A DNA stretch of 64,000 nucleotides from the NCBI RefSeq assembly GCF_006874625.1, contig NZ_CP030034.1:3224001-3288000 (forward strand). The letters run 5' to 3'. The number at the start of each line of letters is the position of its first letter. Position 1 is the stretch's first letter. The translations under genes and the position numbers were made by a program. Of the stretch, positions 1 to 64,000 are shown piece after piece. The notes beneath the pieces are model-generated. The model was not told where the DNA came from. It was given only the letters and a program-made list of their open reading frames with translations, and did no database searches. This stretch comes from Bdellovibrio sp. NC01 (GTDB taxonomy: Bacteria > Bdellovibrionota > Bdellovibrionia > Bdellovibrionales > Bdellovibrionaceae).

Positions 1-410
1 CGGATGTGAAGATGGATAAAGCGGGACCGAAATCTCCGCACGATCCGTTGATGGGTGAAGTTTCATCTGTGGTTGATATTCAAAGTCAGGCGTTCCAAGG
101 TTATTTGTCAGTGTCTTTTGATAAAGGCAGTTACCTTGAAGTTGTTTCCGTCATGTTGATGGAAGAGCAAACTGAATTAAACGCTGACAACCAAGACGCT
201 GTCGGAGAAATCAATAATATCATCTTCGGTAACGCGAAGGCCGAAATCTCGAACTTTGGCGTGAAGATGACAGTGCCTAGAGTGATCTTAGGTGCCAATC
301 AATCAGTTCCATGCGCCCAGGGTTCTGCGGGAATGCTTATTCCATTCTCAACAGCCAAGGGTAAATTCTATATCAACGTGGTAGCTCTACCCGTTGCTAA
401 AGCGGCTTAG
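1..410 (+). CDS. CheX-like CheY-P phosphatase, 5' end outside window
   Basis: The reading frame is open to the window edge (codon 3-5 is GAT), so the N-terminus is missing; a GTG at 6 is not the true start. About 135 residues are visible and match the CheX/CheC core. The segment GEINNIIFGNAK carries the E-x-x-N signature of these phosphatases, which dephosphorylate the chemotaxis regulator CheY. Upstream is an amphipathic SVSFDKGSYLEVVS strand-helix, downstream a VPRVILG strand and a final KFYINVVALP strand, as in CheX. Full CheX proteins are about 155 residues, so little is lost. It ends before a strong bidirectional terminator. A stand-alone CheX-fold receptor adaptor is the alternative. 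Confidence 0.8.
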   Translation, partial: DVKMDKAGPKSPHDPLMGEVSSVVDIQSQAFQGYLSVSFDKGSYLEVVSVMLMEEQTELNADNQDAVGEINNIIFGNAKAEISNFGVKMTVPRVILGANQSVPCAQGSAGMLIPFSTAKGKFYINVVALPVAKAA

Positions 411-435
411 TTTTTAAATTAAAATAAGAAGGTAA

Positions 436-466
436 AAAAAGAGCGAGTATCAAACTCGCTCTTTTT
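436..466. terminator. Bidirectional intrinsic terminator
   Basis: GAGCGAGT (441-448) pairs perfectly with ACTCGCTC (454-461) around an ATCAA loop. The stem is flanked by an A-run and a T-run, so it works in both directions. It lies between the convergent CheX-like gene and thioesterase gene. Confidence 0.9.
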
Positions 467-468
467 AT

Positions 469-873
469 TTATTCCATGCCGATAGCTTTGCGCCACTCTG
501 GTGTTGGTTCGATCAACTTTCTTGCTTCCATGTCGAATAGACCGAAAGTAAAGACCGCTTCGCTGGCGATTGTGCCATCGTCTTTGATCATACGTTGCAC
601 CATGTGCCCGATCTTGCCTTTATAATCCAACATCTCAACCGTGATCGTGATGTTTTCGCGCAGCTTGATTTCGCGCAAGAACTTCAAATTCACTTCTAAG
701 ATCACAGGGCCCTTTTTCATTTTATGAATAGCTTGAAAACCGTAACCACGCGGTGTGATCAATTCCCAACGAGCTTCTTCATAGAGGGACAAGTACGTCG
801 CGTTGTTTACGTGACCATATGAATCGATATGTGTTTCTTTGATTTGAACTTTGTATTGAAAAACTTCTGCCAT
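469..873 (-). CDS. Acyl-CoA thioesterase, hotdog fold (YbgC/4HBT family)
   Basis: This 134-residue protein has the length of single-hotdog thioesterases. The motif DSYGHVNNATYL near residues 17-28 is the 4HBT/YbgC active-site helix entry (D..GHVNN..Y), and the later strand VILEVNLKFLREIKL is typical. Members hydrolyse acyl-CoA or acyl-ACP thioesters in the cytosol; the chain length here is unknown. It starts 10 bases after the phnE stop, so it is probably the last gene of the phnDCE operon. That is an odd partner for a phosphonate importer and may be only transcriptional convenience. Confidence 0.85.
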   Translation of the reverse strand: MAEVFQYKVQIKETHIDSYGHVNNATYLSLYEEARWELITPRGYGFQAIHKMKKGPVILEVNLKFLREIKLRENITITVEMLDYKGKIGHMVQRMIKDDGTIASEAVFTFGLFDMEARKLIEPTPEWRKAIGME

Positions 874-883
874 GTTGACCTTC

Positions 884-1891
884 TTACTTCAGTGCTTCGC
901 GGATGTAAGCGGAGGCTTGATCAAGCGCCCACACCACAACTGCGATCACGACGATGATACATCCCACTTCGCGCCACATTGCTTGTCCCTGATACTGCAC
1001 CAGCATTGTGCCGATACCGCCACCACCGACAAGCCCGATCACTGTCGCCATTCGCACATTGATATCCCAGCGATAGACCGTAAATGAAATATACGGCAAT
1101 AGCACTTGAGGAACAATCGCATACCAAATTGTTTGCAGTTTATTTGCACCCGTGGACTCGATTGCTTCAAGCGGACCCTCTTCAACGGATTCGACCATTT
1201 CAGAATACTGTTTTGCTAAGGAGGCCACAGAATGAATCATCAATGCCAGCATTCCTGCGAACGGTCCGATGCCGACCCACACGGAAAAAATAATCGCCCA
1301 GATCAATGCTTCAATCGAACGCGTCACATTCAACAATGTTCTTAAAGCTAAGTACACCGAATAAGCCGCAGGTCCACGCATGATATTTTTTGCGCTAAAA
1401 AAACTCAATACAAACGCCACCGGAATTGCGAAAGCGGTTGCTAAGAACGCCATGAAGATTGTTTCAATGATGTTAATCACTGCACGAGGTAGCACGTCCC
1501 AATTTGGATTGAGCAAACCTTTAAAAAGTCTGACAGCTCCTGCAAACCCGTTTTGATCAAACAATTCGATAAACGAAAACTGCGTTTTCATTAAGGCCAC
1601 GACGAAGGCCAGCAGCAAGCTGATCACCAGTTGCCACCCCCAGAAGCTGCGATACCACGAATGGATTTCATTCACCGGAACTGTTTTAAATAAAACATCA
1701 CCCAAAGTTGCAACTTTGCGCGAGCGCAGTACAAGACTGACAGCGGCACTTATTCCTAAAAATAAAATCACGTAAAGCAAGTCGCGTGTCAGATTCAACA
1801 ACTGCTCATCCGTGATCGCGAATGCAGCGATTGTGATAATTCCCAATACAAAAGCGCCAAGAACGCTATCAAAGACCGTCCGTCGAAACAT
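884..1891 (-). CDS. phnE: Phosphonate-type ABC transporter permease PhnE
   Basis: Inner-membrane permease of 335 residues with several membrane segments and a BPD-type coupling region (EGPLEAIESTGANKLQTIWYA), which contacts the ATPase PhnC. A longer frame from 1963 exists, but ATG 1891 is preceded by GGGGAGGG with 8 bases spacing and overlaps phnC by only 23 bases, so I use it. It is longer than a typical PhnE (about 260-290 residues) because of additional N-terminal membrane segments. It forms an importer with PhnC and PhnD. No C-P lyase genes are visible here, so the substrate could be phosphonate, phosphite, phosphate or a phosphate ester. Confidence 0.85.
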   Translation of the reverse strand: MFRRTVFDSVLGAFVLGIITIAAFAITDEQLLNLTRDLLYVILFLGISAAVSLVLRSRKVATLGDVLFKTVPVNEIHSWYRSFWGWQLVISLLLAFVVALMKTQFSFIELFDQNGFAGAVRLFKGLLNPNWDVLPRAVINIIETIFMAFLATAFAIPVAFVLSFFSAKNIMRGPAAYSVYLALRTLLNVTRSIEALIWAIIFSVWVGIGPFAGMLALMIHSVASLAKQYSEMVESVEEGPLEAIESTGANKLQTIWYAIVPQVLLPYISFTVYRWDINVRMATVIGLVGGGGIGTMLVQYQGQAMWREVGCIIVVIAVVVWALDQASAYIREALK

Positions 1892-2648
1892 CTTGTGCGC
1901 CCTCCCCGTAAATTTTTTGGAACCATTCATTCGTGATTTCTTCAGGTTTACCTGTGAAGACAATTTCGCCGTCTTTCAAAGCAATCACGCGAGTTGCATA
2001 TTTACGAACTAACGACAGAAAGTGCAGGTTCGCTATGACCGTTAAACCCAACTCTTGATTTACTTTTTTCAGATAGTCCATCACGACATGACAAGTTGCG
2101 GGATCTAATGAAGCGACCGGTTCATCCGCTAACAACAATGTCGGGTTCTGCGTCAGTGCACGCGCAATAGCGACACGTTGTTTCTGCCCGCCTGAAAGTT
2201 GATCGGCACGCAGGTGCGCTTTTTCCGCGATCCCTACAAGTTTTAAATTCTTAAGCGCTTCATCTTTTTCAGCTTGCGAGAAAATTCCTAAAATACTTTG
2301 CAGAGTTTTCTTCTGCCCGAGCTTGCCCATCAAAACGTTTTTCAAAACGCTCTGACGTGGAATCAAATTGAAATGCTGAAAGATCATCCCCATTTTGCGG
2401 CGAAGCGAACGGATCTCTTCGCGCTTTTCAATTTTGCCGATGTCTTGTCCTTGGAACTGAATGCTGCCTGATGTGGGCTCTTGCAAACGATTCAGACATC
2501 TCATTAATGTAGATTTACCGGAACCACTGAGACCGATCACAACAAGGAATTCTCCTTGTTGCACATCAAAACTGACTCCGCGTAGAGCCTGCACTCCGTT
2601 CGGATAAGTTTTCTTTAAATCTTTAACGGCCAATAAAGTCGTGCTCAC
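1869..2648 (-). CDS. phnC: Phosphonate-type ABC transporter ATPase PhnC
   Basis: A 259-residue ABC ATPase. The Walker A GLSGSGKS, signature LSGGQKQR and Walker B LLLADEPVASLDP are intact, followed by the H-loop region around VIANLHFL. Sequence order and operon context match PhnC, the energising subunit of the PhnCDE importer, which binds the inner face of PhnE. Translation starts at a GTG (2648) whose first G is also the last base of the phnD TAG stop, so phnD and phnC are likely translationally coupled. Confidence 0.9.
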   Translation of the reverse strand: MSTTLLAVKDLKKTYPNGVQALRGVSFDVQQGEFLVVIGLSGSGKSTLMRCLNRLQEPTSGSIQFQGQDIGKIEKREEIRSLRRKMGMIFQHFNLIPRQSVLKNVLMGKLGQKKTLQSILGIFSQAEKDEALKNLKLVGIAEKAHLRADQLSGGQKQRVAIARALTQNPTLLLADEPVASLDPATCHVVMDYLKKVNQELGLTVIANLHFLSLVRKYATRVIALKDGEIVFTGKPEEITNEWFQKIYGEGAQDVSTDGL

Positions 2649-3544
2649 TATTTTTTCTCCGGAACCATCGTTTTCAACATCTCACGAACTGTGTCGTAAT
2701 CTGCATCCGTTGATTTCTTAAGATTCGTCGCACCCAACATCAAGTCCATGGCCTTTTTTCCCTCTGGAGTCGCCACAAACTGCAAAAGCGTGTCGCTGAT
2801 CTTTTCCTTCATCTCTTCAGGAATATCTTTACGGAAAACGATTGGATCGTTAGGAATAGGTTCAGACAATTCAATGATTTTTACTTTTTGCTCGACATCA
2901 GGATATTGCAACTTCACCAAACGACGCGCATCTTCGATTTGTCCATCTTGTGGTGGCGAATAGTAAGCCGCCCCTGCATCCACTTGACCTTGGTAGATCA
3001 TCGTCACAACAGCATCATGATTCATCGCGAACACTGTAGCCTTCGGTTCAATCTTTTTGTCGTGCAAAGTTTTTAACGGCAGCAAGTATCCCGACATAGA
3101 TGCCGGATCAACGAACGCCATCTTTTTACCATGCAGATCTTTAAGCGTTTTAATTTTACTATCTGATCGCGCCAAGAATTCAGACTGGTAAGTGGCAAGG
3201 CCATAGCGAATAACGGTTAGACGCGCTTCAACACCATAGGCCTTGTGCGCCATATAGTATCCGTAAGTGTTGATTGCAGCGACATCCGCACGTTGTGTCC
3301 CAAAAGATTCAACGACTGCAACGAACGACTGCGGAATAGTAATTTGAAATTTGTAAGGAGTATTCTTCTCTAGATAGTCTTTGAGGATTTTTGAATTATC
3401 CGACAAAACCTTTGCGTCGACTGACGGCACCAAATGAAATTTGATCGGATTTTCTGCAGAGCCCAGCGCTTCTTTTTTCAAATGACATCCAGCAAGCAAA
3501 AGACCGCCGCCGACAGAGAGTAACGCAAGAAGATGTTTCACCAT
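2648..3544 (-). CDS. phnD: Phosphonate/phosphate-ester binding lipoprotein PhnD
   Basis: A 298-residue solute-binding protein of the PhnD (PF12974-type) fold. It begins with a lipoprotein signal ending in the lipobox LLAGC around residue 20, so it is anchored rather than free in the periplasm. Characteristic PhnD features are SFVAVVESFGTQRADVAAIN and KKMAFVDPASMSGYLLPL, the loop that coordinates phosphoryl groups. It is the first gene of phnD-phnC-phnE-thioesterase and should define substrate specificity. The exact ligand cannot be read from the sequence. Confidence 0.88.
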   Translation of the reverse strand: MVKHLLALLSVGGGLLLAGCHLKKEALGSAENPIKFHLVPSVDAKVLSDNSKILKDYLEKNTPYKFQITIPQSFVAVVESFGTQRADVAAINTYGYYMAHKAYGVEARLTVIRYGLATYQSEFLARSDSKIKTLKDLHGKKMAFVDPASMSGYLLPLKTLHDKKIEPKATVFAMNHDAVVTMIYQGQVDAGAAYYSPPQDGQIEDARRLVKLQYPDVEQKVKIIELSEPIPNDPIVFRKDIPEEMKEKISDTLLQFVATPEGKKAMDLMLGATNLKKSTDADYDTVREMLKTMVPEKK

Positions 3545-3596
3545 GAAGCCTCCAAAATCATTATAGAAATTCCCTCTGACAGAGCAAGAAAAGTCT

Positions 3597-3626
3597 TTGC
3601 CTTAACCAGACCCTAAAAGTTAGAAT
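3597..3626 (+). promoter_or_regulatory. Sigma-70-type promoter for a leaderless HAD mRNA
   Basis: -35 TTGCCT at 3597-3602, 18-base spacer, -10 TAGAAT at 3621-3626. The -10 ends 8 bases before the ATG at 3635, so transcription should begin within a few bases of the start codon. No Shine-Dalgarno sequence precedes the ATG. Confidence 0.5.
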
Positions 3627-3634
3627 AAACCCCT

Positions 3635-4366
3635 ATGCTAGAGGCTCTTCTTGTCAATATTCAGAATATTTCAGCCAAGGGAGCAAAGTGCCTTGCGGTC
3701 TTTGACTTGGATTCAACACTTTTCGACGTGAGTCCACGTTTAGAGCGTATCCTGCTTGATTTCGCTGCTGAACCCGAATTTCAAAAACGTTTTCCCGAAC
3801 AAGTCGCACTTTTTAAAGGCATTAAGACTCGCCACACAGACTGGGGCTTTACCAATGCTTTACAAAGAATTGGTCTAGATGGAAAGCATCCCGATTTCGA
3901 AGAAGCTCTTCATGATTATTGGTATGAGCGTTTCTTTTCCAACGAATATCTTGAATTCGATCATCCTTCTGAAGGCGCTGTCGAGTTTGTAAAGGACGTT
4001 GTCGAAGCCGGCGCCGAAATCGCGTACCTTACCGGCCGTGATGTGCAACGCATGGGACCTGGTTCTGAATCTGTTTTGCGTAAATGGAATTTTCCTATCA
4101 ATGATCGCGCCCGTTTGATTTTGAAACCGCACAAGTCGATGGACGACGCGGAATTCAAAACCGACTGGATCGTCGGCGAAGTGAATCAGAACAAGTTCGA
4201 AAAAATTTATTTCTTTGATAACGAGCCGGTGATTCTTCACCGCATGAATGACAAATGCCCGCAGGTGCAAATTTATTTCCTTGATACGACTCATTCAGGT
4301 AAAGCTCATCCGCCAGAAAATCTTCCGCGCCTGTTGAATTTTCTGCGCAACCCAAAGGGGTCTTAA
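3635..4366 (+). CDS. HAD-superfamily hydrolase
   Basis: A 243-residue cytosolic protein with all four HAD motifs: I DLDST (nucleophile Asp near residue 24), II LTGRD, III a Lys in the KPHKS region, and IV FFDNEP. An alpha-helical cap lies between motifs I and II. HAD enzymes mostly hydrolyse phosphate esters; the substrate here is unknown. There is no signal peptide. The start has no ribosome-binding site and a -10 box sits 8 bases upstream, suggesting a leaderless message. The stop abuts the ATG of the following methyltransferase gene, and HrpB follows, so the three genes likely form an operon. Confidence 0.85.
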   Translation: MLEALLVNIQNISAKGAKCLAVFDLDSTLFDVSPRLERILLDFAAEPEFQKRFPEQVALFKGIKTRHTDWGFTNALQRIGLDGKHPDFEEALHDYWYERFFSNEYLEFDHPSEGAVEFVKDVVEAGAEIAYLTGRDVQRMGPGSESVLRKWNFPINDRARLILKPHKSMDDAEFKTDWIVGEVNQNKFEKIYFFDNEPVILHRMNDKCPQVQIYFLDTTHSGKAHPPENLPRLLNFLRNPKGS

Positions 4367-5023
4367 ATGTTATACCTAGTTGCCACACCTATCGGCGACA
4401 CGAATGAGATTTCATTGCGTGCTCTAGATATTCTTCGCGAAAGTGAAATCATCATTTGCGAAAGCACGAAAGAAGCTTCGAAGCTTCTGCGCTCGCACGG
4501 CATCACTGGCAAGAAGTACGAAGTTCTTGATGAACACTCGACTGCTGATGATAAAGCGGCTTTGGTTCCTTTGTGTGCAGAAAAGCAAGTAGCATTGGTG
4601 ACTGATTGTGGGACTCCGGGGTTCTGTGATCCAGGCGCTGATCTTGTGCGTTTGTGTCGTCAAAAGAATATTCAGGTGAAATCAGTCTTGGGTGCTTCGG
4701 CCCTTATGGGTTTGTTGTCTTTAAGTGGCCAACGCTTAGACGAATTTGTGTTTCGTGGCTTCTTGCCGGCCGAAACGGAATCTCGTGGTAAAGCTTTGCG
4801 TGAATTGACGAAAGAAAAGCGCGCGACGATTATCATGGATACTCCTTATCGTTTGAAAAAAACCTTGAACGATATGAAAGAGCATTTTTCTAATCGCCGC
4901 TTCCTTCTGACTTTGAATTTATCACAAGAAGACGAAACGGTTCTTGATGGCAATATCGATTCATTGATCGCGAAGAATCCTTTTGAAAAAGCAGAATTCA
5001 TGCTGCTGATTTATCCTGCTTAA
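4367..5023 (+). CDS. RsmI-like SAM-dependent methyltransferase (short form)
   Basis: This 218-residue protein belongs to the tetrapyrrole-methylase fold group that includes RsmI, which 2'-O-methylates C1402 of 16S rRNA. Visible hallmarks are LVATPIGD at the N-terminus, the CESTKEASKLL segment, and DCGTPGFCDPG, the counterpart of RsmI's DAGTP..DPG loop. It is about 65 residues shorter than E. coli RsmI and lacks the C-terminal helical domain, so it may be a shorter paralogue with a different RNA target. The start codon directly follows the HAD gene stop. Confidence 0.75.
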   Translation: MLYLVATPIGDTNEISLRALDILRESEIIICESTKEASKLLRSHGITGKKYEVLDEHSTADDKAALVPLCAEKQVALVTDCGTPGFCDPGADLVRLCRQKNIQVKSVLGASALMGLLSLSGQRLDEFVFRGFLPAETESRGKALRELTKEKRATIIMDTPYRLKKTLNDMKEHFSNRRFLLTLNLSQEDETVLDGNIDSLIAKNPFEKAEFMLLIYPA

Positions 5024-5024
5024 T

Positions 5025-7550
5025 ATGAACAAGATTACTTTGCCCGTTGATGACTTCATCAACGAGATCCAAAACAAACTGCGCAGTGGTAATAACTTAG
5101 TCATTACTGCCGCACCGGGTGCGGGTAAGACAACTCGCTTACCGCCCGCTTTGTTACAGATCGTCGCAAAGAAGATCATTGTCCTTGAACCACGTCGTAT
5201 GGCTGCAATTGCCGCCGCCCATCGTATTGCTGAAGAAAATGGTTGGCAGGTTGGTGAAGAAGTCGGTTACCAAGTTCGTTTTGCGAATAAAACTTCTGCA
5301 AAAACTCGTCTGATTTTTATGACGGAAGCTTTATTGGCCAGACAGATGTTGGACGATCCTGAATTAAGTGATGTCGATCTGGTTATTCTTGATGAGTTTC
5401 ACGAACGTTCCATGCACGTCGATTTAGCTCTAGGTTTACTCAAAGAATTGCAAGAACTGGGTCGCGATATTAAGTTGCTTGTGATGTCGGCGACACTCGA
5501 AGCGGAAAAAATCTCTGCCTATCTCGGGGATTGCCCTGTGATTTCCGTTCCCGGAAAATTGTTTGAGCTAAATACGATCTATCAAAAAAACTCGCAAGTG
5601 CTGCAAACCTCACCGGCTTTTTATGACAATCTTGTTGCAACAGTAAAAGAAGCGACTGGCAAAACAGACAAAGACGTCCTTGTGTTCCTGCCTGGCGTTG
5701 GCGAAATTGAGCGCACTAAAAATCTCTTAGAGGATTGGGCCAGCGGTCGCGGCATTGAACTTGTGATCTTGCATGGAACATTAGGCTTGGAAGATCAGCG
5801 AAAAGCCTTACAGAAAACATCATCGCAAAGAGTGATTTTATCAACCAACATCGCAGAATCTTCGGTCACACTTGATGGTGTGAATACGGTTATTGATTCG
5901 GGTCTTGCGAAAAACATGAAACAAGATTATCGCACCGGCTTTTCTCGTCTTGAGTTAGGTCGCATTAGTTTATCAAGCGCCATTCAGCGTGCGGGCCGTG
6001 CCGCCAGACAGTTTCCTGGTGTCAGTTACCGTATGTGGAATAAAATGGATGAACTTTCATTCACAAAAAGTGAAACCGCTGAAATTCAGCGTGTGGATCT
6101 GACAGAAAGTTTATTGTTTCTTGCCGCTCAAGGTGTCAGTGATTTCCAAAATTTCTCGTGGTTTGAAAAGCCCAACAGCATCGCGATTGAAAAAGCCTTG
6201 CAGTATTTGCGTTTGGCAAAAGCACTGACTGCAGAAAATAAAATTACGGATCTGGGAAAACAAATTCTGCACTTTCCTCTTCCTGTGCGTTTGGCAAAGC
6301 TTGTTTTAGTTTCGATTCAACGTGACTGCCCTGCTTTGGGCGCCGACCTTGCGGCCTTACTGCAAGAACGCGATATTCTTCGTAAAGACTCCTCCCATGC
6401 GTTCCTGGGAGATAAAACGGAGTGTGATCTGACTGTACGTTTAGAAATCTTGCAACAGTATCGCAAATCCGGCAAAGCCCCCAAAGAAGCTGGATTCTTT
6501 TCTTTGCAGACTGTCGATCAATCCGCGAAACAAATTCTGGCGCTCGCAAAGAAAATCGCAAGCACCAAGACTCAAAAAGAATCTGACGATCTTGAAACAC
6601 GCACGTTATTGCTAAAAGCCTTCCCCGATCGCCTATGCCGTCGCAGAGGAAGCTCTGAACGTGCCCTGATGGTTGGTGGTCGCGGTGTGAAACTGCAACA
6701 AGATTCGCTCGTTAAAACATCTGAATTCTTCGTCGCTTTAAATGGCGTGGAAGGTTCTAGCGATGCGGAAACCATGGTCAGCCTTGCTTGTGGCTTTAGC
6801 AAAGATTTCATCCTTTCGCACTTTAAAGAAGACATCGAAAAAGTCAAAGACGTCACTTTCTTAGAGGAAAAAGGTCAATTTTTCATTCGCGAATACAGAT
6901 CCTTGTTCGGCCTTCCTTTAGAAGAACCCAGTCTGTCGCCAGCCTCAAAACAAGATGTCGAAGAAAAGTTGCCCCAAGTCTTAGTTGAAAAATGGGATCT
7001 GGTTTTAAAAAATAACGACGGCCTTGCAAGCTGGTGGCAACGCTTAGAGTTTTATCGCCGTCATGAAGGACTTTCTTTCGAAAACAAAATCGAACAATTA
7101 AAACTTGAAGCCTTCACGCAAGCTGCGATGGGCGAAAGCAAACTGCAAACGATCTTCGAAAAAGACCTCGTCTTCTTTTTTGAAAATGTATTTCCTTCTG
7201 ATTTCGTGCAGACCTTAAGAAAAGAACTCCCCGACAAAATCGAAGTTCCAAGTCGTAGCCGCATCAAAGTCATCTACCCAGAAGACAAAGCTCCATATTT
7301 AGAAGTGCGCATTCAAGAAGTTTTTGGCCTACAAGAAACACCAAAGCTACTGAACGGAAAAATTCCAGTAACCTTCCACTTATTGGGACCAAACTTCCGC
7401 CCCGTGCAAGTCACGTCAAATTTAGAAAGCTTTTGGAAAAACGGTTACCCGGAAGTGCGCAAAGAATTGCGTATCAAATACCCAAAACACCAATGGCCCG
7501 AAGATCCGGCCGACGGAACGCCCGAAGCCAAAGGTCGCCGACGTCACTAA
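5025..7550 (+). CDS. hrpB: ATP-dependent RNA helicase HrpB (DEAH family)
   Basis: An 841-residue SF2 helicase, about the size of E. coli HrpB. Motif I is APGAGKTTRLP near residue 32, motif II is the variant DEFH (LDEFHERSMHVD), motif III SATLE, motif V STNIAESSVTLDGV and motif VI QRAGRAAR. The ratchet/WH region and an HrpB-type C-terminal domain follow. The DEFH box rather than DEAH/DEVH is a mild oddity seen in this family. HrpB's cellular role in most bacteria is unclear; RNA processing is assumed. It begins two bases after the RsmI-like gene stop. Confidence 0.88.
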   Translation: MNKITLPVDDFINEIQNKLRSGNNLVITAAPGAGKTTRLPPALLQIVAKKIIVLEPRRMAAIAAAHRIAEENGWQVGEEVGYQVRFANKTSAKTRLIFMTEALLARQMLDDPELSDVDLVILDEFHERSMHVDLALGLLKELQELGRDIKLLVMSATLEAEKISAYLGDCPVISVPGKLFELNTIYQKNSQVLQTSPAFYDNLVATVKEATGKTDKDVLVFLPGVGEIERTKNLLEDWASGRGIELVILHGTLGLEDQRKALQKTSSQRVILSTNIAESSVTLDGVNTVIDSGLAKNMKQDYRTGFSRLELGRISLSSAIQRAGRAARQFPGVSYRMWNKMDELSFTKSETAEIQRVDLTESLLFLAAQGVSDFQNFSWFEKPNSIAIEKALQYLRLAKALTAENKITDLGKQILHFPLPVRLAKLVLVSIQRDCPALGADLAALLQERDILRKDSSHAFLGDKTECDLTVRLEILQQYRKSGKAPKEAGFFSLQTVDQSAKQILALAKKIASTKTQKESDDLETRTLLLKAFPDRLCRRRGSSERALMVGGRGVKLQQDSLVKTSEFFVALNGVEGSSDAETMVSLACGFSKDFILSHFKEDIEKVKDVTFLEEKGQFFIREYRSLFGLPLEEPSLSPASKQDVEEKLPQVLVEKWDLVLKNNDGLASWWQRLEFYRRHEGLSFENKIEQLKLEAFTQAAMGESKLQTIFEKDLVFFFENVFPSDFVQTLRKELPDKIEVPSRSRIKVIYPEDKAPYLEVRIQEVFGLQETPKLLNGKIPVTFHLLGPNFRPVQVTSNLESFWKNGYPEVRKELRIKYPKHQWPEDPADGTPEAKGRRRH

Positions 7551-7606
7551 TAGAATTGTTAATGCATTGTAGCCGTAAAAAAGAAGCAGGCACCCTCGAA
7601 AAGGGA

Positions 7607-7643
7607 CCGCCGACTCACGAGCTGCAGAGATGTGAGCCGGCGG
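7607..7643. other. Strong imperfect hairpin between convergent genes
   Basis: CCGCCG (7607-7612) and CTCAC (7614-7618) pair with GTGAG (7632-7636) and CGGCGG (7638-7643), with one A-C mismatch and a 13-base loop. No proper T-run follows on either strand. It sits between hrpB and the rpsD-operon end and could act as a terminator-like or mRNA-stability element. Confidence 0.45.
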
Positions 7644-7657
7644 AAGGTACAAAAAAT

Positions 7658-7879
7658 CTAGTGAACTTTAGTGCGTGAACAGTCGGCGCAGATTTGGTCT
7701 GCGTCTTGTTCTTCTTTTTGCTCTAGGTAAGCCAAGAACGAGGCGAAGCGAAAAGAAATGTCATACAAAGTATCCATATCGAAGACAAATTTTTCGCCAG
7801 CCATTGTGACAGAGACAAACTCGTTGTTTACTTCTTCGAGTGTGATCTCTTCAGCTTCAAGAAATTTTGTGTTTTTCAT
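7658..7879 (-). CDS. Small acidic protein of unknown function, rpsD operon
   Basis: A 73-residue protein I do not recognise. It is acidic in the N-terminal two thirds (LEAEEITLEEVNNEF) and has a strand-like VSVTMAGEKFVFDMDTLYDISF segment and a C-x2-C pair (CADC) near the end. It starts 14 bases after the rpsD stop with AGGAAA upstream, so it is probably co-transcribed with rpsD. A 10-base palindrome GGAAATTTCC (7882-7891) covers its ribosome-binding site. Confidence 0.65.
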   Translation of the reverse strand: MKNTKFLEAEEITLEEVNNEFVSVTMAGEKFVFDMDTLYDISFRFASFLAYLEQKEEQDADQICADCSRTKVH

Positions 7880-7893
7880 AGGGAAATTTCCTA

Positions 7894-8520
7894 TTAACCA
7901 CGTAAAGAGTAGTAGCTGATCACAAGACCTGCGTCGAATGTGAACGGCACTGCTTCAATGTTTGGTTCATCCGTCAAACGACCCGTTTCAACTCCACCTT
8001 TTTCTTCTTTTGACATGAATGATGGCAATGGAAGACGTGGGTTTTGTTTCGCTTGAAGATAAACTTGGTTTTCGTAAGCATCCGCTTTCAACGAGATAAC
8101 ATCGCCCACTTTAATGATTTGCGAAGAGATGTTAACTTTTTTACCGTTAACCAAAACTTTACCGTGAGAAACCATTTGTTTCGCAGCAGGAATGCTTGGC
8201 GCAAAGCCCAATCTGAAAACAACATTGTCCAAACGTTTTTCAAGCAAGTTAACCAATGAATCAACCCAGTTCGTGTTTGAAGACTTCTGAGCTTTTTTGA
8301 TGAAGCGACGGAATTGTTCTTCACGCACGTTGTAGTGCAAACGAAGTTTTTGTTTCTCTTCAAGTTGCAAACCGAATTCAGAATATTTACGGCGACGTTG
8401 CCCGTGTTGACCTGGAGGATAAGGCTTTCTTTCCATGGCTCCCGCTTTACCCAAGCCTGGAAGTTCCATCAGAAGACGTCTTTGTTTTTTGAAACGAGGT
8501 GATTTACCTTTTCTGTTCAT
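7894..8520 (-). CDS. rpsD: 30S ribosomal protein S4
   Basis: A 208-residue S4. The hallmark PPGQHGQRRRK near residues 35-45, LQLEEKQKLRLHYNVREEQFRR, and the S4 RNA-binding domain (LEKRLDNVVFRLGFAPSIPAAKQMVSHGKVLVNG) are all present. It is a zinc-free form with no N-terminal cysteines. S4 binds 16S rRNA early in 30S assembly. The gene is not next to rpsM, rpsK or rpoA, so it lies outside the usual alpha operon; either the operon is split here or this is a second copy. An AAAGGAT ribosome-binding site precedes the ATG. Confidence 0.95.
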   Translation of the reverse strand: MNRKGKSPRFKKQRRLLMELPGLGKAGAMERKPYPPGQHGQRRRKYSEFGLQLEEKQKLRLHYNVREEQFRRFIKKAQKSSNTNWVDSLVNLLEKRLDNVVFRLGFAPSIPAAKQMVSHGKVLVNGKKVNISSQIIKVGDVISLKADAYENQVYLQAKQNPRLPLPSFMSKEEKGGVETGRLTDEPNIEAVPFTFDAGLVISYYSLRG

Positions 8521-8816
8521 TTCTATGATCCTTTTTTCAAAGAGAGCACAGTGATAAGGCTAACTTCTTTTGTTGAACAGAGATTCCGCGGAATTCTTTC
8601 ATGGTGAGAAACGATTGAAAGCCTTGTGAGAAGCTACTGAGAATGAAAACCTGGTGATAAAAGTTTCCACGAAGTTCCACAGTACGAAGCGATTACTTTT
8701 ATGTCCGAATTACTCCGAGCCTGCGCGCTCAAAACATAGCGCGTTGTTTATCATTTTGCTTTCATCCCGGCGAACGCTTTGCTAGAACGGGTTTTCAGAC
8801 AGACTGGAGGTTTTGA
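8521..8816. other. Divergent rpsD / secreted-protein intergenic region
   Basis: This 296-base gap holds the control regions of rpsD (minus) and the secreted protein (plus). Visible are a perfect 12-base palindrome ATTCCGCGGAAT (8583-8594), a repeated GTGGAA on the minus strand near 8666-8682, a short CGCGCT/AGCGCG hairpin near 8725-8743, and a TGCTAGAAC extended -10-like sequence (8780-8788) for the plus-strand gene. I see no open frame with a ribosome-binding site and no recognised S4 autoregulatory leader. Confidence 0.4.
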
Positions 8817-9188
8817 GTGAAGCTTGTTTCAACAGCGATGATTTTCTTCTTTGCAGCGACACTGGCACACGTGACTCTGGCACACGCTCAACAACCGAAG
8901 ACTCTTTTGTTCTGTAAAAATATCGATCAAGACGACCTTAAAGACATCGTTGTCAGAGAAATCGAATCAGAACGCTCTCGCGGAATCGTGGAAATCCAAG
9001 AATCAAACGCAGACGGCGATCAAGAAATCAGAACTCTTTCTATCAAAGACTTCAAAGATGGTTATATCAATTTGAGTAATGGGGACGCTGGAGAGCGCAC
9101 ATTGATCCGCAAAAAAGGCGGCGACTGGGAAGTGCTTGTACACGGTGGTGACTATCGCACCTACTCACACGCGGAATGCGTGGAGTAG
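8817..9188 (+). CDS. Small secreted protein of unknown function
   Basis: A 123-residue protein starting at GTG, 7 bases after a CTGGAGG ribosome-binding site. Residues 1-24 form a signal peptide (ending around HVTLAHAQ), so the mature form is periplasmic or exported. The mature part is mixed charged, with two cysteines (FCKNID and HAECVE) that could form a disulfide, and reads as a small beta-rich domain. No family is recognised. It stands alone, with a possible extended -10 promoter near 8783. Confidence 0.7.
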   Translation: MKLVSTAMIFFFAATLAHVTLAHAQQPKTLLFCKNIDQDDLKDIVVREIESERSRGIVEIQESNADGDQEIRTLSIKDFKDGYINLSNGDAGERTLIRKKGGDWEVLVHGGDYRTYSHAECVE

Positions 9189-9210
9189 GCACTTAGCCAG
9201 TCTCACTCAG

Positions 9211-9324
9211 CTACCAAGCTGCAAGACGGCGGCGGCGATTCTTCTTGCGAACTGGAGCACTTGTACTAGTGCTCTCTGCTTGAGTTGTGTTCGCGGGAGT
9301 CGCTTCTAACTCTACCTGTTTCAT
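9211..9324 (-). CDS. 37-residue basic small protein
   Basis: A short frame encodes MKQVELEATPANT... and ends APVRKKNRRRRLAAW. It is preceded by AAAGGAG spaced 7 bases from ATG 9324, a -10-like TATAGA (9362-9357) and a palindrome (9363-9377). The N-terminal half is Thr/Ser/Ala-rich and likely disordered; the C-terminal RKKNRRRR cluster would bind nucleic acid or ribosome. No family is recognised. The strong start signals and own promoter make it more likely a real gene than chance. Confidence 0.55.
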   Translation of the reverse strand: MKQVELEATPANTTQAESTSTSAPVRKKNRRRRLAAW

Positions 9325-9356
9325 AGCCGAACTCCTTTCGTGCTAGATTAAGGACA

Positions 9357-9387
9357 TCTATAGTGTCTCAGAGACACAGAGCGTAAA
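9357..9387 (-). promoter_or_regulatory. Promoter with palindromic operator for the 37-residue protein
   Basis: On the minus strand TTTACG (9387-9382) and TATAGA (9362-9357) resemble -35 and -10 boxes with a 19-base spacer. The spacer holds the perfect inverted repeat GTGTCTC-A/T-GAGACAC (9363-9377). A repressor bound there would block RNA polymerase. Confidence 0.4.
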
Positions 9388-9460
9388 GCGAAGCTTTTAT
9401 AATTAGTTTTCGATCATGAAAATGCGTTGATAATAACGCGTGCGGACTTGGTGCGGAATC

Positions 9461-9883
9461 CTAATGAGTCCACACCCACAACGGACCGATCAAAAGAAAC
9501 TGTAAGTCTTTGAAAAATGAAGGCTTTTTACCTTCTACTTTATGCCCATAGAACTGCCCGATCCATGCGACAACAAAGATCGCAATCAGAAGCGGCCAAA
9601 CCGGATGCATCAAATGTCCTAAAATATAGAGCAAAACATAGCTGCCAATGACTTGCCCCACCATCATCAGGAAGGCTTTTCTACCCAAAGTCATGTACCA
9701 ACCGAGCGCGATAGCAAGGATCACCTCACCTAAGCGGAGTGGACCAAGACTGATAGGAATTTGAATCAATAGACCCACAATCGAAAAGAAAATCGCTGGA
9801 ACGCACACTTTATGAATCTTGCGATTCAAAGGGTTTTGGTGGCTTTCACTGTATTCGGCGTACCACTGCTCCAGAGTTTTCAT
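9461..9883 (-). CDS. Mpo1-like (DUF962/YGL010w) membrane protein
   Basis: A 140-residue protein with the DUF962 pattern: MKTLEQWYAEYSESHQNPLN with conserved His and Asn, HKVCVPAIFF, then about four membrane helices and a second HPVWPLL motif. The yeast homologue Mpo1 is an Fe(II)-dependent dioxygenase that shortens 2-hydroxy fatty acids; the bacterial role is inferred, not shown. It follows cysE by 5 bases and is the last gene of the long alr-mla operon, in keeping with a lipid theme there. Confidence 0.8.
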   Translation of the reverse strand: MKTLEQWYAEYSESHQNPLNRKIHKVCVPAIFFSIVGLLIQIPISLGPLRLGEVILAIALGWYMTLGRKAFLMMVGQVIGSYVLLYILGHLMHPVWPLLIAIFVVAWIGQFYGHKVEGKKPSFFKDLQFLLIGPLWVWTH

Positions 9884-9888
9884 TGTGA

Positions 9889-10398
9889 TTATCCTTTTGC
9901 TTGCGCCAACGGGCCGACCATCACAGCACCGGCTGGAACGTCTTTCACGACAACGGCGTTTGCACCAATAACGGCGCCATCACCGACAGTCAGTGGACCC
10001 AAAACTTTTGCGCCTGTTCCGATAAGAACTTTATTTCCTACAGTTGGATGACGTTTGATCGGATTGAATTTTGTTCCACCCAAAGTGACGCCGTGGAAGA
10101 TGATGCAATCGTTACCGATCACAGCCGTTTCACCAATCACCACACCCACACCATGATCGATCACCAGACGACGACCAATCGTCGCACCCGGATGAATTTC
10201 AATGCCCGTCATCCAGCGCGAAATTTCCGCAACCAAACGAGCACAGAAGAACAATTTATTGCCATAGAAAAAGTGTGCGACACGATGGCATAACAACGCC
10301 TTCGGGCCCGGATATAAAAGCGCGATCTCCAGCAACGATTTCGCTGCCGGATCGTAGTTTTTATATGTGTGAAGCAATTCAGAAATACGTTTAAACAT
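9889..10398 (-). CDS. cysE: Serine O-acetyltransferase
   Basis: A 169-residue left-handed beta-helix acetyltransferase of the short EpsC/CysE type. IDHGVGVVIGETAVIGNDC carries the catalytic Asp-His pair and the hexapeptide repeats continue to the end (VGDGAVIGANAVVVKDVPAGA). It makes O-acetylserine from serine and acetyl-CoA for cysteine synthesis. The N-terminal helical domain is shorter than in E. coli CysE (273 residues). Its ATG overlaps the yhaM-like stop as TAATG. No cysK is visible in the window. Confidence 0.9.
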   Translation of the reverse strand: MFKRISELLHTYKNYDPAAKSLLEIALLYPGPKALLCHRVAHFFYGNKLFFCARLVAEISRWMTGIEIHPGATIGRRLVIDHGVGVVIGETAVIGNDCIIFHGVTLGGTKFNPIKRHPTVGNKVLIGTGAKVLGPLTVGDGAVIGANAVVVKDVPAGAVMVGPLAQAKG

Positions 10399-11360
10399 TA
10401 AAACTTCTCATTCAGATCATCGAGTAGGAAATAACGGTCGAAGAGTTCATTATAGCGAGACCATTTCTCGCCGGAACCACGTTCGGCCTCGATCAGTGTC
10501 TTTAACGTCGCAACTTTGCTATCAAAGTCGTCGACCATTGCAATCACCATCGCCTCTAGGAATTTAGGACGCTTCGGAGAACCGTATTCCAGTTTTCCGT
10601 GGTGACTTAAAATAATATGTTTACAGATATCGCGAAGCTCTTCGCTGAACCCCAAAATGCGTGACGCTTTTTTATCGATCAGTTCACAAGCAATTTCCAT
10701 GTGACCAATCAGGCGCCCCCGATTTGTGTATGAAATTCCGTTGTCGTAAGACAGTTCCCAGATCTTACCGATATCGTGATAGATCGCGCCGAATAAAAGC
10801 AAATCACGATTCAAGAATGGATAATGGTTGCCCATAAAATCCATGATCTTCGCAATCGACAAGATATGTTCAAGCAAACCACCAATCCACGCGTGATGGA
10901 TTGATTTCGCTGCTGGAGCACGCATCAGTTTCGGGCGAATTTCTGGATCTTCCAAAGTGTCTAAAATTAACTGACGAAGATTATCGTTCTTCATCGAACG
11001 CACAAGGACAGTCAGCTCTGCCAACATGTCTTCAGAATTGCGTGATGTCTTTGGAATAAAGTCTTCAAAATTTACAGTCGAAGAATCGACACGCTCTAAG
11101 CGATGCACGATCAACTGCTTGCGATTTTGGAAAAGTTGAACTTGGCCTTTTACTTTTAAAATATCGCCAATTTCAAATTCGCGAGAAAGTTCTTCAACAC
11201 GGTCCCACAAACGAGCATCGATGTTGCCAGTGGCATCACCTAATTGCAGACCCATAAATGGTCGGCCATTTTTACCAGTGGCCACCGTCTTTTCTTTAAC
11301 TAAGAACAAGTGATCGACATTGTCTTTGTCTTGAAGGCTGTGAACGGTTTTTTTATCCAT
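10398..11360 (-). CDS. YhaM-like 3'-5' exoribonuclease (OB fold + HD domain)
   Basis: A 320-residue protein. Residues about 15-95 form an OB-fold nucleic-acid binding module (GRPFMGLQLGDATGNIDARLWD..GDILKVKGQVQLF). Residues about 155-300 form an HD domain with HAWIGGLLEHILSI, YHDIGKIWELS and ILSHHGKLEYG, where the metal-binding His/Asp residues are intact. This order matches B. subtilis YhaM, which trims RNA and single-stranded DNA. Start and stop overlap both neighbours (TAATG), indicating translational coupling inside the operon. Confidence 0.85.
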   Translation of the reverse strand: MDKKTVHSLQDKDNVDHLFLVKEKTVATGKNGRPFMGLQLGDATGNIDARLWDRVEELSREFEIGDILKVKGQVQLFQNRKQLIVHRLERVDSSTVNFEDFIPKTSRNSEDMLAELTVLVRSMKNDNLRQLILDTLEDPEIRPKLMRAPAAKSIHHAWIGGLLEHILSIAKIMDFMGNHYPFLNRDLLLFGAIYHDIGKIWELSYDNGISYTNRGRLIGHMEIACELIDKKASRILGFSEELRDICKHIILSHHGKLEYGSPKRPKFLEAMVIAMVDDFDSKVATLKTLIEAERGSGEKWSRYNELFDRYFLLDDLNEKF

Positions 11361-12109
11361 TAGGGCACCTCACAGAAAAGATTCTGATACCGAGAGTCCT
11401 TGAACGTCACTTGCGAAATGTATGTTGTCCCCGCTTTTTGTGCCGAGAAGAAGAAAGTCCCGCCCAAAACAGTGATGTAACGCTCACGAACTGTGTTTAC
11501 TTTAAGACCGGCTTTCGCCATTTCTTTCGTGTATGTCGTTGTGATATCCAGGAACTGATTGCAACCTGCACCCAAAACTTTATCGTCGATACGACGCTTG
11601 CGGGTTTTGCTTAAGAACACAACTTTTTGCGCAGTTGATTCTGTAAATTGCGGGAAATCAAATCCCACATAGAAAGAACCTTTATTCGTAGTGATGTATT
11701 GAGCAAGATCGATTTCGCCGCCACCTTTAGGCAAACTGATTTTCACAGCTTCGCCTTTAACGATGTCGTCATTTTTTTCGACTAAGAAAACGGACAGTTC
11801 AGAAAAGACGATATCTTTTCCCCCGGCGCCTTCTTTTTTCTCGCCGCCCTCTTTCTTTTCTTCTCCGCCGCCATGTTCGCCTTCGGCTTTTGCTTCACCG
11901 TGGCCTTCAGCTTTTTTTTCTTCGTGAGATTCAGCCGTCACGGGTTTGAATTCAAGCAGGTCCCAAACTTTGCTGGGAACTTTTATGTCAGCAGGAATGT
12001 CTTCAATTTTAATTTCTTTGTAGTGCTCAACGTGATAACCGGGCTCCTTGGTGCAGGCTCCCAGTAGAAAAAACATCCAGAGTGAAAATATCTGGACGAA
12101 TTTTTTCAT
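11360..12109 (-). CDS. Lipoprotein with His/Glu/Lys/Gly-rich linker
   Basis: A 249-residue lipoprotein with lipobox LLGAC at about residues 15-19. After a short N-terminal domain comes a low-complexity stretch (about residues 60-98) of repeating E, K, H, G, A such as EEKKAEGHGEAKAEGEHGGG. A C-terminal beta-rich domain with two cysteines (GAGCNQFL and LFCEVP) follows. No family is recognised. It overlaps the TPR gene upstream and the YhaM gene downstream by TAATG, so it is produced together with the MCE transporter. The His/Glu-rich linker could bind metal or act as a spacer across the periplasm (inference). Confidence 0.7.
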   Translation of the reverse strand: MKKFVQIFSLWMFFLLGACTKEPGYHVEHYKEIKIEDIPADIKVPSKVWDLLEFKPVTAESHEEKKAEGHGEAKAEGEHGGGEEKKEGGEKKEGAGGKDIVFSELSVFLVEKNDDIVKGEAVKISLPKGGGEIDLAQYITTNKGSFYVGFDFPQFTESTAQKVVFLSKTRKRRIDDKVLGAGCNQFLDITTTYTKEMAKAGLKVNTVRERYITVLGGTFFFSAQKAGTTYISQVTFKDSRYQNLFCEVP

Positions 12110-13899
12110 TATTCAGACTCCAATTGATCGCGCAGCTCTAACAATGGAACGTAGTTCGCTTCAGATTCAAGACCCGTACGTACATACTCATAAGCCGCAG
12201 GACGATCTTTCTTTTTCATCGAAATCCATGCAAGACCGTACAACGCTTGTACATCAGCACGATTATTTTGATAAACTTGCGAGAATATTTTTTCGGCACA
12301 TGCCACATCACCTGTCGCGATACAGATATCGCCCATCAAGTGATTGCGTACGCTTAAGCTTGTAAGCTCTGGCATCTTTAGGATGGCCATCGCTTCGGGC
12401 AAACGATCTGCTTTATTAAGATAACTTGCTTGCGCTGCCAAAACATAAGGATCTTTCGGTCCTTCCGTTAAAGCCTCTTGCAACATCTTATTCGCATCTG
12501 AATCGCGGTTTACTTCCATCAAGCAGATCGCACGAAGTGCTTTCATCTCTGCCGTTTGCACAGATTTTTCGAACAATTCAGAGCAATACTTTTCCAGGTA
12601 ATCCCACTGAGTAAAACGCCAGTCGACAGTCAGAGGATGAGTATAGCGTTCAGCCATCTTCGCTTGGGTATCAAGGAATTGCACGACTGCTTGATTCACA
12701 CCATCGGCATCACCCACAAGGTTTTGCGCGTAAACCAAGAACAAATTCAATTCCTGGCGCAAGTAACCTGTGCGGCTTAAAGTCGCTTTGATATCCGTGA
12801 TAAGTGATTTCAAAAACGAACGATCCGGTGCTGTCTTAGAATATTCCATCGCAGACATCGCACGACCAAACAACGCTAGAACTGAGTTTGGATTTTTACG
12901 GTAAACGCCTTCGAATTCGCGCATCGCTTCGGCGTAGTTACCCTTTTTCATTTGTACGATCGCCAAATTTAAAAGAGCCGCGATATTTGAAGGTTCATGA
13001 CCGATCGCTTTTTGAAGAGTGTCTTCAGCCTCTTTCAAATCCCCGTCCATCATGTAGGACACAGAGATTCCAAGATAAGCGTCGACAAGATCTTCACGCG
13101 AACGGCCTTCTTGCATCAAAGATCTTTCCAAGATACGACGGCCCTGCAAACTTTGACGGTCTTCAGAAATAAGAACCGGCGCCATTTGTGTTTGTGTATC
13201 TGCATCTGGTTCTTTCATCGCTGCGGCTTTTTTATAAGCAGCTAATGATTTTTCATAAAGGCCTAAGCTTTTATAACGAACCGCTTGATTCAAAAGCTCT
13301 TCGTAACCGGCAGATTTTTTGTGATCTTTTAAAGTTAAAGTCAGAACGGCACCCACTGCAACAACGGCAGCAGCACCAATTAGACCCCAACGCAAAGTAT
13401 TGCTTTGTTTTTTAAGCTTACCTTGCAAACGATTGTCGCCAGCAGAACCGTAGCTCTTTGCCGCTGTATTATCAGTGGCCAAAGAACGAGATGTGGCTCT
13501 TTCAACTGAAGGAGTCACATCTTTAAAACCAACTTCCGGTGGCGGAGGTGGCATATCAATATGCGGAACTGGTGTCGGTGTCAGATCGTCAGACATCGTC
13601 AAAGTCACAGTGTCAGTTTTAGTGACATTCGTGACCGTGTGCTGAGCGATCGATTGAGTCATGGTATTTTCAGAAGAGCTGTCTTGTTCTTCGCGGATAT
13701 TTTTAACGATATCCATGAACAACTGACTTTCGCGAATATAGGCCCATCGACCTTGTGGCTGGCGAACCTCATCAATAATAGAGATTTGCTTGCTCGCCAA
13801 CATCGCCGTCACTTCATCCAAAGTGTAAGGCCCTAAAATCCGTGTTGAAGATTTTACGAGCCAATTCTTCTCTGAAGGGTTGGCGGTCTGCGGTGTCAT
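12109..13899 (-). CDS. GYF_2-like / transmembrane / TPR protein
   Basis: A 596-residue protein with three parts. Residues about 12-62 (WLVKSSTRILGPYTLDEV..QPQGRWAYIRESQLF) resemble GYF_2/DUF4339 modules, cytosolic peptide-binding domains. A linker rich in T, P and D leads to one membrane helix near residues 188-206. Residues about 210-590 are TPR repeats (for example SYMMDGDLKEAEDTLQKAIGHEPSN) that would lie in the periplasm. It starts 3 bases after the MCE gene stop. The likely role is scaffolding of an envelope complex linked to the Mla-type transporter (inference). Confidence 0.75.
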   Translation of the reverse strand: MTPQTANPSEKNWLVKSSTRILGPYTLDEVTAMLASKQISIIDEVRQPQGRWAYIRESQLFMDIVKNIREEQDSSSENTMTQSIAQHTVTNVTKTDTVTLTMSDDLTPTPVPHIDMPPPPPEVGFKDVTPSVERATSRSLATDNTAAKSYGSAGDNRLQGKLKKQSNTLRWGLIGAAAVVAVGAVLTLTLKDHKKSAGYEELLNQAVRYKSLGLYEKSLAAYKKAAAMKEPDADTQTQMAPVLISEDRQSLQGRRILERSLMQEGRSREDLVDAYLGISVSYMMDGDLKEAEDTLQKAIGHEPSNIAALLNLAIVQMKKGNYAEAMREFEGVYRKNPNSVLALFGRAMSAMEYSKTAPDRSFLKSLITDIKATLSRTGYLRQELNLFLVYAQNLVGDADGVNQAVVQFLDTQAKMAERYTHPLTVDWRFTQWDYLEKYCSELFEKSVQTAEMKALRAICLMEVNRDSDANKMLQEALTEGPKDPYVLAAQASYLNKADRLPEAMAILKMPELTSLSVRNHLMGDICIATGDVACAEKIFSQVYQNNRADVQALYGLAWISMKKKDRPAAYEYVRTGLESEANYVPLLELRDQLESE

Positions 13900-13902
13900 A
13901 TT

Positions 13903-15261
13903 CTAGAGGCCTTTGGTTAAGAGAAGTTTGAGGTCGTCGTTGGTAAGATAAAGACCTGCTCCCACATAACCGGATCTAGAACCGTTCTTATCAAGAGCGT
14001 CGTTCAAACCTACGTCAACATAAAGACCGCGATAGAAGTAATAAGTGGCAAATGTACGCCAGTTCGTTCTTGTGAAGTCGAAGAACTCTGTCGAAAGTTT
14101 CAACTTACGACGGAAGAAGTAGTAATCGATACCGAAACCACCACCGTTTTCGATGATACCGCCACGAAGTGTAAGGTCCCAGAAATTCTTACCGAACAAC
14201 AAAGTGAATTTGATTTTGTTTTCGTAAGTTTTCTTTTCAGTGATGTCAGATGTCGTCGTACCTGAAGTTTGTGTACGAGTCGTTTCAACCACACCGGCTG
14301 GATCATCAACAACACCTAGATAGTAAAAACGATCTAGACCTGGCTGAATGTAAACACCGATCGTCGATTTCCAGCTGCCCACCGTACCCAAGTACTCTGT
14401 GCGGAAATCCATTGCTGTTTGAATACGGCTTGCAGCACCCACAAGGTCGTTGATGCCGTCGATTGCCTGTTCAACTTTTTCTGAAGTCGTTTCATCGCTG
14501 ACAAGTTTACCGATCGTACCTTCACCGCGATTAATTTTCGCTGTGACTTCGTCCAAGTTCTTAACTGTCGCTGACAAATGTTCCCACGTTTTTTTGAAAC
14601 CTTTGTCGCTGCTGTCGTTGGCGATAGCTTGCAACGAAGATGTCACGTCGTGGATTTCGTCTACGATTTGGCCAATCTTGTCTTTGTTTTGGGACGTCAC
14701 GTGAGCCAAGTCATCTGTGATCGTTTCGATGTTTTTAACGATACGACCCAAGATGTGTTTACGAGTCCCGTCTTCTGATGTCGCCTCTTCAAGATTTTTT
14801 GCTACGACTTTTAAAGAAGATGCGACTTCGCCAACTTCTGCCATCAAACTGTCCAAAGAACCTTTGGATTTGATGTTCATGATTTGCGAATTGTCACTTA
14901 ATGGCGGATCTGTTGGTGAACCTGGATAAACCTCAACGTGAGAATCCCCCAAGATACCTTGAGCTTTGATTTCGATGGCTGCTGAAGTCGTCAGCGGAAT
15001 ATCAGATTTAACAGTAATATCGATACGAGCTTGGCCATCTTGCAAACGGATGTCTTTGATCACGCCCACAGGAATACCCGCAGAACGAACCGCAGAGTTT
15101 TTTACCAGACCACCTGCATTTGGAAGTAAGAACCAAGCTTTTTTTGAACGGCCAAGATAAGACGGATCATCACTGACTTGCATCGACATCACGGCGATCA
15201 GAGATCCCACGACGATCACTAAGAGGCCAACTTTAAATTCAGCTGCACGAAGCCAATTCAT
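13903..15261 (-). CDS. MCE-domain lipid transporter subunit with beta-rich C-terminal domain
   Basis: A 452-residue protein. A membrane anchor (residues 11-28) is followed by one MCE domain (about 38-115, with PNAGGLVKNSAVRSAGIPVG and IEIKAQGILGDSHVEVYPG). A long helical section follows (about 135-285). Residues about 284-452 are alternating aromatic beta strands (KIKFTLLFGKNFWDLTLRGG, FGIDYYFFRRKLKLSTEFFDF, RTFATYYFYRGLYVDVGLN). E. coli MlaD has 183 residues, so the C-terminus is a large addition that reads like a small outer-membrane barrel. The start overlaps mlaF (ATGA). It should work with MlaE and MlaF in moving lipids between membranes. Confidence 0.85.
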   Translation of the reverse strand: MNWLRAAEFKVGLLVIVVGSLIAVMSMQVSDDPSYLGRSKKAWFLLPNAGGLVKNSAVRSAGIPVGVIKDIRLQDGQARIDITVKSDIPLTTSAAIEIKAQGILGDSHVEVYPGSPTDPPLSDNSQIMNIKSKGSLDSLMAEVGEVASSLKVVAKNLEEATSEDGTRKHILGRIVKNIETITDDLAHVTSQNKDKIGQIVDEIHDVTSSLQAIANDSSDKGFKKTWEHLSATVKNLDEVTAKINRGEGTIGKLVSDETTSEKVEQAIDGINDLVGAASRIQTAMDFRTEYLGTVGSWKSTIGVYIQPGLDRFYYLGVVDDPAGVVETTRTQTSGTTTSDITEKKTYENKIKFTLLFGKNFWDLTLRGGIIENGGGFGIDYYFFRRKLKLSTEFFDFTRTNWRTFATYYFYRGLYVDVGLNDALDKNGSRSGYVGAGLYLTNDDLKLLLTKGL

Positions 15262-16022
15262 TGATGTTTCATCCCTTTATTCACGAACCTCTTCACCAGT
15301 TCTATATCGGTATTGAAGAAATCCTCTGGAGTTCCAAATAGTAAAACCCGGCCACTATCCAACATCGCGATATGATCGGCAATCCTAAACGCAGCGGACA
15401 AATCATGTGAAACCATGATTGACGTCGTTCCAGGTCTTAATTTGTGAGTACTCAGAATCAAATTATCCACCATTTCAGTCAGAATGGGATCTAATCCAGT
15501 CGTCGGCTCATCGTAGATCAGAATTTCTGGATCTAGGGCGAGAGCACGTGCTAAACCAGTACGCTTTTGCATACCGCCCGAAATTTGTGATGGAAGTTTT
15601 TTATAATGTTTTGGGTCCAAACCAACGTCTTGCAGTTTTTGTTCGGCAATACGTAAGACTTGGGATTCAGACAGATCACGACGATGTTCAAACAAAGGAA
15701 AACAAACGTTTTCTATCACAGTCATATCGTCGAACAATGCTGCTGATTGAAACAGAACTCCGAAGTTACAACGAAACTTAGTCAATTGATCTTCATTGAG
15801 TTTGCTGATGTCTTGCCCCAGAACTTCGATATATCCCGAAGTGGGTTTAAACAATCCCAACAAGTGCTTTAGCATCACCGATTTACCAGTTCCTGAGAAA
15901 CCAATAATCGCTGTCAGCGAACCTTTTGGAATTTCTAAATTAATACCTTTCAATACGAAGTCTTTGCCTCCGTCGAAAGATTTTTTCACATCTTGCATGA
16001 TGACGGCTGATTCTTGTTTCAT
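15258..16022 (-). CDS. mlaF: Mla-type ABC transporter ATPase (MlaF-like)
   Basis: A 254-residue ABC ATPase with Walker A GFSGTGKS, signature ISGGMQKR and Walker B ILIYDEPTTGLDP. The GGMQKR signature and LTEMVDNLI region are characteristic of MlaF/TtgA-type ATPases that pair with MlaE permeases. It powers lipid movement by the MlaE-MCE complex at the inner membrane. It starts immediately after the mlaE stop and its last bases overlap the MCE gene start. No mlaB (STAS) or mlaC gene is present in the cluster. Confidence 0.9.
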   Translation of the reverse strand: MKQESAVIMQDVKKSFDGGKDFVLKGINLEIPKGSLTAIIGFSGTGKSVMLKHLLGLFKPTSGYIEVLGQDISKLNEDQLTKFRCNFGVLFQSAALFDDMTVIENVCFPLFEHRRDLSESQVLRIAEQKLQDVGLDPKHYKKLPSQISGGMQKRTGLARALALDPEILIYDEPTTGLDPILTEMVDNLILSTHKLRPGTTSIMVSHDLSAAFRIADHIAMLDSGRVLLFGTPEDFFNTDIELVKRFVNKGMKHQ

Positions 16023-16850
16023 CTACGAGATCCCCATCAACAAATAGTACATACGGATCAAATTCGTTAAGAAATAATCCAGAATAATAATTGAAACCAT
16101 GCTTTGTACGACGCCTTGGTTAGTCGCATCGCCGACACCTTTTGCACCGCCCGTTGTATTGAAACCACGGTACGTACAAATTAAAGCAAAGAACAAACCG
16201 AAGATCGCTGCTTTGAACAAGCCTTCGTTGATGTGTTTCACTTCGATAAGATCTTTAATTTTCTGCCAGAAAACGGCTTCATCAAGTTGCACCATCTTCA
16301 CGCATAAGAACCAACTACCAAGCATCGCGACGAAATCGAATACCGCCGTCAACAATGGCATACAGATAACTGCTGCCACCATACGTGGAGAGATCAAATA
16401 TTGTTTGGTATTTACGCCCATCACATCAAGCGCATCAATCTGTTCATTCACGCGCATTGTTCCCAAGCGCGCCGCCATCGCTCCGCCCGCACGAGCAGCA
16501 ACGATCAAACCAGTTAATACCGGCCCCAGTTCGCGAGTGATCCCCAACGCAACGACGGGACCAACCATGTTCACAGCGTTGAACATTTTAAAGCCCAAGT
16601 AAATTTGCAGCGATAGAGCCAGTCCGGTAAAGGCCCCTGTCAAACTGATGATACCGATAGATTGGTTACCGATAAACTCCATGTGCTTGATGATTTCGGC
16701 AAAACGTGAAGGCTTTGCAAAAATAAGGCGCACACTTTCTTGGAAAAAGATCATGATCTTACCCGTTTCAGAAATAAAATTTCTGATCGTCGTAATCACG
16801 ACATCACCGACCCAAGCGACAACACCGACAGCGCGTTCTGCAATTGTCAT
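16023..16850 (-). CDS. mlaE: Mla-type ABC transporter permease (MlaE-like)
   Basis: A 275-residue inner-membrane permease of the MlaE family. The conserved block ITRELGPVLTGLIVAARAGGAMAARLGTMRVNEQIDALDVMG is textbook for the family, and the later RGFNTTGGAKGVGDATNQGVV segment forms the coupling/core helix. It has about five to six membrane segments. It directly follows alr (stop at 16851, start at 16850) with a GGGGGAG ribosome-binding site inside alr. Confidence 0.92.
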   Translation of the reverse strand: MTIAERAVGVVAWVGDVVITTIRNFISETGKIMIFFQESVRLIFAKPSRFAEIIKHMEFIGNQSIGIISLTGAFTGLALSLQIYLGFKMFNAVNMVGPVVALGITRELGPVLTGLIVAARAGGAMAARLGTMRVNEQIDALDVMGVNTKQYLISPRMVAAVICMPLLTAVFDFVAMLGSWFLCVKMVQLDEAVFWQKIKDLIEVKHINEGLFKAAIFGLFFALICTYRGFNTTGGAKGVGDATNQGVVQSMVSIIILDYFLTNLIRMYYLLMGIS

Positions 16851-18056
16851 CTATTCTCCCCCGACATTTTCATACACAAAGTTGGCGTCACTGCCGACGA
16901 AAACGCGAGGCACACGCTCCCCGACACTCGTGAGCATTTCCCACGTGATGCTTTTCGCCTTGCCTGCTAATTCTTCAGGCGACAAGAAAGCTCCAGTCGA
17001 GTCGTAACCAAATAAGATGACTTCTTGGTCTTTGAAGTGTGAAAGGTCTTTACCCTTCACTGCATCCGTAACGTCCAACATTAAATAGTCCATACAAATT
17101 GTACCAACAAGTGGCACGCGCACACCGTTGAACAAAGCATAAGCTTGGTTCGACAGCACACGATGATAGCCGTCTGCATACCCTATCGGTACGACAGCAA
17201 TCGTAGAGTCTCTTTGCGCCTTCCAAGTTCCACCGTAAGAAACAACTTCGCCCACTTTTAATTGGCGGAATGTGTTTACGACGGACTTCAAGCTCATCAC
17301 AGGTTTTAAATCGACAAGTTTTGGATCATTCAACGGGTTGTAACCGTAAATCATCAGACCAGGACGAAGACCCCAGTTTTGTAAACGCAGTGGATGCGTT
17401 TTTGAACTGTTGGGATCTTGATTCAACTGCAAAAGACTTAAAATGCCGGCGCTATTTAAAGCGTGGCAGAAAATATCGAAAGGTTTAAAAATTTGCGCAG
17501 CCTGATTGAAGGCACGCAATTGAGTCGCGCTATCACCGTTTTCACTGATGGCATCTTCACCGTTATACAAGTGAGTCACCAAGGCTTTGACACGAATTTT
17601 TTTATTCTGCCATAAACGATCAAAAAGTTTTTGCGCTTCTTCAGGACGGAATCCTAAACGATTCATACCTGTATCAAATTTCAAATGAATACTGACTGCT
17701 GAATCCGCAACCGCTTCAAGATGGTCAAGTTGTTCCCATGTCGTCACAACCGGAGTCATACGGTATTGCAGAATTTTTTCGGCACCTTCGCGATCAAAAC
17801 CACGGAAGACCAAAATTTCTGCTTTCACTCCGAAGTTACGAAGTAAAAGACCTTCTTCAATCAGACAGACACCTAAATGTTTGATTCCAAGAGTTTCAAG
17901 AAAGCGTGCAAGTTGCACGTCGCCGTGACCATAAGCATTTGCTTTCACCATCGGGCACAAGAACGGAGCTTCAGGAAATGACTTCTGCAACACACGAATG
18001 TTGTGTGCCAGATGATCTAAGTTAATTTCCGCGAAGGTTCTTCGAAACATATCCAT
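16851..18056 (-). CDS. alr: Alanine racemase
   Basis: A 401-residue PLP enzyme converting L- to D-alanine for peptidoglycan. The PLP-lysine motif VKANAYGHG is at residues 38-46. The C-terminal beta domain has the catalytic Tyr region VVSYGGTW, the VPIGYADGYHR segment and GTICMDYLMLDVT. No signal peptide is seen, so it is cytosolic. Two ATGs (codons 1 and 3) are possible and neither has a clear ribosome-binding site. It lies 27 bases after the GGDEF-like gene and directly upstream of mlaE, so wall and membrane-lipid functions are co-transcribed. Confidence 0.93.
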   Translation of the reverse strand: MDMFRRTFAEINLDHLAHNIRVLQKSFPEAPFLCPMVKANAYGHGDVQLARFLETLGIKHLGVCLIEEGLLLRNFGVKAEILVFRGFDREGAEKILQYRMTPVVTTWEQLDHLEAVADSAVSIHLKFDTGMNRLGFRPEEAQKLFDRLWQNKKIRVKALVTHLYNGEDAISENGDSATQLRAFNQAAQIFKPFDIFCHALNSAGILSLLQLNQDPNSSKTHPLRLQNWGLRPGLMIYGYNPLNDPKLVDLKPVMSLKSVVNTFRQLKVGEVVSYGGTWKAQRDSTIAVVPIGYADGYHRVLSNQAYALFNGVRVPLVGTICMDYLMLDVTDAVKGKDLSHFKDQEVILFGYDSTGAFLSPEELAGKAKSITWEMLTSVGERVPRVFVGSDANFVYENVGGE

Positions 18057-18083
18057 CTAAAAACTTGCTCTATCCTATTCCGG

Positions 18084-19574
18084 CTATTCCGCCGGGACTT
18101 CAAAATCCGGGCGGTGAGTTTCTGGTGCTTTGTACAAGCAAATCTTATTGCCACCTTTATCAACAATGTGGCTTAAGGCTTTGCTTGCGGATTCATCCAA
18201 TGACTTCGCTGAATCACACAACGAAGGGTATTCACTGATTCCCAAACTAATGGAAACCTTCATACCGTTTTCCATGAAGGATGTCCCCTCAATAATGCGA
18301 CGAAGTCTTTCTGCACGAAGAGCGGCTCCCTTTTTGGAGCAATGAGGCAAAATCATCGCCATCTCATTCGCAGCAGTACGGCAGCTTTGATCGTTGGAAC
18401 GACTTGTCTTAGCAATGACAGTCGCTACTGATTTAAGCAATTCGTCTCTGACCGCTTCACCCAAAGATGATTCGATCTCATAAAAGTCATCCATCGCGAC
18501 TTTTACAACTGAAACCGGTTGCTTCAAACGACGCGCGCGCGAAACTTCATCCGCAAGAATTTTAACATAGTAATTTCGGTTATGAAGTTCTGTAACGAAA
18601 TCTTGGACCTCTAAGGAATCAACTTTTCTTTCCAGCGCCAAATGTGAGTAACACAGCGAGAATAAAGAAAACTCTTCCGTCAGGTGCATTGTCTCGGATT
18701 TTTCTAAGGACCCAGAATAAACGAACACGCCTTCTAGATTTTGAACTGCATACAAAGGCAACGCCTTCGGTGGATTGAAATGAAAAGCCTCGACCAACAT
18801 CCCATTAAAGCGTGCTGGTAAAAGTCCCATCGCAAGCTGAGTTCCCAATTCTTTTGTATCGGGTTGCTCAAGCTGACAGCCTACGCCCTGAATATCGGAG
18901 GCAGGAATTCCATTTGCGTGAGTCGCGACGAAAGAACGAACTGAAGGAAGATATTTGAAAAACACACACATCGTTCCTGAAATATTGTTCAGGAATTTTT
19001 GAATCATGTCTTCTTTGCTTTGGGCCGAACGGTACTGCCCAAGTTTCGTTGAAAAAGCCGCGTTGTCTTTTTCAACTTCCGGCTGATTTTTCATGCTTGT
19101 CACAGCGGCTTTGTGAACTTCTTCCACCTGCTGTTTGCTAGATTGAAGATCGTCAAAAAGCTGTTCGTTTTGATAAGTCAGATACAATTTTTCGCAAGCA
19201 CGATCCACAGACCACACGATACGCGATTCTAATGCCGCTGGTTCATCAGCGATGACATCCACAAAACCGAAATTATTGTACTGAGCCAGAATATCAAACT
19301 GCCCGATTGCGGAAATTGCGATGAAACGAATTTCATCGTTGATACCTTGAACATGAGTTACGAAATCAGAAAGTGAACCACCCAAAGCGGCCGTTGAAAA
19401 CACCAGGATGTGTGGCGGATTTTCTTTCAAACGTGTTTCAAGAGCTTCTGGATCTTGGAAAAAGAACGCATCATAGCCAGCCTGCGAAAGGTACACTTTC
19501 GCAGAAGCCCCCTGATCCACATCTGTGGTGAAGACATAAATCGTAAACTGAGAACTATGATCACGAATGTTCAA
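18084..19574 (-). CDS. REC-like / degenerate GGDEF-domain protein
   Basis: A 496-residue cytosolic protein. Residues about 8-130 resemble a receiver fold (IYVFTTDVDQGASAKVYLSQAGYDAFFF) but without a clear phospho-acceptor Asp. Residues about 180-330 may be a GAF-like domain. The C-terminal part (about 335-480) is a GGDEF domain: DFVTELHNRNYYVKILADE begins it, but the catalytic GGDEF loop reads TAANEMA, so diguanylate cyclase activity is probably lost. Translation starts at TTG (19574) 6 bases after AGAGGA. It is 2 bases from the histidine kinase gene and likely its partner; it may be a c-di-GMP or protein-binding effector. Confidence 0.78.
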   Translation of the reverse strand: MNIRDHSSQFTIYVFTTDVDQGASAKVYLSQAGYDAFFFQDPEALETRLKENPPHILVFSTAALGGSLSDFVTHVQGINDEIRFIAISAIGQFDILAQYNNFGFVDVIADEPAALESRIVWSVDRACEKLYLTYQNEQLFDDLQSSKQQVEEVHKAAVTSMKNQPEVEKDNAAFSTKLGQYRSAQSKEDMIQKFLNNISGTMCVFFKYLPSVRSFVATHANGIPASDIQGVGCQLEQPDTKELGTQLAMGLLPARFNGMLVEAFHFNPPKALPLYAVQNLEGVFVYSGSLEKSETMHLTEEFSLFSLCYSHLALERKVDSLEVQDFVTELHNRNYYVKILADEVSRARRLKQPVSVVKVAMDDFYEIESSLGEAVRDELLKSVATVIAKTSRSNDQSCRTAANEMAMILPHCSKKGAALRAERLRRIIEGTSFMENGMKVSISLGISEYPSLCDSAKSLDESASKALSHIVDKGGNKICLYKAPETHRPDFEVPAE

Positions 19575-19576
19575 AT

Positions 19577-21682
19577 TTAAATCCTCTTTCCAGGACGACG
19601 AATTTCAACTTGGTATGTATCCAATTTTGAAGTGCGTGGTTTTGCCGTCATCGTCGGTGCATTCACGAAATTTACAGGTGTCAATTCATCATCAACCATC
19701 AGATTTGCAGAAGCCCCTGCTGGTGCATTTGCGCCAGCAAGCTCCGCCGTTGCTTCAGCAAATTCTACGACAGGAGTTTTATCATCATTCAAAACATTTT
19801 GCGTTTCAGGAAGTTCTTGCATCGCTGGAAGCTCCAAGAGGTTTTCAATATTCACATCAAGCGGAGAATTCGAAGCTTTCGCCACTTCGGCGGCCGCGGC
19901 TTGCTCTTGAACTTCTTCAAAGTGCGCAACAGCTTCTTCGCGTGCTGGAGATTCTTCTTTCAACTGTGGCAATGTTTGTGCGATCACAACTTCTTCCACT
20001 TCTGGCTCCTCGTGGGCTGGGGCTTTCATTGGGGCAATAGCGGCTTCTGGTTTTTTGAAACGAATTGTTGTTTTCGTTCCTTTGCCGCGCTCTGAATCCA
20101 CTGTCACTTCGGCGTTGTGTTCTTTCAAAACACCAAACGCCACGGAAAGACCCAAGCCCATGTGATTATGGAAAGAGCGTGTCGTGAAGAACGGATCGAA
20201 AATCTTTTGCAGATTTTGTGGTTCAATTCCTTCACCACAGTCTTCAACTGACAACGTCACAAACGTATCGTCTTCTGCCAAATCGATTTTGATTTCTTTC
20301 TTCGGCATTCTTTCCATCGCTTCTACGCTGTTCGTAAGAATGTTTTCGAAAGCTTTGGCCAGGGCTTCAATATGCAAATCGATAGGAGCAGTCTCTGCAA
20401 AGTTGCGAGTGATTTTGACACCTTTGCTGACGAACATGGGATCAAGATTTTTAAGTGCACGAGAAAGTGGACCTTCTACTTTCGTAGAATTTTTATCCAT
20501 GATCTCTTCACCCGCATAACCCAACAATTTATCAAGCACATCGCGAGCAGCACGCGTTTCGCGTAAGATCGAATCAGTGCTTGACGTCACTTCGCTGTCA
20601 GATGCTTTTGCTAGGATCATTTGCGAATAACCTAAGATCGAAGTCAAAGGCCCGCGCATTTCATGCGCTAATGCCGAAGCCACACGCATTGACGTTTGTA
20701 CTTTTTCTTTTTGTGTTGCTTCGGGGTCAATCGTCACCGTTTTTTCAACCGGCACAGTTGCAGGCGCTTTCATTTTTGCGGCTTGCAATTGTTCTTCAAG
20801 ACTTTCGATTTCTTTTTCAGCCGGCGATACAACCAACAAGATGCCAGCAATACCAACCATCACCAGACCACAACCCATCAACAAGAACTGCCACCACAAG
20901 CCCGTGCGACCCTTCATTGTTTCCGCCAGAGGTGCTGAGCTGATTACCAACAAGTTACTGCCAGGCACTTGTTCAAACATGCCGTAAAGTTCTTGGCCGT
21001 TTGCTAATTTGAAAGTTCCGCCACCGTGGCTTGCAGAACTTTTTTGTGCTTCTTTGAAAAACGGATCATCGCGCATCACTGTGCCCAAGTATTCAGGAAC
21101 AGAGTGACCCACTGTCAAACCTGTCGACGTCACGATTGAAAACGAACTCAATGAACCACGTTGGGCATCGATCAATGATTGAAAAATTTCGCCGTTGCCA
21201 ATAAGTGCGTAGGCTTTGTTGCCTTCCAGATAAACCAACGCCACATAACGACCGCGGTTATTGTCTTGGAATGGTTTTACGAAATAGCGCAAATCATTTG
21301 TGCGATCCGTGATTTTACCAAGAGCGGATTTAACGAACTCTTTTGTCCAGTTGGCTGCTTTAGAATTTTCTTTCGTTAATAAATTTTGTGGTTCGAACTC
21401 ACCGTTTGTAACAAGAAAAGAACCTGCGGCGTAGTACGGCGCCACTGAAGTCCAATTGAATTTGTCTTTATGGAAATTTTCAGCGTTGAATGTTGAAACG
21501 ACTCTTTGCAGAGATTTTAGTTCCGTGCTTAAAGCATTGTTCATGGAACCAAGTTGCGTTCGTGTTTGTGCTTCAACCCAGCTCATGCGATCGCTGTAAA
21601 CGAAGCTGTCTGTACGCCACAAGACCGCGCCAATAAAAATGGCAGCGACTGCGATCAAGACTGCGAGAAGTTTTACTTTCAT
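19577..21682 (-). CDS. Membrane sensor histidine kinase with long C-terminal tail
   Basis: A 701-residue kinase. TM1 (residues 4-22), a periplasmic sensing region of about 240 residues, TM2 near 268-290, a coiled coil, then HisKA with the phospho-His in ALAHEMRGPLTSILGYSQ near residue 340. The HATPase domain has the N box (NILTNSVEAME), G1 DCGEGI and GLGLSVAFGVL. After about residue 545 a 150-residue Ala/Glu/Pro-rich tail ends in a basic segment; it has no obvious receiver domain and is probably a docking or disordered region. First gene of the operon with the degenerate GGDEF protein. Confidence 0.9.
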   Translation of the reverse strand: MKVKLLAVLIAVAAIFIGAVLWRTDSFVYSDRMSWVEAQTRTQLGSMNNALSTELKSLQRVVSTFNAENFHKDKFNWTSVAPYYAAGSFLVTNGEFEPQNLLTKENSKAANWTKEFVKSALGKITDRTNDLRYFVKPFQDNNRGRYVALVYLEGNKAYALIGNGEIFQSLIDAQRGSLSSFSIVTSTGLTVGHSVPEYLGTVMRDDPFFKEAQKSSASHGGGTFKLANGQELYGMFEQVPGSNLLVISSAPLAETMKGRTGLWWQFLLMGCGLVMVGIAGILLVVSPAEKEIESLEEQLQAAKMKAPATVPVEKTVTIDPEATQKEKVQTSMRVASALAHEMRGPLTSILGYSQMILAKASDSEVTSSTDSILRETRAARDVLDKLLGYAGEEIMDKNSTKVEGPLSRALKNLDPMFVSKGVKITRNFAETAPIDLHIEALAKAFENILTNSVEAMERMPKKEIKIDLAEDDTFVTLSVEDCGEGIEPQNLQKIFDPFFTTRSFHNHMGLGLSVAFGVLKEHNAEVTVDSERGKGTKTTIRFKKPEAAIAPMKAPAHEEPEVEEVVIAQTLPQLKEESPAREEAVAHFEEVQEQAAAAEVAKASNSPLDVNIENLLELPAMQELPETQNVLNDDKTPVVEFAEATAELAGANAPAGASANLMVDDELTPVNFVNAPTMTAKPRTSKLDTYQVEIRRPGKRI

Positions 21683-21741
21683 CGAGGCTGTTCCTTCCTA
21701 AACATTGCCACACCATATTCCCTGTGTGAGCCTTTGATTTT

Positions 21742-21771
21742 ATTGTAGTTTTAGAAACTGGTAAGAATCAA
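21742..21771 (-). promoter_or_regulatory. Sigma-70-type promoter of the kinase-alr-mla operon
   Basis: On the minus strand, -35 TTGATT (21771-21766), an 18-base spacer and -10 TACAAT (21747-21742). The implied leader is about 50 bases with a GGAAGGA ribosome-binding site. This may drive the whole 12-kb array down to the Mpo1-like gene. Confidence 0.5.
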
Positions 21772-21821
21772 GCAAGACTACCTTTGCCAAACAGATTTAA
21801 AGGGCGTAAACACTAGGAATT

Positions 21822-23435
21822 ATGAGTACTCACCGCTGCGACGTTTTGATCATTGGTTCTGGCACTGCCGGACTTGCTCTCGCTCTGAAAATGGCTCCAC
21901 TTGGAAAAGTCATTGTTCTTGCTAAAGAGAAAATCACAGATAGCAATTCCGAGATGTCCCAAGGGGGCATTGCTGCCGTTATGTCGGATCAAGACAGCTA
22001 TGACTCTCACGTCCAGGATACTTTGGTTGCCGGAGCGGGTCTGTGCCACGAAACTGTGGTGCGCGATTATGTTAATCAAGCCCCTGATCGCATTCAGGAT
22101 TTGATAAACTGGGGTGTTCATTTTGACCTTCGCAAAAAAGGTGGCGAAGAGACTGACGAAGTTGATTTGACGCGCGAAGGCGGGCATAGCTTCCGTCGCA
22201 TCTTACACTTCGAAGATCAGACAGGTTTAGAAATCCATCGCAAACTTTTGGCGCGCGTGCGTGAAAATTCCAACATCACTTTGATGGATCACTTCAATGC
22301 GGTCGACTTGATCGTGAATAAAGAAGTCGATCCTTCAGATATGACTCCAACAACTTGCGTGGGTTGCTATGCTCTTCAGACCGAAACCGGCGCAGTGCAC
22401 ACTTTTGTGGCAAAAGCGACGGTTCTTGCGACAGGCGGAGCCGGCAAGGTTTATCTATACACTTCCAACTGGAGTGGCGCGACTGGCGACGGCATTGCGA
22501 TGGCTTACCGTGTGGGCGCACGAATCGCGAATTTAGAATTCATGCAATTCCACCCGACTTGCCTTTATCACAAAGACTCTCGCAACTTTTTGATTTCGGA
22601 AGCCTTGCGCGGAGAAGGCGGCGAACTTATCAACGCCAAAGGTGAAGCTTTCATGAAAAAGTATCACCCACTTGGTTCGCTTGCTCCACGTGATATAGTA
22701 GCCCGTTCCATCGATAAAGAGATGAAGCGTGCAGGTTCTGAATGCGTGTACTTAGACATGACAAAACTTGATGCCGAATTCCTTCGCCATCGCTTCCCGA
22801 CAATTTACAACACGTGTTTGCAATTCGGGATTGATATCACCAAACAACCCATCCCCGTTGTCCCAGCAGCACACTACTTATGCGGTGGCGTTGTCACGGA
22901 TGCGAATGGTCGCACCGATGTTCCGGGCTTGTGGGCAATTGGCGAAACTGCTTGCACAGGTCTGCACGGAGCAAATCGCCTGGCTTCAAATTCTTTACTT
23001 GAATGCCTGACGACAGCTCATAACTGTGCTGAGCAATTAAGTATCAATTGGAATTCTTTAAAAGTGACACAAAAAGAACCTAAGCCGTGGTCGCATCCCG
23101 AAGAATCGAATGATGACGAAATGATCGTTATCACTGCGATGTGGGAAGAGATTCGCCGTTTGATGTGGAACTATATGGGGATTGTCCGCTCTAACAAACG
23201 TCTAGAACGCGCCCAGCACCGTCTGAAAAACATCTTGGAAGAAGTGAAAGAGTACTACTCCAACATGAAAATGCACTCGGACATTTTAGAACTCCGTAAT
23301 ATCGCGATCGTCGCGGATCTATCGGTAGAGTGTGCGCTTCGCCGTAAAGAATCACGCGGCATCCATTACAACATCGACTTTCCCGATAAAGAACCAGTAC
23401 CCCAAGACACTATTGTCGTTCGCGGCTTGATCTAG
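21822..23435 (+). CDS. nadB: L-aspartate oxidase
   Basis: A 537-residue FAD enzyme oxidising L-aspartate to iminoaspartate, the first step of de novo NAD synthesis. The FAD-binding GSGTAGLALAL is at residues 12-22, EMSQGGIAAVMS follows, and the active-site and C-terminal FAD motifs (MQFHPTCLY, GEGGELIN, GLHGANRLASNSLLE) are intact. The C-terminal helical domain is complete. It is not linked to nadA or nadC here, but nadK is at 55 kb. The start has only a short AGGA four bases upstream. Confidence 0.93.
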   Translation: MSTHRCDVLIIGSGTAGLALALKMAPLGKVIVLAKEKITDSNSEMSQGGIAAVMSDQDSYDSHVQDTLVAGAGLCHETVVRDYVNQAPDRIQDLINWGVHFDLRKKGGEETDEVDLTREGGHSFRRILHFEDQTGLEIHRKLLARVRENSNITLMDHFNAVDLIVNKEVDPSDMTPTTCVGCYALQTETGAVHTFVAKATVLATGGAGKVYLYTSNWSGATGDGIAMAYRVGARIANLEFMQFHPTCLYHKDSRNFLISEALRGEGGELINAKGEAFMKKYHPLGSLAPRDIVARSIDKEMKRAGSECVYLDMTKLDAEFLRHRFPTIYNTCLQFGIDITKQPIPVVPAAHYLCGGVVTDANGRTDVPGLWAIGETACTGLHGANRLASNSLLECLTTAHNCAEQLSINWNSLKVTQKEPKPWSHPEESNDDEMIVITAMWEEIRRLMWNYMGIVRSNKRLERAQHRLKNILEEVKEYYSNMKMHSDILELRNIAIVADLSVECALRRKESRGIHYNIDFPDKEPVPQDTIVVRGLI

Positions 23436-23461
23436 TCCGTTTTTGACGGCAATCTATTCGC

Positions 23462-24313
23462 ATGTACAACAGATCAGAAGGTTTTTTTAACGGTTACGAT
23501 GGCATGAAGCTGTTCTTTCAAGTTTGGAACAATCCAAACGCGAAAGGCACAATCATCATTACTCACGGACATGGTGAACACTCTGGCAGCTATCACCGCG
23601 TTGTTGATGCATTCAAAAACGATTCATGGACTTTTTACGGTTGGGATCTTCGTGGTCACGGTCGCTCAGAAGGTCGCCGTGGTTTTGCAAATTCATTTTC
23701 TGAATATTGCGATGACTACAAAATCTTTTTGGACATGGTTCTTAAAGATGAAAAAGTTAAAAACGGTCCTGTGATTTTGTTGTGTCACTCAATGGGTGCA
23801 TTGATTGAACTTCGCACTTTGATTAGAAATCCAGATTTAAAATACACAGGCATCGTCGTTAGCTCCCCACTCTTGGGTCTTGCGATGGAAGTTCCCGCGA
23901 TCAAAGCCAAAGCGGCAGGCGTGTTGAACAAACTTCTTCCGCAACTGACTCTTGGCAACGAAATCAACAATAACATGCTGACAAGCGATCGCGACGTGAT
24001 CAGAGAATTCGAACAAGATTCTTTGCGCCACACACGCATGTCTTCAGGCGTGTTCTTAGGCATGATGGAATCTTGGGATTATGTTCGCCCCCGCGCGAAT
24101 GAACTCAAGAAACCAGCGTTGTTCCTTTTGCCAGAGCACGATCCAGTATGCAGTACGCCTCATGCCAAAGAGTTCTATGACCACTTGGGCAGCTCACGAA
24201 AAGAAATTTACATTTACCCGAATGCAAAACATGAAGTCTTCAACGACGTGATGAGATCTTCTGTATTTGCCGATTTGAAAAAGTACCTAGACAGTTTTGT
24301 GGAGTCTAAATAA
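23462..24313 (+). CDS. Alpha/beta hydrolase, lysophospholipase / monoacylglycerol lipase type
   Basis: A 283-residue cytosolic hydrolase. It has the MGL-type oxyanion region ITHGHGEHSGSYH, WDLRGHGRSEG, the nucleophile elbow CHSMGAL (Ser near residue 110), acid EHDPVCS and base AKHEVFND. The family cleaves monoacylglycerols or lysophospholipids. The first ATG has no recognisable ribosome-binding site, but it gives the family's usual N-terminus. The stop overlaps the following lipoprotein gene by one base (TAATG). Confidence 0.85.
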   Translation: MYNRSEGFFNGYDGMKLFFQVWNNPNAKGTIIITHGHGEHSGSYHRVVDAFKNDSWTFYGWDLRGHGRSEGRRGFANSFSEYCDDYKIFLDMVLKDEKVKNGPVILLCHSMGALIELRTLIRNPDLKYTGIVVSSPLLGLAMEVPAIKAKAAGVLNKLLPQLTLGNEINNNMLTSDRDVIREFEQDSLRHTRMSSGVFLGMMESWDYVRPRANELKKPALFLLPEHDPVCSTPHAKEFYDHLGSSRKEIYIYPNAKHEVFNDVMRSSVFADLKKYLDSFVESK

Positions 24314-24906
24314 TGAGATACCTTGCAGCTCTTTTACTACTTACTCTTTCAGCGTGCGCTACTTACGAAGTGACTCCTGCAGGCCGTGCGATTTTAACTG
24401 AAAATCAGTATTTTGAAATCGTTGACCAAAATTCCGATCAAGTGACTCGTTATTCTGGCTTGTACAATCTTTTAGACGTGCAAGGCACAGCTTTGACTTC
24501 AAAAGTTTTGCTGGCACAAATGGACCAGCTGACACGCATCTATCAATGGGACGAGAATAAGTTCAAAGAAGAAAAAGCTAAGAATGAAGGCCGTGTAAAC
24601 AAAGAAGCTGAATTCTTCTTAGCCTTCTATACTCCAGAGCGTAAATCAGACGATCTTAACAAACCCAACACGCAATGGAGAATCTTCCTTGATGTTGATG
24701 GTAAACGCTACGACGGCAAGATCACAAAGATCAAAATCGCATTTCCTGAATTGGTAAGCTTATATCCGTCATTTAACCGCTTCTATACGCCGTACTCTGT
24801 GGTATTTAACGTACCGATGAGATTGGTGGAAAATAAGCCAATGAAAATGACTATCACAGGCTCTGTGGGTTCAGCTGTTTTGAATTTCCCGAAATTGGCT
24901 AACTAG
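24313..24906 (+). CDS. Lipoprotein of unknown function
   Basis: A 197-residue lipoprotein with lipobox LSAC at about residues 12-15 (MRYLAALLLLTLSAC). The mature part is a mixed alpha/beta domain with the strand pairs WRIFLDVDGKRYDG and YSVVFNVPMRLVENKPMKMTITG, consistent with a beta-sandwich. No family is recognised. It overlaps the lipase-like gene by one base, so the two proteins are probably made together. It ends four bases from the convergent solute-binding protein gene, with no room for a terminator. Confidence 0.72.
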   Translation: MRYLAALLLLTLSACATYEVTPAGRAILTENQYFEIVDQNSDQVTRYSGLYNLLDVQGTALTSKVLLAQMDQLTRIYQWDENKFKEEKAKNEGRVNKEAEFFLAFYTPERKSDDLNKPNTQWRIFLDVDGKRYDGKITKIKIAFPELVSLYPSFNRFYTPYSVVFNVPMRLVENKPMKMTITGSVGSAVLNFPKLAN

Positions 24907-24910
24907 ATTC

Positions 24911-25696
24911 TTACTTAAGACGGCGTTTCGCTTCATCTTCGCTCATATATTTGCGAAAGATCTGATAAAGCGTGCCGTCTTTTTTCATGTCTTCAATCGT
25001 TTCGCGAAGCTTACGATCATCATCACTCAACATACGACGTTTCGAAGTGTAAAAGCCTACTTCTGTTGGCAGGCCTTCATCACTGATTTGCACGACTTTA
25101 TCTTCTAATTTAAATTTCTTCACATAATAGTCAGCAACAAGTGCCGTGAAAAATCCCGCCTGCACTCTGCCCTGCTGAAACAAACGGAAAGATCCCTCTG
25201 GTTGAGGTGTCCCGATCAAGCGACCACCGACCACCATTTTGTTTTCATCCACACCAATTACCGAAAGCTTTGCTCCAATCATATGTACGAACTTAATTTT
25301 GTCATCGTTCACGTAATCGGAAATTTTCTTATTCGCAGCCCATACGGATTTTGAAACGAGCAGTACTCGAGAACTTTTATAAACAGGAATAAAAGTGCCA
25401 TTGGCTTCGAATTCAGGAGTTTTAGGAACCAGCGCCACGATGTCGGAATGCCCCCGCTTCAGCTCATCGATTGAAGCTGGTCGTGAGACTTCATTTTCCA
25501 TGAAAGGACAACGAGTTCTGAGCGAAATCTCGGAAACAATGTCGTGGGCAAGACCACGCAGCTTACCGTTTTCACGGTAAGCTAAAGGCGCATAGTCATT
25601 CACACTTACTACGTATTTTCTTTGGCAGTTGGGTGAATCATCAGTACGCGCCCATAACATCGCTACAGATAACAGGGCTAAAACCAAAAACTTCAT
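24911..25696 (-). CDS. Periplasmic solute-binding protein, family 3 (amino-acid type)
   Basis: A 261-residue secreted protein. The signal peptide is residues 1-16 (cleavage near LWARTDD). The mature part has the SBP_bac_3 layout: VVSVNDYAPLAYRENGKLRGLAHDIV, then LKRGHSDIVALVPKTPE, and a C-terminal lobe ending in LRETIEDMKKDGTLYQIFRKYM. No permease or ATPase gene is near, so it may be an orphan binding protein or a sensor partner. The two cysteines (NCQRK, RCPF) may form a disulfide. A TAGAAT box lies 6 bases before the ATG and the nearest GAGGAG is far upstream, suggesting a leaderless message. Confidence 0.83.
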   Translation of the reverse strand: MKFLVLALLSVAMLWARTDDSPNCQRKYVVSVNDYAPLAYRENGKLRGLAHDIVSEISLRTRCPFMENEVSRPASIDELKRGHSDIVALVPKTPEFEANGTFIPVYKSSRVLLVSKSVWAANKKISDYVNDDKIKFVHMIGAKLSVIGVDENKMVVGGRLIGTPQPEGSFRLFQQGRVQAGFFTALVADYYVKKFKLEDKVVQISDEGLPTEVGFYTSKRRMLSDDDRKLRETIEDMKKDGTLYQIFRKYMSEDEAKRRLK

Positions 25697-25702
25697 AGAG
25701 TT

Positions 25703-25708
25703 ATTCTA
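25703..25708 (-). promoter_or_regulatory. -10 box for a leaderless solute-binding protein mRNA
   Basis: TAGAAT on the minus strand ends 6 bases before the ATG (25696), so transcription should start at or next to the start codon. The -35 region is weak. Confidence 0.4.
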
Positions 25709-25846
25709 GGGACTCCTCTTTAGAAAAGCTTGTGAATCTACAGATGATTACAAGGATATAAAGTTGGGTCCTGAAATTAGTTTATTTCAAAATCTAATTC
25801 ATGATTTTTCTAACATTTGCAGGAAGGATTTTTACCGCGGCAAAAC

Positions 25847-26623
25847 TTATCCTCGACGAAAACGTCGTGAAATCTCAAAATCGAACAACGGCTTCGCAAA
25901 GCGCGCCAACTTTAAACTAATTCCTGTTAGTCCAGAAGGCTCGAGCACCGTCAAATCATGAAGTACGGCTTCACGAATCATCTCTGCATATTTCGCTGGA
26001 GAAATTCCGTCGGTTGGTACAACAAGATTTTTTCCGTACAGAGTTTCAATCTCTTCAAACATACGCGTTTTAATTGCCGGAGTAATCAATAGCAAAGTCG
26101 ACACAGAAGTGTCTTTCAGCTCAAGGTGCAGGCAATTCGTGAATGCAGCCACCGCCGCTTTCGATGCCGCATAGGTAGAGGCACTTGGAAAATTCATGTA
26201 TGCTGAGACGCTTGAATTATTGATGATCTTACCACGCTTGCGCGCAAGCATTCCGGGCAACAATCCTTGAGTTATTTGAATCAGCGAGTTCACGTTTACT
26301 TGCAGCATTCGATAAACATCATCAAGAGGTTGTTCTTCAAGTAAGCCGCCTGTTAAAACACCGGCGTTATTGAACAAGATATCAATAGGTGTGTCTTTAA
26401 GCTTATGCAAAAGCTCTTGCACGTTTTCGCGCGAACTTAAATCAGCTTCGTAAATCGTGACGGACTTTGCACCCGCCTCTTCCATTTCTTTGATAAGTTC
26501 TGCATCGTGTTTGCGCAAAACCAGATGTAAGAAGGCTTTGTCTTGCGCGCAGATTTTTGCAAAGGCGCGACCGATTCCGCGATTAGCTCCAGTAATAAGA
26601 ACTTGGCGATTTACGATTTCCAT
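25847..26623 (-). CDS. Short-chain dehydrogenase/reductase
   Basis: A 258-residue classical SDR. The NAD(P)-binding ITGANRGIGRAF lies at residues 9-20, the structural NNAG at about 87 and the catalytic Ser-Tyr-Lys in NNSSVSAY...YAASKAA. An N-terminal signal is absent, so it is cytosolic. The C-terminal FEISRRFRRG tail is basic. Substrate is unknown; family members act on lipids, sugars and retinol-like compounds. It starts right after the RNase HI stop, so the two genes are co-transcribed. Confidence 0.88.
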   Translation of the reverse strand: MEIVNRQVLITGANRGIGRAFAKICAQDKAFLHLVLRKHDAELIKEMEEAGAKSVTIYEADLSSRENVQELLHKLKDTPIDILFNNAGVLTGGLLEEQPLDDVYRMLQVNVNSLIQITQGLLPGMLARKRGKIINNSSVSAYMNFPSASTYAASKAAVAAFTNCLHLELKDTSVSTLLLITPAIKTRMFEEIETLYGKNLVVPTDGISPAKYAEMIREAVLHDLTVLEPSGLTGISLKLARFAKPLFDFEISRRFRRG

Positions 26624-27364
26624 TTAGCCCTCTTTGATAGGTGTCGAAGCTGGTAGGCCCCATGATTTTAAAATTTCAACTTCGTCAGACGCTGAAGTCG
26701 ACTTTTTAAATTTTGCTCCTGATTTCCCCGTCACTCGACGCTGGCACGATGGCCAATCTTTGTGACGATAAACAAGTCCACCAATGTTGCTAAGATAACT
26801 GTGCGCAGCTTTCTTTTCTGTTGGTGAACGCATTTCTGGCAGACTGGTATCAGCAGGAACTTCCAAAATGTTAACCGGATAATTTTTGAGTGAACCCTCG
26901 TACAAGTCAATGCCCGCACGCTTCGAGAACGCGACCGCAATCTCATCGCAACGTTCATTGCCAGGAATACCGATGTGACCGCGGCTGTAATGCCATTCGA
27001 TCTTATTCGCAGCTCCGCGCTTTTGAACGACCTCTGCGATTTCTTCCCACAAGTCTTTGTTAGAAACATCGCCGCCTTCGGCCGTTTTCCAACCGCGTTT
27101 ACGCCAGCCCCAAATCCACTGCGTAATTCCGCGAATCACATAAGTCGAATCCGTGTAGAAACGCACAGTGCCTGAATGGTCTGCGACTGTACGCAAGGCT
27201 TCAAGAACGGCTTGCATCTCCATACGGTTGTTTGTCGTTTGCGGATCGCCGCCACCAATTTCAAGCACTTGATCAGTCGGAAATAAAATAACTGAACCCC
27301 AACCACCTGGGCCGGGATTGCCTGAACATGCGCCGTCGGAAAAGATCTGAATATAATCTCTCAT
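26624..27364 (-). CDS. rnhA: Ribonuclease HI with C-terminal viroplasmin-like domain
   Basis: A 246-residue protein (ATG 27364 with GGTGA upstream; GTG 27373 is an alternative). Residues about 1-150 are RNase HI, with catalytic carboxylates in IFSDGACSGNPGPGGWG, NNRMEMQAV, FYTDSTYVI and GNERCDEIA. It degrades RNA in RNA-DNA hybrids. Residues about 185-240 (GGLVYRHKDWPSCQRRVTGK, SGAKFKKSTSASDEVEIL) match the viroplasmin/hybrid-binding module, which in eukaryotic and many bacterial RNases H1 lies at the N-terminus. Here it is at the C-terminus. E. coli RNase HI has 155 residues and no such module. Confidence 0.88.
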   Translation of the reverse strand: MRDYIQIFSDGACSGNPGPGGWGSVILFPTDQVLEIGGGDPQTTNNRMEMQAVLEALRTVADHSGTVRFYTDSTYVIRGITQWIWGWRKRGWKTAEGGDVSNKDLWEEIAEVVQKRGAANKIEWHYSRGHIGIPGNERCDEIAVAFSKRAGIDLYEGSLKNYPVNILEVPADTSLPEMRSPTEKKAAHSYLSNIGGLVYRHKDWPSCQRRVTGKSGAKFKKSTSASDEVEILKSWGLPASTPIKEG

Positions 27365-27468
27365 GTTTTTCACCGACTGATCGTAGACCCAGTTGGGGCC
27401 TGGTGTCTAATGCTTAAACATCCCGGCAGGCTTAAAAGCTTTATATTTCAACCTAGACACACAAAGAA

Positions 27469-27484
27469 TGGCACCTCCTTCGCA
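27469..27484 (+). promoter_or_regulatory. Sigma-54 (RpoN) promoter
   Basis: TGGCACCTCCTTCGCA matches the consensus TGGCACg-N4-tTGCa in the -24 GG (27470-27471), the CAC and the -12 GC (27482-27483), with exact spacing. The +1 would fall near 27494, leaving a 16-base leader that contains GGAGG (27499-27503). It would drive the barrel gene and the NIF-like phosphatase. Confidence 0.62.
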
Positions 27485-27510
27485 ATAATTTCCAAATCGG
27501 AGGCCTGTCT

Positions 27511-28365
27511 ATGAAATTGAACACGTCATCTTTTGCTGGTTTTGTTGCGACTCTATTGTTGGCAACGCAAGTTTTTGCGAACAACAACAATGCTTCCGTC
27601 GCTTCATCTACGACAGTTGTACAAGATCCGCGACATGGCTCTATCTTTAGTGGCTTTCTTCAAGCTTCTGGTTCGCAAAGTCTTTATGACTTCCAAGACG
27701 GAACTAAAAAAGAAGGAATGGACTATGTTGCGCGTTTCAATTTGAAACTTTCGCAAGACTATTCTGTCCGCTTACAAGGTGGCTATTCTCAAGATCTTAA
27801 AAATTCAGAGGCCGATGACTTCTCTGATACAACCCTTAGCTTAGTTAGAAAGCCCGTCGCTTTGGGCCGCGTGTTTATGTTGGGTTATAGCTTAAGTGCT
27901 GTGGCTCCAACTTCTAAAGACTCACACACACGTCAAAATCTTCAAGGTGCGACTTCGGGTTCATTGACTGCGATGATTAATCCAGATCGTCTCATTCCGG
28001 GATTGCAAATCGTGTCGGCAATTTCGTTGCGCAAGAACTTCCACCAATACGATACGGCACTTGATGGCACTGTGAATACGGCGTATTCATCAAACCAATC
28101 GCTTTCTATTTCTTATGACTTCGCAAGCGGCGTAAGCTTGTCAGGCGAATTCATTCACAAAAATGGTCTGACTTACCAAAACAACATCAAAGAATCATTC
28201 GAGCACAGCGAAGAAATCGGCTACTCTTTCACAGACGCTATTTCTGCAGCTATTGGTCACACCAACTCGGGTTCGGCTTTGAAAGCCAATGGCCAAGACT
28301 CAAATATTGCCCTTCTTGATGACAACAACTCTCTTATCTACGCGTCTTTAACTGTCGCATTCTAA
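27511..28365 (+). CDS. Putative outer-membrane beta-barrel protein
   Basis: A 284-residue protein with a signal peptide (residues 1-24, ending in QVFANN). The mature part alternates polar and hydrophobic residues in strands such as DYVARFNLKLSQDYSVRLQGG, VFMLGYSLSAVAPT and SLSISYDFASGVSLSGEF. It ends SLIYASLTVAF, with the terminal Phe that the BAM machinery recognises. Ten to twelve strands seem likely. It is preceded by GGAGG and a sigma-54-type promoter, and is followed 8 bases later by a periplasmic phosphatase gene, so the two are probably co-regulated. No family is recognised. Confidence 0.75.
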   Translation: MKLNTSSFAGFVATLLLATQVFANNNNASVASSTTVVQDPRHGSIFSGFLQASGSQSLYDFQDGTKKEGMDYVARFNLKLSQDYSVRLQGGYSQDLKNSEADDFSDTTLSLVRKPVALGRVFMLGYSLSAVAPTSKDSHTRQNLQGATSGSLTAMINPDRLIPGLQIVSAISLRKNFHQYDTALDGTVNTAYSSNQSLSISYDFASGVSLSGEFIHKNGLTYQNNIKESFEHSEEIGYSFTDAISAAIGHTNSGSALKANGQDSNIALLDDNNSLIYASLTVAF

Positions 28366-28373
28366 GAGGTTTC

Positions 28374-29117
28374 ATGAAGCTCTTCTTTGCAAGCATGCTC
28401 TGCATTCTAGCACTCCAAGGAAGAGCTCTCGCCGCTCCGATTGATGTTATTTTCGATATTGATTGGACGACTTTTTATTCGATTGCTCCCGAAACTGCCG
28501 CTGTCTCAAAACAAGATGCGACGATCCTGGAGGTAGAAGGCAAATTCTACCGTCCCACAGATCATCTTGGTGAAGTGTTGTTCGCCCTTTCAAAAAATCC
28601 CGATGTGCGCATTAGCTTTTTTAGCGGCGGCGAAGCTTCGCGCAACAATGCACTGTTAGAAAAAGTGATTCTTCCCAATGGCAAAAATGCATTAAGCGTG
28701 GTGCACGCCGTTTTCTCGAAGGGCGATCTTGAGACTGTCTCTCAAGATCAGTCTTTGAAGTTTTCTGATCGCTTTAAGAAAAATCCTGCGAACCTACTTC
28801 CTGGCTTTGATGCGAAACGTGCGATCTTGATCGATGATCAAATCCAATTTGCCAAAGCACCATTGAAAGCCGTGCCCTCTTTAGGAAACTATAATTTTCA
28901 GTCTCAATTTGATGCACAACGTGTAAATCTTCCGTATATGCCCTCTGACGAGTTCGCATGGAAGCATGAAAGAGATAAAGCTTTGATGTGGCAATCGCTG
29001 ATTGAAGAGGCGATGGAGCGCTCACAAAAGTCCGAGAAATCATTCTCTGAAATCGTTGTGCAACTATGGGCCGAGAAGTCTTCTCGTGCTCTTTGCCGTA
29101 CTGTCTTTGCGCTGTAA
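28374..29117 (+). CDS. Secreted NIF/FCP1-like HAD phosphatase
   Basis: A 247-residue protein with a signal peptide (residues 1-20, RALAAP). Motif I is VIFDIDWTTF (D-x-D-x-T). VRISFFSGGEASRNN gives motif II, and KRAILIDDQIQFAK gives the IDD motif IV. The order, with a stretch starting YRPTDHLGEVLFAL, resembles NLI-interacting-factor (FCP1/SCP) phosphatases, but here the enzyme is exported. Substrate unknown; a prey- or envelope-derived phosphoester is possible (inference). It follows the barrel gene under the same sigma-54-type promoter. Confidence 0.72.
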   Translation: MKLFFASMLCILALQGRALAAPIDVIFDIDWTTFYSIAPETAAVSKQDATILEVEGKFYRPTDHLGEVLFALSKNPDVRISFFSGGEASRNNALLEKVILPNGKNALSVVHAVFSKGDLETVSQDQSLKFSDRFKKNPANLLPGFDAKRAILIDDQIQFAKAPLKAVPSLGNYNFQSQFDAQRVNLPYMPSDEFAWKHERDKALMWQSLIEEAMERSQKSEKSFSEIVVQLWAEKSSRALCRTVFAL

Positions 29118-29130
29118 GTGTGCGTCTCAC

Positions 29131-29146
29131 TTCGCGAATCCGCGAA
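29131..29146 (+). terminator. Weak hairpin after the NIF-like gene
   Basis: TTCGCG (29131-29136) pairs with CGCGAA (29141-29146) around AATC, 14 bases after the stop. Only a poor T-tract follows, so termination would be partial. Confidence 0.3.
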
Positions 29147-29325
29147 TTGTCCCCTGTTAAAAATCTGTACAGTAAATATTGCTCAAATTCAATTTATCGA
29201 CATTGGCGAAATATCTACATGGCACTTTCAATGCATTTAAGTTCCCTAAGAGAGAGTCTCTGCCAGCGCCCTCAGTGTATTTGAATTGGGGTTGCGGCGG
29301 TGACAATAAAGGAATGGAGAGAAAA

Positions 29326-32300
29326 ATGGCTCACAAACCTCAGTATACAAAAGCGTTCACAGCTTTGTTGGCCTTCGCGCTAGTTGCGTCAGGTTGTACG
29401 AAGAAGCGTGATGCTGCTTTGTCAGACCAAGAGGCATTGCAAACGTTTGCAATTTCTGATTTTGGTACAGTATCAGAAAACAGCGGCTTCAAAGCTAATA
29501 TGAAAGCTAGCGTGCGCTCACAAGCGCTTGTTGGTTCTCAAAACAGCAAAGCTACTGAAGAAAAAGGTTTGGTTGCAGTCGATGCGGATGATTCTTCAAT
29601 CCCATCTCGCCTTCGCTTCATGTTCAACGACCTTGAAGTATCAGGCACTGAAAAAGACAACTTCAAAATCGTATTCGGTATCGATTCTAAATTCGTGACG
29701 GCTTATAAATTGGCGTCCATCGACTCATTGTCAAAGTTTGAAAAACAACTCGCTGTATCTCCAAGCGAAGTTCAACTTTCTATTGAGTTGCAAAAAGCTT
29801 CAGGCCAAGCAGCGAAAAAACAAATCGCTGAAAAAATGGCTCAAGCTCAAAAAGCACGTTCGCTTTCTCTCACGAACCGTGCAGCTGTTAACGTTCTAGT
29901 TCCTTTATTTAAATATGACATCTTGGCTAAAGGCGTTCTTGAAAGAACTAAAAATGAGCTTCGCGAAAGCACGTCTACTTTGACGATGCGTGAAACTGAG
30001 TTCAGCCAAGCGACTCACATCAGATTGAACACGTCTTCGGACTCTCGTAAAGACATCGGTTCTGCAGAGCAAAAGAAAGAATTGGATCAATTGTTCACAG
30101 CGGAATCTTTGGATAACAAAGTTTCAACTGCTGCGGAACTTCAAGCACGCTACAACTTCAACATGAAGTTCGTTGCTGACGATTCAAAAGTTATGACGAA
30201 ACTTGATGCTGAAGACATGAAAGTTTACGAATTGACGACGTTGTCTGCTTTGTCAGACGATGAACGCCGTCTTTTGAAAACGGGTTCAGCTAACGGTGAA
30301 ATCCTGACTTGTGATGCTTCTGTATCTCAAGACAAAAACTGTGTACTTCGCCTTGTAGCGAAAGTTCCAGTAACTTATAAAAACATCCTTTTGAACCTTG
30401 CAGATAACAAAGACAACACAACAAACTCTTTGGAATTGCGCAAAGTAACTAAAGCTCAATCTCAAGGCCTAGTTGAAATCGCTCGCGATCAACGTGCAGA
30501 GCGCGCTCGTCCTACAGGTATCATCGATCCATTGAACACTCTTAAGATCTCTGATCTTCAAGGTGAGTTCTACTACCGCAGAACATTCGAAGACGCTTCG
30601 AACATGATGGTTGTTGGTAAAACTGGTACTTCTGGTGACCTTGCGGTTGTTAAATTCGAATTCGAAAGAGACCGCGTTGTAGTTCGCAACCAAAAAGCAT
30701 TGATCCAATTCGTGGGTCAAGGTCCGAAAGATAAAGAAGAATTGATGAGCATGCCGGTTAAGTACTTCAAACTTGAAAAAGTTGATGCTGACGGCGTGGC
30801 TTTGCAAGTTCCTAAATTGATCGACGCTAAAAAAGAAGACGCAGAATACGTAGAGCTTGATTGGACTAAAAACACAGTTCCAGTTGCGAACTCACCTCTT
30901 GCATTCTTCGAAGCTGGTCAATGCTGGCAAGCAGAGTCTTCTTCACAAGTTACTGATCCAGACAACCGCTTGTCTGCTGACGGTATCTTGAACTTCTCTA
31001 TCGCTGGTTCTTACACTGTAAGACCAGAGTGTGCGAACCAAGCAAAAACAAACGGTGCATACTTCAGCTTGAATGCGCAATTCAACTACAACGTTGTTGA
31101 GCGTCTATCATTCAAGAAAAGAACGCACGCCGATATCGACGATATGCAATTTGCACCAAACATCTCTCCAGATGCGCAAAATGCTATGAACTTCGCAATC
31201 TTCACATTGGCTGACGCTGTTAACAAACCAGATGTTCGCGCAGGCCGTGAAAACTCTGAAGTTTACCATCCAGTGATCCATGACTTCCGTAACGGTAAAG
31301 TTTTGAACTACTGGGTTGGTGGTTTGGCTGATGCTCCAGCTGACAGAAGAGCTTTGATTGAAGAAGCTGCTGCTGAGGTTGTTGCTGAATGGAATGAAGC
31401 TTTCCACAAAGCGTTCAAAGGTACTGAATTGGATCGCGCTGGTGACTTCATCGTATTGAATAAAGAAGACGACGCGACTCGCGGTCACTTGGGTGACTTG
31501 GATCGCAACTACTTGTGGTTCATGGATAAAGAGGCTGAAAACGGTCTTTTGGGTGTAGCGCAACCTGCACCAAATCCATACTCTGGTACAATCATGGCGA
31601 ACAACGTTATCGTTTACTCTGGTAACTCTGAAAGAGAAGTTCGCGGCATGATGGCTTCTTACAAAGATTCACGCGAATACGAAAAAATGTTGGAAGAAGC
31701 TAAAACTGAAGCTTTGGCTGACTTGCAAAAACAAATCGCTGCGCAAAAAGCTGGCGAAGCAGGTCAAGGTTCTGCGGCAACTGGTAACGCGGCTACTGAT
31801 AAAGCTGCTGAAATGACAAGACACTACGGTTCTTTCATCAGCAAATTGGCTTTGTCTGCTCGCCCTGCAGTAAACACTCGCATGACTTCTAAATATGCTG
31901 GTGCAGTTGAAGCAAAAAAAGCTGGCAACCCGAAAGCAAAAGGTCGCCAAGTTAAAGCGAGAACTCTTGTTTCTGACACTAAAGTAGCGGCGAACAAAGA
32001 CTTCGCGAAACGTGTTCTTGAACAAGCTTTGTCTGGTGAATTTAAAAATGATCCTTTGATGTTGGAAGCTATCGTTTCTCGCGAAATGGCTCGCCAAGAC
32101 GGTCTTTCTGAAAACATCAAAGCTTTGTTAGAGAAAAAAGCTGAAATGACTGCAATGTCTGCGAAATTCGATAAAGCATCGAAATTGCGTGGCGGTTGCT
32201 TCATGTACAGCCGTGCATACTACAACGACCGTTTCGTAGAAACTGACTTCAACACTCTTTTCAAAAAAGAGATCAAAGCAACATTGTTGCACGAAGTTGG

Positions 32301-34398
32301 TCACGCATTGGGTCTAGTACATAACTTTAAAGCTTCTTTCGACCGCGATAACTTCGCATTCGAAGGTGAAAACACAAAACGTAACTATACTTCGATCATG
32401 GATTATATCGCGGCTCCAGAAATGGAATACGCGGGTCCTGGTACTTACGACGTACACGCTCTTCGTGCGATCTACACAGGTCGTGTTGAGTTGAGCAAAG
32501 CGGCGCAAGACATGGCTGCAAAATCGAATGGTGTGTTGCAAATCTCTAAAGATGGCGCACAAGCTAAAGTTATGAATGGTAAATTCATCGGTTTGTCTGA
32601 TGTGAAGACTTTGTTGGGCTTCCCATACTGGTCAAACATGCAAAAACAATTGGTGAACCAATCTGGTTTGTTGAGACACTACGGTCAATGTCATGATGGT
32701 CTTGTTGGTATCGAGCCAGCTTGTACTCCATACGATTCGGGTGTGTCTGCGACTGATATCGTGAAAAACACGATCCAAGACTACAACAGATTGTACATCA
32801 ACGGTTACCATGCTGCTGACAGATTGAACTTCGGCTGGTCACAAAAAGTTTCGATGGTAAGCCGTGCGATTGGTGAGTTCCAAACGATCCGTGGTTTCCT
32901 TGATGACTACTTCAGAATGGTTATCTATGAAAACGCTTTGAACCAAGCTGAACAAAACGACTTCGCAGAAGCTGCTCGTCTTGGTTACGACTTCTTCCAC
33001 GAAGTGATCCGTATCCCTAACACGAACTTGCCTTTCGGTAACTCGAAAGAAGAGATCAAACAACGCTTGATCGCTTACCCTTACACGGCGCAAATTCCTG
33101 TAATGAAGAAAAATGCTGACGGCACAGAGTCTCAAGCAGTTGACTCAAAAGGAAACCCAGTATTTGAACAAAAAGCTGATGTGAAAGTTTTGGAAGCTCG
33201 TCGTGTATACGATTACGCTCCAGCTCCTTCAGAAGACAGATTTGATACTCTTGGTATCGGTTTTGACAAACAGTTTGCAGTACGCTTCTTGTTGAACGCG
33301 AATCCTCGCGCGATGACGGATGACTCTCAAACTGGTTGGATCTCTTACAATGAGTTCGAACAATACTTCTTGGGTGTAGACAACGCGGCTCAATCATTGA
33401 ACATGATGACTCTGCTAGAGATCATGTCAGGCAGCTTGACGTCAGGTTTCTTCGATGCTGGTCACAACTTTGTACAAGTTGCTGAAGCTCCAGTAACGAT
33501 CAACAGAAACTTGCTAGATGCTGCGACTTTGGGTTCATTGGCTGACACGAACCAATACCGTGCAACTGGTTTGGATACTTTCGCTGAGTTCTTCAAAGTA
33601 GGTACGTTGAAAGGTGGCAAAGGCTTGAACGATCGTTTCACAGCGACTCGTTACGGTCAAAGCTCGACATCTTCAACTGCGGTGAAGTTCTTCGCAGCTG
33701 ACAACGCAAGTGGTGCAAACGTGTTGATCTCTATGGCGGCTCGTAAGGCAGCGTTGGTAGATAACAAACAAGTTATCGGTCAAGGTTTGATTGGTTTGTT
33801 GAACATGGATATGCAAATCCAAGCGAAAGCTGGCGAACTAGTAGCGAAAGACGAGAAATTGAAAGGTAAATCATTGCCTGAGATCATCGCTTCTAACGAA
33901 GACTTGAAAGCTTTGTCTGCGAAAGCGGATGCAGCTCAAGCGGAACTAGTGAAAGCATTGACTGCGATCAACGTAAACGGTTTGTTGGTATCAGATGCTG
34001 AAGTGAAACAAAATCCTAACTTGTCTTTGGATGGCCAAGTTAAGATGGCAAGAGTGATGATGGCTCAATCATTGTCATACTTGACTCAAGCGAAAAAATA
34101 CCTTGAGCAAGTACCTCTTGATCAACTTCAAGGTTTGTTGCAACAACTTGGTGAGTTGAAAGCACAAAACGATCAGTTGGCACAACTTGACTTGATCGCA
34201 CTTTCTCAAGAAGTGTTGATGCAAGCGACAAGCAACATGCAAATCAACTTGAAGGACCGTGGTCCGGTTCCAGCAAGTGCAGTGTTGAGCATCATGATGA
34301 CTCGTGGCGCGCTGACTTCATCGCACCAAAACTTGATGTACTCGATCGAAGACCTTGCTCGTTACACTTCGATCTTGAATCCAGAATACGTTTACTAA
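29326..34398 (+). CDS. Giant metzincin zinc-protease lipoprotein
   Basis: A 1690-residue protein. ATG 29326 has GGAG 6 bases upstream and gives a lipoprotein signal with lipobox VASGC near residues 19-23; an in-frame extension to 29179 lacks a ribosome-binding site. Near residue 990 lies LLHEVGHALGLVHNF, the HExxHxxGxxH zinc site of metzincins, followed by the Met-turn SIMDY. The pattern resembles zinc-dependent met-zincin (DUF5117/DUF4953-like) proteases, but the chain is much longer. The N-terminal ~900 residues and C-terminal ~600 (coiled coils near the end) are unrecognised. Codon use is strongly biased (GCT, GGT, AAC, TTG), suggesting high expression. Likely surface or periplasmic. Confidence 0.85.
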   Translation: MAHKPQYTKAFTALLAFALVASGCTKKRDAALSDQEALQTFAISDFGTVSENSGFKANMKASVRSQALVGSQNSKATEEKGLVAVDADDSSIPSRLRFMFNDLEVSGTEKDNFKIVFGIDSKFVTAYKLASIDSLSKFEKQLAVSPSEVQLSIELQKASGQAAKKQIAEKMAQAQKARSLSLTNRAAVNVLVPLFKYDILAKGVLERTKNELRESTSTLTMRETEFSQATHIRLNTSSDSRKDIGSAEQKKELDQLFTAESLDNKVSTAAELQARYNFNMKFVADDSKVMTKLDAEDMKVYELTTLSALSDDERRLLKTGSANGEILTCDASVSQDKNCVLRLVAKVPVTYKNILLNLADNKDNTTNSLELRKVTKAQSQGLVEIARDQRAERARPTGIIDPLNTLKISDLQGEFYYRRTFEDASNMMVVGKTGTSGDLAVVKFEFERDRVVVRNQKALIQFVGQGPKDKEELMSMPVKYFKLEKVDADGVALQVPKLIDAKKEDAEYVELDWTKNTVPVANSPLAFFEAGQCWQAESSSQVTDPDNRLSADGILNFSIAGSYTVRPECANQAKTNGAYFSLNAQFNYNVVERLSFKKRTHADIDDMQFAPNISPDAQNAMNFAIFTLADAVNKPDVRAGRENSEVYHPVIHDFRNGKVLNYWVGGLADAPADRRALIEEAAAEVVAEWNEAFHKAFKGTELDRAGDFIVLNKEDDATRGHLGDLDRNYLWFMDKEAENGLLGVAQPAPNPYSGTIMANNVIVYSGNSEREVRGMMASYKDSREYEKMLEEAKTEALADLQKQIAAQKAGEAGQGSAATGNAATDKAAEMTRHYGSFISKLALSARPAVNTRMTSKYAGAVEAKKAGNPKAKGRQVKARTLVSDTKVAANKDFAKRVLEQALSGEFKNDPLMLEAIVSREMARQDGLSENIKALLEKKAEMTAMSAKFDKASKLRGGCFMYSRAYYNDRFVETDFNTLFKKEIKATLLHEVGHALGLVHNFKASFDRDNFAFEGENTKRNYTSIMDYIAAPEMEYAGPGTYDVHALRAIYTGRVELSKAAQDMAAKSNGVLQISKDGAQAKVMNGKFIGLSDVKTLLGFPYWSNMQKQLVNQSGLLRHYGQCHDGLVGIEPACTPYDSGVSATDIVKNTIQDYNRLYINGYHAADRLNFGWSQKVSMVSRAIGEFQTIRGFLDDYFRMVIYENALNQAEQNDFAEAARLGYDFFHEVIRIPNTNLPFGNSKEEIKQRLIAYPYTAQIPVMKKNADGTESQAVDSKGNPVFEQKADVKVLEARRVYDYAPAPSEDRFDTLGIGFDKQFAVRFLLNANPRAMTDDSQTGWISYNEFEQYFLGVDNAAQSLNMMTLLEIMSGSLTSGFFDAGHNFVQVAEAPVTINRNLLDAATLGSLADTNQYRATGLDTFAEFFKVGTLKGGKGLNDRFTATRYGQSSTSSTAVKFFAADNASGANVLISMAARKAALVDNKQVIGQGLIGLLNMDMQIQAKAGELVAKDEKLKGKSLPEIIASNEDLKALSAKADAAQAELVKALTAINVNGLLVSDAEVKQNPNLSLDGQVKMARVMMAQSLSYLTQAKKYLEQVPLDQLQGLLQQLGELKAQNDQLAQLDLIALSQEVLMQATSNMQINLKDRGPVPASAVLSIMMTRGALTSSHQNLMYSIEDLARYTSILNPEYVY

Positions 34399-34423
34399 TC
34401 TAAACGACTGAACGTTACTTCCT

Positions 34424-34457
34424 AAAAGGGCAGAGCTAAAAACTCTGCCCTTTTTTT
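34424..34457. terminator. Bidirectional terminator, metzincin / addA
   Basis: AAAAGGGCAGAG (34424-34435) pairs with CTCTGCCCTTTT (34443-34454) with a 7-base loop, followed by more Ts. It ends the metzincin transcript and the addA transcript from the other side. Confidence 0.92.
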
Positions 34458-37400
34458 ATTTGTTCTGCAAATAGGCGTGAATTTGATTTCCAAGCTTTTG
34501 ATCAAGCGCATTCAGATCTTTGATATCTTGGACTTTGACCACTTCATCGATCGGATAAACGACCGCGAGCTTTACTTCTTTGACTGCGGTTAAATACTTC
34601 ATACGATTCAAAGCCCATGTGTAGGCTTCTAATTGTTTGAACGCCGTTTCTGAATATCTTTGTGAACCGGTTTTGTAGTCGACCATCCACAATGTCTCAT
34701 TAACAATGCCCCACAAGTCGATCTGACCTTGCATCAGTGAGTTCTGATAGGAAAGTGCAAAACCCCATTCTACGAAACCTTTGTTAATGATTTCTAGCAT
34801 TGGGATTTTATCCGTCGTCGCCAAAAACTCTAATGGCTTTTTCAAATCTTCGTCTGCAATATCTTTTAAGCTTTCGTAAGGCGTGTACTTCAAAGCTTCA
34901 AACAATCTGTGAGCGTTCGTTCCTTGTTGGGCGCGTGCTAATCCCGGAGCCAACTGATTTACTGACGCTTGGTATTCGGCACCCGCGACACCTTCAGGCG
35001 TCACAAGTTCCGTTACTGAAATGTACTTACGCTTTTCTTCCGCTTGCGGCGCTTTCCACAGATCACGCAGTTTCTTTTTCTGCAGATCTTCAGCCGTCAT
35101 CTTTTCTGGCTGAGGATTTTCACTGCGAACCACGTAAGAGAAATCTTTTTCTTCGTGCAGACCCTCTTCCAAGTTTAATGGCGATTGAGCGGCCCAGGAT
35201 TTCTTACCGACCTTTTTATCCCACAAAAGCGTCACACCATGTTTTGCACGAGTTAAGGCCACGTACAGAACACGATTGAACTCTTCGGATTCACGTTGGC
35301 GCAATTCTTCAACGATTTGATCGGCAAGAATACTGCCGGCCATCGCTTGGGATTCTTCATCGCGCACTTTCAAAGTCCACTGCCCGGTCTTTTCATGGAA
35401 AGAAATCATCGGCGCAAAACTTGCGCGCGGATCTTTTCCCATACCTGGCAATAGCACTTGATCGAACTGCAAACCTTTTGAAGCATGCACGGTCATGAAG
35501 TTCACACGCTTTGGTTCAATCACCGGGGTTGCGTCTGAATCTTCACCACCTTCATCGGTTGAAAGAGTATCAAGGCTGGTATCTAAGAAATCCAGGAAGT
35601 TAAATCCAGGACGACGTTCTTCAGAACTTAAAAGTGAAACCACTTTCCACAAGTTCGCTTCACGTCGGCCGGTTGAATCGATTCTTGCCGAATAATCGAA
35701 CAAACCCAATTCAACGAGGGCCTTCTTTAAAGTCCACGACAAACCTTTTTCTTCACTCCAAGCGTGCAACTGCTTTAGTACATGCAAGGGATGAGATTCC
35801 GGCTTTTCTGCAAGAGTCTTTAAAGCCTCTTTCCAGAAGGAGTGTTTGAAGCTGTGACAATAAGTCAGTAATTCCGTATCGCTAATATGCACCCATGGCG
35901 AACGTAACAACGCCACAAAGTTTGCGTTGTCGTGCGGGTTTACTAAGAATTTTAAAATCGCCAAACAATCCAGAACTTCACGGCGCTCGTAAAAACCACT
36001 GCCGCTATGAAGTTGTAAAGGCACACCGTATTCTTGTGCAACTTTAGCGATATCTTCTAAAGTTCTGTGTGTGCGACTTAGAACGCAGATTTGTTCAGGG
36101 CTGACGCCGTCTTTCAGTAATTCTTGAATACGCGAAACCGTCGCAAGAATTTCCGCAGACGTTTCATCTTCATCACCCGTTTCGCTTAAGATCACTTGCA
36201 CTACCGGATCGGCAGGACCTTTACGTTCCTTCGCTGGATCTGGAGTCATGGCCGCGAATTGTGAACTTAATTTAGTGAAGTAATGATTAAAGAACTCCAA
36301 AACTTCCGGCGATGAACGATAATTCACAAGTTTCACTTGGACATCGCCATCTTGGGCTTGGATTTCATTTACTTTCTCTTGGAAAACTTCAGAACGCGCA
36401 CCACGGAATAGATAAATACTTTGTTGCGGGTCACCCACCACAAAGGCAGGGCGATCGCCGACCAAATTGCGCAGAAGTTCCACTTGAATCGGAGATGTAT
36501 CTTGATACTCATCGACCATCCAGAAGTCCCACTCATGTGAGAACTTCTGGGCCGAATCCGGAGAGTCTTTAATAATTTTGTACGAAAGTGTTTCCAGGTC
36601 GGCCATCGACAAGAAACCGCTTTCAAGTTTCAACACTAAGAAATCGTCGCAGAATTTGCCCGCAAGCTCTTCAAAGAGTTCACAGTTTCTTTGATGCTTC
36701 TTCCAGAATTGGGGACGATAGCGCGGTTCTTCAAGAAGCTTATCGATACGGCCGCGCAGTTCTTCCAATTCTTCATTCAGACTTAAACTAAATGGCGGCG
36801 TCGCTTTTCTAAATTGCGGCTTCGTCGTAAATTCCCAGAATGAAAGCAAACGCTCAAAGAAGGTCTCGACATTAGTTTCATTCACCGACCAATCAAAGTT
36901 ACGCAGGCTTGACGCATAATCGCGCCATTTATCATTCGATGCTTCCTGTTCGATCTCCAAACATACGCGCTTAATACGGCTGCCGATATCTTGGATGATC
37001 TTCAAAGTTTCTTTGCCTAAATCCGCTTCAGGAATAAACGTCGCATGCGGAAAAATAATCTTTTCCGAGAAGTATTGCAGTAAAGCGCTTTCCAAAGTTT
37101 GGAATTCGTATTCTTCCAAAAGATCCTGCAAGTGCGGGATTTCCAAAATGTACTTACGCATGATTTTACGCGCGTGCCTGCGCACTTCGACATCACTTAA
37201 GATCGAATAATCTGGAGTCAAACCTATCGAAGCACCATAACGTGACAAAAACAGACTTAACACCCCATGGATTGTTGAGATCTGAACTTGCGAACGCGAG
37301 CTTACGAATTGAAAAAGATCGTCGCGCTTTTCTTCCAACGCCTTTTTAAGCAAACGTTCTTTAAGTTCTTGAGTCGCTTTACGCGTAAATGTTGTGACAA

Positions 37401-37539
37401 CGATGCGCGGGAACTTGCCGTGCTTCGTTTTAAAGTCATCCGCGAACTGCAAAAATGTTTTTGTCAGCGTCGTTGTTTTACCTGCACCTGCGCCCGCGCG
37501 CAGAATGGTATTTTTTAATTCAGATGTGGCGCTCGACAT
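34456..37539 (-). CDS. addA: AddA-type helicase-nuclease
   Basis: A 1027-residue UvrD-like SF1 helicase fused to a C-terminal PD-(D/E)XK nuclease. Motif I is AGAGAGKTT near residue 14-22, motif II VDEYQDTSP, motif III VGDPQQSIYLFRGA and motif VI YVALTRAKHGVTLL. The nuclease core near residue 955 is GQIDLWG...MVDYKTGS. ATG 37539 is used because GGAGAAGG lies 6 bases upstream; a GTG at 37551 contains that site. With AddB it processes double-strand DNA ends for RecA loading. It overlaps addB by 25 bases. Confidence 0.9.
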   Translation of the reverse strand: MSSATSELKNTILRAGAGAGKTTTLTKTFLQFADDFKTKHGKFPRIVVTTFTRKATQELKERLLKKALEEKRDDLFQFVSSRSQVQISTIHGVLSLFLSRYGASIGLTPDYSILSDVEVRRHARKIMRKYILEIPHLQDLLEEYEFQTLESALLQYFSEKIIFPHATFIPEADLGKETLKIIQDIGSRIKRVCLEIEQEASNDKWRDYASSLRNFDWSVNETNVETFFERLLSFWEFTTKPQFRKATPPFSLSLNEELEELRGRIDKLLEEPRYRPQFWKKHQRNCELFEELAGKFCDDFLVLKLESGFLSMADLETLSYKIIKDSPDSAQKFSHEWDFWMVDEYQDTSPIQVELLRNLVGDRPAFVVGDPQQSIYLFRGARSEVFQEKVNEIQAQDGDVQVKLVNYRSSPEVLEFFNHYFTKLSSQFAAMTPDPAKERKGPADPVVQVILSETGDEDETSAEILATVSRIQELLKDGVSPEQICVLSRTHRTLEDIAKVAQEYGVPLQLHSGSGFYERREVLDCLAILKFLVNPHDNANFVALLRSPWVHISDTELLTYCHSFKHSFWKEALKTLAEKPESHPLHVLKQLHAWSEEKGLSWTLKKALVELGLFDYSARIDSTGRREANLWKVVSLLSSEERRPGFNFLDFLDTSLDTLSTDEGGEDSDATPVIEPKRVNFMTVHASKGLQFDQVLLPGMGKDPRASFAPMISFHEKTGQWTLKVRDEESQAMAGSILADQIVEELRQRESEEFNRVLYVALTRAKHGVTLLWDKKVGKKSWAAQSPLNLEEGLHEEKDFSYVVRSENPQPEKMTAEDLQKKKLRDLWKAPQAEEKRKYISVTELVTPEGVAGAEYQASVNQLAPGLARAQQGTNAHRLFEALKYTPYESLKDIADEDLKKPLEFLATTDKIPMLEIINKGFVEWGFALSYQNSLMQGQIDLWGIVNETLWMVDYKTGSQRYSETAFKQLEAYTWALNRMKYLTAVKEVKLAVVYPIDEVVKVQDIKDLNALDQKLGNQIHAYLQNK

Positions 37540-40241
37540 TGCCTTCTCCACTCGCAGGTATTGCAGGTTTGGTCATCAGCTGGAACCGGACTGACTTCAC
37601 CTTGACGGATGCGATCTAGGGTCATCATCAAAACTTTTGAAAACTCTGTCAGGTACAATTCTTTGGCTTCAAAGGTTGCATTTTTATCTTTGCGTTTTGA
37701 AGCCGGATACAGATGTCCTGCCAAATCTTCAATTTTAAAACCCTTACGATCAAATGTACGGAAGATATAATAGAACAAACCAATCACTTCGCCTTTAACG
37801 TCTTCCATCAGGGCCTTTTCTAAAACCCACATATAGAAAAGTAATTGCAGTTGATTGTTTTTAAGCCAAGAAGAATGTGACGTGATACCACCCGCTGACG
37901 ATTTATAATCCAGAACAATAAGATGTTTCTGATCGTTGCCATCAATACGGTCGATCTGTCCCGAGATTCTAAAGCCCCCCGCAATGGGTTCACGGCTTAG
38001 CTCTTCGGTTTTGGGATCAAGATAAAACTCAAAACGTTTTTCACGCGCTAACGTTTTAGTCTTCTTGAACTCTTCACGCCATTTCTTTTCAAAATCTAAG
38101 AAACGTGTGCCCAATTGAATGTGCTTTTTCTTAAGCGGCTGCCACAGGCGTTCATCAGCAAAGATTAATTCTTTTTCTTTGCGTGCTGATTCTAATAATT
38201 CATCAAGCTCGCTGACGGTCCAATCAAAACGCATCGGTTCGATCGTCAGACGCTCAAACAAGGCATGGGCTAATTGCCCGCGAGTACGATGATCAACATC
38301 TAAATCGATATCAGGAAGATCTTTTAATTTGAAATATCGTTGTGCCGCAAAGATAAACGGACACTCCAGGAAGCTTTCGATCGCTGACGCTGAAATACGC
38401 GGTAAATCCTTAAGCACAATTGCTGGCGTGGGTTGATGACCTAAATCCATATCAATACGCGCTTCAACTTCAGAACGACGTGCATCCAACCACTGACGGC
38501 CCGACGCAAGTTCTGAATATTGTAATTCATCCCAACGAGTTTCTTTCGGCAAAGTCAGATGTTCATGGTCTTCACCACTTAAACTCATCCAGAAAGTGGA
38601 AGGCGAACACAAAGAACCACTTAAGTCCGTCGCGCCAAAGCAATAGATATCGTATTTAGAGTTCGCTTCAGCCAACAGGCGCAATTCAAATTCCAGATCG
38701 CTTTGATCCGGATTATCCAGATAAAAACCGATGTCTTTCGCTAACTCAAAATAATCTTGGCCAGAAAGTTGAGTTTTGTTTTTCACTTTCAATGCTTCGT
38801 CTGTCATGCCCAGGAAAATTCGATACAACGCTTTTTCACTGTGCGCAGACATAAGCTTTGTCACAAGAATTCCAGAGGGCTCCCCTTTTTCTAAAGAGAA
38901 TTCTTTTGCCGCAACAATGCTTTCAAGATAGCTCAGCCATTCTTTCCAAATCAGCTTGGTGTTGGCTGTTGCATTTTGCAGAAGTTCGCGCAAAACCAAT
39001 TGCACGATTTCTGTTTCATTGGAATTCCAATAGCTCAGAGCTTTTAAAACGAACTCATCACGAGTCACAAGACCTGTGACATCCAACTGATCGCTAAAGA
39101 TCTTATGCACAATTTCGTTACGAGCTAAGTCTTCATTCACATAAAGACTTTTAAACAAGGCTTTAAATTCTTCGTAACGTACTTGTTGCGATTCGTGTTT
39201 ATCAAAGAATGAAATTTCCAGATCCGAAGAAGACAAGCGACCACTTTTTGAACGTAAGGTCGCAAGCCATCTTGTCACAGACGGCAAACTTTGCGCTTTG
39301 TGAGTGATATCTTTTTGATAAGGAATACCCTCTTCAGCCAAGAATGATTGCAGAACCGGCCAGTATGTTTCGATATCAGGAGCCACAATCGCAATAGATA
39401 AGGCTTCAATGCCAGAACTTAACCATTCACGGGCTTGACCGACAGAGTTCTTAATCTCTGCAAGCATTCCAGAAAAACGCAAAACGTCCGTTTTCTTTTC
39501 TGTTTTAGCGACAGGTTGTAACTTTCCAACACTTGCCGCTTGTCCACGCAGATCTTCGTAAGGACGAAGCAAGAAGTGGAAGTCTTTACGCCATTCCGGA
39601 GAAGGCTCTAACACAATCACATCAATCGAACGTGAAATCACGCGCAAGATTTCGGCTTCAACGCGTGAGATCTCTCCACTTAGGTCAACGATCAGGGGAA
39701 TATTCCAAACTCTTTCAAGTTCGTTGAAGTTTTGTAAGTACGAAGTGATCCAATCCGAAGTGATGACATTGTATTCTTCAATCAACTTGATCGCACAGAA
39801 ACGCGCGCGCAAATACCAATCGCGCCAACGATTCTTTGCTTCTTCGTGAGTTTCAAACCACTCATCCAAACGCTTACTGCCATCGGGATGGAAAATGATG
39901 GCCGCCAATTGATCAATGTAGGAAAAAACAGTGTCTTCAGCAGAAGAGTTCACACCCAGCACATCCGCATTGTCATCCATGATCGTGCGTAATAACGAAC
40001 GCGCGAACGGATCACTGACCAGTCGCAAGCGGGGCTCAAGACGTTTCAACAACATCTTCCATAAGTCACTGGCACGTAGAACTGACTCGTCGATGTATTG
40101 ACCATCGCGAGCAAGAATTTTTTGCTGAAGTTCGAACTTCGTGCGCAAGTCAGAAACAAGCCATGATTGTTCACGCGGATTATATTTCGCGAACAGCTCG
40201 TTGACTTGCGAGCGATTTTCTATGGAAAGGATATGCAGCAT
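37515..40241 (-). CDS. addB: AddB-type helicase-nuclease subunit with Fe-S cluster motif
   Basis: A 908-residue protein. The N-terminal two thirds look like an inactivated helicase core without a Walker A. A C-terminal PD-(D/E)XK nuclease has QIDRIDG...IVLDYKSS. FLECPF upstream of the nuclease and CNTCEWRRQC (C-x2-C-x5-C) near the C-terminus form the four-cysteine iron-sulfur signature of AddB and Cas4 nucleases. It is shorter than B. subtilis AddB (about 1160 residues). It starts 8 bases after the FadL-like barrel gene, so recombination genes and envelope genes share a transcript. The ribosome-binding site is weak. Confidence 0.85.
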   Translation of the reverse strand: MLHILSIENRSQVNELFAKYNPREQSWLVSDLRTKFELQQKILARDGQYIDESVLRASDLWKMLLKRLEPRLRLVSDPFARSLLRTIMDDNADVLGVNSSAEDTVFSYIDQLAAIIFHPDGSKRLDEWFETHEEAKNRWRDWYLRARFCAIKLIEEYNVITSDWITSYLQNFNELERVWNIPLIVDLSGEISRVEAEILRVISRSIDVIVLEPSPEWRKDFHFLLRPYEDLRGQAASVGKLQPVAKTEKKTDVLRFSGMLAEIKNSVGQAREWLSSGIEALSIAIVAPDIETYWPVLQSFLAEEGIPYQKDITHKAQSLPSVTRWLATLRSKSGRLSSSDLEISFFDKHESQQVRYEEFKALFKSLYVNEDLARNEIVHKIFSDQLDVTGLVTRDEFVLKALSYWNSNETEIVQLVLRELLQNATANTKLIWKEWLSYLESIVAAKEFSLEKGEPSGILVTKLMSAHSEKALYRIFLGMTDEALKVKNKTQLSGQDYFELAKDIGFYLDNPDQSDLEFELRLLAEANSKYDIYCFGATDLSGSLCSPSTFWMSLSGEDHEHLTLPKETRWDELQYSELASGRQWLDARRSEVEARIDMDLGHQPTPAIVLKDLPRISASAIESFLECPFIFAAQRYFKLKDLPDIDLDVDHRTRGQLAHALFERLTIEPMRFDWTVSELDELLESARKEKELIFADERLWQPLKKKHIQLGTRFLDFEKKWREEFKKTKTLAREKRFEFYLDPKTEELSREPIAGGFRISGQIDRIDGNDQKHLIVLDYKSSAGGITSHSSWLKNNQLQLLFYMWVLEKALMEDVKGEVIGLFYYIFRTFDRKGFKIEDLAGHLYPASKRKDKNATFEAKELYLTEFSKVLMMTLDRIRQGEVSPVPADDQTCNTCEWRRQCRAPHLN

Positions 40242-40248
40242 CTACGAA

Positions 40249-41367
40249 TTACCGACGTTGTTTTAGTTTTCTTCTCTTACCGTCATTATCCGTGAATTTG
40301 AAGGCTGCATCAAAACTTAAATCAATACTTAGGCTCACCGCATAGCGATTCTCTGCTGTTTGTCCCGGATAAACGCCAAGTTCTTCGGTATAGCTAACAG
40401 CATCAAGATGAAATATGAGAAAATTCACGCCTACACCATAACTGAGGTAGCCTTGGCTTATACCGGCACGAACGTCAATAAGTGGTAAAGAAAGCTCTGT
40501 ACCCAAGTGAATTTTCTTACCCAACTGCACGTCTGAGTCCGTTAAATGGCGCGCCTCAATCCCCGCCGTCCAATCGATGCCAGGCAAATCAAAACCCAAA
40601 CCAAAACCGGCGCTTAAATTTTGCGGAATCATCGGCGGAGCATCTGTCCCCGACGTTTTTGTGAACGCAGTACCACCTGCATCCTGCCACACCAGCGCGA
40701 ATGTTGGACTGAATGGAGTTGGCAGAGTCGCCTCTAACGCCAAGTCGATTCCGTAACCGACACCTTTATTATCAAAGTTTTTACCGATCTCGTCGAAACT
40801 TGTGCCGTTCGCAATTGTGCTAAGTCCCAGATCTTTTTCTTCACCACCCCAGCGAGTGATGCGTTTTAAGTTCATACCAACAGAGAAATTTTCTGTGATC
40901 GGAACAGCGCCGCCCAACACAAAGGCAGAGTCATTCAAGAAATAAGTTTTAAATTGTGGATAAGCGGGATTATGAAGTTCCAAGGACACGTCGTAGTTGG
41001 TGTAATAACCGACACCAAAATAAGGCATCGTAAAACCAGCCTTACCCATGCCTTGCGCATACAAGCGTTTACCAAAAAGACTGTCGTAGGATGTCGGATC
41101 GTTAGGATCAAAATCTTTATAAGTATCGATATCGGAAATCGCGTCGCTGTTAATACCTAAAGCCACGTCGGCCAATAAAAAGTTAAAACCTTTTTGTTTC
41201 GCCAAAGCCGCTGGATTGTAAAACAAAGCATCAACATCATTCACGACGGGAATATACATCCCACCCATACCCAATGAACGAATCGAGCGAGCTGTTTCGT
41301 ACAACTGCTGACCCATCGCTGCCTGGGCTGTGAATAATAAAATGAAAGTTAAAAATCCCTTTAACAC
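40249..41367 (-). CDS. FadL/PorV-like outer-membrane barrel protein B
   Basis: A 372-residue protein with a signal peptide (residues 1-19, cleavage near AAMGQQ), starting at GTG with GGAT upstream. SIRSLGMGGMYIPVVNDVDA followed by LFYNPAALA is the FadL/PorV N-terminal hatch signature. Aromatic amphipathic strands fill the rest. The C-terminus ends in a basic tail (GKRRKLKQRR) rather than a terminal Phe, unlike its two paralogues at 42.4 and 44.5 kb. These barrels carry fatty acids or other hydrophobic compounds, or serve secretion systems; the substrate here is unknown. It follows the lipoprotein gene by 9 bases. Confidence 0.8.
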   Translation of the reverse strand: MLKGFLTFILLFTAQAAMGQQLYETARSIRSLGMGGMYIPVVNDVDALFYNPAALAKQKGFNFLLADVALGINSDAISDIDTYKDFDPNDPTSYDSLFGKRLYAQGMGKAGFTMPYFGVGYYTNYDVSLELHNPAYPQFKTYFLNDSAFVLGGAVPITENFSVGMNLKRITRWGGEEKDLGLSTIANGTSFDEIGKNFDNKGVGYGIDLALEATLPTPFSPTFALVWQDAGGTAFTKTSGTDAPPMIPQNLSAGFGLGFDLPGIDWTAGIEARHLTDSDVQLGKKIHLGTELSLPLIDVRAGISQGYLSYGVGVNFLIFHLDAVSYTEELGVYPGQTAENRYAVSLSIDLSFDAAFKFTDNDGKRRKLKQRR

Positions 41368-41376
41368 TCAATCATC

Positions 41377-42345
41377 CTAAAACTTATGAAATGGACAACA
41401 CACACCCGCATACCACGCCGGTGGTGCCGGAGTCGCACCCGGAGGTGCCGCCGGTAAACTTGTCGATGTGCTACAAGAACCAAATCCTTGCGCGCTTGTA
41501 TCTAGTAAAATTCTAAAACCATAAACCACCTGTGCCGTGATTGCGGTTGGGTCCGTCGAAGTACACGTAATGCCCAAACCCGTACATGCGGTATTGATCG
41601 TATCAACTGCGGTGATTAAGTTATTACTTCCACCGATCACATCACCCAAAGCGGTTAAGTTTTCAGTGATCAATCCCAAACCTGCCGCGATTTTTTTAAT
41701 TTCCGCATCCGTTAAAAAGTGCGCGGGCTGAGCCGGTGAAGGCAGCCACGAATCCAGTGGCGCATCTGCTGCGGTCCACGGATTCTGTGCGACACCGGCA
41801 ACCCAATCGTCACAAACATTTGTGCCAGCGTCTGCGGAGCCATCACCATTCACGTCAATTTTTGAAGCCAACGTTGTTGCTACGCGCGCCAAACCTAACA
41901 CGGATATAAAAAGATTTTCATCAGCCGTTCGGACTCCAACAGCACCGATCGATTGCATCAGTGTGATTGCTTGATCACAAGCTGACGGCGTGACGCTGAC
42001 TCCGGAAAAAATCTGCATAATGAACGGAAAGATGTTGGAAGCAGAGCCTGAAGCGTTTTTCAAACTGTTTACCAAAGTAGAAAATTTGATTCCGCATTTT
42101 CCGGCATAAGCACCCGCACGAGTATTAATAACATCGCGACGTGCTTTAAATGTTGATGACAATTGATTTTCTAAAATATCAATCGCGCCATCCCAATCTA
42201 AATTGTCGATGTCTTTTTGGGCGTCAATGTACAACGCCTCGTCGGAATCTTTCGAAGAGAAATCTTCAAAAACATTCGGCTTGTCACATGAGGCTGTTAA
42301 CCCCAGACACACCATCAGAATAAGAATGTTTTTAAAGCGCTTCAT
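41377..42345 (-). CDS. Lipoprotein paired with FadL-like barrels
   Basis: A 322-residue lipoprotein with lipobox LTASC near residues 16-20. A helical part follows (DNLDWDGAIDILENQL, NTRAGAYAGKCG, FSTLVNSLKNA, LFISVLGLARVATTLASKID). The C-terminal region is proline-rich and ends in CCPFHKF. The helical part looks paralogous to the divergent lipoprotein at 43677-44429: both have a Cys-Gly/Ser-Ala block followed by MAL/LFI-x-LARVATTL-type helices. The ribosome-binding site AGGGG lies directly beside a tandem hairpin (42352-42409). It is between two barrel genes. Confidence 0.72.
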   Translation of the reverse strand: MKRFKNILILMVCLGLTASCDKPNVFEDFSSKDSDEALYIDAQKDIDNLDWDGAIDILENQLSSTFKARRDVINTRAGAYAGKCGIKFSTLVNSLKNASGSASNIFPFIMQIFSGVSVTPSACDQAITLMQSIGAVGVRTADENLFISVLGLARVATTLASKIDVNGDGSADAGTNVCDDWVAGVAQNPWTAADAPLDSWLPSPAQPAHFLTDAEIKKIAAGLGLITENLTALGDVIGGSNNLITAVDTINTACTGLGITCTSTDPTAITAQVVYGFRILLDTSAQGFGSCSTSTSLPAAPPGATPAPPAWYAGVCCPFHKF

Positions 42346-42351
42346 ATTTAC

Positions 42352-42409
42352 CCCTACTTCGACATCGTCGAAGTGCTAAACCCTACTCCGACAACGTCGG
42401 AGTGCTAAC
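42352..42409. repeat. Tandem 29-bp hairpin repeat with compensatory change
   Basis: Two copies of a 29-base unit (42352-42380 and 42381-42409) share 25 of 29 bases. Each folds into a perfect 8-bp stem with a 3-base loop: ACTTCGAC-ATC-GTCGAAGT and ACTCCGAC-AAC-GTCGGAGT. The stem difference is a paired T:A to C:G swap. It lies between barrel A and the lipoprotein and overlaps the lipoprotein's ribosome-binding site. Confidence 0.8.
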
Positions 42410-42413
42410 CAGC

Positions 42414-43493
42414 CTAGAATCTAAATGCGAACTTGAAAACGTAACGTCTGTCTTCTTTAGTTGCGTCTTTGGTGCCGACTTCTTCGCCGTAGCTTGCGAG
42501 CTGATATTGGAAGTGCTCTGAGGCAAGTTCTAAACCTGCTGTCCAATAACGTTGATTATAACCTGCACGCATAAAGAACACATCGCCGAAGTTGAACTCC
42601 ATCCCAGCATGAAGCAGTTTCATTTTGTCATCTTCTGTGGACAATAAGTCACGGTATTCAATAGTCCATGATGATCTCACGTAGTTAGTGTGGATCGGGA
42701 AAATTGCAACAGCGACATCTAAGCTTTGATCGACTGTATCGGGATGATTAGCTGTCGACATTCTCAAACCTGAACCCAAATTATATGAGGTCGTACCGAC
42801 GTCATGAAGAACGGCTGAGACAGTTGGTAATAACACCCACGGCGCAGATAAAATCACACCCACATCGGTTGATAGACCTAAACCAGATTTTGCGATGTCA
42901 CTATATGAAGTCGAACTTGCGGTACTGACTTTGTCGTCATTCACTTCTTGTCTGTCGACCAATTTCGTATTCGCACCGATTTTCAAACGACCGTCAAAGA
43001 AACGGAAATTGAAACCAAGAACTAACGCCAAGTCACTGCGATAGAACGTATCAATCGTTGTACCGTCTTCAGCCATTTGCGCATCCAACATCGAATTACC
43101 GTAAAGACCAATACCGAAATTACGACCGACAAATGATGGAAACACTTGCGCCTTCGCGTGATAGTAAGAGCCGCGATTTTTATCCAACGCGCCTTTAACG
43201 TCATCAAGACTGAAGGGATTTGAGAATGAAGAATCCGAATACATACCTGGAAGATTTGTATTGGCTTCGACCTCTGGGTCAATAATAGTTCCATAGAAAT
43301 CACGCAGCTTTCCTAAAGCTGCAGGATTCACCAACAATGCTGTTTCATCATTCACAACGGCTGCACACGCACCACCCATCCCTAGGCAGCGAACTCCATT
43401 ATAGAAGTCATGCAATTCACGCGCGTTCACATCAGCTACAAAAGCCAACATCAGTGCGATTTGAATGAGAGCGATCCACAAAATCCTTTTCAT
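42414..43493 (-). CDS. FadL/PorV-like outer-membrane barrel protein A
   Basis: A 359-residue protein. ATG 43493 has GGAG 7 bases upstream; a TTG at 43499 is less likely. A signal peptide (about residues 1-23) precedes GVRCLGMGGACAAVVNDETA and LLVNPAALGKL, the FadL/PorV hatch signature. It ends in the strand YVFKFAFRF with a terminal Phe. It is first in the operon barrel A-lipoprotein-barrel B-addB-addA and has a FliA-like -10 (ACCGATAA) directly upstream. Function unknown; lipid or hydrophobic solute uptake is a family-based guess. Confidence 0.8.
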   Translation of the reverse strand: MKRILWIALIQIALMLAFVADVNARELHDFYNGVRCLGMGGACAAVVNDETALLVNPAALGKLRDFYGTIIDPEVEANTNLPGMYSDSSFSNPFSLDDVKGALDKNRGSYYHAKAQVFPSFVGRNFGIGLYGNSMLDAQMAEDGTTIDTFYRSDLALVLGFNFRFFDGRLKIGANTKLVDRQEVNDDKVSTASSTSYSDIAKSGLGLSTDVGVILSAPWVLLPTVSAVLHDVGTTSYNLGSGLRMSTANHPDTVDQSLDVAVAIFPIHTNYVRSSWTIEYRDLLSTEDDKMKLLHAGMEFNFGDVFFMRAGYNQRYWTAGLELASEHFQYQLASYGEEVGTKDATKEDRRYVFKFAFRF

Positions 43494-43511
43494 AGCCAAT
43501 CTCCATCTTCT

Positions 43512-43538
43512 TTATCGGTATTTATAGGCTCACATTGA
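43512..43538 (-). promoter_or_regulatory. FliA-like promoter for the barrel-addBA operon
   Basis: On the minus strand ACCGATAA (43519-43512) matches the FliA -10 GCCGATAA in 7 of 8 bases, with TCAA (43538-43535) at the TAAA position 15 bases away. A palindrome TGAGACGTCTCA (43536-43547) overlaps the -35. Confidence 0.4.
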
Positions 43539-43547
43539 GACGTCTCA
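43536..43547. promoter_or_regulatory. Palindrome TGAGACGTCTCA
   Basis: A perfect 12-base palindrome in the divergent intergenic region between barrel A and the paralogous lipoprotein. It is placed like an operator. GAGAC-T-GTCTC recurs upstream of the lipoprotein at 52230 (52174-52184). Confidence 0.4.
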
Positions 43548-43607
43548 TAAAAATACGGTCGATAGTCGAGGCCAGGATTCGTTAGGCGCAAACAGTAAGA
43601 TCTGAGT

Positions 43608-43634
43608 TAAGACAGAAGCTTTGGACGCCGATAA
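43608..43634 (+). promoter_or_regulatory. FliA-like (sigma-28) promoter of a lipoprotein gene
   Basis: An exact FliA -10 GCCGATAA (43627-43634) is preceded, 15 bases away, by TAAG (43608-43611; consensus TAAA). The +1 would be near 43641, about 36 bases before the ATG at 43677. Confidence 0.5.
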
Positions 43635-43676
43635 GTTAGGGGTTATCCGTCGCAAATTCAAAGGGAGTTGGACAAC

Positions 43677-44429
43677 ATGTTCACGAATAAAAAAGCTATG
43701 ATAGCTCTAATGATGGGTCTTACTGCTGTGCTTGCAGGTTGCGAGCAAGAAACGGAAAAAGACCAAATCGCTGAAGCACAATACTGTCTTGATGGTGCTA
43801 CGGACGCATCAAGTGCTAACTCGTGTGTAGCGAAGATCGCAAGCATTCAGACGCCACAAGCAAATGCGCTTCGCTGCTCTGCCGGCTTTATTGGTGCTGG
43901 TGTGACTAAGACTGAAAACTTAGCGAAAGCTTTGACTGCTATTAAAGACAGTAACAATGGTTCTTCGAATGTAACGACAATGCTTTCATTCTTGAATCTT
44001 GGTTCCAACATGGAGTCGACTTTCACTGCGTGTGTAAATTCGAACAGTAAAGGTATGGCTTTGGTTGCAGCGATGGCGAAATCTGCGACGACATTGGTTG
44101 GTTTAATTCCTGGTTTCGATATCGACTCTGGTCAATTGCCTGACATGAACGATTTAAAAGGTGCGCTAGACGATCTTGTGGCAGATGCTTCATCAGGTAC
44201 TCCGAGTGCCAGCACTGTGGCTTCACTTGAAGCCATCGGAACTGCAATTGAAACCGTCTACGGTTCAACTTGCACGAACAATTCGGGTTCAGAGATTTGT
44301 AAATCGATCGATAAAGGCCTTGAAAGTCTGAATGCTTCATTGCCACCAGGCGATAGCATCGATCTATCAAGTACGGATCCAAAAGAAATTGCGCAGACGC
44401 TGCTTGAATATTGGAAGTCGCAAAACTAG
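43677..44429 (+). CDS. Lipoprotein, paralogue of the barrel-associated lipoprotein
   Basis: A 250-residue lipoprotein. ATG 43677 follows GGGAG by 9 bases; the TTG at 43668 is less likely. Lipobox LAGC lies near residues 19-22. Cys-containing helical stretches (CLDGATDASSANSC, RCSAGFIGAGV, FTACVNSN) are followed by GMALVAAMAKSATTLVGLI. The pattern resembles the 322-residue lipoprotein on the other strand (AGAYAGKCG and FISVLGLARVATTLASKID), suggesting duplication. A FliA-like promoter precedes it. No known family. Confidence 0.72.
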   Translation: MFTNKKAMIALMMGLTAVLAGCEQETEKDQIAEAQYCLDGATDASSANSCVAKIASIQTPQANALRCSAGFIGAGVTKTENLAKALTAIKDSNNGSSNVTTMLSFLNLGSNMESTFTACVNSNSKGMALVAAMAKSATTLVGLIPGFDIDSGQLPDMNDLKGALDDLVADASSGTPSASTVASLEAIGTAIETVYGSTCTNNSGSEICKSIDKGLESLNASLPPGDSIDLSSTDPKEIAQTLLEYWKSQN

Positions 44430-44452
44430 TTTCGCAAGTTTAAGTACAAATA

Positions 44453-44480
44453 AAAAAGGCTCTCTTCCGAGAGCCTTTTT
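44453..44480. terminator. Bidirectional terminator, lipoprotein / barrel C
   Basis: GGCTCTC (44458-44464) pairs with GAGAGCC (44469-44475) around TTCC, flanked by A- and T-runs, between convergent genes. Confidence 0.9.
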
Positions 44481-44504
44481 CTTTTTCATCATTTCAATTC
44501 TAAA

Positions 44505-45695
44505 TTAGAAATCCAAACTCATGCGTGTGCCGTAAACGCGGCTCTCGACAGGAGTGTTCTTCGTGCCGACATCGTTCGCGTAACTCACAAGGTCCAAGTT
44601 GAAAATACCAAGCTCTGCTGAAAGACCCGCTGTCCAATAGCCTTCGCTGATACCGCCACGATAGTGACCTTTCCACCAGCTCTTCACCGTCCAATCAAAC
44701 TCAAGACCGGCGTGAATGCCTTTTTTCCAGCTGAAATCAGGATGACCTAAATCGCGGACATCTAAAACACCGCGACCACCGAAAATCCACGCTGCTGGGT
44801 ATTCCCATTTTGTACCAACGTCGACGACTCGATAAAGTTTTTCCGGAGTCCCCGCTTGTTGCACGTCTTTATTAATCAATTTCAAAGACTGACCAAAACC
44901 TGTTTCAGCAACGTTATGGACTGTTAAACCAAACGTGGGACGAGCGGCTTTTAGTAACGACCAAAAACCTTCATCAGGAAGTTCCGGCGTCCACAACATC
45001 CCGATATCAGCATCCACAGTGTAACCTTCAAGCAAGTCTTCACGTTGCACGATCTGACTGCTTGCTGCTAAATCGACCGCGTTGATACCTTTACTGAAGA
45101 AACCACGATTCACGAATTTCCCAGTGATACCCATTGAAAAGCGACCGTAATCAAACCAATTCAAATCGCTCGCATACGAAACTGCCAGTGTTGTATCCGC
45201 ATAGACAGTCGTGTTCATCGTTGGACCTAATTGTTGATGCATCGCTGTTTCAACCGACACATCCATTGGAATAAGTGCAACACCCCATTTAGGACGAACC
45301 CAAACCGCTTCCACCGGAGTCACGCGCACAGAGTACACATCACCATAGTGGTTCTGAATCATGTCTAGATACCTAGTTGTCTTGTCGCTATCACTTAAGC
45401 CCGACTCTTCGATGTCTTTATACTCATCATAGAAATCTTTCGCGCCAGGTGTGCCTTCCGCTGAAATTGACAGATTGATTTGTCCTTCTTCACGACGTGC
45501 TAAACCGGCTGGATTATAAAAAATCGCAGTGTAATCATCTGCTACGGCAGTGAAAGCGTCACCCATTCCCAAGGCGCGAGGCGATTGATATTGATGGTGG
45601 ATGGTTGTGCTGACTGATGTGTCTGCCGCAAAAGTTTTTTGCGCGCTTACAACAGACAACAGACCAGAGAGGAGAAGAAGTCCCCTGAATAACAT
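44505..45695 (-). CDS. FadL/PorV-like outer-membrane barrel protein C
   Basis: A 396-residue protein with a signal peptide (residues 1-23, TFAAD). The clearest FadL/PorV signature of the three: SPRALGMGDAFTAVADDYTA followed by IFYNPAGLARR. Barrel strands end with YGTRMSLDF (terminal Phe). A good GGAGG ribosome-binding site lies 7 bases upstream. It is a third paralogue beside barrels A and B but is transcribed on its own. Function unknown. Confidence 0.82.
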   Translation of the reverse strand: MLFRGLLLLSGLLSVVSAQKTFAADTSVSTTIHHQYQSPRALGMGDAFTAVADDYTAIFYNPAGLARREEGQINLSISAEGTPGAKDFYDEYKDIEESGLSDSDKTTRYLDMIQNHYGDVYSVRVTPVEAVWVRPKWGVALIPMDVSVETAMHQQLGPTMNTTVYADTTLAVSYASDLNWFDYGRFSMGITGKFVNRGFFSKGINAVDLAASSQIVQREDLLEGYTVDADIGMLWTPELPDEGFWSLLKAARPTFGLTVHNVAETGFGQSLKLINKDVQQAGTPEKLYRVVDVGTKWEYPAAWIFGGRGVLDVRDLGHPDFSWKKGIHAGLEFDWTVKSWWKGHYRGGISEGYWTAGLSAELGIFNLDLVSYANDVGTKNTPVESRVYGTRMSLDF

Positions 45696-45737
45696 ATTTA
45701 TGCCTCCGAAATGCTTAACAACATTGTAAAGATAATT

Positions 45738-45743
45738 TATACT
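45738..45743 (+). promoter_or_regulatory. -10 box for a leaderless small-barrel mRNA
   Basis: TATACT ends 7 bases before ATG 45751, and no Shine-Dalgarno sequence lies between, so transcription would begin at the start codon. The -35 is not convincing. Confidence 0.4.
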
Positions 45744-45750
45744 TTGTCGT

Positions 45751-46314
45751 ATGCGATTGACCCGTCTTGTTCTTTTTTTGACCTTAGTCGTGAGCGCTCA
45801 CATTTGTGCTGCTGCGACAGACACAAAAACAACGATGGATCCAACGAAGTTGGATTCATCAAACGATCCTATTTTGGCGACAGCAAATGCCGATTTACGC
45901 TCGCCCGCTCCAACTTCACAAGTGCAACTAGCCCTTGGTTATGTCGGAGGAAATCTTTTAGAAAATGACGAGTGGGCACAAGGCCCTTTGGTTTCGATTC
46001 GCTACGCACCGATCGACATTCATGAAAATGTAAAATGGGATTTTGGTGGTGAGATCAATAAAGACAATATCTTCGGTTTATTCGTGGGACGTCGTTGGTA
46101 TGTCGAAGAAGATGAATTTCGCCCTTATGCCCGCGTTGCCGCCGGAAGCTTTTTCGATTCACACGATCAATTGGGCAATTTAGTCGAAATTAAAAGATGG
46201 CGTGCACGCGCTTCATTGGGAATCGGTGATCGTCTGAATTTCGAAGCCGGCCTTGGCATTGCCGTCACTGGCCCCGATTTTTTCGCACAACTGGGTTATA
46301 ATTTTAATTTCTAA
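45751..46314 (+). CDS. Small outer-membrane beta-barrel protein
   Basis: A 187-residue protein with a signal peptide (residues 1-21, HICAAAT), then a flexible segment and amphipathic strands (VQLALGYVGGNLL, PLVSIRYAPIDIHENVKWDFGGEI, RASLGIGDRLNFEAGLGIAV). It ends FFAQLGYNFNF with terminal Phe. The size fits an 8-stranded OmpA/OmpW-like barrel. No ribosome-binding site is seen; a TATACT box sits 7 bases before the ATG. Its stop overlaps the convergent coaE stop region by 4 bases. Confidence 0.75.
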   Translation: MRLTRLVLFLTLVVSAHICAAATDTKTTMDPTKLDSSNDPILATANADLRSPAPTSQVQLALGYVGGNLLENDEWAQGPLVSIRYAPIDIHENVKWDFGGEINKDNIFGLFVGRRWYVEEDEFRPYARVAAGSFFDSHDQLGNLVEIKRWRARASLGIGDRLNFEAGLGIAVTGPDFFAQLGYNFNF

Positions 46315-46913
46315 GCTTTCAGCGTCTCTAGCCACTGCATTAGACGCTGAACTTCCTTCAACAGGTGTTGTTCGTCTTTATTGTTATAAAGAACGAAGTC
46401 TGCTTTTTCCTCTTTAAATTGAATCGGAATCTGCGAAGCGATGCGCATTTCAATTTCTTCTTCGCTCCACTGATTGCGACGACGAAGGCGTTCGCGTTGT
46501 TGTTCTCGAGTACAGGACACGACAATGATCGCATCGAACTGCTCTTCCGCTTTCGTTTCAAACAATAACGGAATGTCGTAAATCGCAAGCGGCTCGTTCA
46601 TGTCTTCAAGAGCGCGTCTGCGACGACGAACTTCTGCACGAATAAGTGGATGAGTGATTTCCTCTAGTTTATGAAGCAGATCCGGATTGCCGAAAACCTT
46701 CTGTCCTAATTTGCGACGATCAAGATTGCCATCTTGTAGGATAATATCGCTACCGAACTCACGTTCGATCGACTTAAGTCCAGAAGAACCTGGTAATACA
46801 ATCTCTTTTGCAATTAGATCGGCGTCGATGACAGGAATGCTGCGTTCCACGAGCATACGACTTACGGTGCTCTTGCCACAAGCAATACCTCCGGTCAGTC
46901 CTAGCCACTTCAT
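46311..46913 (-). CDS. coaE: Dephospho-CoA kinase
   Basis: A 200-residue P-loop kinase that makes CoA from dephospho-CoA and ATP, the last step of CoA synthesis. The P-loop LTGGIACGKST is at residues 5-15. The CoaE pattern continues with VIDADLIAKEIV, the HPLIRAEVRRR lid region and the IYDIPLLFE motif. Length matches the family. It is preceded by AAGGAGA. It is divergent from the Ser/Thr kinase-acyl-CoA ligase pair, so CoA synthesis and CoA use are neighbours. Confidence 0.92.
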   Translation of the reverse strand: MKWLGLTGGIACGKSTVSRMLVERSIPVIDADLIAKEIVLPGSSGLKSIEREFGSDIILQDGNLDRRKLGQKVFGNPDLLHKLEEITHPLIRAEVRRRRRALEDMNEPLAIYDIPLLFETKAEEQFDAIIVVSCTREQQRERLRRRNQWSEEEIEMRIASQIPIQFKEEKADFVLYNNKDEQHLLKEVQRLMQWLETLKA

Positions 46914-46926
46914 ATGCGAATCTCCT

Positions 46927-46953
46927 TAAAGATTCTTTTTATTTTACCGATAG
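46927..46953 (+). promoter_or_regulatory. FliA-like (sigma-28) promoter of the Ser/Thr kinase
   Basis: TAAAGATT (46927-46934), 11 bases, ACCGATAG (46946-46953): consensus TAAAGTTT-N11-GCCGATAA with exact spacing and 13 of 16 matches. The +1 would be near 46960; AGGGG and ATG 46979 follow. Confidence 0.55.
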
Positions 46954-46978
46954 TCTTCTCAAAGGGGAACACATTTTC

Positions 46979-48949
46979 ATGTCTCAACCGGTAGAGCAGT
47001 TTGGTAAATACATCCTTCTAGAGCGCCTTGCCGCAGGTGGTATGGCGGAAGTGTATCTGTCTAAATCTACTGGCGCTGTTGGTGTGAACAAGTTTGTCGC
47101 AATCAAACGTATCCTTCCCCAATATTCAGATCACCAAGAATTCATCGAAATGTTCAAAGAGGAAGCAAAGATTGCCGTGAACTTGAATCACGGTAACGTT
47201 GTTTCTATCTATGACTTCGGTGTCGAAAAAAGCCAGTTCTTCTTAGTGATGGAATACGTTGAAGGTCGTAACCTTCGCCAAATCCTTAATGAACTTAAAA
47301 AATCCAACACGCAATTCACGATTGAACAGATCGTGTACATGATTAAAGAGGTTGCGGCTGGTTTGGACCACGCTCACCGTTGCATTGACGGTACGACGGG
47401 TCGTCCTTTGAATATCGTTCACCGTGACATGTCTCCTCAGAACATCATGGTGAGTTTTGAAGGTGAAGTAAAAATCATCGACTTCGGTATCGCAAAAGCT
47501 GAAACGCAAATGGAAGCCACAAAAGCCGGCACCTTAAAAGGTAAATACGGCTACATGTCTCCAGAGCAAGCAGATGGTCAAAACATCGATCCACGTACGG
47601 ATATCTTTTCTATGGGTATCGTGTTGTGGGAGTTGCTAGCGAATGATCGTCTATTCACTTCAAACAGTGAAGCTGCGATCTTGCGTAAAATCCGTGAATG
47701 CCAAGTTCCTTCTATTCGTAAGATCAATCCGTCTATTCCTCCGGAATTAGAACGCATTGTGAATAAGGCTTTGGCAAAAGACAGAAGTCTGCGTTATCAA
47801 ACTGCGGCGGCTTTGCACCGTGATTTGAACAGATTCTTGAATACACATTATCCAGAGTTTTCTCCTCACGATTTCAGCGTGTTCATGAAGAATGCTTTCT
47901 CACAAGCGTTCCTTGATCAACGCCGTAAGCTTGTTGAATTTGCAAAAATTCAAGGCTCTACACAAGAGGACAAAACGATCGTTACCCAAACAGATCTTCG
48001 CATTCCGCCAAAGAATGTACCTAAAGCTCCGGTCGCGGCAGCTGAAGAAGATGATGTTGAAAACGAAAAGCTTGATATCAATACGTCAACTGACATTCGC
48101 GTGAACTTGGATAACTTGAAGGCTCCGCCAAAACCAGCGGGTCCTAAAACAGATACAAACATCACGCACACTCGCACGTCTGCAGGTACGGGTACATTTG
48201 CTGCGAATCAAAACACAATGACTCGCACACCGTCTTCAGGCGGAGTTCCGATGGGAACTCGCACGGCGATTCGTAGCACAGCTCCTTCAAAAGACTATAC
48301 GGCTCTTGCGATGCGCGGAGTGATCGGTATTCTTATTGTTGCAGGTGGCTGGTTCGGCTACACAAATTTCGTTGCGAAAAAAGGAGCTCCAAAAGCTCCG
48401 GCTTCTGTGGGTCTTCCTCCGACAAGTGCAGCCGCTGCTTTGCCAAATGAAACAGCAGCTCCAGCATCGGTTGATCAACCACAACAAGCAGATATGGCAG
48501 CAACGGCTCCAGAGTACACTGTGATGATCAAGAGTACTCCTGACAAAGCACGTGTTGTGATCAACGGTGTTGATACTGGTGGTTACACTCCGATGCGAAA
48601 AACACTCAGAGCTAACGTCCCTGCCAACATCCGTCTTGTCAGAGAAGGTTATTCCGATTATGTAACTACATATACACCAACAACAGATGTAGGTTCTATC
48701 GAAGGCAATTTGCAAAGACTTGTGAAAGTCGCAACTTTGTATATCAAAATTGCTAACGGTGGTGCGAATCCTGAATTGCGAATCTCTGGCGTGCCAGTAT
48801 CGATCAAGGGTGAAAGCGAACCTTATTACATCCAAGCTGAAGTCGGTGTAAAAATTCAGGCATTCAATAAGCTGACAGGCCTTTCTGCTGAAAAGACTGT
48901 GATCATTCACGCTGATCAAAAAGACACTGTTGAGCTGTATTTGAAGTAA
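46979..48949 (+). CDS. Ser/Thr protein kinase with transmembrane and PEGA domains
   Basis: A 656-residue Hanks-type kinase. Residues about 10-275 hold the catalytic domain: glycine-rich LLERLAAGGMAEVYLSK, VAIKRIL lysine, HRDMSPQN catalytic loop, DFGIAKAE, and YMSPEQADG. The HRDxSPxN form is common in delta-type bacteria. A Pro/Thr-rich linker follows, then a membrane helix near 443-464. The external part has a PEGA domain (YTVMIKSTPDKARVVINGVDTG, residues about 515-580) and another beta domain. Substrates unknown. A FliA-like promoter precedes it; the acyl-CoA ligase follows 25 bases later. Confidence 0.9.
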   Translation: MSQPVEQFGKYILLERLAAGGMAEVYLSKSTGAVGVNKFVAIKRILPQYSDHQEFIEMFKEEAKIAVNLNHGNVVSIYDFGVEKSQFFLVMEYVEGRNLRQILNELKKSNTQFTIEQIVYMIKEVAAGLDHAHRCIDGTTGRPLNIVHRDMSPQNIMVSFEGEVKIIDFGIAKAETQMEATKAGTLKGKYGYMSPEQADGQNIDPRTDIFSMGIVLWELLANDRLFTSNSEAAILRKIRECQVPSIRKINPSIPPELERIVNKALAKDRSLRYQTAAALHRDLNRFLNTHYPEFSPHDFSVFMKNAFSQAFLDQRRKLVEFAKIQGSTQEDKTIVTQTDLRIPPKNVPKAPVAAAEEDDVENEKLDINTSTDIRVNLDNLKAPPKPAGPKTDTNITHTRTSAGTGTFAANQNTMTRTPSSGGVPMGTRTAIRSTAPSKDYTALAMRGVIGILIVAGGWFGYTNFVAKKGAPKAPASVGLPPTSAAAALPNETAAPASVDQPQQADMAATAPEYTVMIKSTPDKARVVINGVDTGGYTPMRKTLRANVPANIRLVREGYSDYVTTYTPTTDVGSIEGNLQRLVKVATLYIKIANGGANPELRISGVPVSIKGESEPYYIQAEVGVKIQAFNKLTGLSAEKTVIIHADQKDTVELYLK

Positions 48950-48974
48950 TAATGCCCCTACGGAGTTCGACATC

Positions 48975-50753
48975 ATGATCAAAGCAGCCACACTGGGCAA
49001 TTCTATTTTAGAAATGCGTTCTCGCGATCCGCAAAAAATCGCCATCAAATACAAAGATAACAATACGTGGGTGCAAAAAACTTGGTCTGAGTATTATCAG
49101 GACATCGAAACGATTGCCTGTGCTCTTCTTGCGTTAGGCATTAAACCCGGTGACCGCGTTGCGATCATGGCCAACACTCGCTATGAGTGGTCGGTCACGG
49201 ACCTGGCGATTTTCGGTATTAAAGCCATCACAGTTCCCATCTATCAAAACAACACGCCAGAAGACGTTGAGTATATTTTAAATAACTCAGGCGCTCGTTT
49301 TCTTATCACGGAAACGCGCGGTCCTTTAAAAACATACATGGCCGTGAAAGATCAATGCCCTGCTGTTGAAAAAGTTTTGGTGTTTGAAGAAACATCATCG
49401 GCTGCTGATGTTTTGACATGGAAAGCTGTGAATGAAATTGGCAAAACTTATCGCCAACAACATCCGCAAGCTTACACAGAACTTTGTGAGACCTTAAAGC
49501 CGTCTGATACAGCAACAATTCTTTATACCTCAGGTACGACAGGCCGCCCGAAAGGCGTGATCCTGACTCACCTGCAAGCGATCAGTGAAGTTTCCGAAGC
49601 ATTCCCGTTTGCAGGCGCAAACGATCAAGACGTTTCTTTAAGCTTCCTTCCCTACGCCCATATTTTAGGTCGTATTGAACACTGGGGTCACTTGTACATC
49701 GGTTACACGATGGCTTACGCAGAAAGCCTGGAAAAAATCCGCGGTAATCTGACAGAGATTCGTCCGACGATCATGGTTTCGGTTCCACGTATCTTTGAAA
49801 AAATCTATGCAGCTATTTGGGCCCAAGTTCAAACGCAACCATTGAAGATGAAAATCTTTGAGTGGGCTTTGTCCGTGGGTAAAAAAGTTGGTGAATACAA
49901 ACTTTCAGGCGAAAGCATTCCGTTGGATCTTTTGATCAAATACGAAGGTGCAAAGAAATTAGTTCTGAATAAAATCACTGAAGCCTTTGGTGGTCGCTTG
50001 CGTTTCGCAATCAGCGGTGGCGCACCGATTTCACAAGATATCGCGATGTTCTTTCACTGCGCAGGCATTTTGATTTTGGAAGGCTATGGTCTGACAGAAA
50101 CAACAGCTGCCATCACAGTGAACACGCCGTTCAATTATAAATTTGGCAGCGTGGGGCGCCCTATTGGTGAAGTGAAATTGAAAATCGCTGAAGATGGCGA
50201 AATCCTGGTGAAGAGCGATAAAGTGATGAAAGAATACTACAACAATCCAGAAGCGACGAAAGAAGCTTTCACGGATGGTTGGTATCATACTGGCGACATC
50301 GGCGAAATCTTGCCTGGTGGCGATTTGAAAATCACAGATCGTAAAAAGGATTTGATCAAAACTGCGGGCGGCAAATACGTAGCGCCACAACGTTTGGAAA
50401 ATCTGCTGAAACTGTGCCCATACATCACGAATGTTTTGATCCATGGCGATCAAAAGAAATACATCGTGGCGTTGTTGACTGTCGACCGCCCAGGTCTTGA
50501 AAAGTTAGCAAAAGACAAAGGTTTTGCGTTCAGCGACTGGAATGAACTTGTGAAAAGTTCATTCGTGAACGACATCATCAAAAAAGCCGTGGCCGATGCA
50601 AACGCACAGCTTGCAAGCTATGAGTCGATCAAAAAATATTTGATTCTTCCCAATGAATTTACAGTTGAAGCTGGTGAATTGACGCCGTCTTTGAAGGTAA
50701 AAAGAAAAGTATTAGATAAGAAATTCTCTGAACAAATTGAGAGCTTATACTAA
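48975..50753 (+). CDS. Long-chain acyl-CoA synthetase (AMP-forming)
   Basis: A 592-residue ANL-superfamily ligase resembling FadD15-type long-chain acyl-CoA synthetases. The P-loop ILYTSGTTGRPKGVILTH lies near residues 178-195, followed by YGLTETTAAIT, the YHTGDIGEI motif and the hinge DRKKDLIKTAGGKYVAP. It activates fatty acids with ATP and CoA at the cytosolic face. It starts 25 bases after the kinase stop with GGAG 9 bases upstream, and probably shares its transcript. Confidence 0.92.
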   Translation: MIKAATLGNSILEMRSRDPQKIAIKYKDNNTWVQKTWSEYYQDIETIACALLALGIKPGDRVAIMANTRYEWSVTDLAIFGIKAITVPIYQNNTPEDVEYILNNSGARFLITETRGPLKTYMAVKDQCPAVEKVLVFEETSSAADVLTWKAVNEIGKTYRQQHPQAYTELCETLKPSDTATILYTSGTTGRPKGVILTHLQAISEVSEAFPFAGANDQDVSLSFLPYAHILGRIEHWGHLYIGYTMAYAESLEKIRGNLTEIRPTIMVSVPRIFEKIYAAIWAQVQTQPLKMKIFEWALSVGKKVGEYKLSGESIPLDLLIKYEGAKKLVLNKITEAFGGRLRFAISGGAPISQDIAMFFHCAGILILEGYGLTETTAAITVNTPFNYKFGSVGRPIGEVKLKIAEDGEILVKSDKVMKEYYNNPEATKEAFTDGWYHTGDIGEILPGGDLKITDRKKDLIKTAGGKYVAPQRLENLLKLCPYITNVLIHGDQKKYIVALLTVDRPGLEKLAKDKGFAFSDWNELVKSSFVNDIIKKAVADANAQLASYESIKKYLILPNEFTVEAGELTPSLKVKRKVLDKKFSEQIESLY

Positions 50754-50759
50754 ATCACT

Positions 50760-50781
50760 CCGCTTCTAGAGATAGAAGCGG
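50760..50781. other. Perfect 9-bp hairpin with GAGA tetraloop at convergent stops
   Basis: CCGCTTCTA (50760-50768) pairs fully with TAGAAGCGG (50773-50781) around GAGA, a stable GNRA tetraloop. It covers the barrel gene stop codon and lies 7 bases after the ligase stop. No T-run follows in either direction, so it may be a stability element or a factor-assisted terminator. Confidence 0.55.
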
Positions 50782-51515
50782 AAGCCGATACCGATCATCA
50801 AACCTGACAAATCGATTTCACGTTGTGCACCGTTATTAAGAACGGCATCTCCATCATTATGAGTCGTGCCGAAATAACTGCCCGAGCGCGAATACTTAAG
50901 ATCCGTGACCTTCAAACGACTATAACCCAATTCAAAACTGCACGTCGTCGTGTCTGACAACAACATCTCATGTCCCAAAGTCACGCCATACATGATACCC
51001 GTGCCTTTAGCCTCCATCTTGTCATCCATACCCGGATAAGCCGCTTGTCCTGCCGCCGTTAACGTGTAGGAATTTTTCAAGGTCATAGTTGCATAACCGA
51101 TGTTGGCACCAATAAACGACCGACTTTCATTTGTCGTGCGCAAATTAAAATCGATACCAAATTTAGGAATGAAGGCAATCATTTCGGAAGAGGATGAATA
51201 CAAATCCGTGGCGCCCGAACGCCCCACTAAGTTATCTAAATTTTGTGGCTTCAAAAATTCCAAACCGAAACGAATGCTAGCCGCTGGTTTTGAATAAACG
51301 AAGCCAAACTCCCCTGCATAGTTGAATTTGACTTCATTCGTGTAAGTCACTCCTGTACCCGCTTCGTTCTGGAACGCATCTTTGCCAACATTCGAAGGCC
51401 CGCCTGCAAAACTGAAATACGCCGCATACGACTCTTTACCAAGATCGAAGATGCGCGCTTGCGCCGCAGACGCAGAAAGAATTAAAGCTGATAGCAGAAG
51501 ACTTTTTCTAAGCAT
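50766..51515 (-). CDS. Outer-membrane beta-barrel protein
   Basis: A 249-residue protein with a signal peptide (residues 1-20, SAAQARI). The mature protein is strand-rich, including FNYAGEFGFVYSKPAASIRFGLEFL, GIDFNLRTT and SFIGANIGYATMTL, and ends GIGFRFYL. It looks like an OMP_b-brl/OmpW-type barrel of about 8-10 strands. No family is assigned. It starts 8 bases after the AMIN-like gene stop, so the two are probably co-transcribed. Confidence 0.75.
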   Translation of the reverse strand: MLRKSLLLSALILSASAAQARIFDLGKESYAAYFSFAGGPSNVGKDAFQNEAGTGVTYTNEVKFNYAGEFGFVYSKPAASIRFGLEFLKPQNLDNLVGRSGATDLYSSSSEMIAFIPKFGIDFNLRTTNESRSFIGANIGYATMTLKNSYTLTAAGQAAYPGMDDKMEAKGTGIMYGVTLGHEMLLSDTTTCSFELGYSRLKVTDLKYSRSGSYFGTTHNDGDAVLNNGAQREIDLSGLMIGIGFRFYL

Positions 51516-51523
51516 TCAGAAAA

Positions 51524-52030
51524 TTACTCCGTGATCAAATCCACAACAACTTTACTTGTCGTGTTTTTTCCCATCACTTGGTACACGCGAACTTTCGTGT
51601 TCTTTTTCAAATCCATCGTCAAATTCAAAGTGTTGTCGACAGGCTCAAGACTCATCACTGTGTTTTTTACGGCGATCGAACCTTTCAGACGATTGTTCAA
51701 AGCCGCTTGATCCAAACGTGAACCCGGCATTTGCGCAAAATCGATAACAAGACGTTGTGGGTTGTCTTTCAATTCGGCGTGATAGTAACCAGGCCAGCCA
51801 CGCATCGCTGCGCCTTCTTTATCGCCGATATCAAAAACCAAACGTTCGATATTTTTGTCTGCTGTTCTACGCAAATCCATCAACGTAAAACCAGAACCTG
51901 CCAAGCCACCATAAGTAGCGCCTGTTCCCGACAAAATTTTTGGAACGACTGGAGCAGCTTTTTTCTGAGGAACCGCTGCAAAAGTTGGAAGAGCCAATAG
52001 CAAGGCTGTAAAACTCACGATGAAATTCAT
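51524..52030 (-). CDS. Secreted AMIN-like domain protein
   Basis: A 168-residue exported protein. ATG 52030 with AAAGGAG 6 bases upstream is preferred over 52054. The signal peptide ends near TFAAVP. The single domain (FTLMDLRRTADKNIERLVFD, HAELKDNPQRLVIDFAQMPG, NTKVRVYQVMGKNTTSKVVVDL) resembles AMIN beta-sandwich domains that bind peptidoglycan and localise amidases or secretins. AMIN normally accompanies an enzyme or pore; here it stands alone, next to a barrel gene, which suggests a partnership (inference). Confidence 0.68.
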   Translation of the reverse strand: MNFIVSFTALLLALPTFAAVPQKKAAPVVPKILSGTGATYGGLAGSGFTLMDLRRTADKNIERLVFDIGDKEGAAMRGWPGYYHAELKDNPQRLVIDFAQMPGSRLDQAALNNRLKGSIAVKNTVMSLEPVDNTLNLTMDLKKNTKVRVYQVMGKNTTSKVVVDLITE

Positions 52031-52173
52031 AATCGACTCCTTTCGATTTACCATTCAAGAGTGCCATGACTTAGTAGATGCCTCCAGAAAAAATCGCCCT
52101 TTGCGGCGCACGGTGCCCCTTTTGGTCACTCTTTTTAAAAGAAATACCTCTGAAAACGAAATAAAGCTGGTTT

Positions 52174-52203
52174 GAGACTGTCTCGGAAAGGCACGGAACT
52201 TGG
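52174..52203 (+). promoter_or_regulatory. Palindrome and possible sigma-54-like sequence upstream of a lipoprotein
   Basis: GAGAC-T-GTCTC (52174-52184) is followed by GGCACGGAACTTGG (52190-52203), which matches sigma-54 GGCACG-N4-TTGC except the final C. The mismatch is at the critical -12 base, so activity is uncertain. Confidence 0.3.
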
Positions 52204-52229
52204 AATATGGAGCATTGATGGAGGAACCC

Positions 52230-52832
52230 ATGAAACGCCTAGTATTTTTCATTTTTGCGCTTTTCGTTGCAGCCTGCGGTAGCAATGGTGGCGGCGGTGG
52301 TAACACCACTGTGGCGGTCACTCCAACAGACATGCGTTGTATTAACGGCTCAGCGACTTGTAATACGACTGCGTACGGTAACTACGCGGGTTGGACAACA
52401 TACTCGATGCCTTACGGTAACACCGTTTACAACTACACAAACTATTTCAATCAATATGGTTTCTGCGGATGTCCTTCGGGATATTCTCCATCGTATAACG
52501 GAACGATGGGTCTTGGTTGCATCAGCAATCAATTCTTGCAACCCGTTTATAACTACGCGGTGTTCATGGTTTTCGGCGCCGGCAGTTATACATCTTGGGG
52601 CGGTGGTGGTGCGACTATCAACATCCCTCAAGTTTCAAATATTCCTGGTTCACCGAACACAGGAACTTGCGCACGCAACGTAACTCAAAGCTGTCTACTT
52701 GATCAGGCGAACTCTTGCGGTGTCGGGGCGACTTGCCGCCAAGTGATCGGCGGATCAAATTTGGGAGTCTGTACAAATCCCTATCAGACTTACAACAACA
52801 CTGGCTGGGGTTACGGTTACTATCGTTGGTAA
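52230..52832 (+). CDS. Cysteine-rich, Tyr/Asn/Gly-rich lipoprotein
   Basis: A 200-residue lipoprotein. ATG 52230 has GGAGG 5 bases upstream and gives the signal MKRLVFFIFALFVAAC (lipobox VAAC). A poly-Gly linker follows. The mature protein is unusually rich in Tyr, Asn, Gly and Thr and has ten cysteines besides the lipidated one, a number suited to five disulfides. The C-terminal spacing (CARN...CLLD...C-x5-C...GVCTN) resembles small disulfide-rich repeats in secreted proteins. No family is certain. Likely a surface-exposed, disulfide-stabilised protein. Confidence 0.72.
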   Translation: MKRLVFFIFALFVAACGSNGGGGGNTTVAVTPTDMRCINGSATCNTTAYGNYAGWTTYSMPYGNTVYNYTNYFNQYGFCGCPSGYSPSYNGTMGLGCISNQFLQPVYNYAVFMVFGAGSYTSWGGGGATINIPQVSNIPGSPNTGTCARNVTQSCLLDQANSCGVGATCRQVIGGSNLGVCTNPYQTYNNTGWGYGYYRW

Positions 52833-52835
52833 ATC

Positions 52836-52924
52836 GAGAAGAGCGGCAGCTTCTCACCGGTTTTTACCGGTCTAATATGCCGCATTATCCTGGGCCCTCG
52901 AGAGGTAAAAACCACCGAGGGCCC
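52836..52924. terminator. Three successive hairpins, last terminator-like
   Basis: GAGAAG/CTTCTC (52836-52855), ACCGGT-TTTT-ACCGGT (52856-52871) and GGGCCCTCG/CGAGGGCCC (52892-52924) follow the cysteine-rich lipoprotein stop. The third has a 9-bp GC-rich stem and a T-rich tail (TTTCCTTTTT), so it is the likely terminator. Confidence 0.75.
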
Positions 52925-53073
52925 TTTCCTTTTTCCGAGCCATCCCCACCTAAAGACTGACGCACTTTGCAATCCCTCAAACGCGGCTTCTATGGGGCGT
53001 TTTAGCTTTATTTCTTCCTGGTTTCGCGAGATAAAATTGGAGTCTTTTACCTCGTAAAAACTAGGAGAGTTTT

Positions 53074-55113
53074 ATGACTTCTAACAATCCCTTACTGACG
53101 AAGTCCTTAGCAAAAGATGAGGCCGTTCCTTTCGATAAAATCAAAGTTTCGGACTATCTTCCAGCCGTCGACGAGTCGATCCAAATTGCACAAGCAAACA
53201 TCGCAAAAATCAAAGCTGATAAAACACCAGCAAACTTCGACAACACCATTGTTGCTCTTGAAGCGGCGGCAGAGTTGGCTGAAAAAATCGGTTTGATCTA
53301 TGGCAACATGGAAACGGCAAATGCCGATGAAGCGTTGCAAGCTTTGGCGCAAGAAATCTATCCAAAGTTCACAGCCCTTTCTTCAGACATCTCGTTGGAC
53401 CCGGTGATTTTCCAACGCGTGAAAGCGGTTTATGATTCGCGCGCTTCTTTGACTTTAACTAAAGAGCAATCTCGTTTGCTTGAAAAAACTTATTTGTCGT
53501 TCGCACGTAACGGCGCTTTGTTGAACGAACAAGACAAAGAAAAACTTCGTCAAATCGACCAAGAGCTTTCAGTGCTTGGACCAAAATATTCTGAAAACGT
53601 TTTGAAAGCGACAAACGCTTTTGAAATGTACTTGGATAAAAAAGAAGACGTTGCCGGAATCCCTGAAGGCATTCTTGAAGGTGCCGCGGCGGCTGCGGAA
53701 GCAAAAGGCAAAAAAGGCCAATGGCTTTTCAATTTGCAAACGCCTTCGTACTTGCCGTTCATGACTTATGCACAAAATCGCGCTCTTCGTGAGAAAATGT
53801 GGAAAGCTTACGCGTCTCGCGCTTTCAAAGGCGAATTCGACAATCAAGAGATCGTAAAGAAAATTGTAACTCTACGTTCGCAACGTGCAAAAATTTTGAA
53901 TTTCAAAACGCATGCTGATTTCGTATTGGCAGAACGTATGGCGCAAACGCCGCAAACGGTATTCGATTTCTTACGCAAACTTTTGACGGCTTCTAAAGAG
54001 GCCGGCAAACGTGATGTGAAAGAAGTTGCTGACTTCGCGAAGAAGACTGACGGTTTGAATGAAATCATGCCGTGGGATTTCGCGTTCTATTCTGAAAAAT
54101 TGAAAGAAGAAAAATACGCTTTCAATGAAGAAGATCTTCGTCCTTACTTCAAACTTGAAAACGTTGTTGACGGTGTCTTCGCGCACGCAAAACAACTTTA
54201 CGGTTTGACGTTCAAAGAAAACAAAGACATCCCCGTTTATCACCCAGAAGTAAAAGCTTACGAAGTTTTCGAAGAAAAATCCGGCAAGTACATGGGCTTG
54301 TTCTACACGGACTACTTCCCGCGCGAGACAAAAAAAGGTGGCGCATGGATGACGTTGTTCCGCAATCAAGGCTTGAGCGACGGAACTTTAAAACGTCCTC
54401 ACGTCAGCATTGTTTGTAACTTCACGAAACCAACTCCGACAAAACCGTCGCTTTTGACTTACGATGAAGTGCGCACTTTGTTCCATGAATTCGGCCATGC
54501 TTTGCACGGTATGCTGTCAGACGTGACTTACCAATCATTAAGCGGTCCAAACGTGTATTGGGATTTCGTAGAACTTCCATCACAAATTATGGAAAACTGG
54601 GTTGGCGAAAAAGAAGGTTTGGATTTGTTCGCTCGTCATTACGAAACGAACGAAGCAATGCCGGCTGATTTGATCAAAAAATTAAAAGCGTCACAAAAAT
54701 TCCAAGCAGGTTACATGTCTTGCCGTCAGATCCAATTCGGTTTGATGGATATGGCATGGCACACGGCGGAGCCAACAGCGATTCATAATGTGGATTCCTT
54801 CGAAGAAGAGGCCACTGCCGAAACTCGTCTGTTCCCTAAAATCGAAGGCGCAAATACTTCAGTTAGCTTTAGCCACATCTTTGCTGGCGGTTACTCTGCA
54901 GGTTATTATTCTTACAAATGGGCTGAAGTTCTAGATGCCGATGCATTCGAGTACTTCATGGAAAAAGGTTTGTTCAACCCTGAAGTCGCTACGAAGTTCA
55001 AAGAGAACATCTTAAGCCGTGGCGGTACTGAACATCCGATGGAATTGTACAAACGCTTCCGCGGACGCGAACCAGATCCACAAGCTTTGCTAAGAAGAGA
55101 TGGATTGATTTAA
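53074..55113 (+). CDS. M3-family oligopeptidase (oligopeptidase A/PrlC type)
   Basis: A 679-residue cytosolic zinc peptidase. The HExxH site is FHEFGHALHG near residue 472 and the downstream Glu lies in SYLWD-type region WDFVELPSQIMENW. No signal peptide is present. M3 enzymes cut oligopeptides of about 6-20 residues, and OpdA/PrlC also degrades signal peptides. A strong AGGAGAG ribosome-binding site lies upstream; a TAAAAT -10-like box is at 53032-53037. It overlaps nadK by one base (TAATG). Confidence 0.9.
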   Translation: MTSNNPLLTKSLAKDEAVPFDKIKVSDYLPAVDESIQIAQANIAKIKADKTPANFDNTIVALEAAAELAEKIGLIYGNMETANADEALQALAQEIYPKFTALSSDISLDPVIFQRVKAVYDSRASLTLTKEQSRLLEKTYLSFARNGALLNEQDKEKLRQIDQELSVLGPKYSENVLKATNAFEMYLDKKEDVAGIPEGILEGAAAAAEAKGKKGQWLFNLQTPSYLPFMTYAQNRALREKMWKAYASRAFKGEFDNQEIVKKIVTLRSQRAKILNFKTHADFVLAERMAQTPQTVFDFLRKLLTASKEAGKRDVKEVADFAKKTDGLNEIMPWDFAFYSEKLKEEKYAFNEEDLRPYFKLENVVDGVFAHAKQLYGLTFKENKDIPVYHPEVKAYEVFEEKSGKYMGLFYTDYFPRETKKGGAWMTLFRNQGLSDGTLKRPHVSIVCNFTKPTPTKPSLLTYDEVRTLFHEFGHALHGMLSDVTYQSLSGPNVYWDFVELPSQIMENWVGEKEGLDLFARHYETNEAMPADLIKKLKASQKFQAGYMSCRQIQFGLMDMAWHTAEPTAIHNVDSFEEEATAETRLFPKIEGANTSVSFSHIFAGGYSAGYYSYKWAEVLDADAFEYFMEKGLFNPEVATKFKENILSRGGTEHPMELYKRFRGREPDPQALLRRDGLI

Positions 55114-56027
55114 TGGCAAAGACCGAGCAAAGAAACACGAGCCAAGGAAACACCAGACTGACACTTGCCGACAGCGGAGGCATCGCTTTGGTTTACCGTC
55201 TTGAAACGGACAAAGCCGTCAGCCTTGCTAAAAAAGTGGCCGAGCACTTGAAAGACAAGGGCTATGAGGTTTTCACAGGTCCTGATCAAAAGCTGATTCC
55301 CGGAACGAAAGCCGCAAAAACGAAAAAGCAATTGGATGCTTTGAAATTGGTGATCGTTCTTGGCGGTGACGGTACGTACTTGCGTGCCGTGCGTTTGATG
55401 GAAGGCCGTAGTGTTCCGATTCTTGGTTTCAATATGGGCTCATTGGGCTTTTTAACAGCTCACCCATCGGACACGGCTTTCAAAGTTATCGATGATGCTT
55501 TGTCAGGCAAGATGGAATTGCGCCCACGTTCAATGATCTTTGCTAAAATTCTGCGTAAAGGAAAAAGCCGCGGCGAATTCCATGCGTTGAATGATATGGT
55601 GATTGAAAGAGGCTCGAATTCTCAATTAATCAACACCGCTATTTATTCTGATAAGTTTTTAGTAAGTGAAGTGAAGGCCGATGGTTTCATCGTTTCAAGT
55701 CCTTCTGGCTCGACAGCTTATAACTTGGCTGCTGGCGGCCCGATCCTACACCCGGAAAGTCCGGTGTTTGTAGTGACGGCTGTGGCTCCGCACAGTTTGA
55801 CTTCGCGCCCGCTTATCGTTCCTGACCGCAGTACTTTGTCTTTCAAATTGGATGGAAAGACAGTGAAAGCGCACTTCATCGTTGACGGTCAGAAGGCCAC
55901 AGAGCTTTCTGCTGATGACGAGGTTGTGATTACTCGCTCTTGCTATGACCATTGGATGGTTCGCCAAGTAGATCATAATTACTTCACCCTTTTGCGTGAC
56001 AAATTGAAATTCGGTGATCGGAGCTAA
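55113..56027 (+). CDS. nadK: NAD kinase
   Basis: A 304-residue ATP-NAD kinase producing NADP. The GGDGTYLRAVRL motif near residue 88 is the diacylglycerol-kinase-like GGDGT signature; GFNMGSLGFL and SSPSGSTAYNLAAGGPILHP are the NAD-binding and active-site regions. The N-terminal 20 residues are polar and probably disordered. It is co-translated with the M3 peptidase (ATG in TAATG) and is followed 2 bases later by recN, as in many bacteria where nadK and recN are adjacent. Confidence 0.94.
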   Translation: MAKTEQRNTSQGNTRLTLADSGGIALVYRLETDKAVSLAKKVAEHLKDKGYEVFTGPDQKLIPGTKAAKTKKQLDALKLVIVLGGDGTYLRAVRLMEGRSVPILGFNMGSLGFLTAHPSDTAFKVIDDALSGKMELRPRSMIFAKILRKGKSRGEFHALNDMVIERGSNSQLINTAIYSDKFLVSEVKADGFIVSSPSGSTAYNLAAGGPILHPESPVFVVTAVAPHSLTSRPLIVPDRSTLSFKLDGKTVKAHFIVDGQKATELSADDEVVITRSCYDHWMVRQVDHNYFTLLRDKLKFGDRS

Positions 56028-56029
56028 CC

Positions 56030-57724
56030 ATGTTGCTAGAGCTTAAAGTTTCTAATTTCGCAATTATCGAAAACCTGCACATCACTTTCAAAGATGGCTT
56101 GAACATTCTTTCTGGTGAAACGGGTGCCGGTAAATCTGTGCTTTTAAAAAGCTTGTCGTTATTGATGGGCGGAAAAGGTTCTTCCGATACAATTCGTACG
56201 GGAGCTTCTGTCGCAACAATCGAAGGCTCTTTCGATCTTAGCAAACGTCCCGACGTTTTAGCTGCGTTGAAAGACATGGGCATTGAAGTCGATGAAGATC
56301 TTTTGATCGTTCGCCGTGTCCTAAGCGCCGGTGATAAATCTAAAATCTATTTGAACGGTTCATTAAGCACGGTTGGTGGTTTGCGTGACGTTGTGGCTCC
56401 CCTGGTGGAACTTGCGGGTCATTCGGCACCATTGATTGAAATGACAGGCCAACATGAAAACCGCAACTTGATGTCGAAAGCTTATCACATGGATTTGCTC
56501 GACCAGTATGCGGGCACCTGGGATAAGCGTTTGCTTTTCACTGAAAAGTACAACCGCTACCACGCGATCTTTGAAGAGATCAAAAAGTTGGAAAGCGATG
56601 CCAAACAAAAAGCGCAACGTCTTGATTTCTTGATCTATCAACGTGACGAAATCACGGCGTTGGATTTGTCACCGGGCGAAGATCACGAATTAGAAGTTGA
56701 AGTAAAGAAATTGAAGAACTCTTCACGCATTGGTTCTTTCGTAGACCAAGCGGAAGCAGCGCTTTACACAGACGACGATTCAGCAATCAGCCGTTTAAAC
56801 GCGATTTTGAAAAAAGGTATGGAGCTTTCAAACCTTGATCCACAAATCGCAGCCAAACTTGAAAACCTGGAACAAGCAAAAACGCTGATTGATGAAAGCA
56901 TCTATGAACTTCGTCAATACGCTTCGAAGATCGACGCCGATCCACAACGTCTTGAAGAAATGGAAAGCCGTTTAAGCGATTTGCGTAAGCTGCAAAAGAA
57001 ATACGGCACAAGCGTTGATGATATCTTGAAAGCTTTGATGGAGATGGAAATTGAAATCTCTAACTTACAAAATTCAGATGTTAAAATCGACTCTTTGAAA
57101 AAAGAATCGGCTGTTCTTTTGAAAGAGCTTGAAACATTGGGTGCAGACCTTCACAAACGTCGCTTGAAAGGTGCCGATCTTTTGGCTGACAGTGTGAATG
57201 CAGAATTGGCCGAATTGAATATGAAAGGTGTGACGTTCCACGTACACATCGAAAAAATGACAGCGCTTGCTCCTACGGGCATGAGCGATGTCGAATTCTT
57301 GTCACAAACTTCTGCGAAAGACATGAAACGACCACTTGCGAAGTTTGCTTCCGGTGGTGAATTGTCTCGTATCTTATTGTCATTGAAACGTGTTGTCGGT
57401 TCGAGCAACCAACCGCGCACTTATTTGTTCGACGAAGTTGATACGGGCGTTTCGGGTGAAACGGCTGAAAAAGTAGGTCGTAAATTGAAGACGATTGCTA
57501 AAGGACAGCAAGTTATTTGCGTGACTCACCTTCCGCAAGTAGCTGCCTTCGGTGATATCCACTTCTTTATCCAAAAATCTCCGCAGAAAGATTCTGTGGC
57601 GATGCTTGTGTCAGAACTCAAACAAAAAGATCGTATTCAAGAGATTGCTCGTCTTATCAGTGGCGAGAAAATTTCAAAAACATCGCTTGCTCACGCTGAA
57701 CAGCTCTTGGTGGAAGCGAAGTAG
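56030..57724 (+). CDS. recN: DNA repair protein RecN
   Basis: A 564-residue SMC-like ATPase. Walker A GETGAGKSVLLKSL near residues 28-41, a long coiled coil in the middle, and C-terminal signature FASGGELSRILL and Walker B TYLFDEVDTGVSG. It acts in double-strand break repair with RecA, fitting with AddAB in the same window. GGAG 7 bases upstream gives the start, two bases after nadK. Confidence 0.94.
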   Translation: MLLELKVSNFAIIENLHITFKDGLNILSGETGAGKSVLLKSLSLLMGGKGSSDTIRTGASVATIEGSFDLSKRPDVLAALKDMGIEVDEDLLIVRRVLSAGDKSKIYLNGSLSTVGGLRDVVAPLVELAGHSAPLIEMTGQHENRNLMSKAYHMDLLDQYAGTWDKRLLFTEKYNRYHAIFEEIKKLESDAKQKAQRLDFLIYQRDEITALDLSPGEDHELEVEVKKLKNSSRIGSFVDQAEAALYTDDDSAISRLNAILKKGMELSNLDPQIAAKLENLEQAKTLIDESIYELRQYASKIDADPQRLEEMESRLSDLRKLQKKYGTSVDDILKALMEMEIEISNLQNSDVKIDSLKKESAVLLKELETLGADLHKRRLKGADLLADSVNAELAELNMKGVTFHVHIEKMTALAPTGMSDVEFLSQTSAKDMKRPLAKFASGGELSRILLSLKRVVGSSNQPRTYLFDEVDTGVSGETAEKVGRKLKTIAKGQQVICVTHLPQVAAFGDIHFFIQKSPQKDSVAMLVSELKQKDRIQEIARLISGEKISKTSLAHAEQLLVEAK

Positions 57725-57757
57725 TCGCAGTCTAGTCTTTTAAATAATTGTAAGTCG

Positions 57758-57809
57758 AAGCCTCCTTATTTTGACCTTAAGCTAAGGTTATGAATAAGGA
57801 GGCTTTTTT
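57758..57809 (+). terminator. recN terminator that also contains the next gene's ribosome-binding site
   Basis: AAGCCTCCTTATT (57758-57770) pairs perfectly with AATAAGGAGGCTT (57793-57805), with an inner ACCTTA/TAAGGT hairpin (57774-57788), then six Ts. AAGGAGG (57796-57802) is the ribosome-binding site for ATG 57810 and is in the 3' arm. Confidence 0.88.
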
Positions 57810-58748
57810 ATGATCTTCGTCATGGGAGCAACTGGGCATATTGGTTCAAAGATCGTGACTCATCTTTTGGCGAATGGACAAGAGGTTCGCTGTCTTGCCC
57901 GTCATTTCCCCGATAAAGATGCATATGAAGGTGCAGAGCTGATCGAAGGCGACGCCAACAGCGTGGCCACGGTCACAGATTGCATGAGGCATTGTACGGC
58001 CGCATTCACGATGATCCCTCCTAACATGAAGGCGCACGAGATGCGTTTTTCCCAAAACAAAATCGGTGAAGTCATCGGCGAAGCTATTGAAGAGTCTGGC
58101 ATTCGCAAAGTCGTCAACTTAAGTTCATACGGGGCCGATTTAAACGCTGGCACCGGTCCCATCCTGGCGTTGCATGATCAAGAACTGCGTTTGAATGAAC
58201 TCGATGCTGATATCGTTCATCTTCGTCCCGTTTCGTTCATGGAAAACTTATTGGCGGGAATTCCTGCGATGGTTTCAATGAATCGCTATTATGGAATTCC
58301 TTCAGGTGAAACACCGATTGATCTGATTGCGACTCGTGATATTGCAGCGCGGGCGGCGTTCTTACTTATCAATCCAACGTTCAAAGGTCACACAGTTGAA
58401 TACCTATTAGGCGAGCGCACTTTGACCTACAACGAAGTGATTCGCGCGTTGGGAGAAGCCGTTGAAAAGCCTGATATGGAATATATGGAAGCCCCCGAAC
58501 AAGAAATTTATAATTATCTTGTCGGCGCCGGCATGAGTGAAGATGTTGCCAACAATTTAGTAGAATTAGATCGCGCGATTGCCAATGGAACTATTCACGC
58601 GACAGTCACACGCGATAAGTTAAATACAACGGCGACTTCGATTGAAGACTTCGCTCGTACAACATTTAAGAACGCCTATCAGGCTGCGATGGAAAAAGAT
58701 CGTATGCATCGTACAATCTCTTATCCACCTGATGAAGCGCGTATGTAG
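57810..58748 (+). CDS. NmrA-family NAD(P)-binding protein
   Basis: A 312-residue cytosolic atypical SDR. The Rossmann motif GATGHIGSK is at residues 6-14, LARHFPDKDAYEGAELIEGD follows, and VNLSSYGAD with LHDQELRLNEL is typical of NmrA-like quinone or isoflavone-type reductases. It has no classical Tyr-x3-Lys catalytic pair, so it may be an NADP sensor or reductase. Its ribosome-binding site is sequestered in the recN terminator. A TTGACC (57771-57776) and a poor ATAAGG (57794-57799) spaced 17 bases could form a promoter that bypasses the hairpin. Confidence 0.82.
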   Translation: MIFVMGATGHIGSKIVTHLLANGQEVRCLARHFPDKDAYEGAELIEGDANSVATVTDCMRHCTAAFTMIPPNMKAHEMRFSQNKIGEVIGEAIEESGIRKVVNLSSYGADLNAGTGPILALHDQELRLNELDADIVHLRPVSFMENLLAGIPAMVSMNRYYGIPSGETPIDLIATRDIAARAAFLLINPTFKGHTVEYLLGERTLTYNEVIRALGEAVEKPDMEYMEAPEQEIYNYLVGAGMSEDVANNLVELDRAIANGTIHATVTRDKLNTTATSIEDFARTTFKNAYQAAMEKDRMHRTISYPPDEARM

Positions 58749-59747
58749 CTATCTGATTTTAAAAACTTTCAAGAGCATTGCTAGGCTTGGGAAGATAAGT
58801 ACACTTCCCACTAGCAATGCGATCGTTAATTGTGTCAAGGTCGCAGCCGGTGCCGCAGCTTGATAGAACGTGATCGCGCCTTGTTTTGTGATCACCGCAT
58901 TCGGTGCTTCCGCAACATACCAGCCTAACAGAATCAAACTTGCTTGGGCAGCGGCGATGATTCTTACGATCAATGATTTACTTCTTCTAACAAAGTACCA
59001 CAACGCAAAGAATGCCGCCGTGGCCATTCCCAGAATTGCCAAAGCAAACGGATTCGTTAAGAAGTTCAAAAAGAAGCTGGCATTTTCAAGCCAGGAAGCG
59101 AAGAACACCAAACCACCGGTTGCGATGACCGCGATGTTGAAGTAATAACCGCGCTTCCAGAATAGTTTCTTTAACTCCGGATCTTTGGTTTCACCCACCA
59201 AATACACACTGGCTAGAAAACCAAATATACTGACGGTGAAAAATCCCATCATCAACGGCAACCAGCCCCACCAGCTATGGATATACGCTTCGACGAAATC
59301 ACGTGTTTCCATATTAATAGTGCCGCGACCCAGGCTGCCCGCAATGATTCCGATCCACATCGCACTCCAAAGACTGGAAATACCGAAGAGGCGCGAATAA
59401 ATCTTCTGCGATTTTTCGTCATGAATGGCATCGTAATGACGAAATGTAAAAGCGGTTCCGCGCACGACAATTCCCACAAGCAGTGCGACGACTGGTAAAT
59501 GCAGATAAGTCATGATGGTATTAAAGATTGTGGGAAATGCCATGAACAGAATCACGATCACTAAGATCAGCCACATGTGGTTCGCTTCCCACACGGGACC
59601 CATAGCATGATTTATCACTCGACGTTGTTCGTCTTTAAATTTCCCACTGGGCAACAGCTCAAGTATCCCCGCACCGTAATCGGCACCACCTAGGACGACA
59701 TAAAGCAATAATGAGGCTGCGATAAAGAACAGAAGAATTTCAATCAT
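58749..59747 (-). CDS. cydB: Cytochrome bd-type quinol oxidase subunit II
   Basis: A 332-residue membrane subunit with about nine helices, starting MIEILLFFIAASLLLYVVLGGADYGAGILELL, the CydB N-terminal signature (GADYGAG). It is required for assembly of the bd/CIO oxidase with CydA. The start overlaps the cydA stop (ATGA). No cydX-like small gene is evident after it; the convergent NmrA-like gene ends at the next base. Confidence 0.93.
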   Translation of the reverse strand: MIEILLFFIAASLLLYVVLGGADYGAGILELLPSGKFKDEQRRVINHAMGPVWEANHMWLILVIVILFMAFPTIFNTIMTYLHLPVVALLVGIVVRGTAFTFRHYDAIHDEKSQKIYSRLFGISSLWSAMWIGIIAGSLGRGTINMETRDFVEAYIHSWWGWLPLMMGFFTVSIFGFLASVYLVGETKDPELKKLFWKRGYYFNIAVIATGGLVFFASWLENASFFLNFLTNPFALAILGMATAAFFALWYFVRRSKSLIVRIIAAAQASLILLGWYVAEAPNAVITKQGAITFYQAAAPAATLTQLTIALLVGSVLIFPSLAMLLKVFKIR

Positions 59748-61057
59748 GATAACTCCTGCTTCTGTAAATTATTTTGGGCGACTTGCACCTGGCGTTTGAA
59801 CAACCACACAGTGACGGCTGCTAATAACAGATACAACACCAGGAAAAGATAGAAATGGAATTGGACTCCTGGCATGGGGGTTACGGCATCTTTGGTTTTC
59901 ATGATGCCATATATAATCCACGGCTGACGCCCCACTTCTGTCACGACCCATCCGGCTTCCAGAGCTAAAAAGCCCATCGGCGTGAAGATCACTAAAACTT
60001 TTAAGAATGAATCCGGAATTTCACGTTTGGTTTTTACAAAGAAAATATAAAGCGCACCAAACAGTGCCATCAATGTGCCTAAGCCCACCATAATTTGAAA
60101 GGCAAAGTGTACGATTGTAACATTCGGCCATTCTTCGCGTGGGAATTCATTCAGTCCTTTCACTGGTGCCTTGAAATCATCATGCGCTAGCAGACTTAAC
60201 ATTCCAGGAATTTTAATTCCGTATTCAACAGTTTGCTTTTCAACGTCGGGAATGCCGCCGATATAAAGTGGCGCATACGGAGCCGTTTCAAAATGTGCTT
60301 CCATCGCGGCAAGCTTTGCCGGTTGTAAAGTGGCGACACGCTGGGCGGCGAAGTGACCAATCAATGGTTGCACGATGGATGCCGCTGAAGCAAAGATCAG
60401 TGCGATTTGTAAAGCGCGTGCATGAAGTTTCGAAGGACCTTTGCGCAAGATAATCAATGCATGAATACCTGCAACCGCGAAACCGACGGCTTGAATAGCG
60501 GCGACTTGCATATGCACTGATTGATGAAGCCAGGCTTTATTGAACATCGCTTTAACGGGATCAATATTTAACGCTTCTCCGTTCACCCAATCAAAACCTT
60601 GAGGCGCATTCATCCAACTGTTTGCCGCAACAATGAAAATACCAGAAGCAAAACCGCAAATACCGACTGTTAAACCCGACCACCAGTGCACCCACGGTGA
60701 CATGCGCTTCCAACCGTAAAGGAATAAGCCGATGCCGACAGCTTCAAGGAAGAACGCAGTTCCTTCCCAGGAAAAAGGCATGCCGATGATGGGTCCCGCG
60801 TATTTCATGAAGCCTGGCCATAACAAACCTAATTCGAAAGACAGAACGGTTCCCGATACGGCGCCAACGGCGAAGAAAATCGCGACACCTTTCATCCACA
60901 GTTTTGTCAGTTCAAGATCTTCAGGACGTTTGTGTTTTAAAAACAACCAGTGAGCTGCCGCCATAAGAAACGGCATCACCATGCCGATAGCGGCAAAGAT
61001 AATATGAAAGCCAAGAGAAAATGCCATCGTCGAACGCGCGGCAAGTACATCTGTCAT
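59744..61057 (-). CDS. cydA: Cytochrome bd-type quinol oxidase subunit I
   Basis: A 437-residue membrane protein reducing O2 to water with electrons from quinol. The haem ligands are visible: His in FHIIFA near residue 18, the HMQ helix region, and the GRQPW motif near the C-terminus. The chain is shorter than E. coli CydA (522 residues), with a short Q-loop, so it is of the CIO/short-Q-loop kind. A GGAGG ribosome-binding site precedes the ATG. This suits life with low or changing oxygen. Confidence 0.92.
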   Translation of the reverse strand: MTDVLAARSTMAFSLGFHIIFAAIGMVMPFLMAAAHWLFLKHKRPEDLELTKLWMKGVAIFFAVGAVSGTVLSFELGLLWPGFMKYAGPIIGMPFSWEGTAFFLEAVGIGLFLYGWKRMSPWVHWWSGLTVGICGFASGIFIVAANSWMNAPQGFDWVNGEALNIDPVKAMFNKAWLHQSVHMQVAAIQAVGFAVAGIHALIILRKGPSKLHARALQIALIFASAASIVQPLIGHFAAQRVATLQPAKLAAMEAHFETAPYAPLYIGGIPDVEKQTVEYGIKIPGMLSLLAHDDFKAPVKGLNEFPREEWPNVTIVHFAFQIMVGLGTLMALFGALYIFFVKTKREIPDSFLKVLVIFTPMGFLALEAGWVVTEVGRQPWIIYGIMKTKDAVTPMPGVQFHFYLFLVLYLLLAAVTVWLFKRQVQVAQNNLQKQELS

Positions 61058-61111
61058 GACAGACCTCCAAAAATTTCCCCTCTGTTGCTAACATAGACCT
61101 ACTAGGTGGAC

Positions 61112-61141
61112 TTGCATAGAAGCAAATCGTTGCACTATCAT
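61112..61141 (+). promoter_or_regulatory. Promoter for a leaderless S9 peptidase mRNA
   Basis: TTGCAT (61112-61117), 18 bases, TATCAT (61136-61141), ending 6 bases before ATG 61148. No ribosome-binding site is present. A small palindrome ACCTA-C-TAGGT (61097-61107) lies just upstream. Confidence 0.4.
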
Positions 61142-61147
61142 TAACAA

Positions 61148-63235
61148 ATGAACAAATTTCTTCTGATTCCACTGTGTTTTCTAGGAGTTTCCTGCATGCA
61201 CCAATTTCCACAAGACCATCCTCATCCTGACAAGAATCCACACCGGTTAGAGAAACACGGCGACGTTCGTCAAGACGATTACTACTGGCTGAAAGAGCGC
61301 GAAAATCCAAAGGTCATCTCATATCTGAAAGCTGAAAACGATTACACCGATCGTGTTATGGCACCCGTCAAAGATTTAGAAGCGAAACTGTTCACAGAAT
61401 TAAAGTCACGAGTCAAAGAGGATGAGTCTTCAGTTCCCGTGCGCAGCCATGGGTACTATTACTATGGCCGTTACGAAGTGGGCCAACAGTATCCCCTGTA
61501 TGCACGTAAAAAAGGTTCTTTAGAAGCCGCAGAAGAAATGCTTTTAAATGTGCCAGAGCTTGCAAAAGGTCACAGCTTCTATCAAAGCACGGGTCCGATG
61601 ATGAGTCCGAATCAGAACATCATGGCTTATGCCGTGGATACTGTCGGTCGCCGCTTTTTCACTCTGTATTTCAAAGATTTGAAGACAGGAAAAATGCTTC
61701 CCGACAAAATTGAAGATATCAGTCCAAACTTGGTATGGGCTGCCGATAATGAAACGGTATTCTATACACAACAACATCCAGAAACTTTGCGAACGGAAAA
61801 AGTATTTCGCTATAGTTTAAAAACGCACAAATCTGAAGAAGTGTATTTTGAAAAGGACGAAACTTATTCAGTTCACGTCTATAAATCATTGTCAGAAAAA
61901 TTCATCTATATTGCTTCGTACAGTACTTTGACAACGGAGGTGCAGTACCTCGCAACTGACAAACCCTTTGATAAATTCAAAGTCTTCTCTAAGCGCAAAC
62001 GTGGTCACGAATATTCGGTCAGCGATGGTGACAATGCCTTTTACATCGTCACAAACAGCAATGCCAAAAATTTCCGTTTAATGACGACAGATCTTGCACA
62101 CACTGACAGTAAATACTGGAAAGAAGTGATACCTCATCGTGACGATACCTATCTGCAAGATGTGACCGTCTTTAAAAAATATTTGATCCTGGATGAACGC
62201 AAGAATGGACTGACGCAAATCCATGTGACCGATCGCCATGGCAATAATTCTTATTATATCCCATTTGCCGATCAAAGCTTCATGGCTGGCGTCGGTGATA
62301 ATCGCGAATACGATAGCGAGACGCTACGTTTCGAGTATGAATCAATGCGTTTACCACCGTCGGTATTTGATATTAATTTGGTCACTCATAAACAAGAGCT
62401 TAAAAAAACGCACGAAGTTCCGAACTATAATCCCGAGCACTATCGTACCGAGCGAATCTTCATCACAGCTCGCGACGGTGTGAAAGTTCCGGTGTCGCTC
62501 ATCATGCGCAAAGACTTTCATAAAGACGGTACCGCACCCCTGTTGATTTATGGTTATGGTTCTTATGGCGCGAACATGGACCCATGGTTTAGCTCAGATG
62601 TCTTCAGCCTTGTAGATCGCGGTTTTGTTTTTGCTCGCGCGCATATTCGTGGCGGTTCTGAAATGGGTCGTGACTGGTACGACACTGGCAGAACCTTACA
62701 TAAGAAAAACACGTTCTTTGATTTTATCGACACAACGGATGCGCTGGTGAAAGAACGTTATGCGAATCCCAAAAAGCTTTATGCCATGGGTGGCAGTGCA
62801 GGCGGTTTGTTGATGGGTGCGGTTATGAATCTTCGTCCCGATCTTTATCATGGCGTGGTCGCACAAGTGCCCTTCGTTGATGTCATCACAACGATGCTTG
62901 ACGACTCTATTCCGCTGACAACGGGTGAATACGATGAATGGGGTAATCCGAATGAAAAGATGTATTACGATTACATCAAAACGTATTCGCCTTACGATAA
63001 CGTGGTCGATGCAAAATATCCGAATGTGCTAGTGACGACGGGCTTACACGATTCCCAAGTGCAATACTGGGAGCCCGCGAAATGGGTACCGAAGTTACGT
63101 GAACACAATAAGGGCAACAGCGTGATTCTGCTAAAAACCGATATGGATGCAGGACATGGTGGAGCTTCGGGACGCTTTGATCAGTTAAAAGAAACCGCAA
63201 CCGAATATGCTTTCATCTTGATGCTTGAGAAATAA
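61148..63235 (+). CDS. S9A-family oligopeptidase (oligopeptidase B type), lipoprotein
   Basis: A 695-residue serine peptidase. MNKFLLIPLCFLGVSC is a lipoprotein signal with lipobox GVSC, so it is membrane-anchored, whereas most oligopeptidases B are cytosolic. An N-terminal beta-propeller (residues about 60-400) precedes the hydrolase domain: GGSAGGLLMG (catalytic Ser near 545), Asp in TGLHDSQVQYWEP and His in DAGHGGASGRF. The enzyme cuts short peptides, often after basic residues. It may degrade peptides at the envelope. Confidence 0.88.
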   Translation: MNKFLLIPLCFLGVSCMHQFPQDHPHPDKNPHRLEKHGDVRQDDYYWLKERENPKVISYLKAENDYTDRVMAPVKDLEAKLFTELKSRVKEDESSVPVRSHGYYYYGRYEVGQQYPLYARKKGSLEAAEEMLLNVPELAKGHSFYQSTGPMMSPNQNIMAYAVDTVGRRFFTLYFKDLKTGKMLPDKIEDISPNLVWAADNETVFYTQQHPETLRTEKVFRYSLKTHKSEEVYFEKDETYSVHVYKSLSEKFIYIASYSTLTTEVQYLATDKPFDKFKVFSKRKRGHEYSVSDGDNAFYIVTNSNAKNFRLMTTDLAHTDSKYWKEVIPHRDDTYLQDVTVFKKYLILDERKNGLTQIHVTDRHGNNSYYIPFADQSFMAGVGDNREYDSETLRFEYESMRLPPSVFDINLVTHKQELKKTHEVPNYNPEHYRTERIFITARDGVKVPVSLIMRKDFHKDGTAPLLIYGYGSYGANMDPWFSSDVFSLVDRGFVFARAHIRGGSEMGRDWYDTGRTLHKKNTFFDFIDTTDALVKERYANPKKLYAMGGSAGGLLMGAVMNLRPDLYHGVVAQVPFVDVITTMLDDSIPLTTGEYDEWGNPNEKMYYDYIKTYSPYDNVVDAKYPNVLVTTGLHDSQVQYWEPAKWVPKLREHNKGNSVILLKTDMDAGHGGASGRFDQLKETATEYAFILMLEK

Positions 63236-63271
63236 AAAAAGCCCTCTTCCGACAAAGAAGAGGGCTTTTTT
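63234..63271. terminator. Bidirectional terminator, S9 peptidase / aconitase
   Basis: GCCCTCTTC (63241-63249) pairs with GAAGAGGGC (63257-63265), flanked by A-run and T-run between convergent genes. Confidence 0.92.
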
Positions 63272-63288
63272 CTTTTTGAACAGTTTGA

Positions 63289-64000
63289 TTACATCAATTT
63301 GCGCAATACGTACTGAAGGATGCCACCGTTTTTGTAGTATTCCAACTCAACGGCTGTATCGATACGTGATCTTGCTTTGATTGTCTCTTTAGAGCCATTC
63401 GCACGAGTCACCACGACATTCAATTCTTCTTGCGGCTTCATTGTTTCAACACCTTGGATGTCGAAAGTTTCAGTGCCGTCGAAGTGCAAAGATTTTCTGT
63501 CTTGGCCGCCAGTGAATTGCAGCGGCAACACACCCATACCGACTAAGTTCGAACGATGGATACGTTCAAAACTTTCAGCCAATACGGCTTTCACGCCCAA
63601 TAGATTTGTACCTTTAGCTGCCCAGTCACGAGAAGAACCCGTGCCGTACTCTTTCCCTGCGATAACCACAAGCGGAGTATGATCTGCCTTGTACTTCATT
63701 GCAGCATCATAGATCGACATCGTCTCACCCGTTGGCGCATATTTCGTATTGCCACCTTCAGCACCACCCAACATTTCATTCTTAATACGGATGTTAGCGA
63801 AAGTACCACGCACCATCACTTCATCGTTACCACGGCGTGAACCGTACGAGTTGAAATCAATCGGTTGCACACCTTTTGAAATCAAGAAACGACCTGCAGG
63901 AGAATCTTTTTTAATACTGCCCGCTGGAGAGATATGGTCTGTCGTGATTGAATCGCCAAGAACCGCAAGAACTCTTGCGCCATTGATACCTTTCAATGCG
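63289..64000 (-). CDS. acnA: Aconitate hydratase, C-terminal part (cut by window edge)
   Basis: About 235 residues of the C-terminal swivel domain of aconitase, which isomerises citrate and isocitrate. The motifs [33 protein letters not shown] and [16 protein letters not shown] are typical of the AcnA/IRP type; the last has the active-site Ser. The frame is open at the window end, so the iron-sulfur domains lie beyond it. Confidence 0.93.

Follow-up and report, generated by a model that had tools for sequence, protein, structure and literature searches.

A terminator-like hairpin enclosing the Shine-Dalgarno sequence of an NmrA-family gene downstream of recN in Bdellovibrio, with a putative promoter in its loop

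In Bdellovibrio sp. NC01, recN is separated from the NmrA-family gene that follows it by a junction of 85 bp, and one hairpin within this junction has the anatomy of an intrinsic terminator and encloses the Shine-Dalgarno sequence (SD) of the downstream gene. The hairpin is conserved in the genus, and its arms carry compensatory changes. By calculation, the stem would lock the SD in RNA that reads through from recN and would release it in RNA initiated inside the hairpin. We postulate that the terminator, the SD lock, a promoter in the loop, and a regulator site together form a compact, nested junction that insulates the two genes, and we consider this reading, taken as a whole, to be reasonably probable.

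Anatomy and conservation of the junction hairpin

The window analyzed here is a 64,000-nucleotide stretch of the 3.98-Mb NC01 genome. It contains recN, which encodes a DNA repair ATPase (56030..57724, plus strand; Pfam SMC_N, 2.3e-13), and a gene for a 312-amino-acid NmrA-family NAD(P)-binding protein (57810..58748, plus strand; PF05368, 1.2e-16), referred to below as nmrA; all of the junction features described below are likewise on the plus strand. At its other end, nmrA meets cydB, which lies on the opposite strand, tail to tail (58746-58751), with zero bases between the two stop codons (TAG/CTA).

The imperfect hairpin (57757-57806) consists of 23 pairs, one bulge, and a 3-nt apical loop, AGC (57780-57782). 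Its 5' arm, AAGCCTCCTTATT (57758..57770), contains the anti-SD CCTCCTT, and its 3' arm, AATAAGGAGGCTT (57793..57805), contains the whole of AAGGAGG, the SD of nmrA (57796..57802); an inner stem, ACCTTA/TAAGGT, extends the two arms. The run TTTTTT (57804..57809) is at once the terminator U-tract and part of the SD-to-ATG spacer, which measures 7 nt (ATG at 57810). A preliminary description of this DNA had placed AAGGAGG in the 3' arm of the recN terminator stem and the U-run directly before the nmrA start codon, and both can be read in the sequence.

The hairpin folds at -29.0 kcal/mol, compared with a mean of -9.8 kcal/mol for shuffled sequences (z, -7.6), and none of 200 shuffles was as stable. 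This stem, which begins approximately 33 bp past the recN stop codon and is followed by TTTTTT, has the anatomy of an intrinsic terminator, and from that anatomy it appears that the recN transcript ends in it. A consensus terminator scan did not list the junction terminator, probably because the inner stem is bulged.

Across a 464-kb genome sample (20 stretches plus the window) containing 150 SD-led starts, there was no overall enrichment of SDs paired within a 3' arm (68 cases seen, 65 expected from shuffles). This result is what would be expected under the main rival to our reading, namely, ordinary packing, in which, in a small genome, a plain recN terminator happens to abut a gene start and a G-rich SD shares bases with the stem for economy, with no selection for a lock or for internal initiation. 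The finding that terminators and SDs overlap in many short intergenic regions of the genus is also consistent with packing. In the same 150 starts, SD-locking folds of -20 kcal/mol or lower with a T-run before the start were seen twice versus 0.0 expected, and the hairpin in the window was the most stable SD-locking hairpin of all.

Our comparison set comprised 24 genomes of the genus, with 21 orthologous loci and three members that lack nmrA; scans of genome contigs and viral contigs for related loci found no Bdellovibrio orthologues beyond these 21, and the viral match was unrelated. In all 21 loci, nmrA directly follows recN and its start is conserved, and the intergenic region measures 62 to 92 bp in most of them. 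One member without nmrA (L105, in genome G014) has a small, separate terminator-like hairpin after recN and then a gene resembling the prolyl-oligopeptidase-type gene found at 61148 in the window; this gene order suggests a gain or loss of nmrA and cydAB together as one block.

Of the 21 orthologues, 15 keep a hairpin whose 3' arm contains the SD, and about 13 also keep the T-run. Outside the SD, stem position -3 is occupied in these 15 loci by GC (eight loci), AT (four), TA, CG, or TG (one each), and stem position -1 is occupied by TA (11 loci), TG, GC, AT, or CG (one each). Because both arms change together, it is the pairing, not the sequence, that is conserved. The earlier view that the recN terminator and the SD-hiding hairpin are one structure is thus borne out in the genus. 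The same data bear on an alternative hypothesis, in which the inverted repeat serves at the DNA level as an operator bound by a repressor of nmrA and is not an RNA device. A long inverted repeat that adjoins a start codon would suit such a role, but arms that covary with pairing kept are unlike a sequence-specific operator, and the conserved DNA-type motif of this junction, TTGTAAGT (described below), sits outside the hairpin. We regard the operator hypothesis as highly improbable.

The loci that depart from the common pattern speak to packing in both directions. In L004 to L006, which we take to be the HD100 group, recN is followed by a separate terminator of its own, and the SD is largely free of the lock, a loss that packing would explain. 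A separate recN terminator is also present in L016 to L018, where the SD of L016 is still closed and the lock is partly lost in the others. It follows from these two sets of loci that nesting is not essential. Against packing, L019 has no U-run at all and yet retains a strong SD-locking stem.

A candidate promoter in the loop and calculated SD accessibility

The hexamer TANNAT is present in 20 of the 21 orthologues, compared with 2.7 expected by shuffling, although the orthologues are related by descent and represent one lineage, so that this count does not amount to 20 independent events. It lies 17 to 37 nt upstream of the ATG, mostly at 23 to 27 nt, and falls within the apical loop wherever the hairpin exists. 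The middle two bases are variable (CC, GC, CG, AA, GA, AC, TC) and the flanking T, A, A, and T are constant, which is the pattern of a -10 box. The sole exception is the window, in which alignment with the orthologues puts TAAGCT at the equivalent position (57778..57783), spanning the apical loop. TAAGCT is a weaker -10 match; at one locus of a different family (elbB-like, L265), the same hexamer stands 17 nt from a TTGCCA -35. We detected no good -35 at the nmrA promoter, either in the orthologues or in the window. Because its own -10 is weak, the promoter part of our reading is about an even bet for NC01 itself. The presence of TANNAT in every orthologue but that of the window, together with the recurrence of nesting at unrelated junctions (see below), is not readily explained by packing, and overall we consider packing unlikely.

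The preliminary description had also proposed an internal promoter producing RNA without the hairpin and had assigned its -35 to a TTGACC in the loop. The idea of such a promoter stands, by way of the loop TANNAT of the orthologues, but the element itself has to be given up. TTGACC actually occupies 57771-57776, on the 5' side of the stem; it is not conserved, and the sole -10 at 16 nt from it (AATAAG) is poor. Transcripts from this pair would start at approximately 57805, about 7 nt beyond the -10 and past the SD, and would therefore be without a ribosome site as well.

Upstream of the hairpin, the motif TTGTAAGT (57748..57755) is found in the window and, as TTGTAAG(T), at a conserved place in 15 orthologous loci with TANNAT, the box being 24 to 25 nt downstream in each. 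The motif was absent after recN in eight other family members and in the three members of the genus that lack nmrA, and we therefore assign it to nmrA. It would span approximately -36 to -43, immediately ahead of the -35 position, which is a usual place for an activator. We postulate that it is probably the site of an activator or regulator that helps a promoter without a good -35. L016 to L019 have, in place of this motif, a TGTG-N8-CACA-like palindrome (in L017, TGTGTAAATATACACA) that stands about as far from the TAGAAT box and is possibly the site of a different regulator.

Other interpretations of these elements were considered and set aside. Taken as a -35, TTGTAA would stand 24 to 25 nt from the -10, too long for sigma-70, and it was retained as a probable regulator site. 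Pairing of TTGTAAGT with UUUAUG, as an extra lock on the start codon, is possible in the fold of the window; a role in DNA is preferred because the motif is kept in L004 to L006, where this pairing is unavailable. A micro-ORF of seven codons (MNKEAFL, 57790-57813) runs from the predicted RNA start to an overlap with the nmrA ATG (ATGA), but it is not conserved and is likely due to chance. A search of the 464-kb sample for the promoter class GTAAGT-N22/23-TANNAT elsewhere returned three matches, none before a gene start. Published start sites for HD100 are from the attack phase only and mostly belong to FliA promoters (PMC3627812).

In equilibrium calculations, the probability that the SD is unpaired in read-through RNA was 0.000 in the window and ranged from 0.000 to 0.002 across all 15 loci with the hairpin. 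When the RNA began just after the -10, the calculated values were 0.39 in the window (start at approximately 57790) and 0.05 to 0.47 in the other hairpin-bearing loci; a value of 0.004 for L020 was disregarded, as an upstream TANNAT had been used in that calculation and the loop box there is TATCAT. These figures agree with the earlier suggestion that read-through RNA carries a locked SD. The preliminary description took the hairpin to be a structure that has to open, whereas the relatives point to a bypass by initiation inside the hairpin.

A third rival, the double control of the preliminary description, is regulated attenuation, in which opening of the hairpin by a protein, small RNA, or metabolite allows conditional coexpression of recN and nmrA. 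The architecture does resemble that of a terminator that also hides an SD. However, an Rfam search gave no match at the gathering score, and alignment of the orthologues showed no conserved extra fold, unpaired aptamer, or anti-terminator of the kind that would mark a riboswitch or a known cis-regulatory leader. The piece that is conserved and unpaired is the -10 box, and intergenic regions as short as those of most loci leave little room for anything more. We therefore consider attenuation improbable.

Similar nesting at other junctions and in known systems

A genus-wide search for the pattern GGAGG, T-run, and ATG placed the SD in a 3' arm at 45 of the 58 distinct sites read. Two further gene families, which we take from their sequences to be nitronate-monooxygenase-like and elbB-like, were followed across all 24 genomes. 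The nitronate-monooxygenase-like gene is preceded by TTGC[GC]T-16-TATTCT/TATCCT, with the -10 inside a hairpin that likewise combines terminator and SD, in 9 of the 24 genomes; most other genomes have upstream sequence resembling coding sequence that runs to the start. The elbB-like gene is preceded by TTGCC[AT]-17-TAGAGT/TAGAAT, with the -10 inside such a hairpin in 9 of the 24 genomes; a tenth locus, L265, folds less clearly. In most of the remaining genomes, which make up about half of the elbB loci, the -10 is located just upstream of the hairpin, so the logic of escape fails there. In all checked loci of both families, a co-directional gene ends 30 to 90 bp upstream, and a -35/-10 pair of this kind occurs in 4.9% of shuffled upstream regions.

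Two junctions of this kind are in the NC01 genome. Upstream of its elbB-like gene (L278; G000:C1:598786-599436) is TTGCCT-17-TAGAGT, with the -10 enclosed by a terminator-like hairpin; the 3' arm of this hairpin is the SD of that gene. At L214 (G000:C1:3078430-3078830), reading by eye identified TTGGCC-17-TATTTT, whose -10 falls in the loop of a hairpin that ends in GGGAGGGTTTTTATG. We speculate that nested junctions of this design form a recurrent class in Bdellovibrio. A single hairpin would act as terminator, SD lock, and carrier of the -10 in its loop; the design would have arisen separately at nmrA, at the nitronate-monooxygenase-like gene, at elbB, and perhaps at others, and would insulate neighboring genes in both transcription and translation. 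We rate the chances of this broader proposal as slightly below even.

Comparable control is known from phage T4, in which the late promoters of I-TevI, segB, soc, and e are placed such that transcripts from them are unable to fold into the hairpin hiding the ribosome-binding site (reviewed in PMC2988022). As in the I-TevI type, the ribosome-binding site of nmrA would be paired in RNA from upstream promoters (calculated probability of an unpaired SD, 0.000 in the window), and a promoter at the hairpin would give RNA too short to form it, a likeness that on the Bdellovibrio side depends on the putative loop box (TAAGCT in the window). Unlike the I-TevI type, the Bdellovibrio hairpin is also shaped like an intrinsic terminator of the preceding gene, and its putative -10 is in the apical loop. 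Whereas the T4 examples are phage late genes, the junction described here is chromosomal, conserved, and carried by a free-living predator. Our best reading is of a compact insulating junction that would work like I-TevI control, its blocking hairpin also serving as a terminator.

The transposase genes of IS10 and IS50 have fold-back protection, in which RNA entering from outside folds over the ribosome-binding site and internal RNA does not. Unlike those systems, the nmrA junction contains no mobile element, and termination and SD locking would share one stem. A GC-rich stem, a U-run, and an SD in the 3' arm are features in common with intrinsic (Rho-independent) terminators and with SD-hiding riboswitches or attenuators; unlike the latter, the nmrA junction has no aptamer or alternative fold, and the conserved feature of its loop is promoter-like. 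In the open-access literature, we found no precedent for promoters nested in terminators.

Proposed mechanism and its implications

We propose that the hairpin and its U-run act as the intrinsic terminator of recN. Any RNA that reads through would contain the whole hairpin with the nmrA SD base-paired, and according to the calculations, nmrA would hardly be translated from recN transcripts. Expression of the gene would instead depend on a promoter of its own, the -10 lying in the apical loop and the start at the beginning of the 3' arm, as the relatives indicate more strongly than the window does. RNA initiated internally would keep the SD and lose the 5' arm, and because the 5' arm is missing, it would be free to be translated. 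A regulator bound at TTGTAAGT probably helps this promoter. In this way, about 85 bp would suffice to insulate nmrA expression from that of recN at two levels.

If this proposal is correct, the same stretch of roughly 55 bp encodes terminator, translation lock, and promoter together, and only RNA started at the right place would be translatable. The junction could also provide a ready-made insulator part, and short gaps in Bdellovibrio genomes would be directly testable with 5'- and 3'-end maps. More broadly, it would show a way in which genomes with small intergenic regions keep neighboring genes independent.
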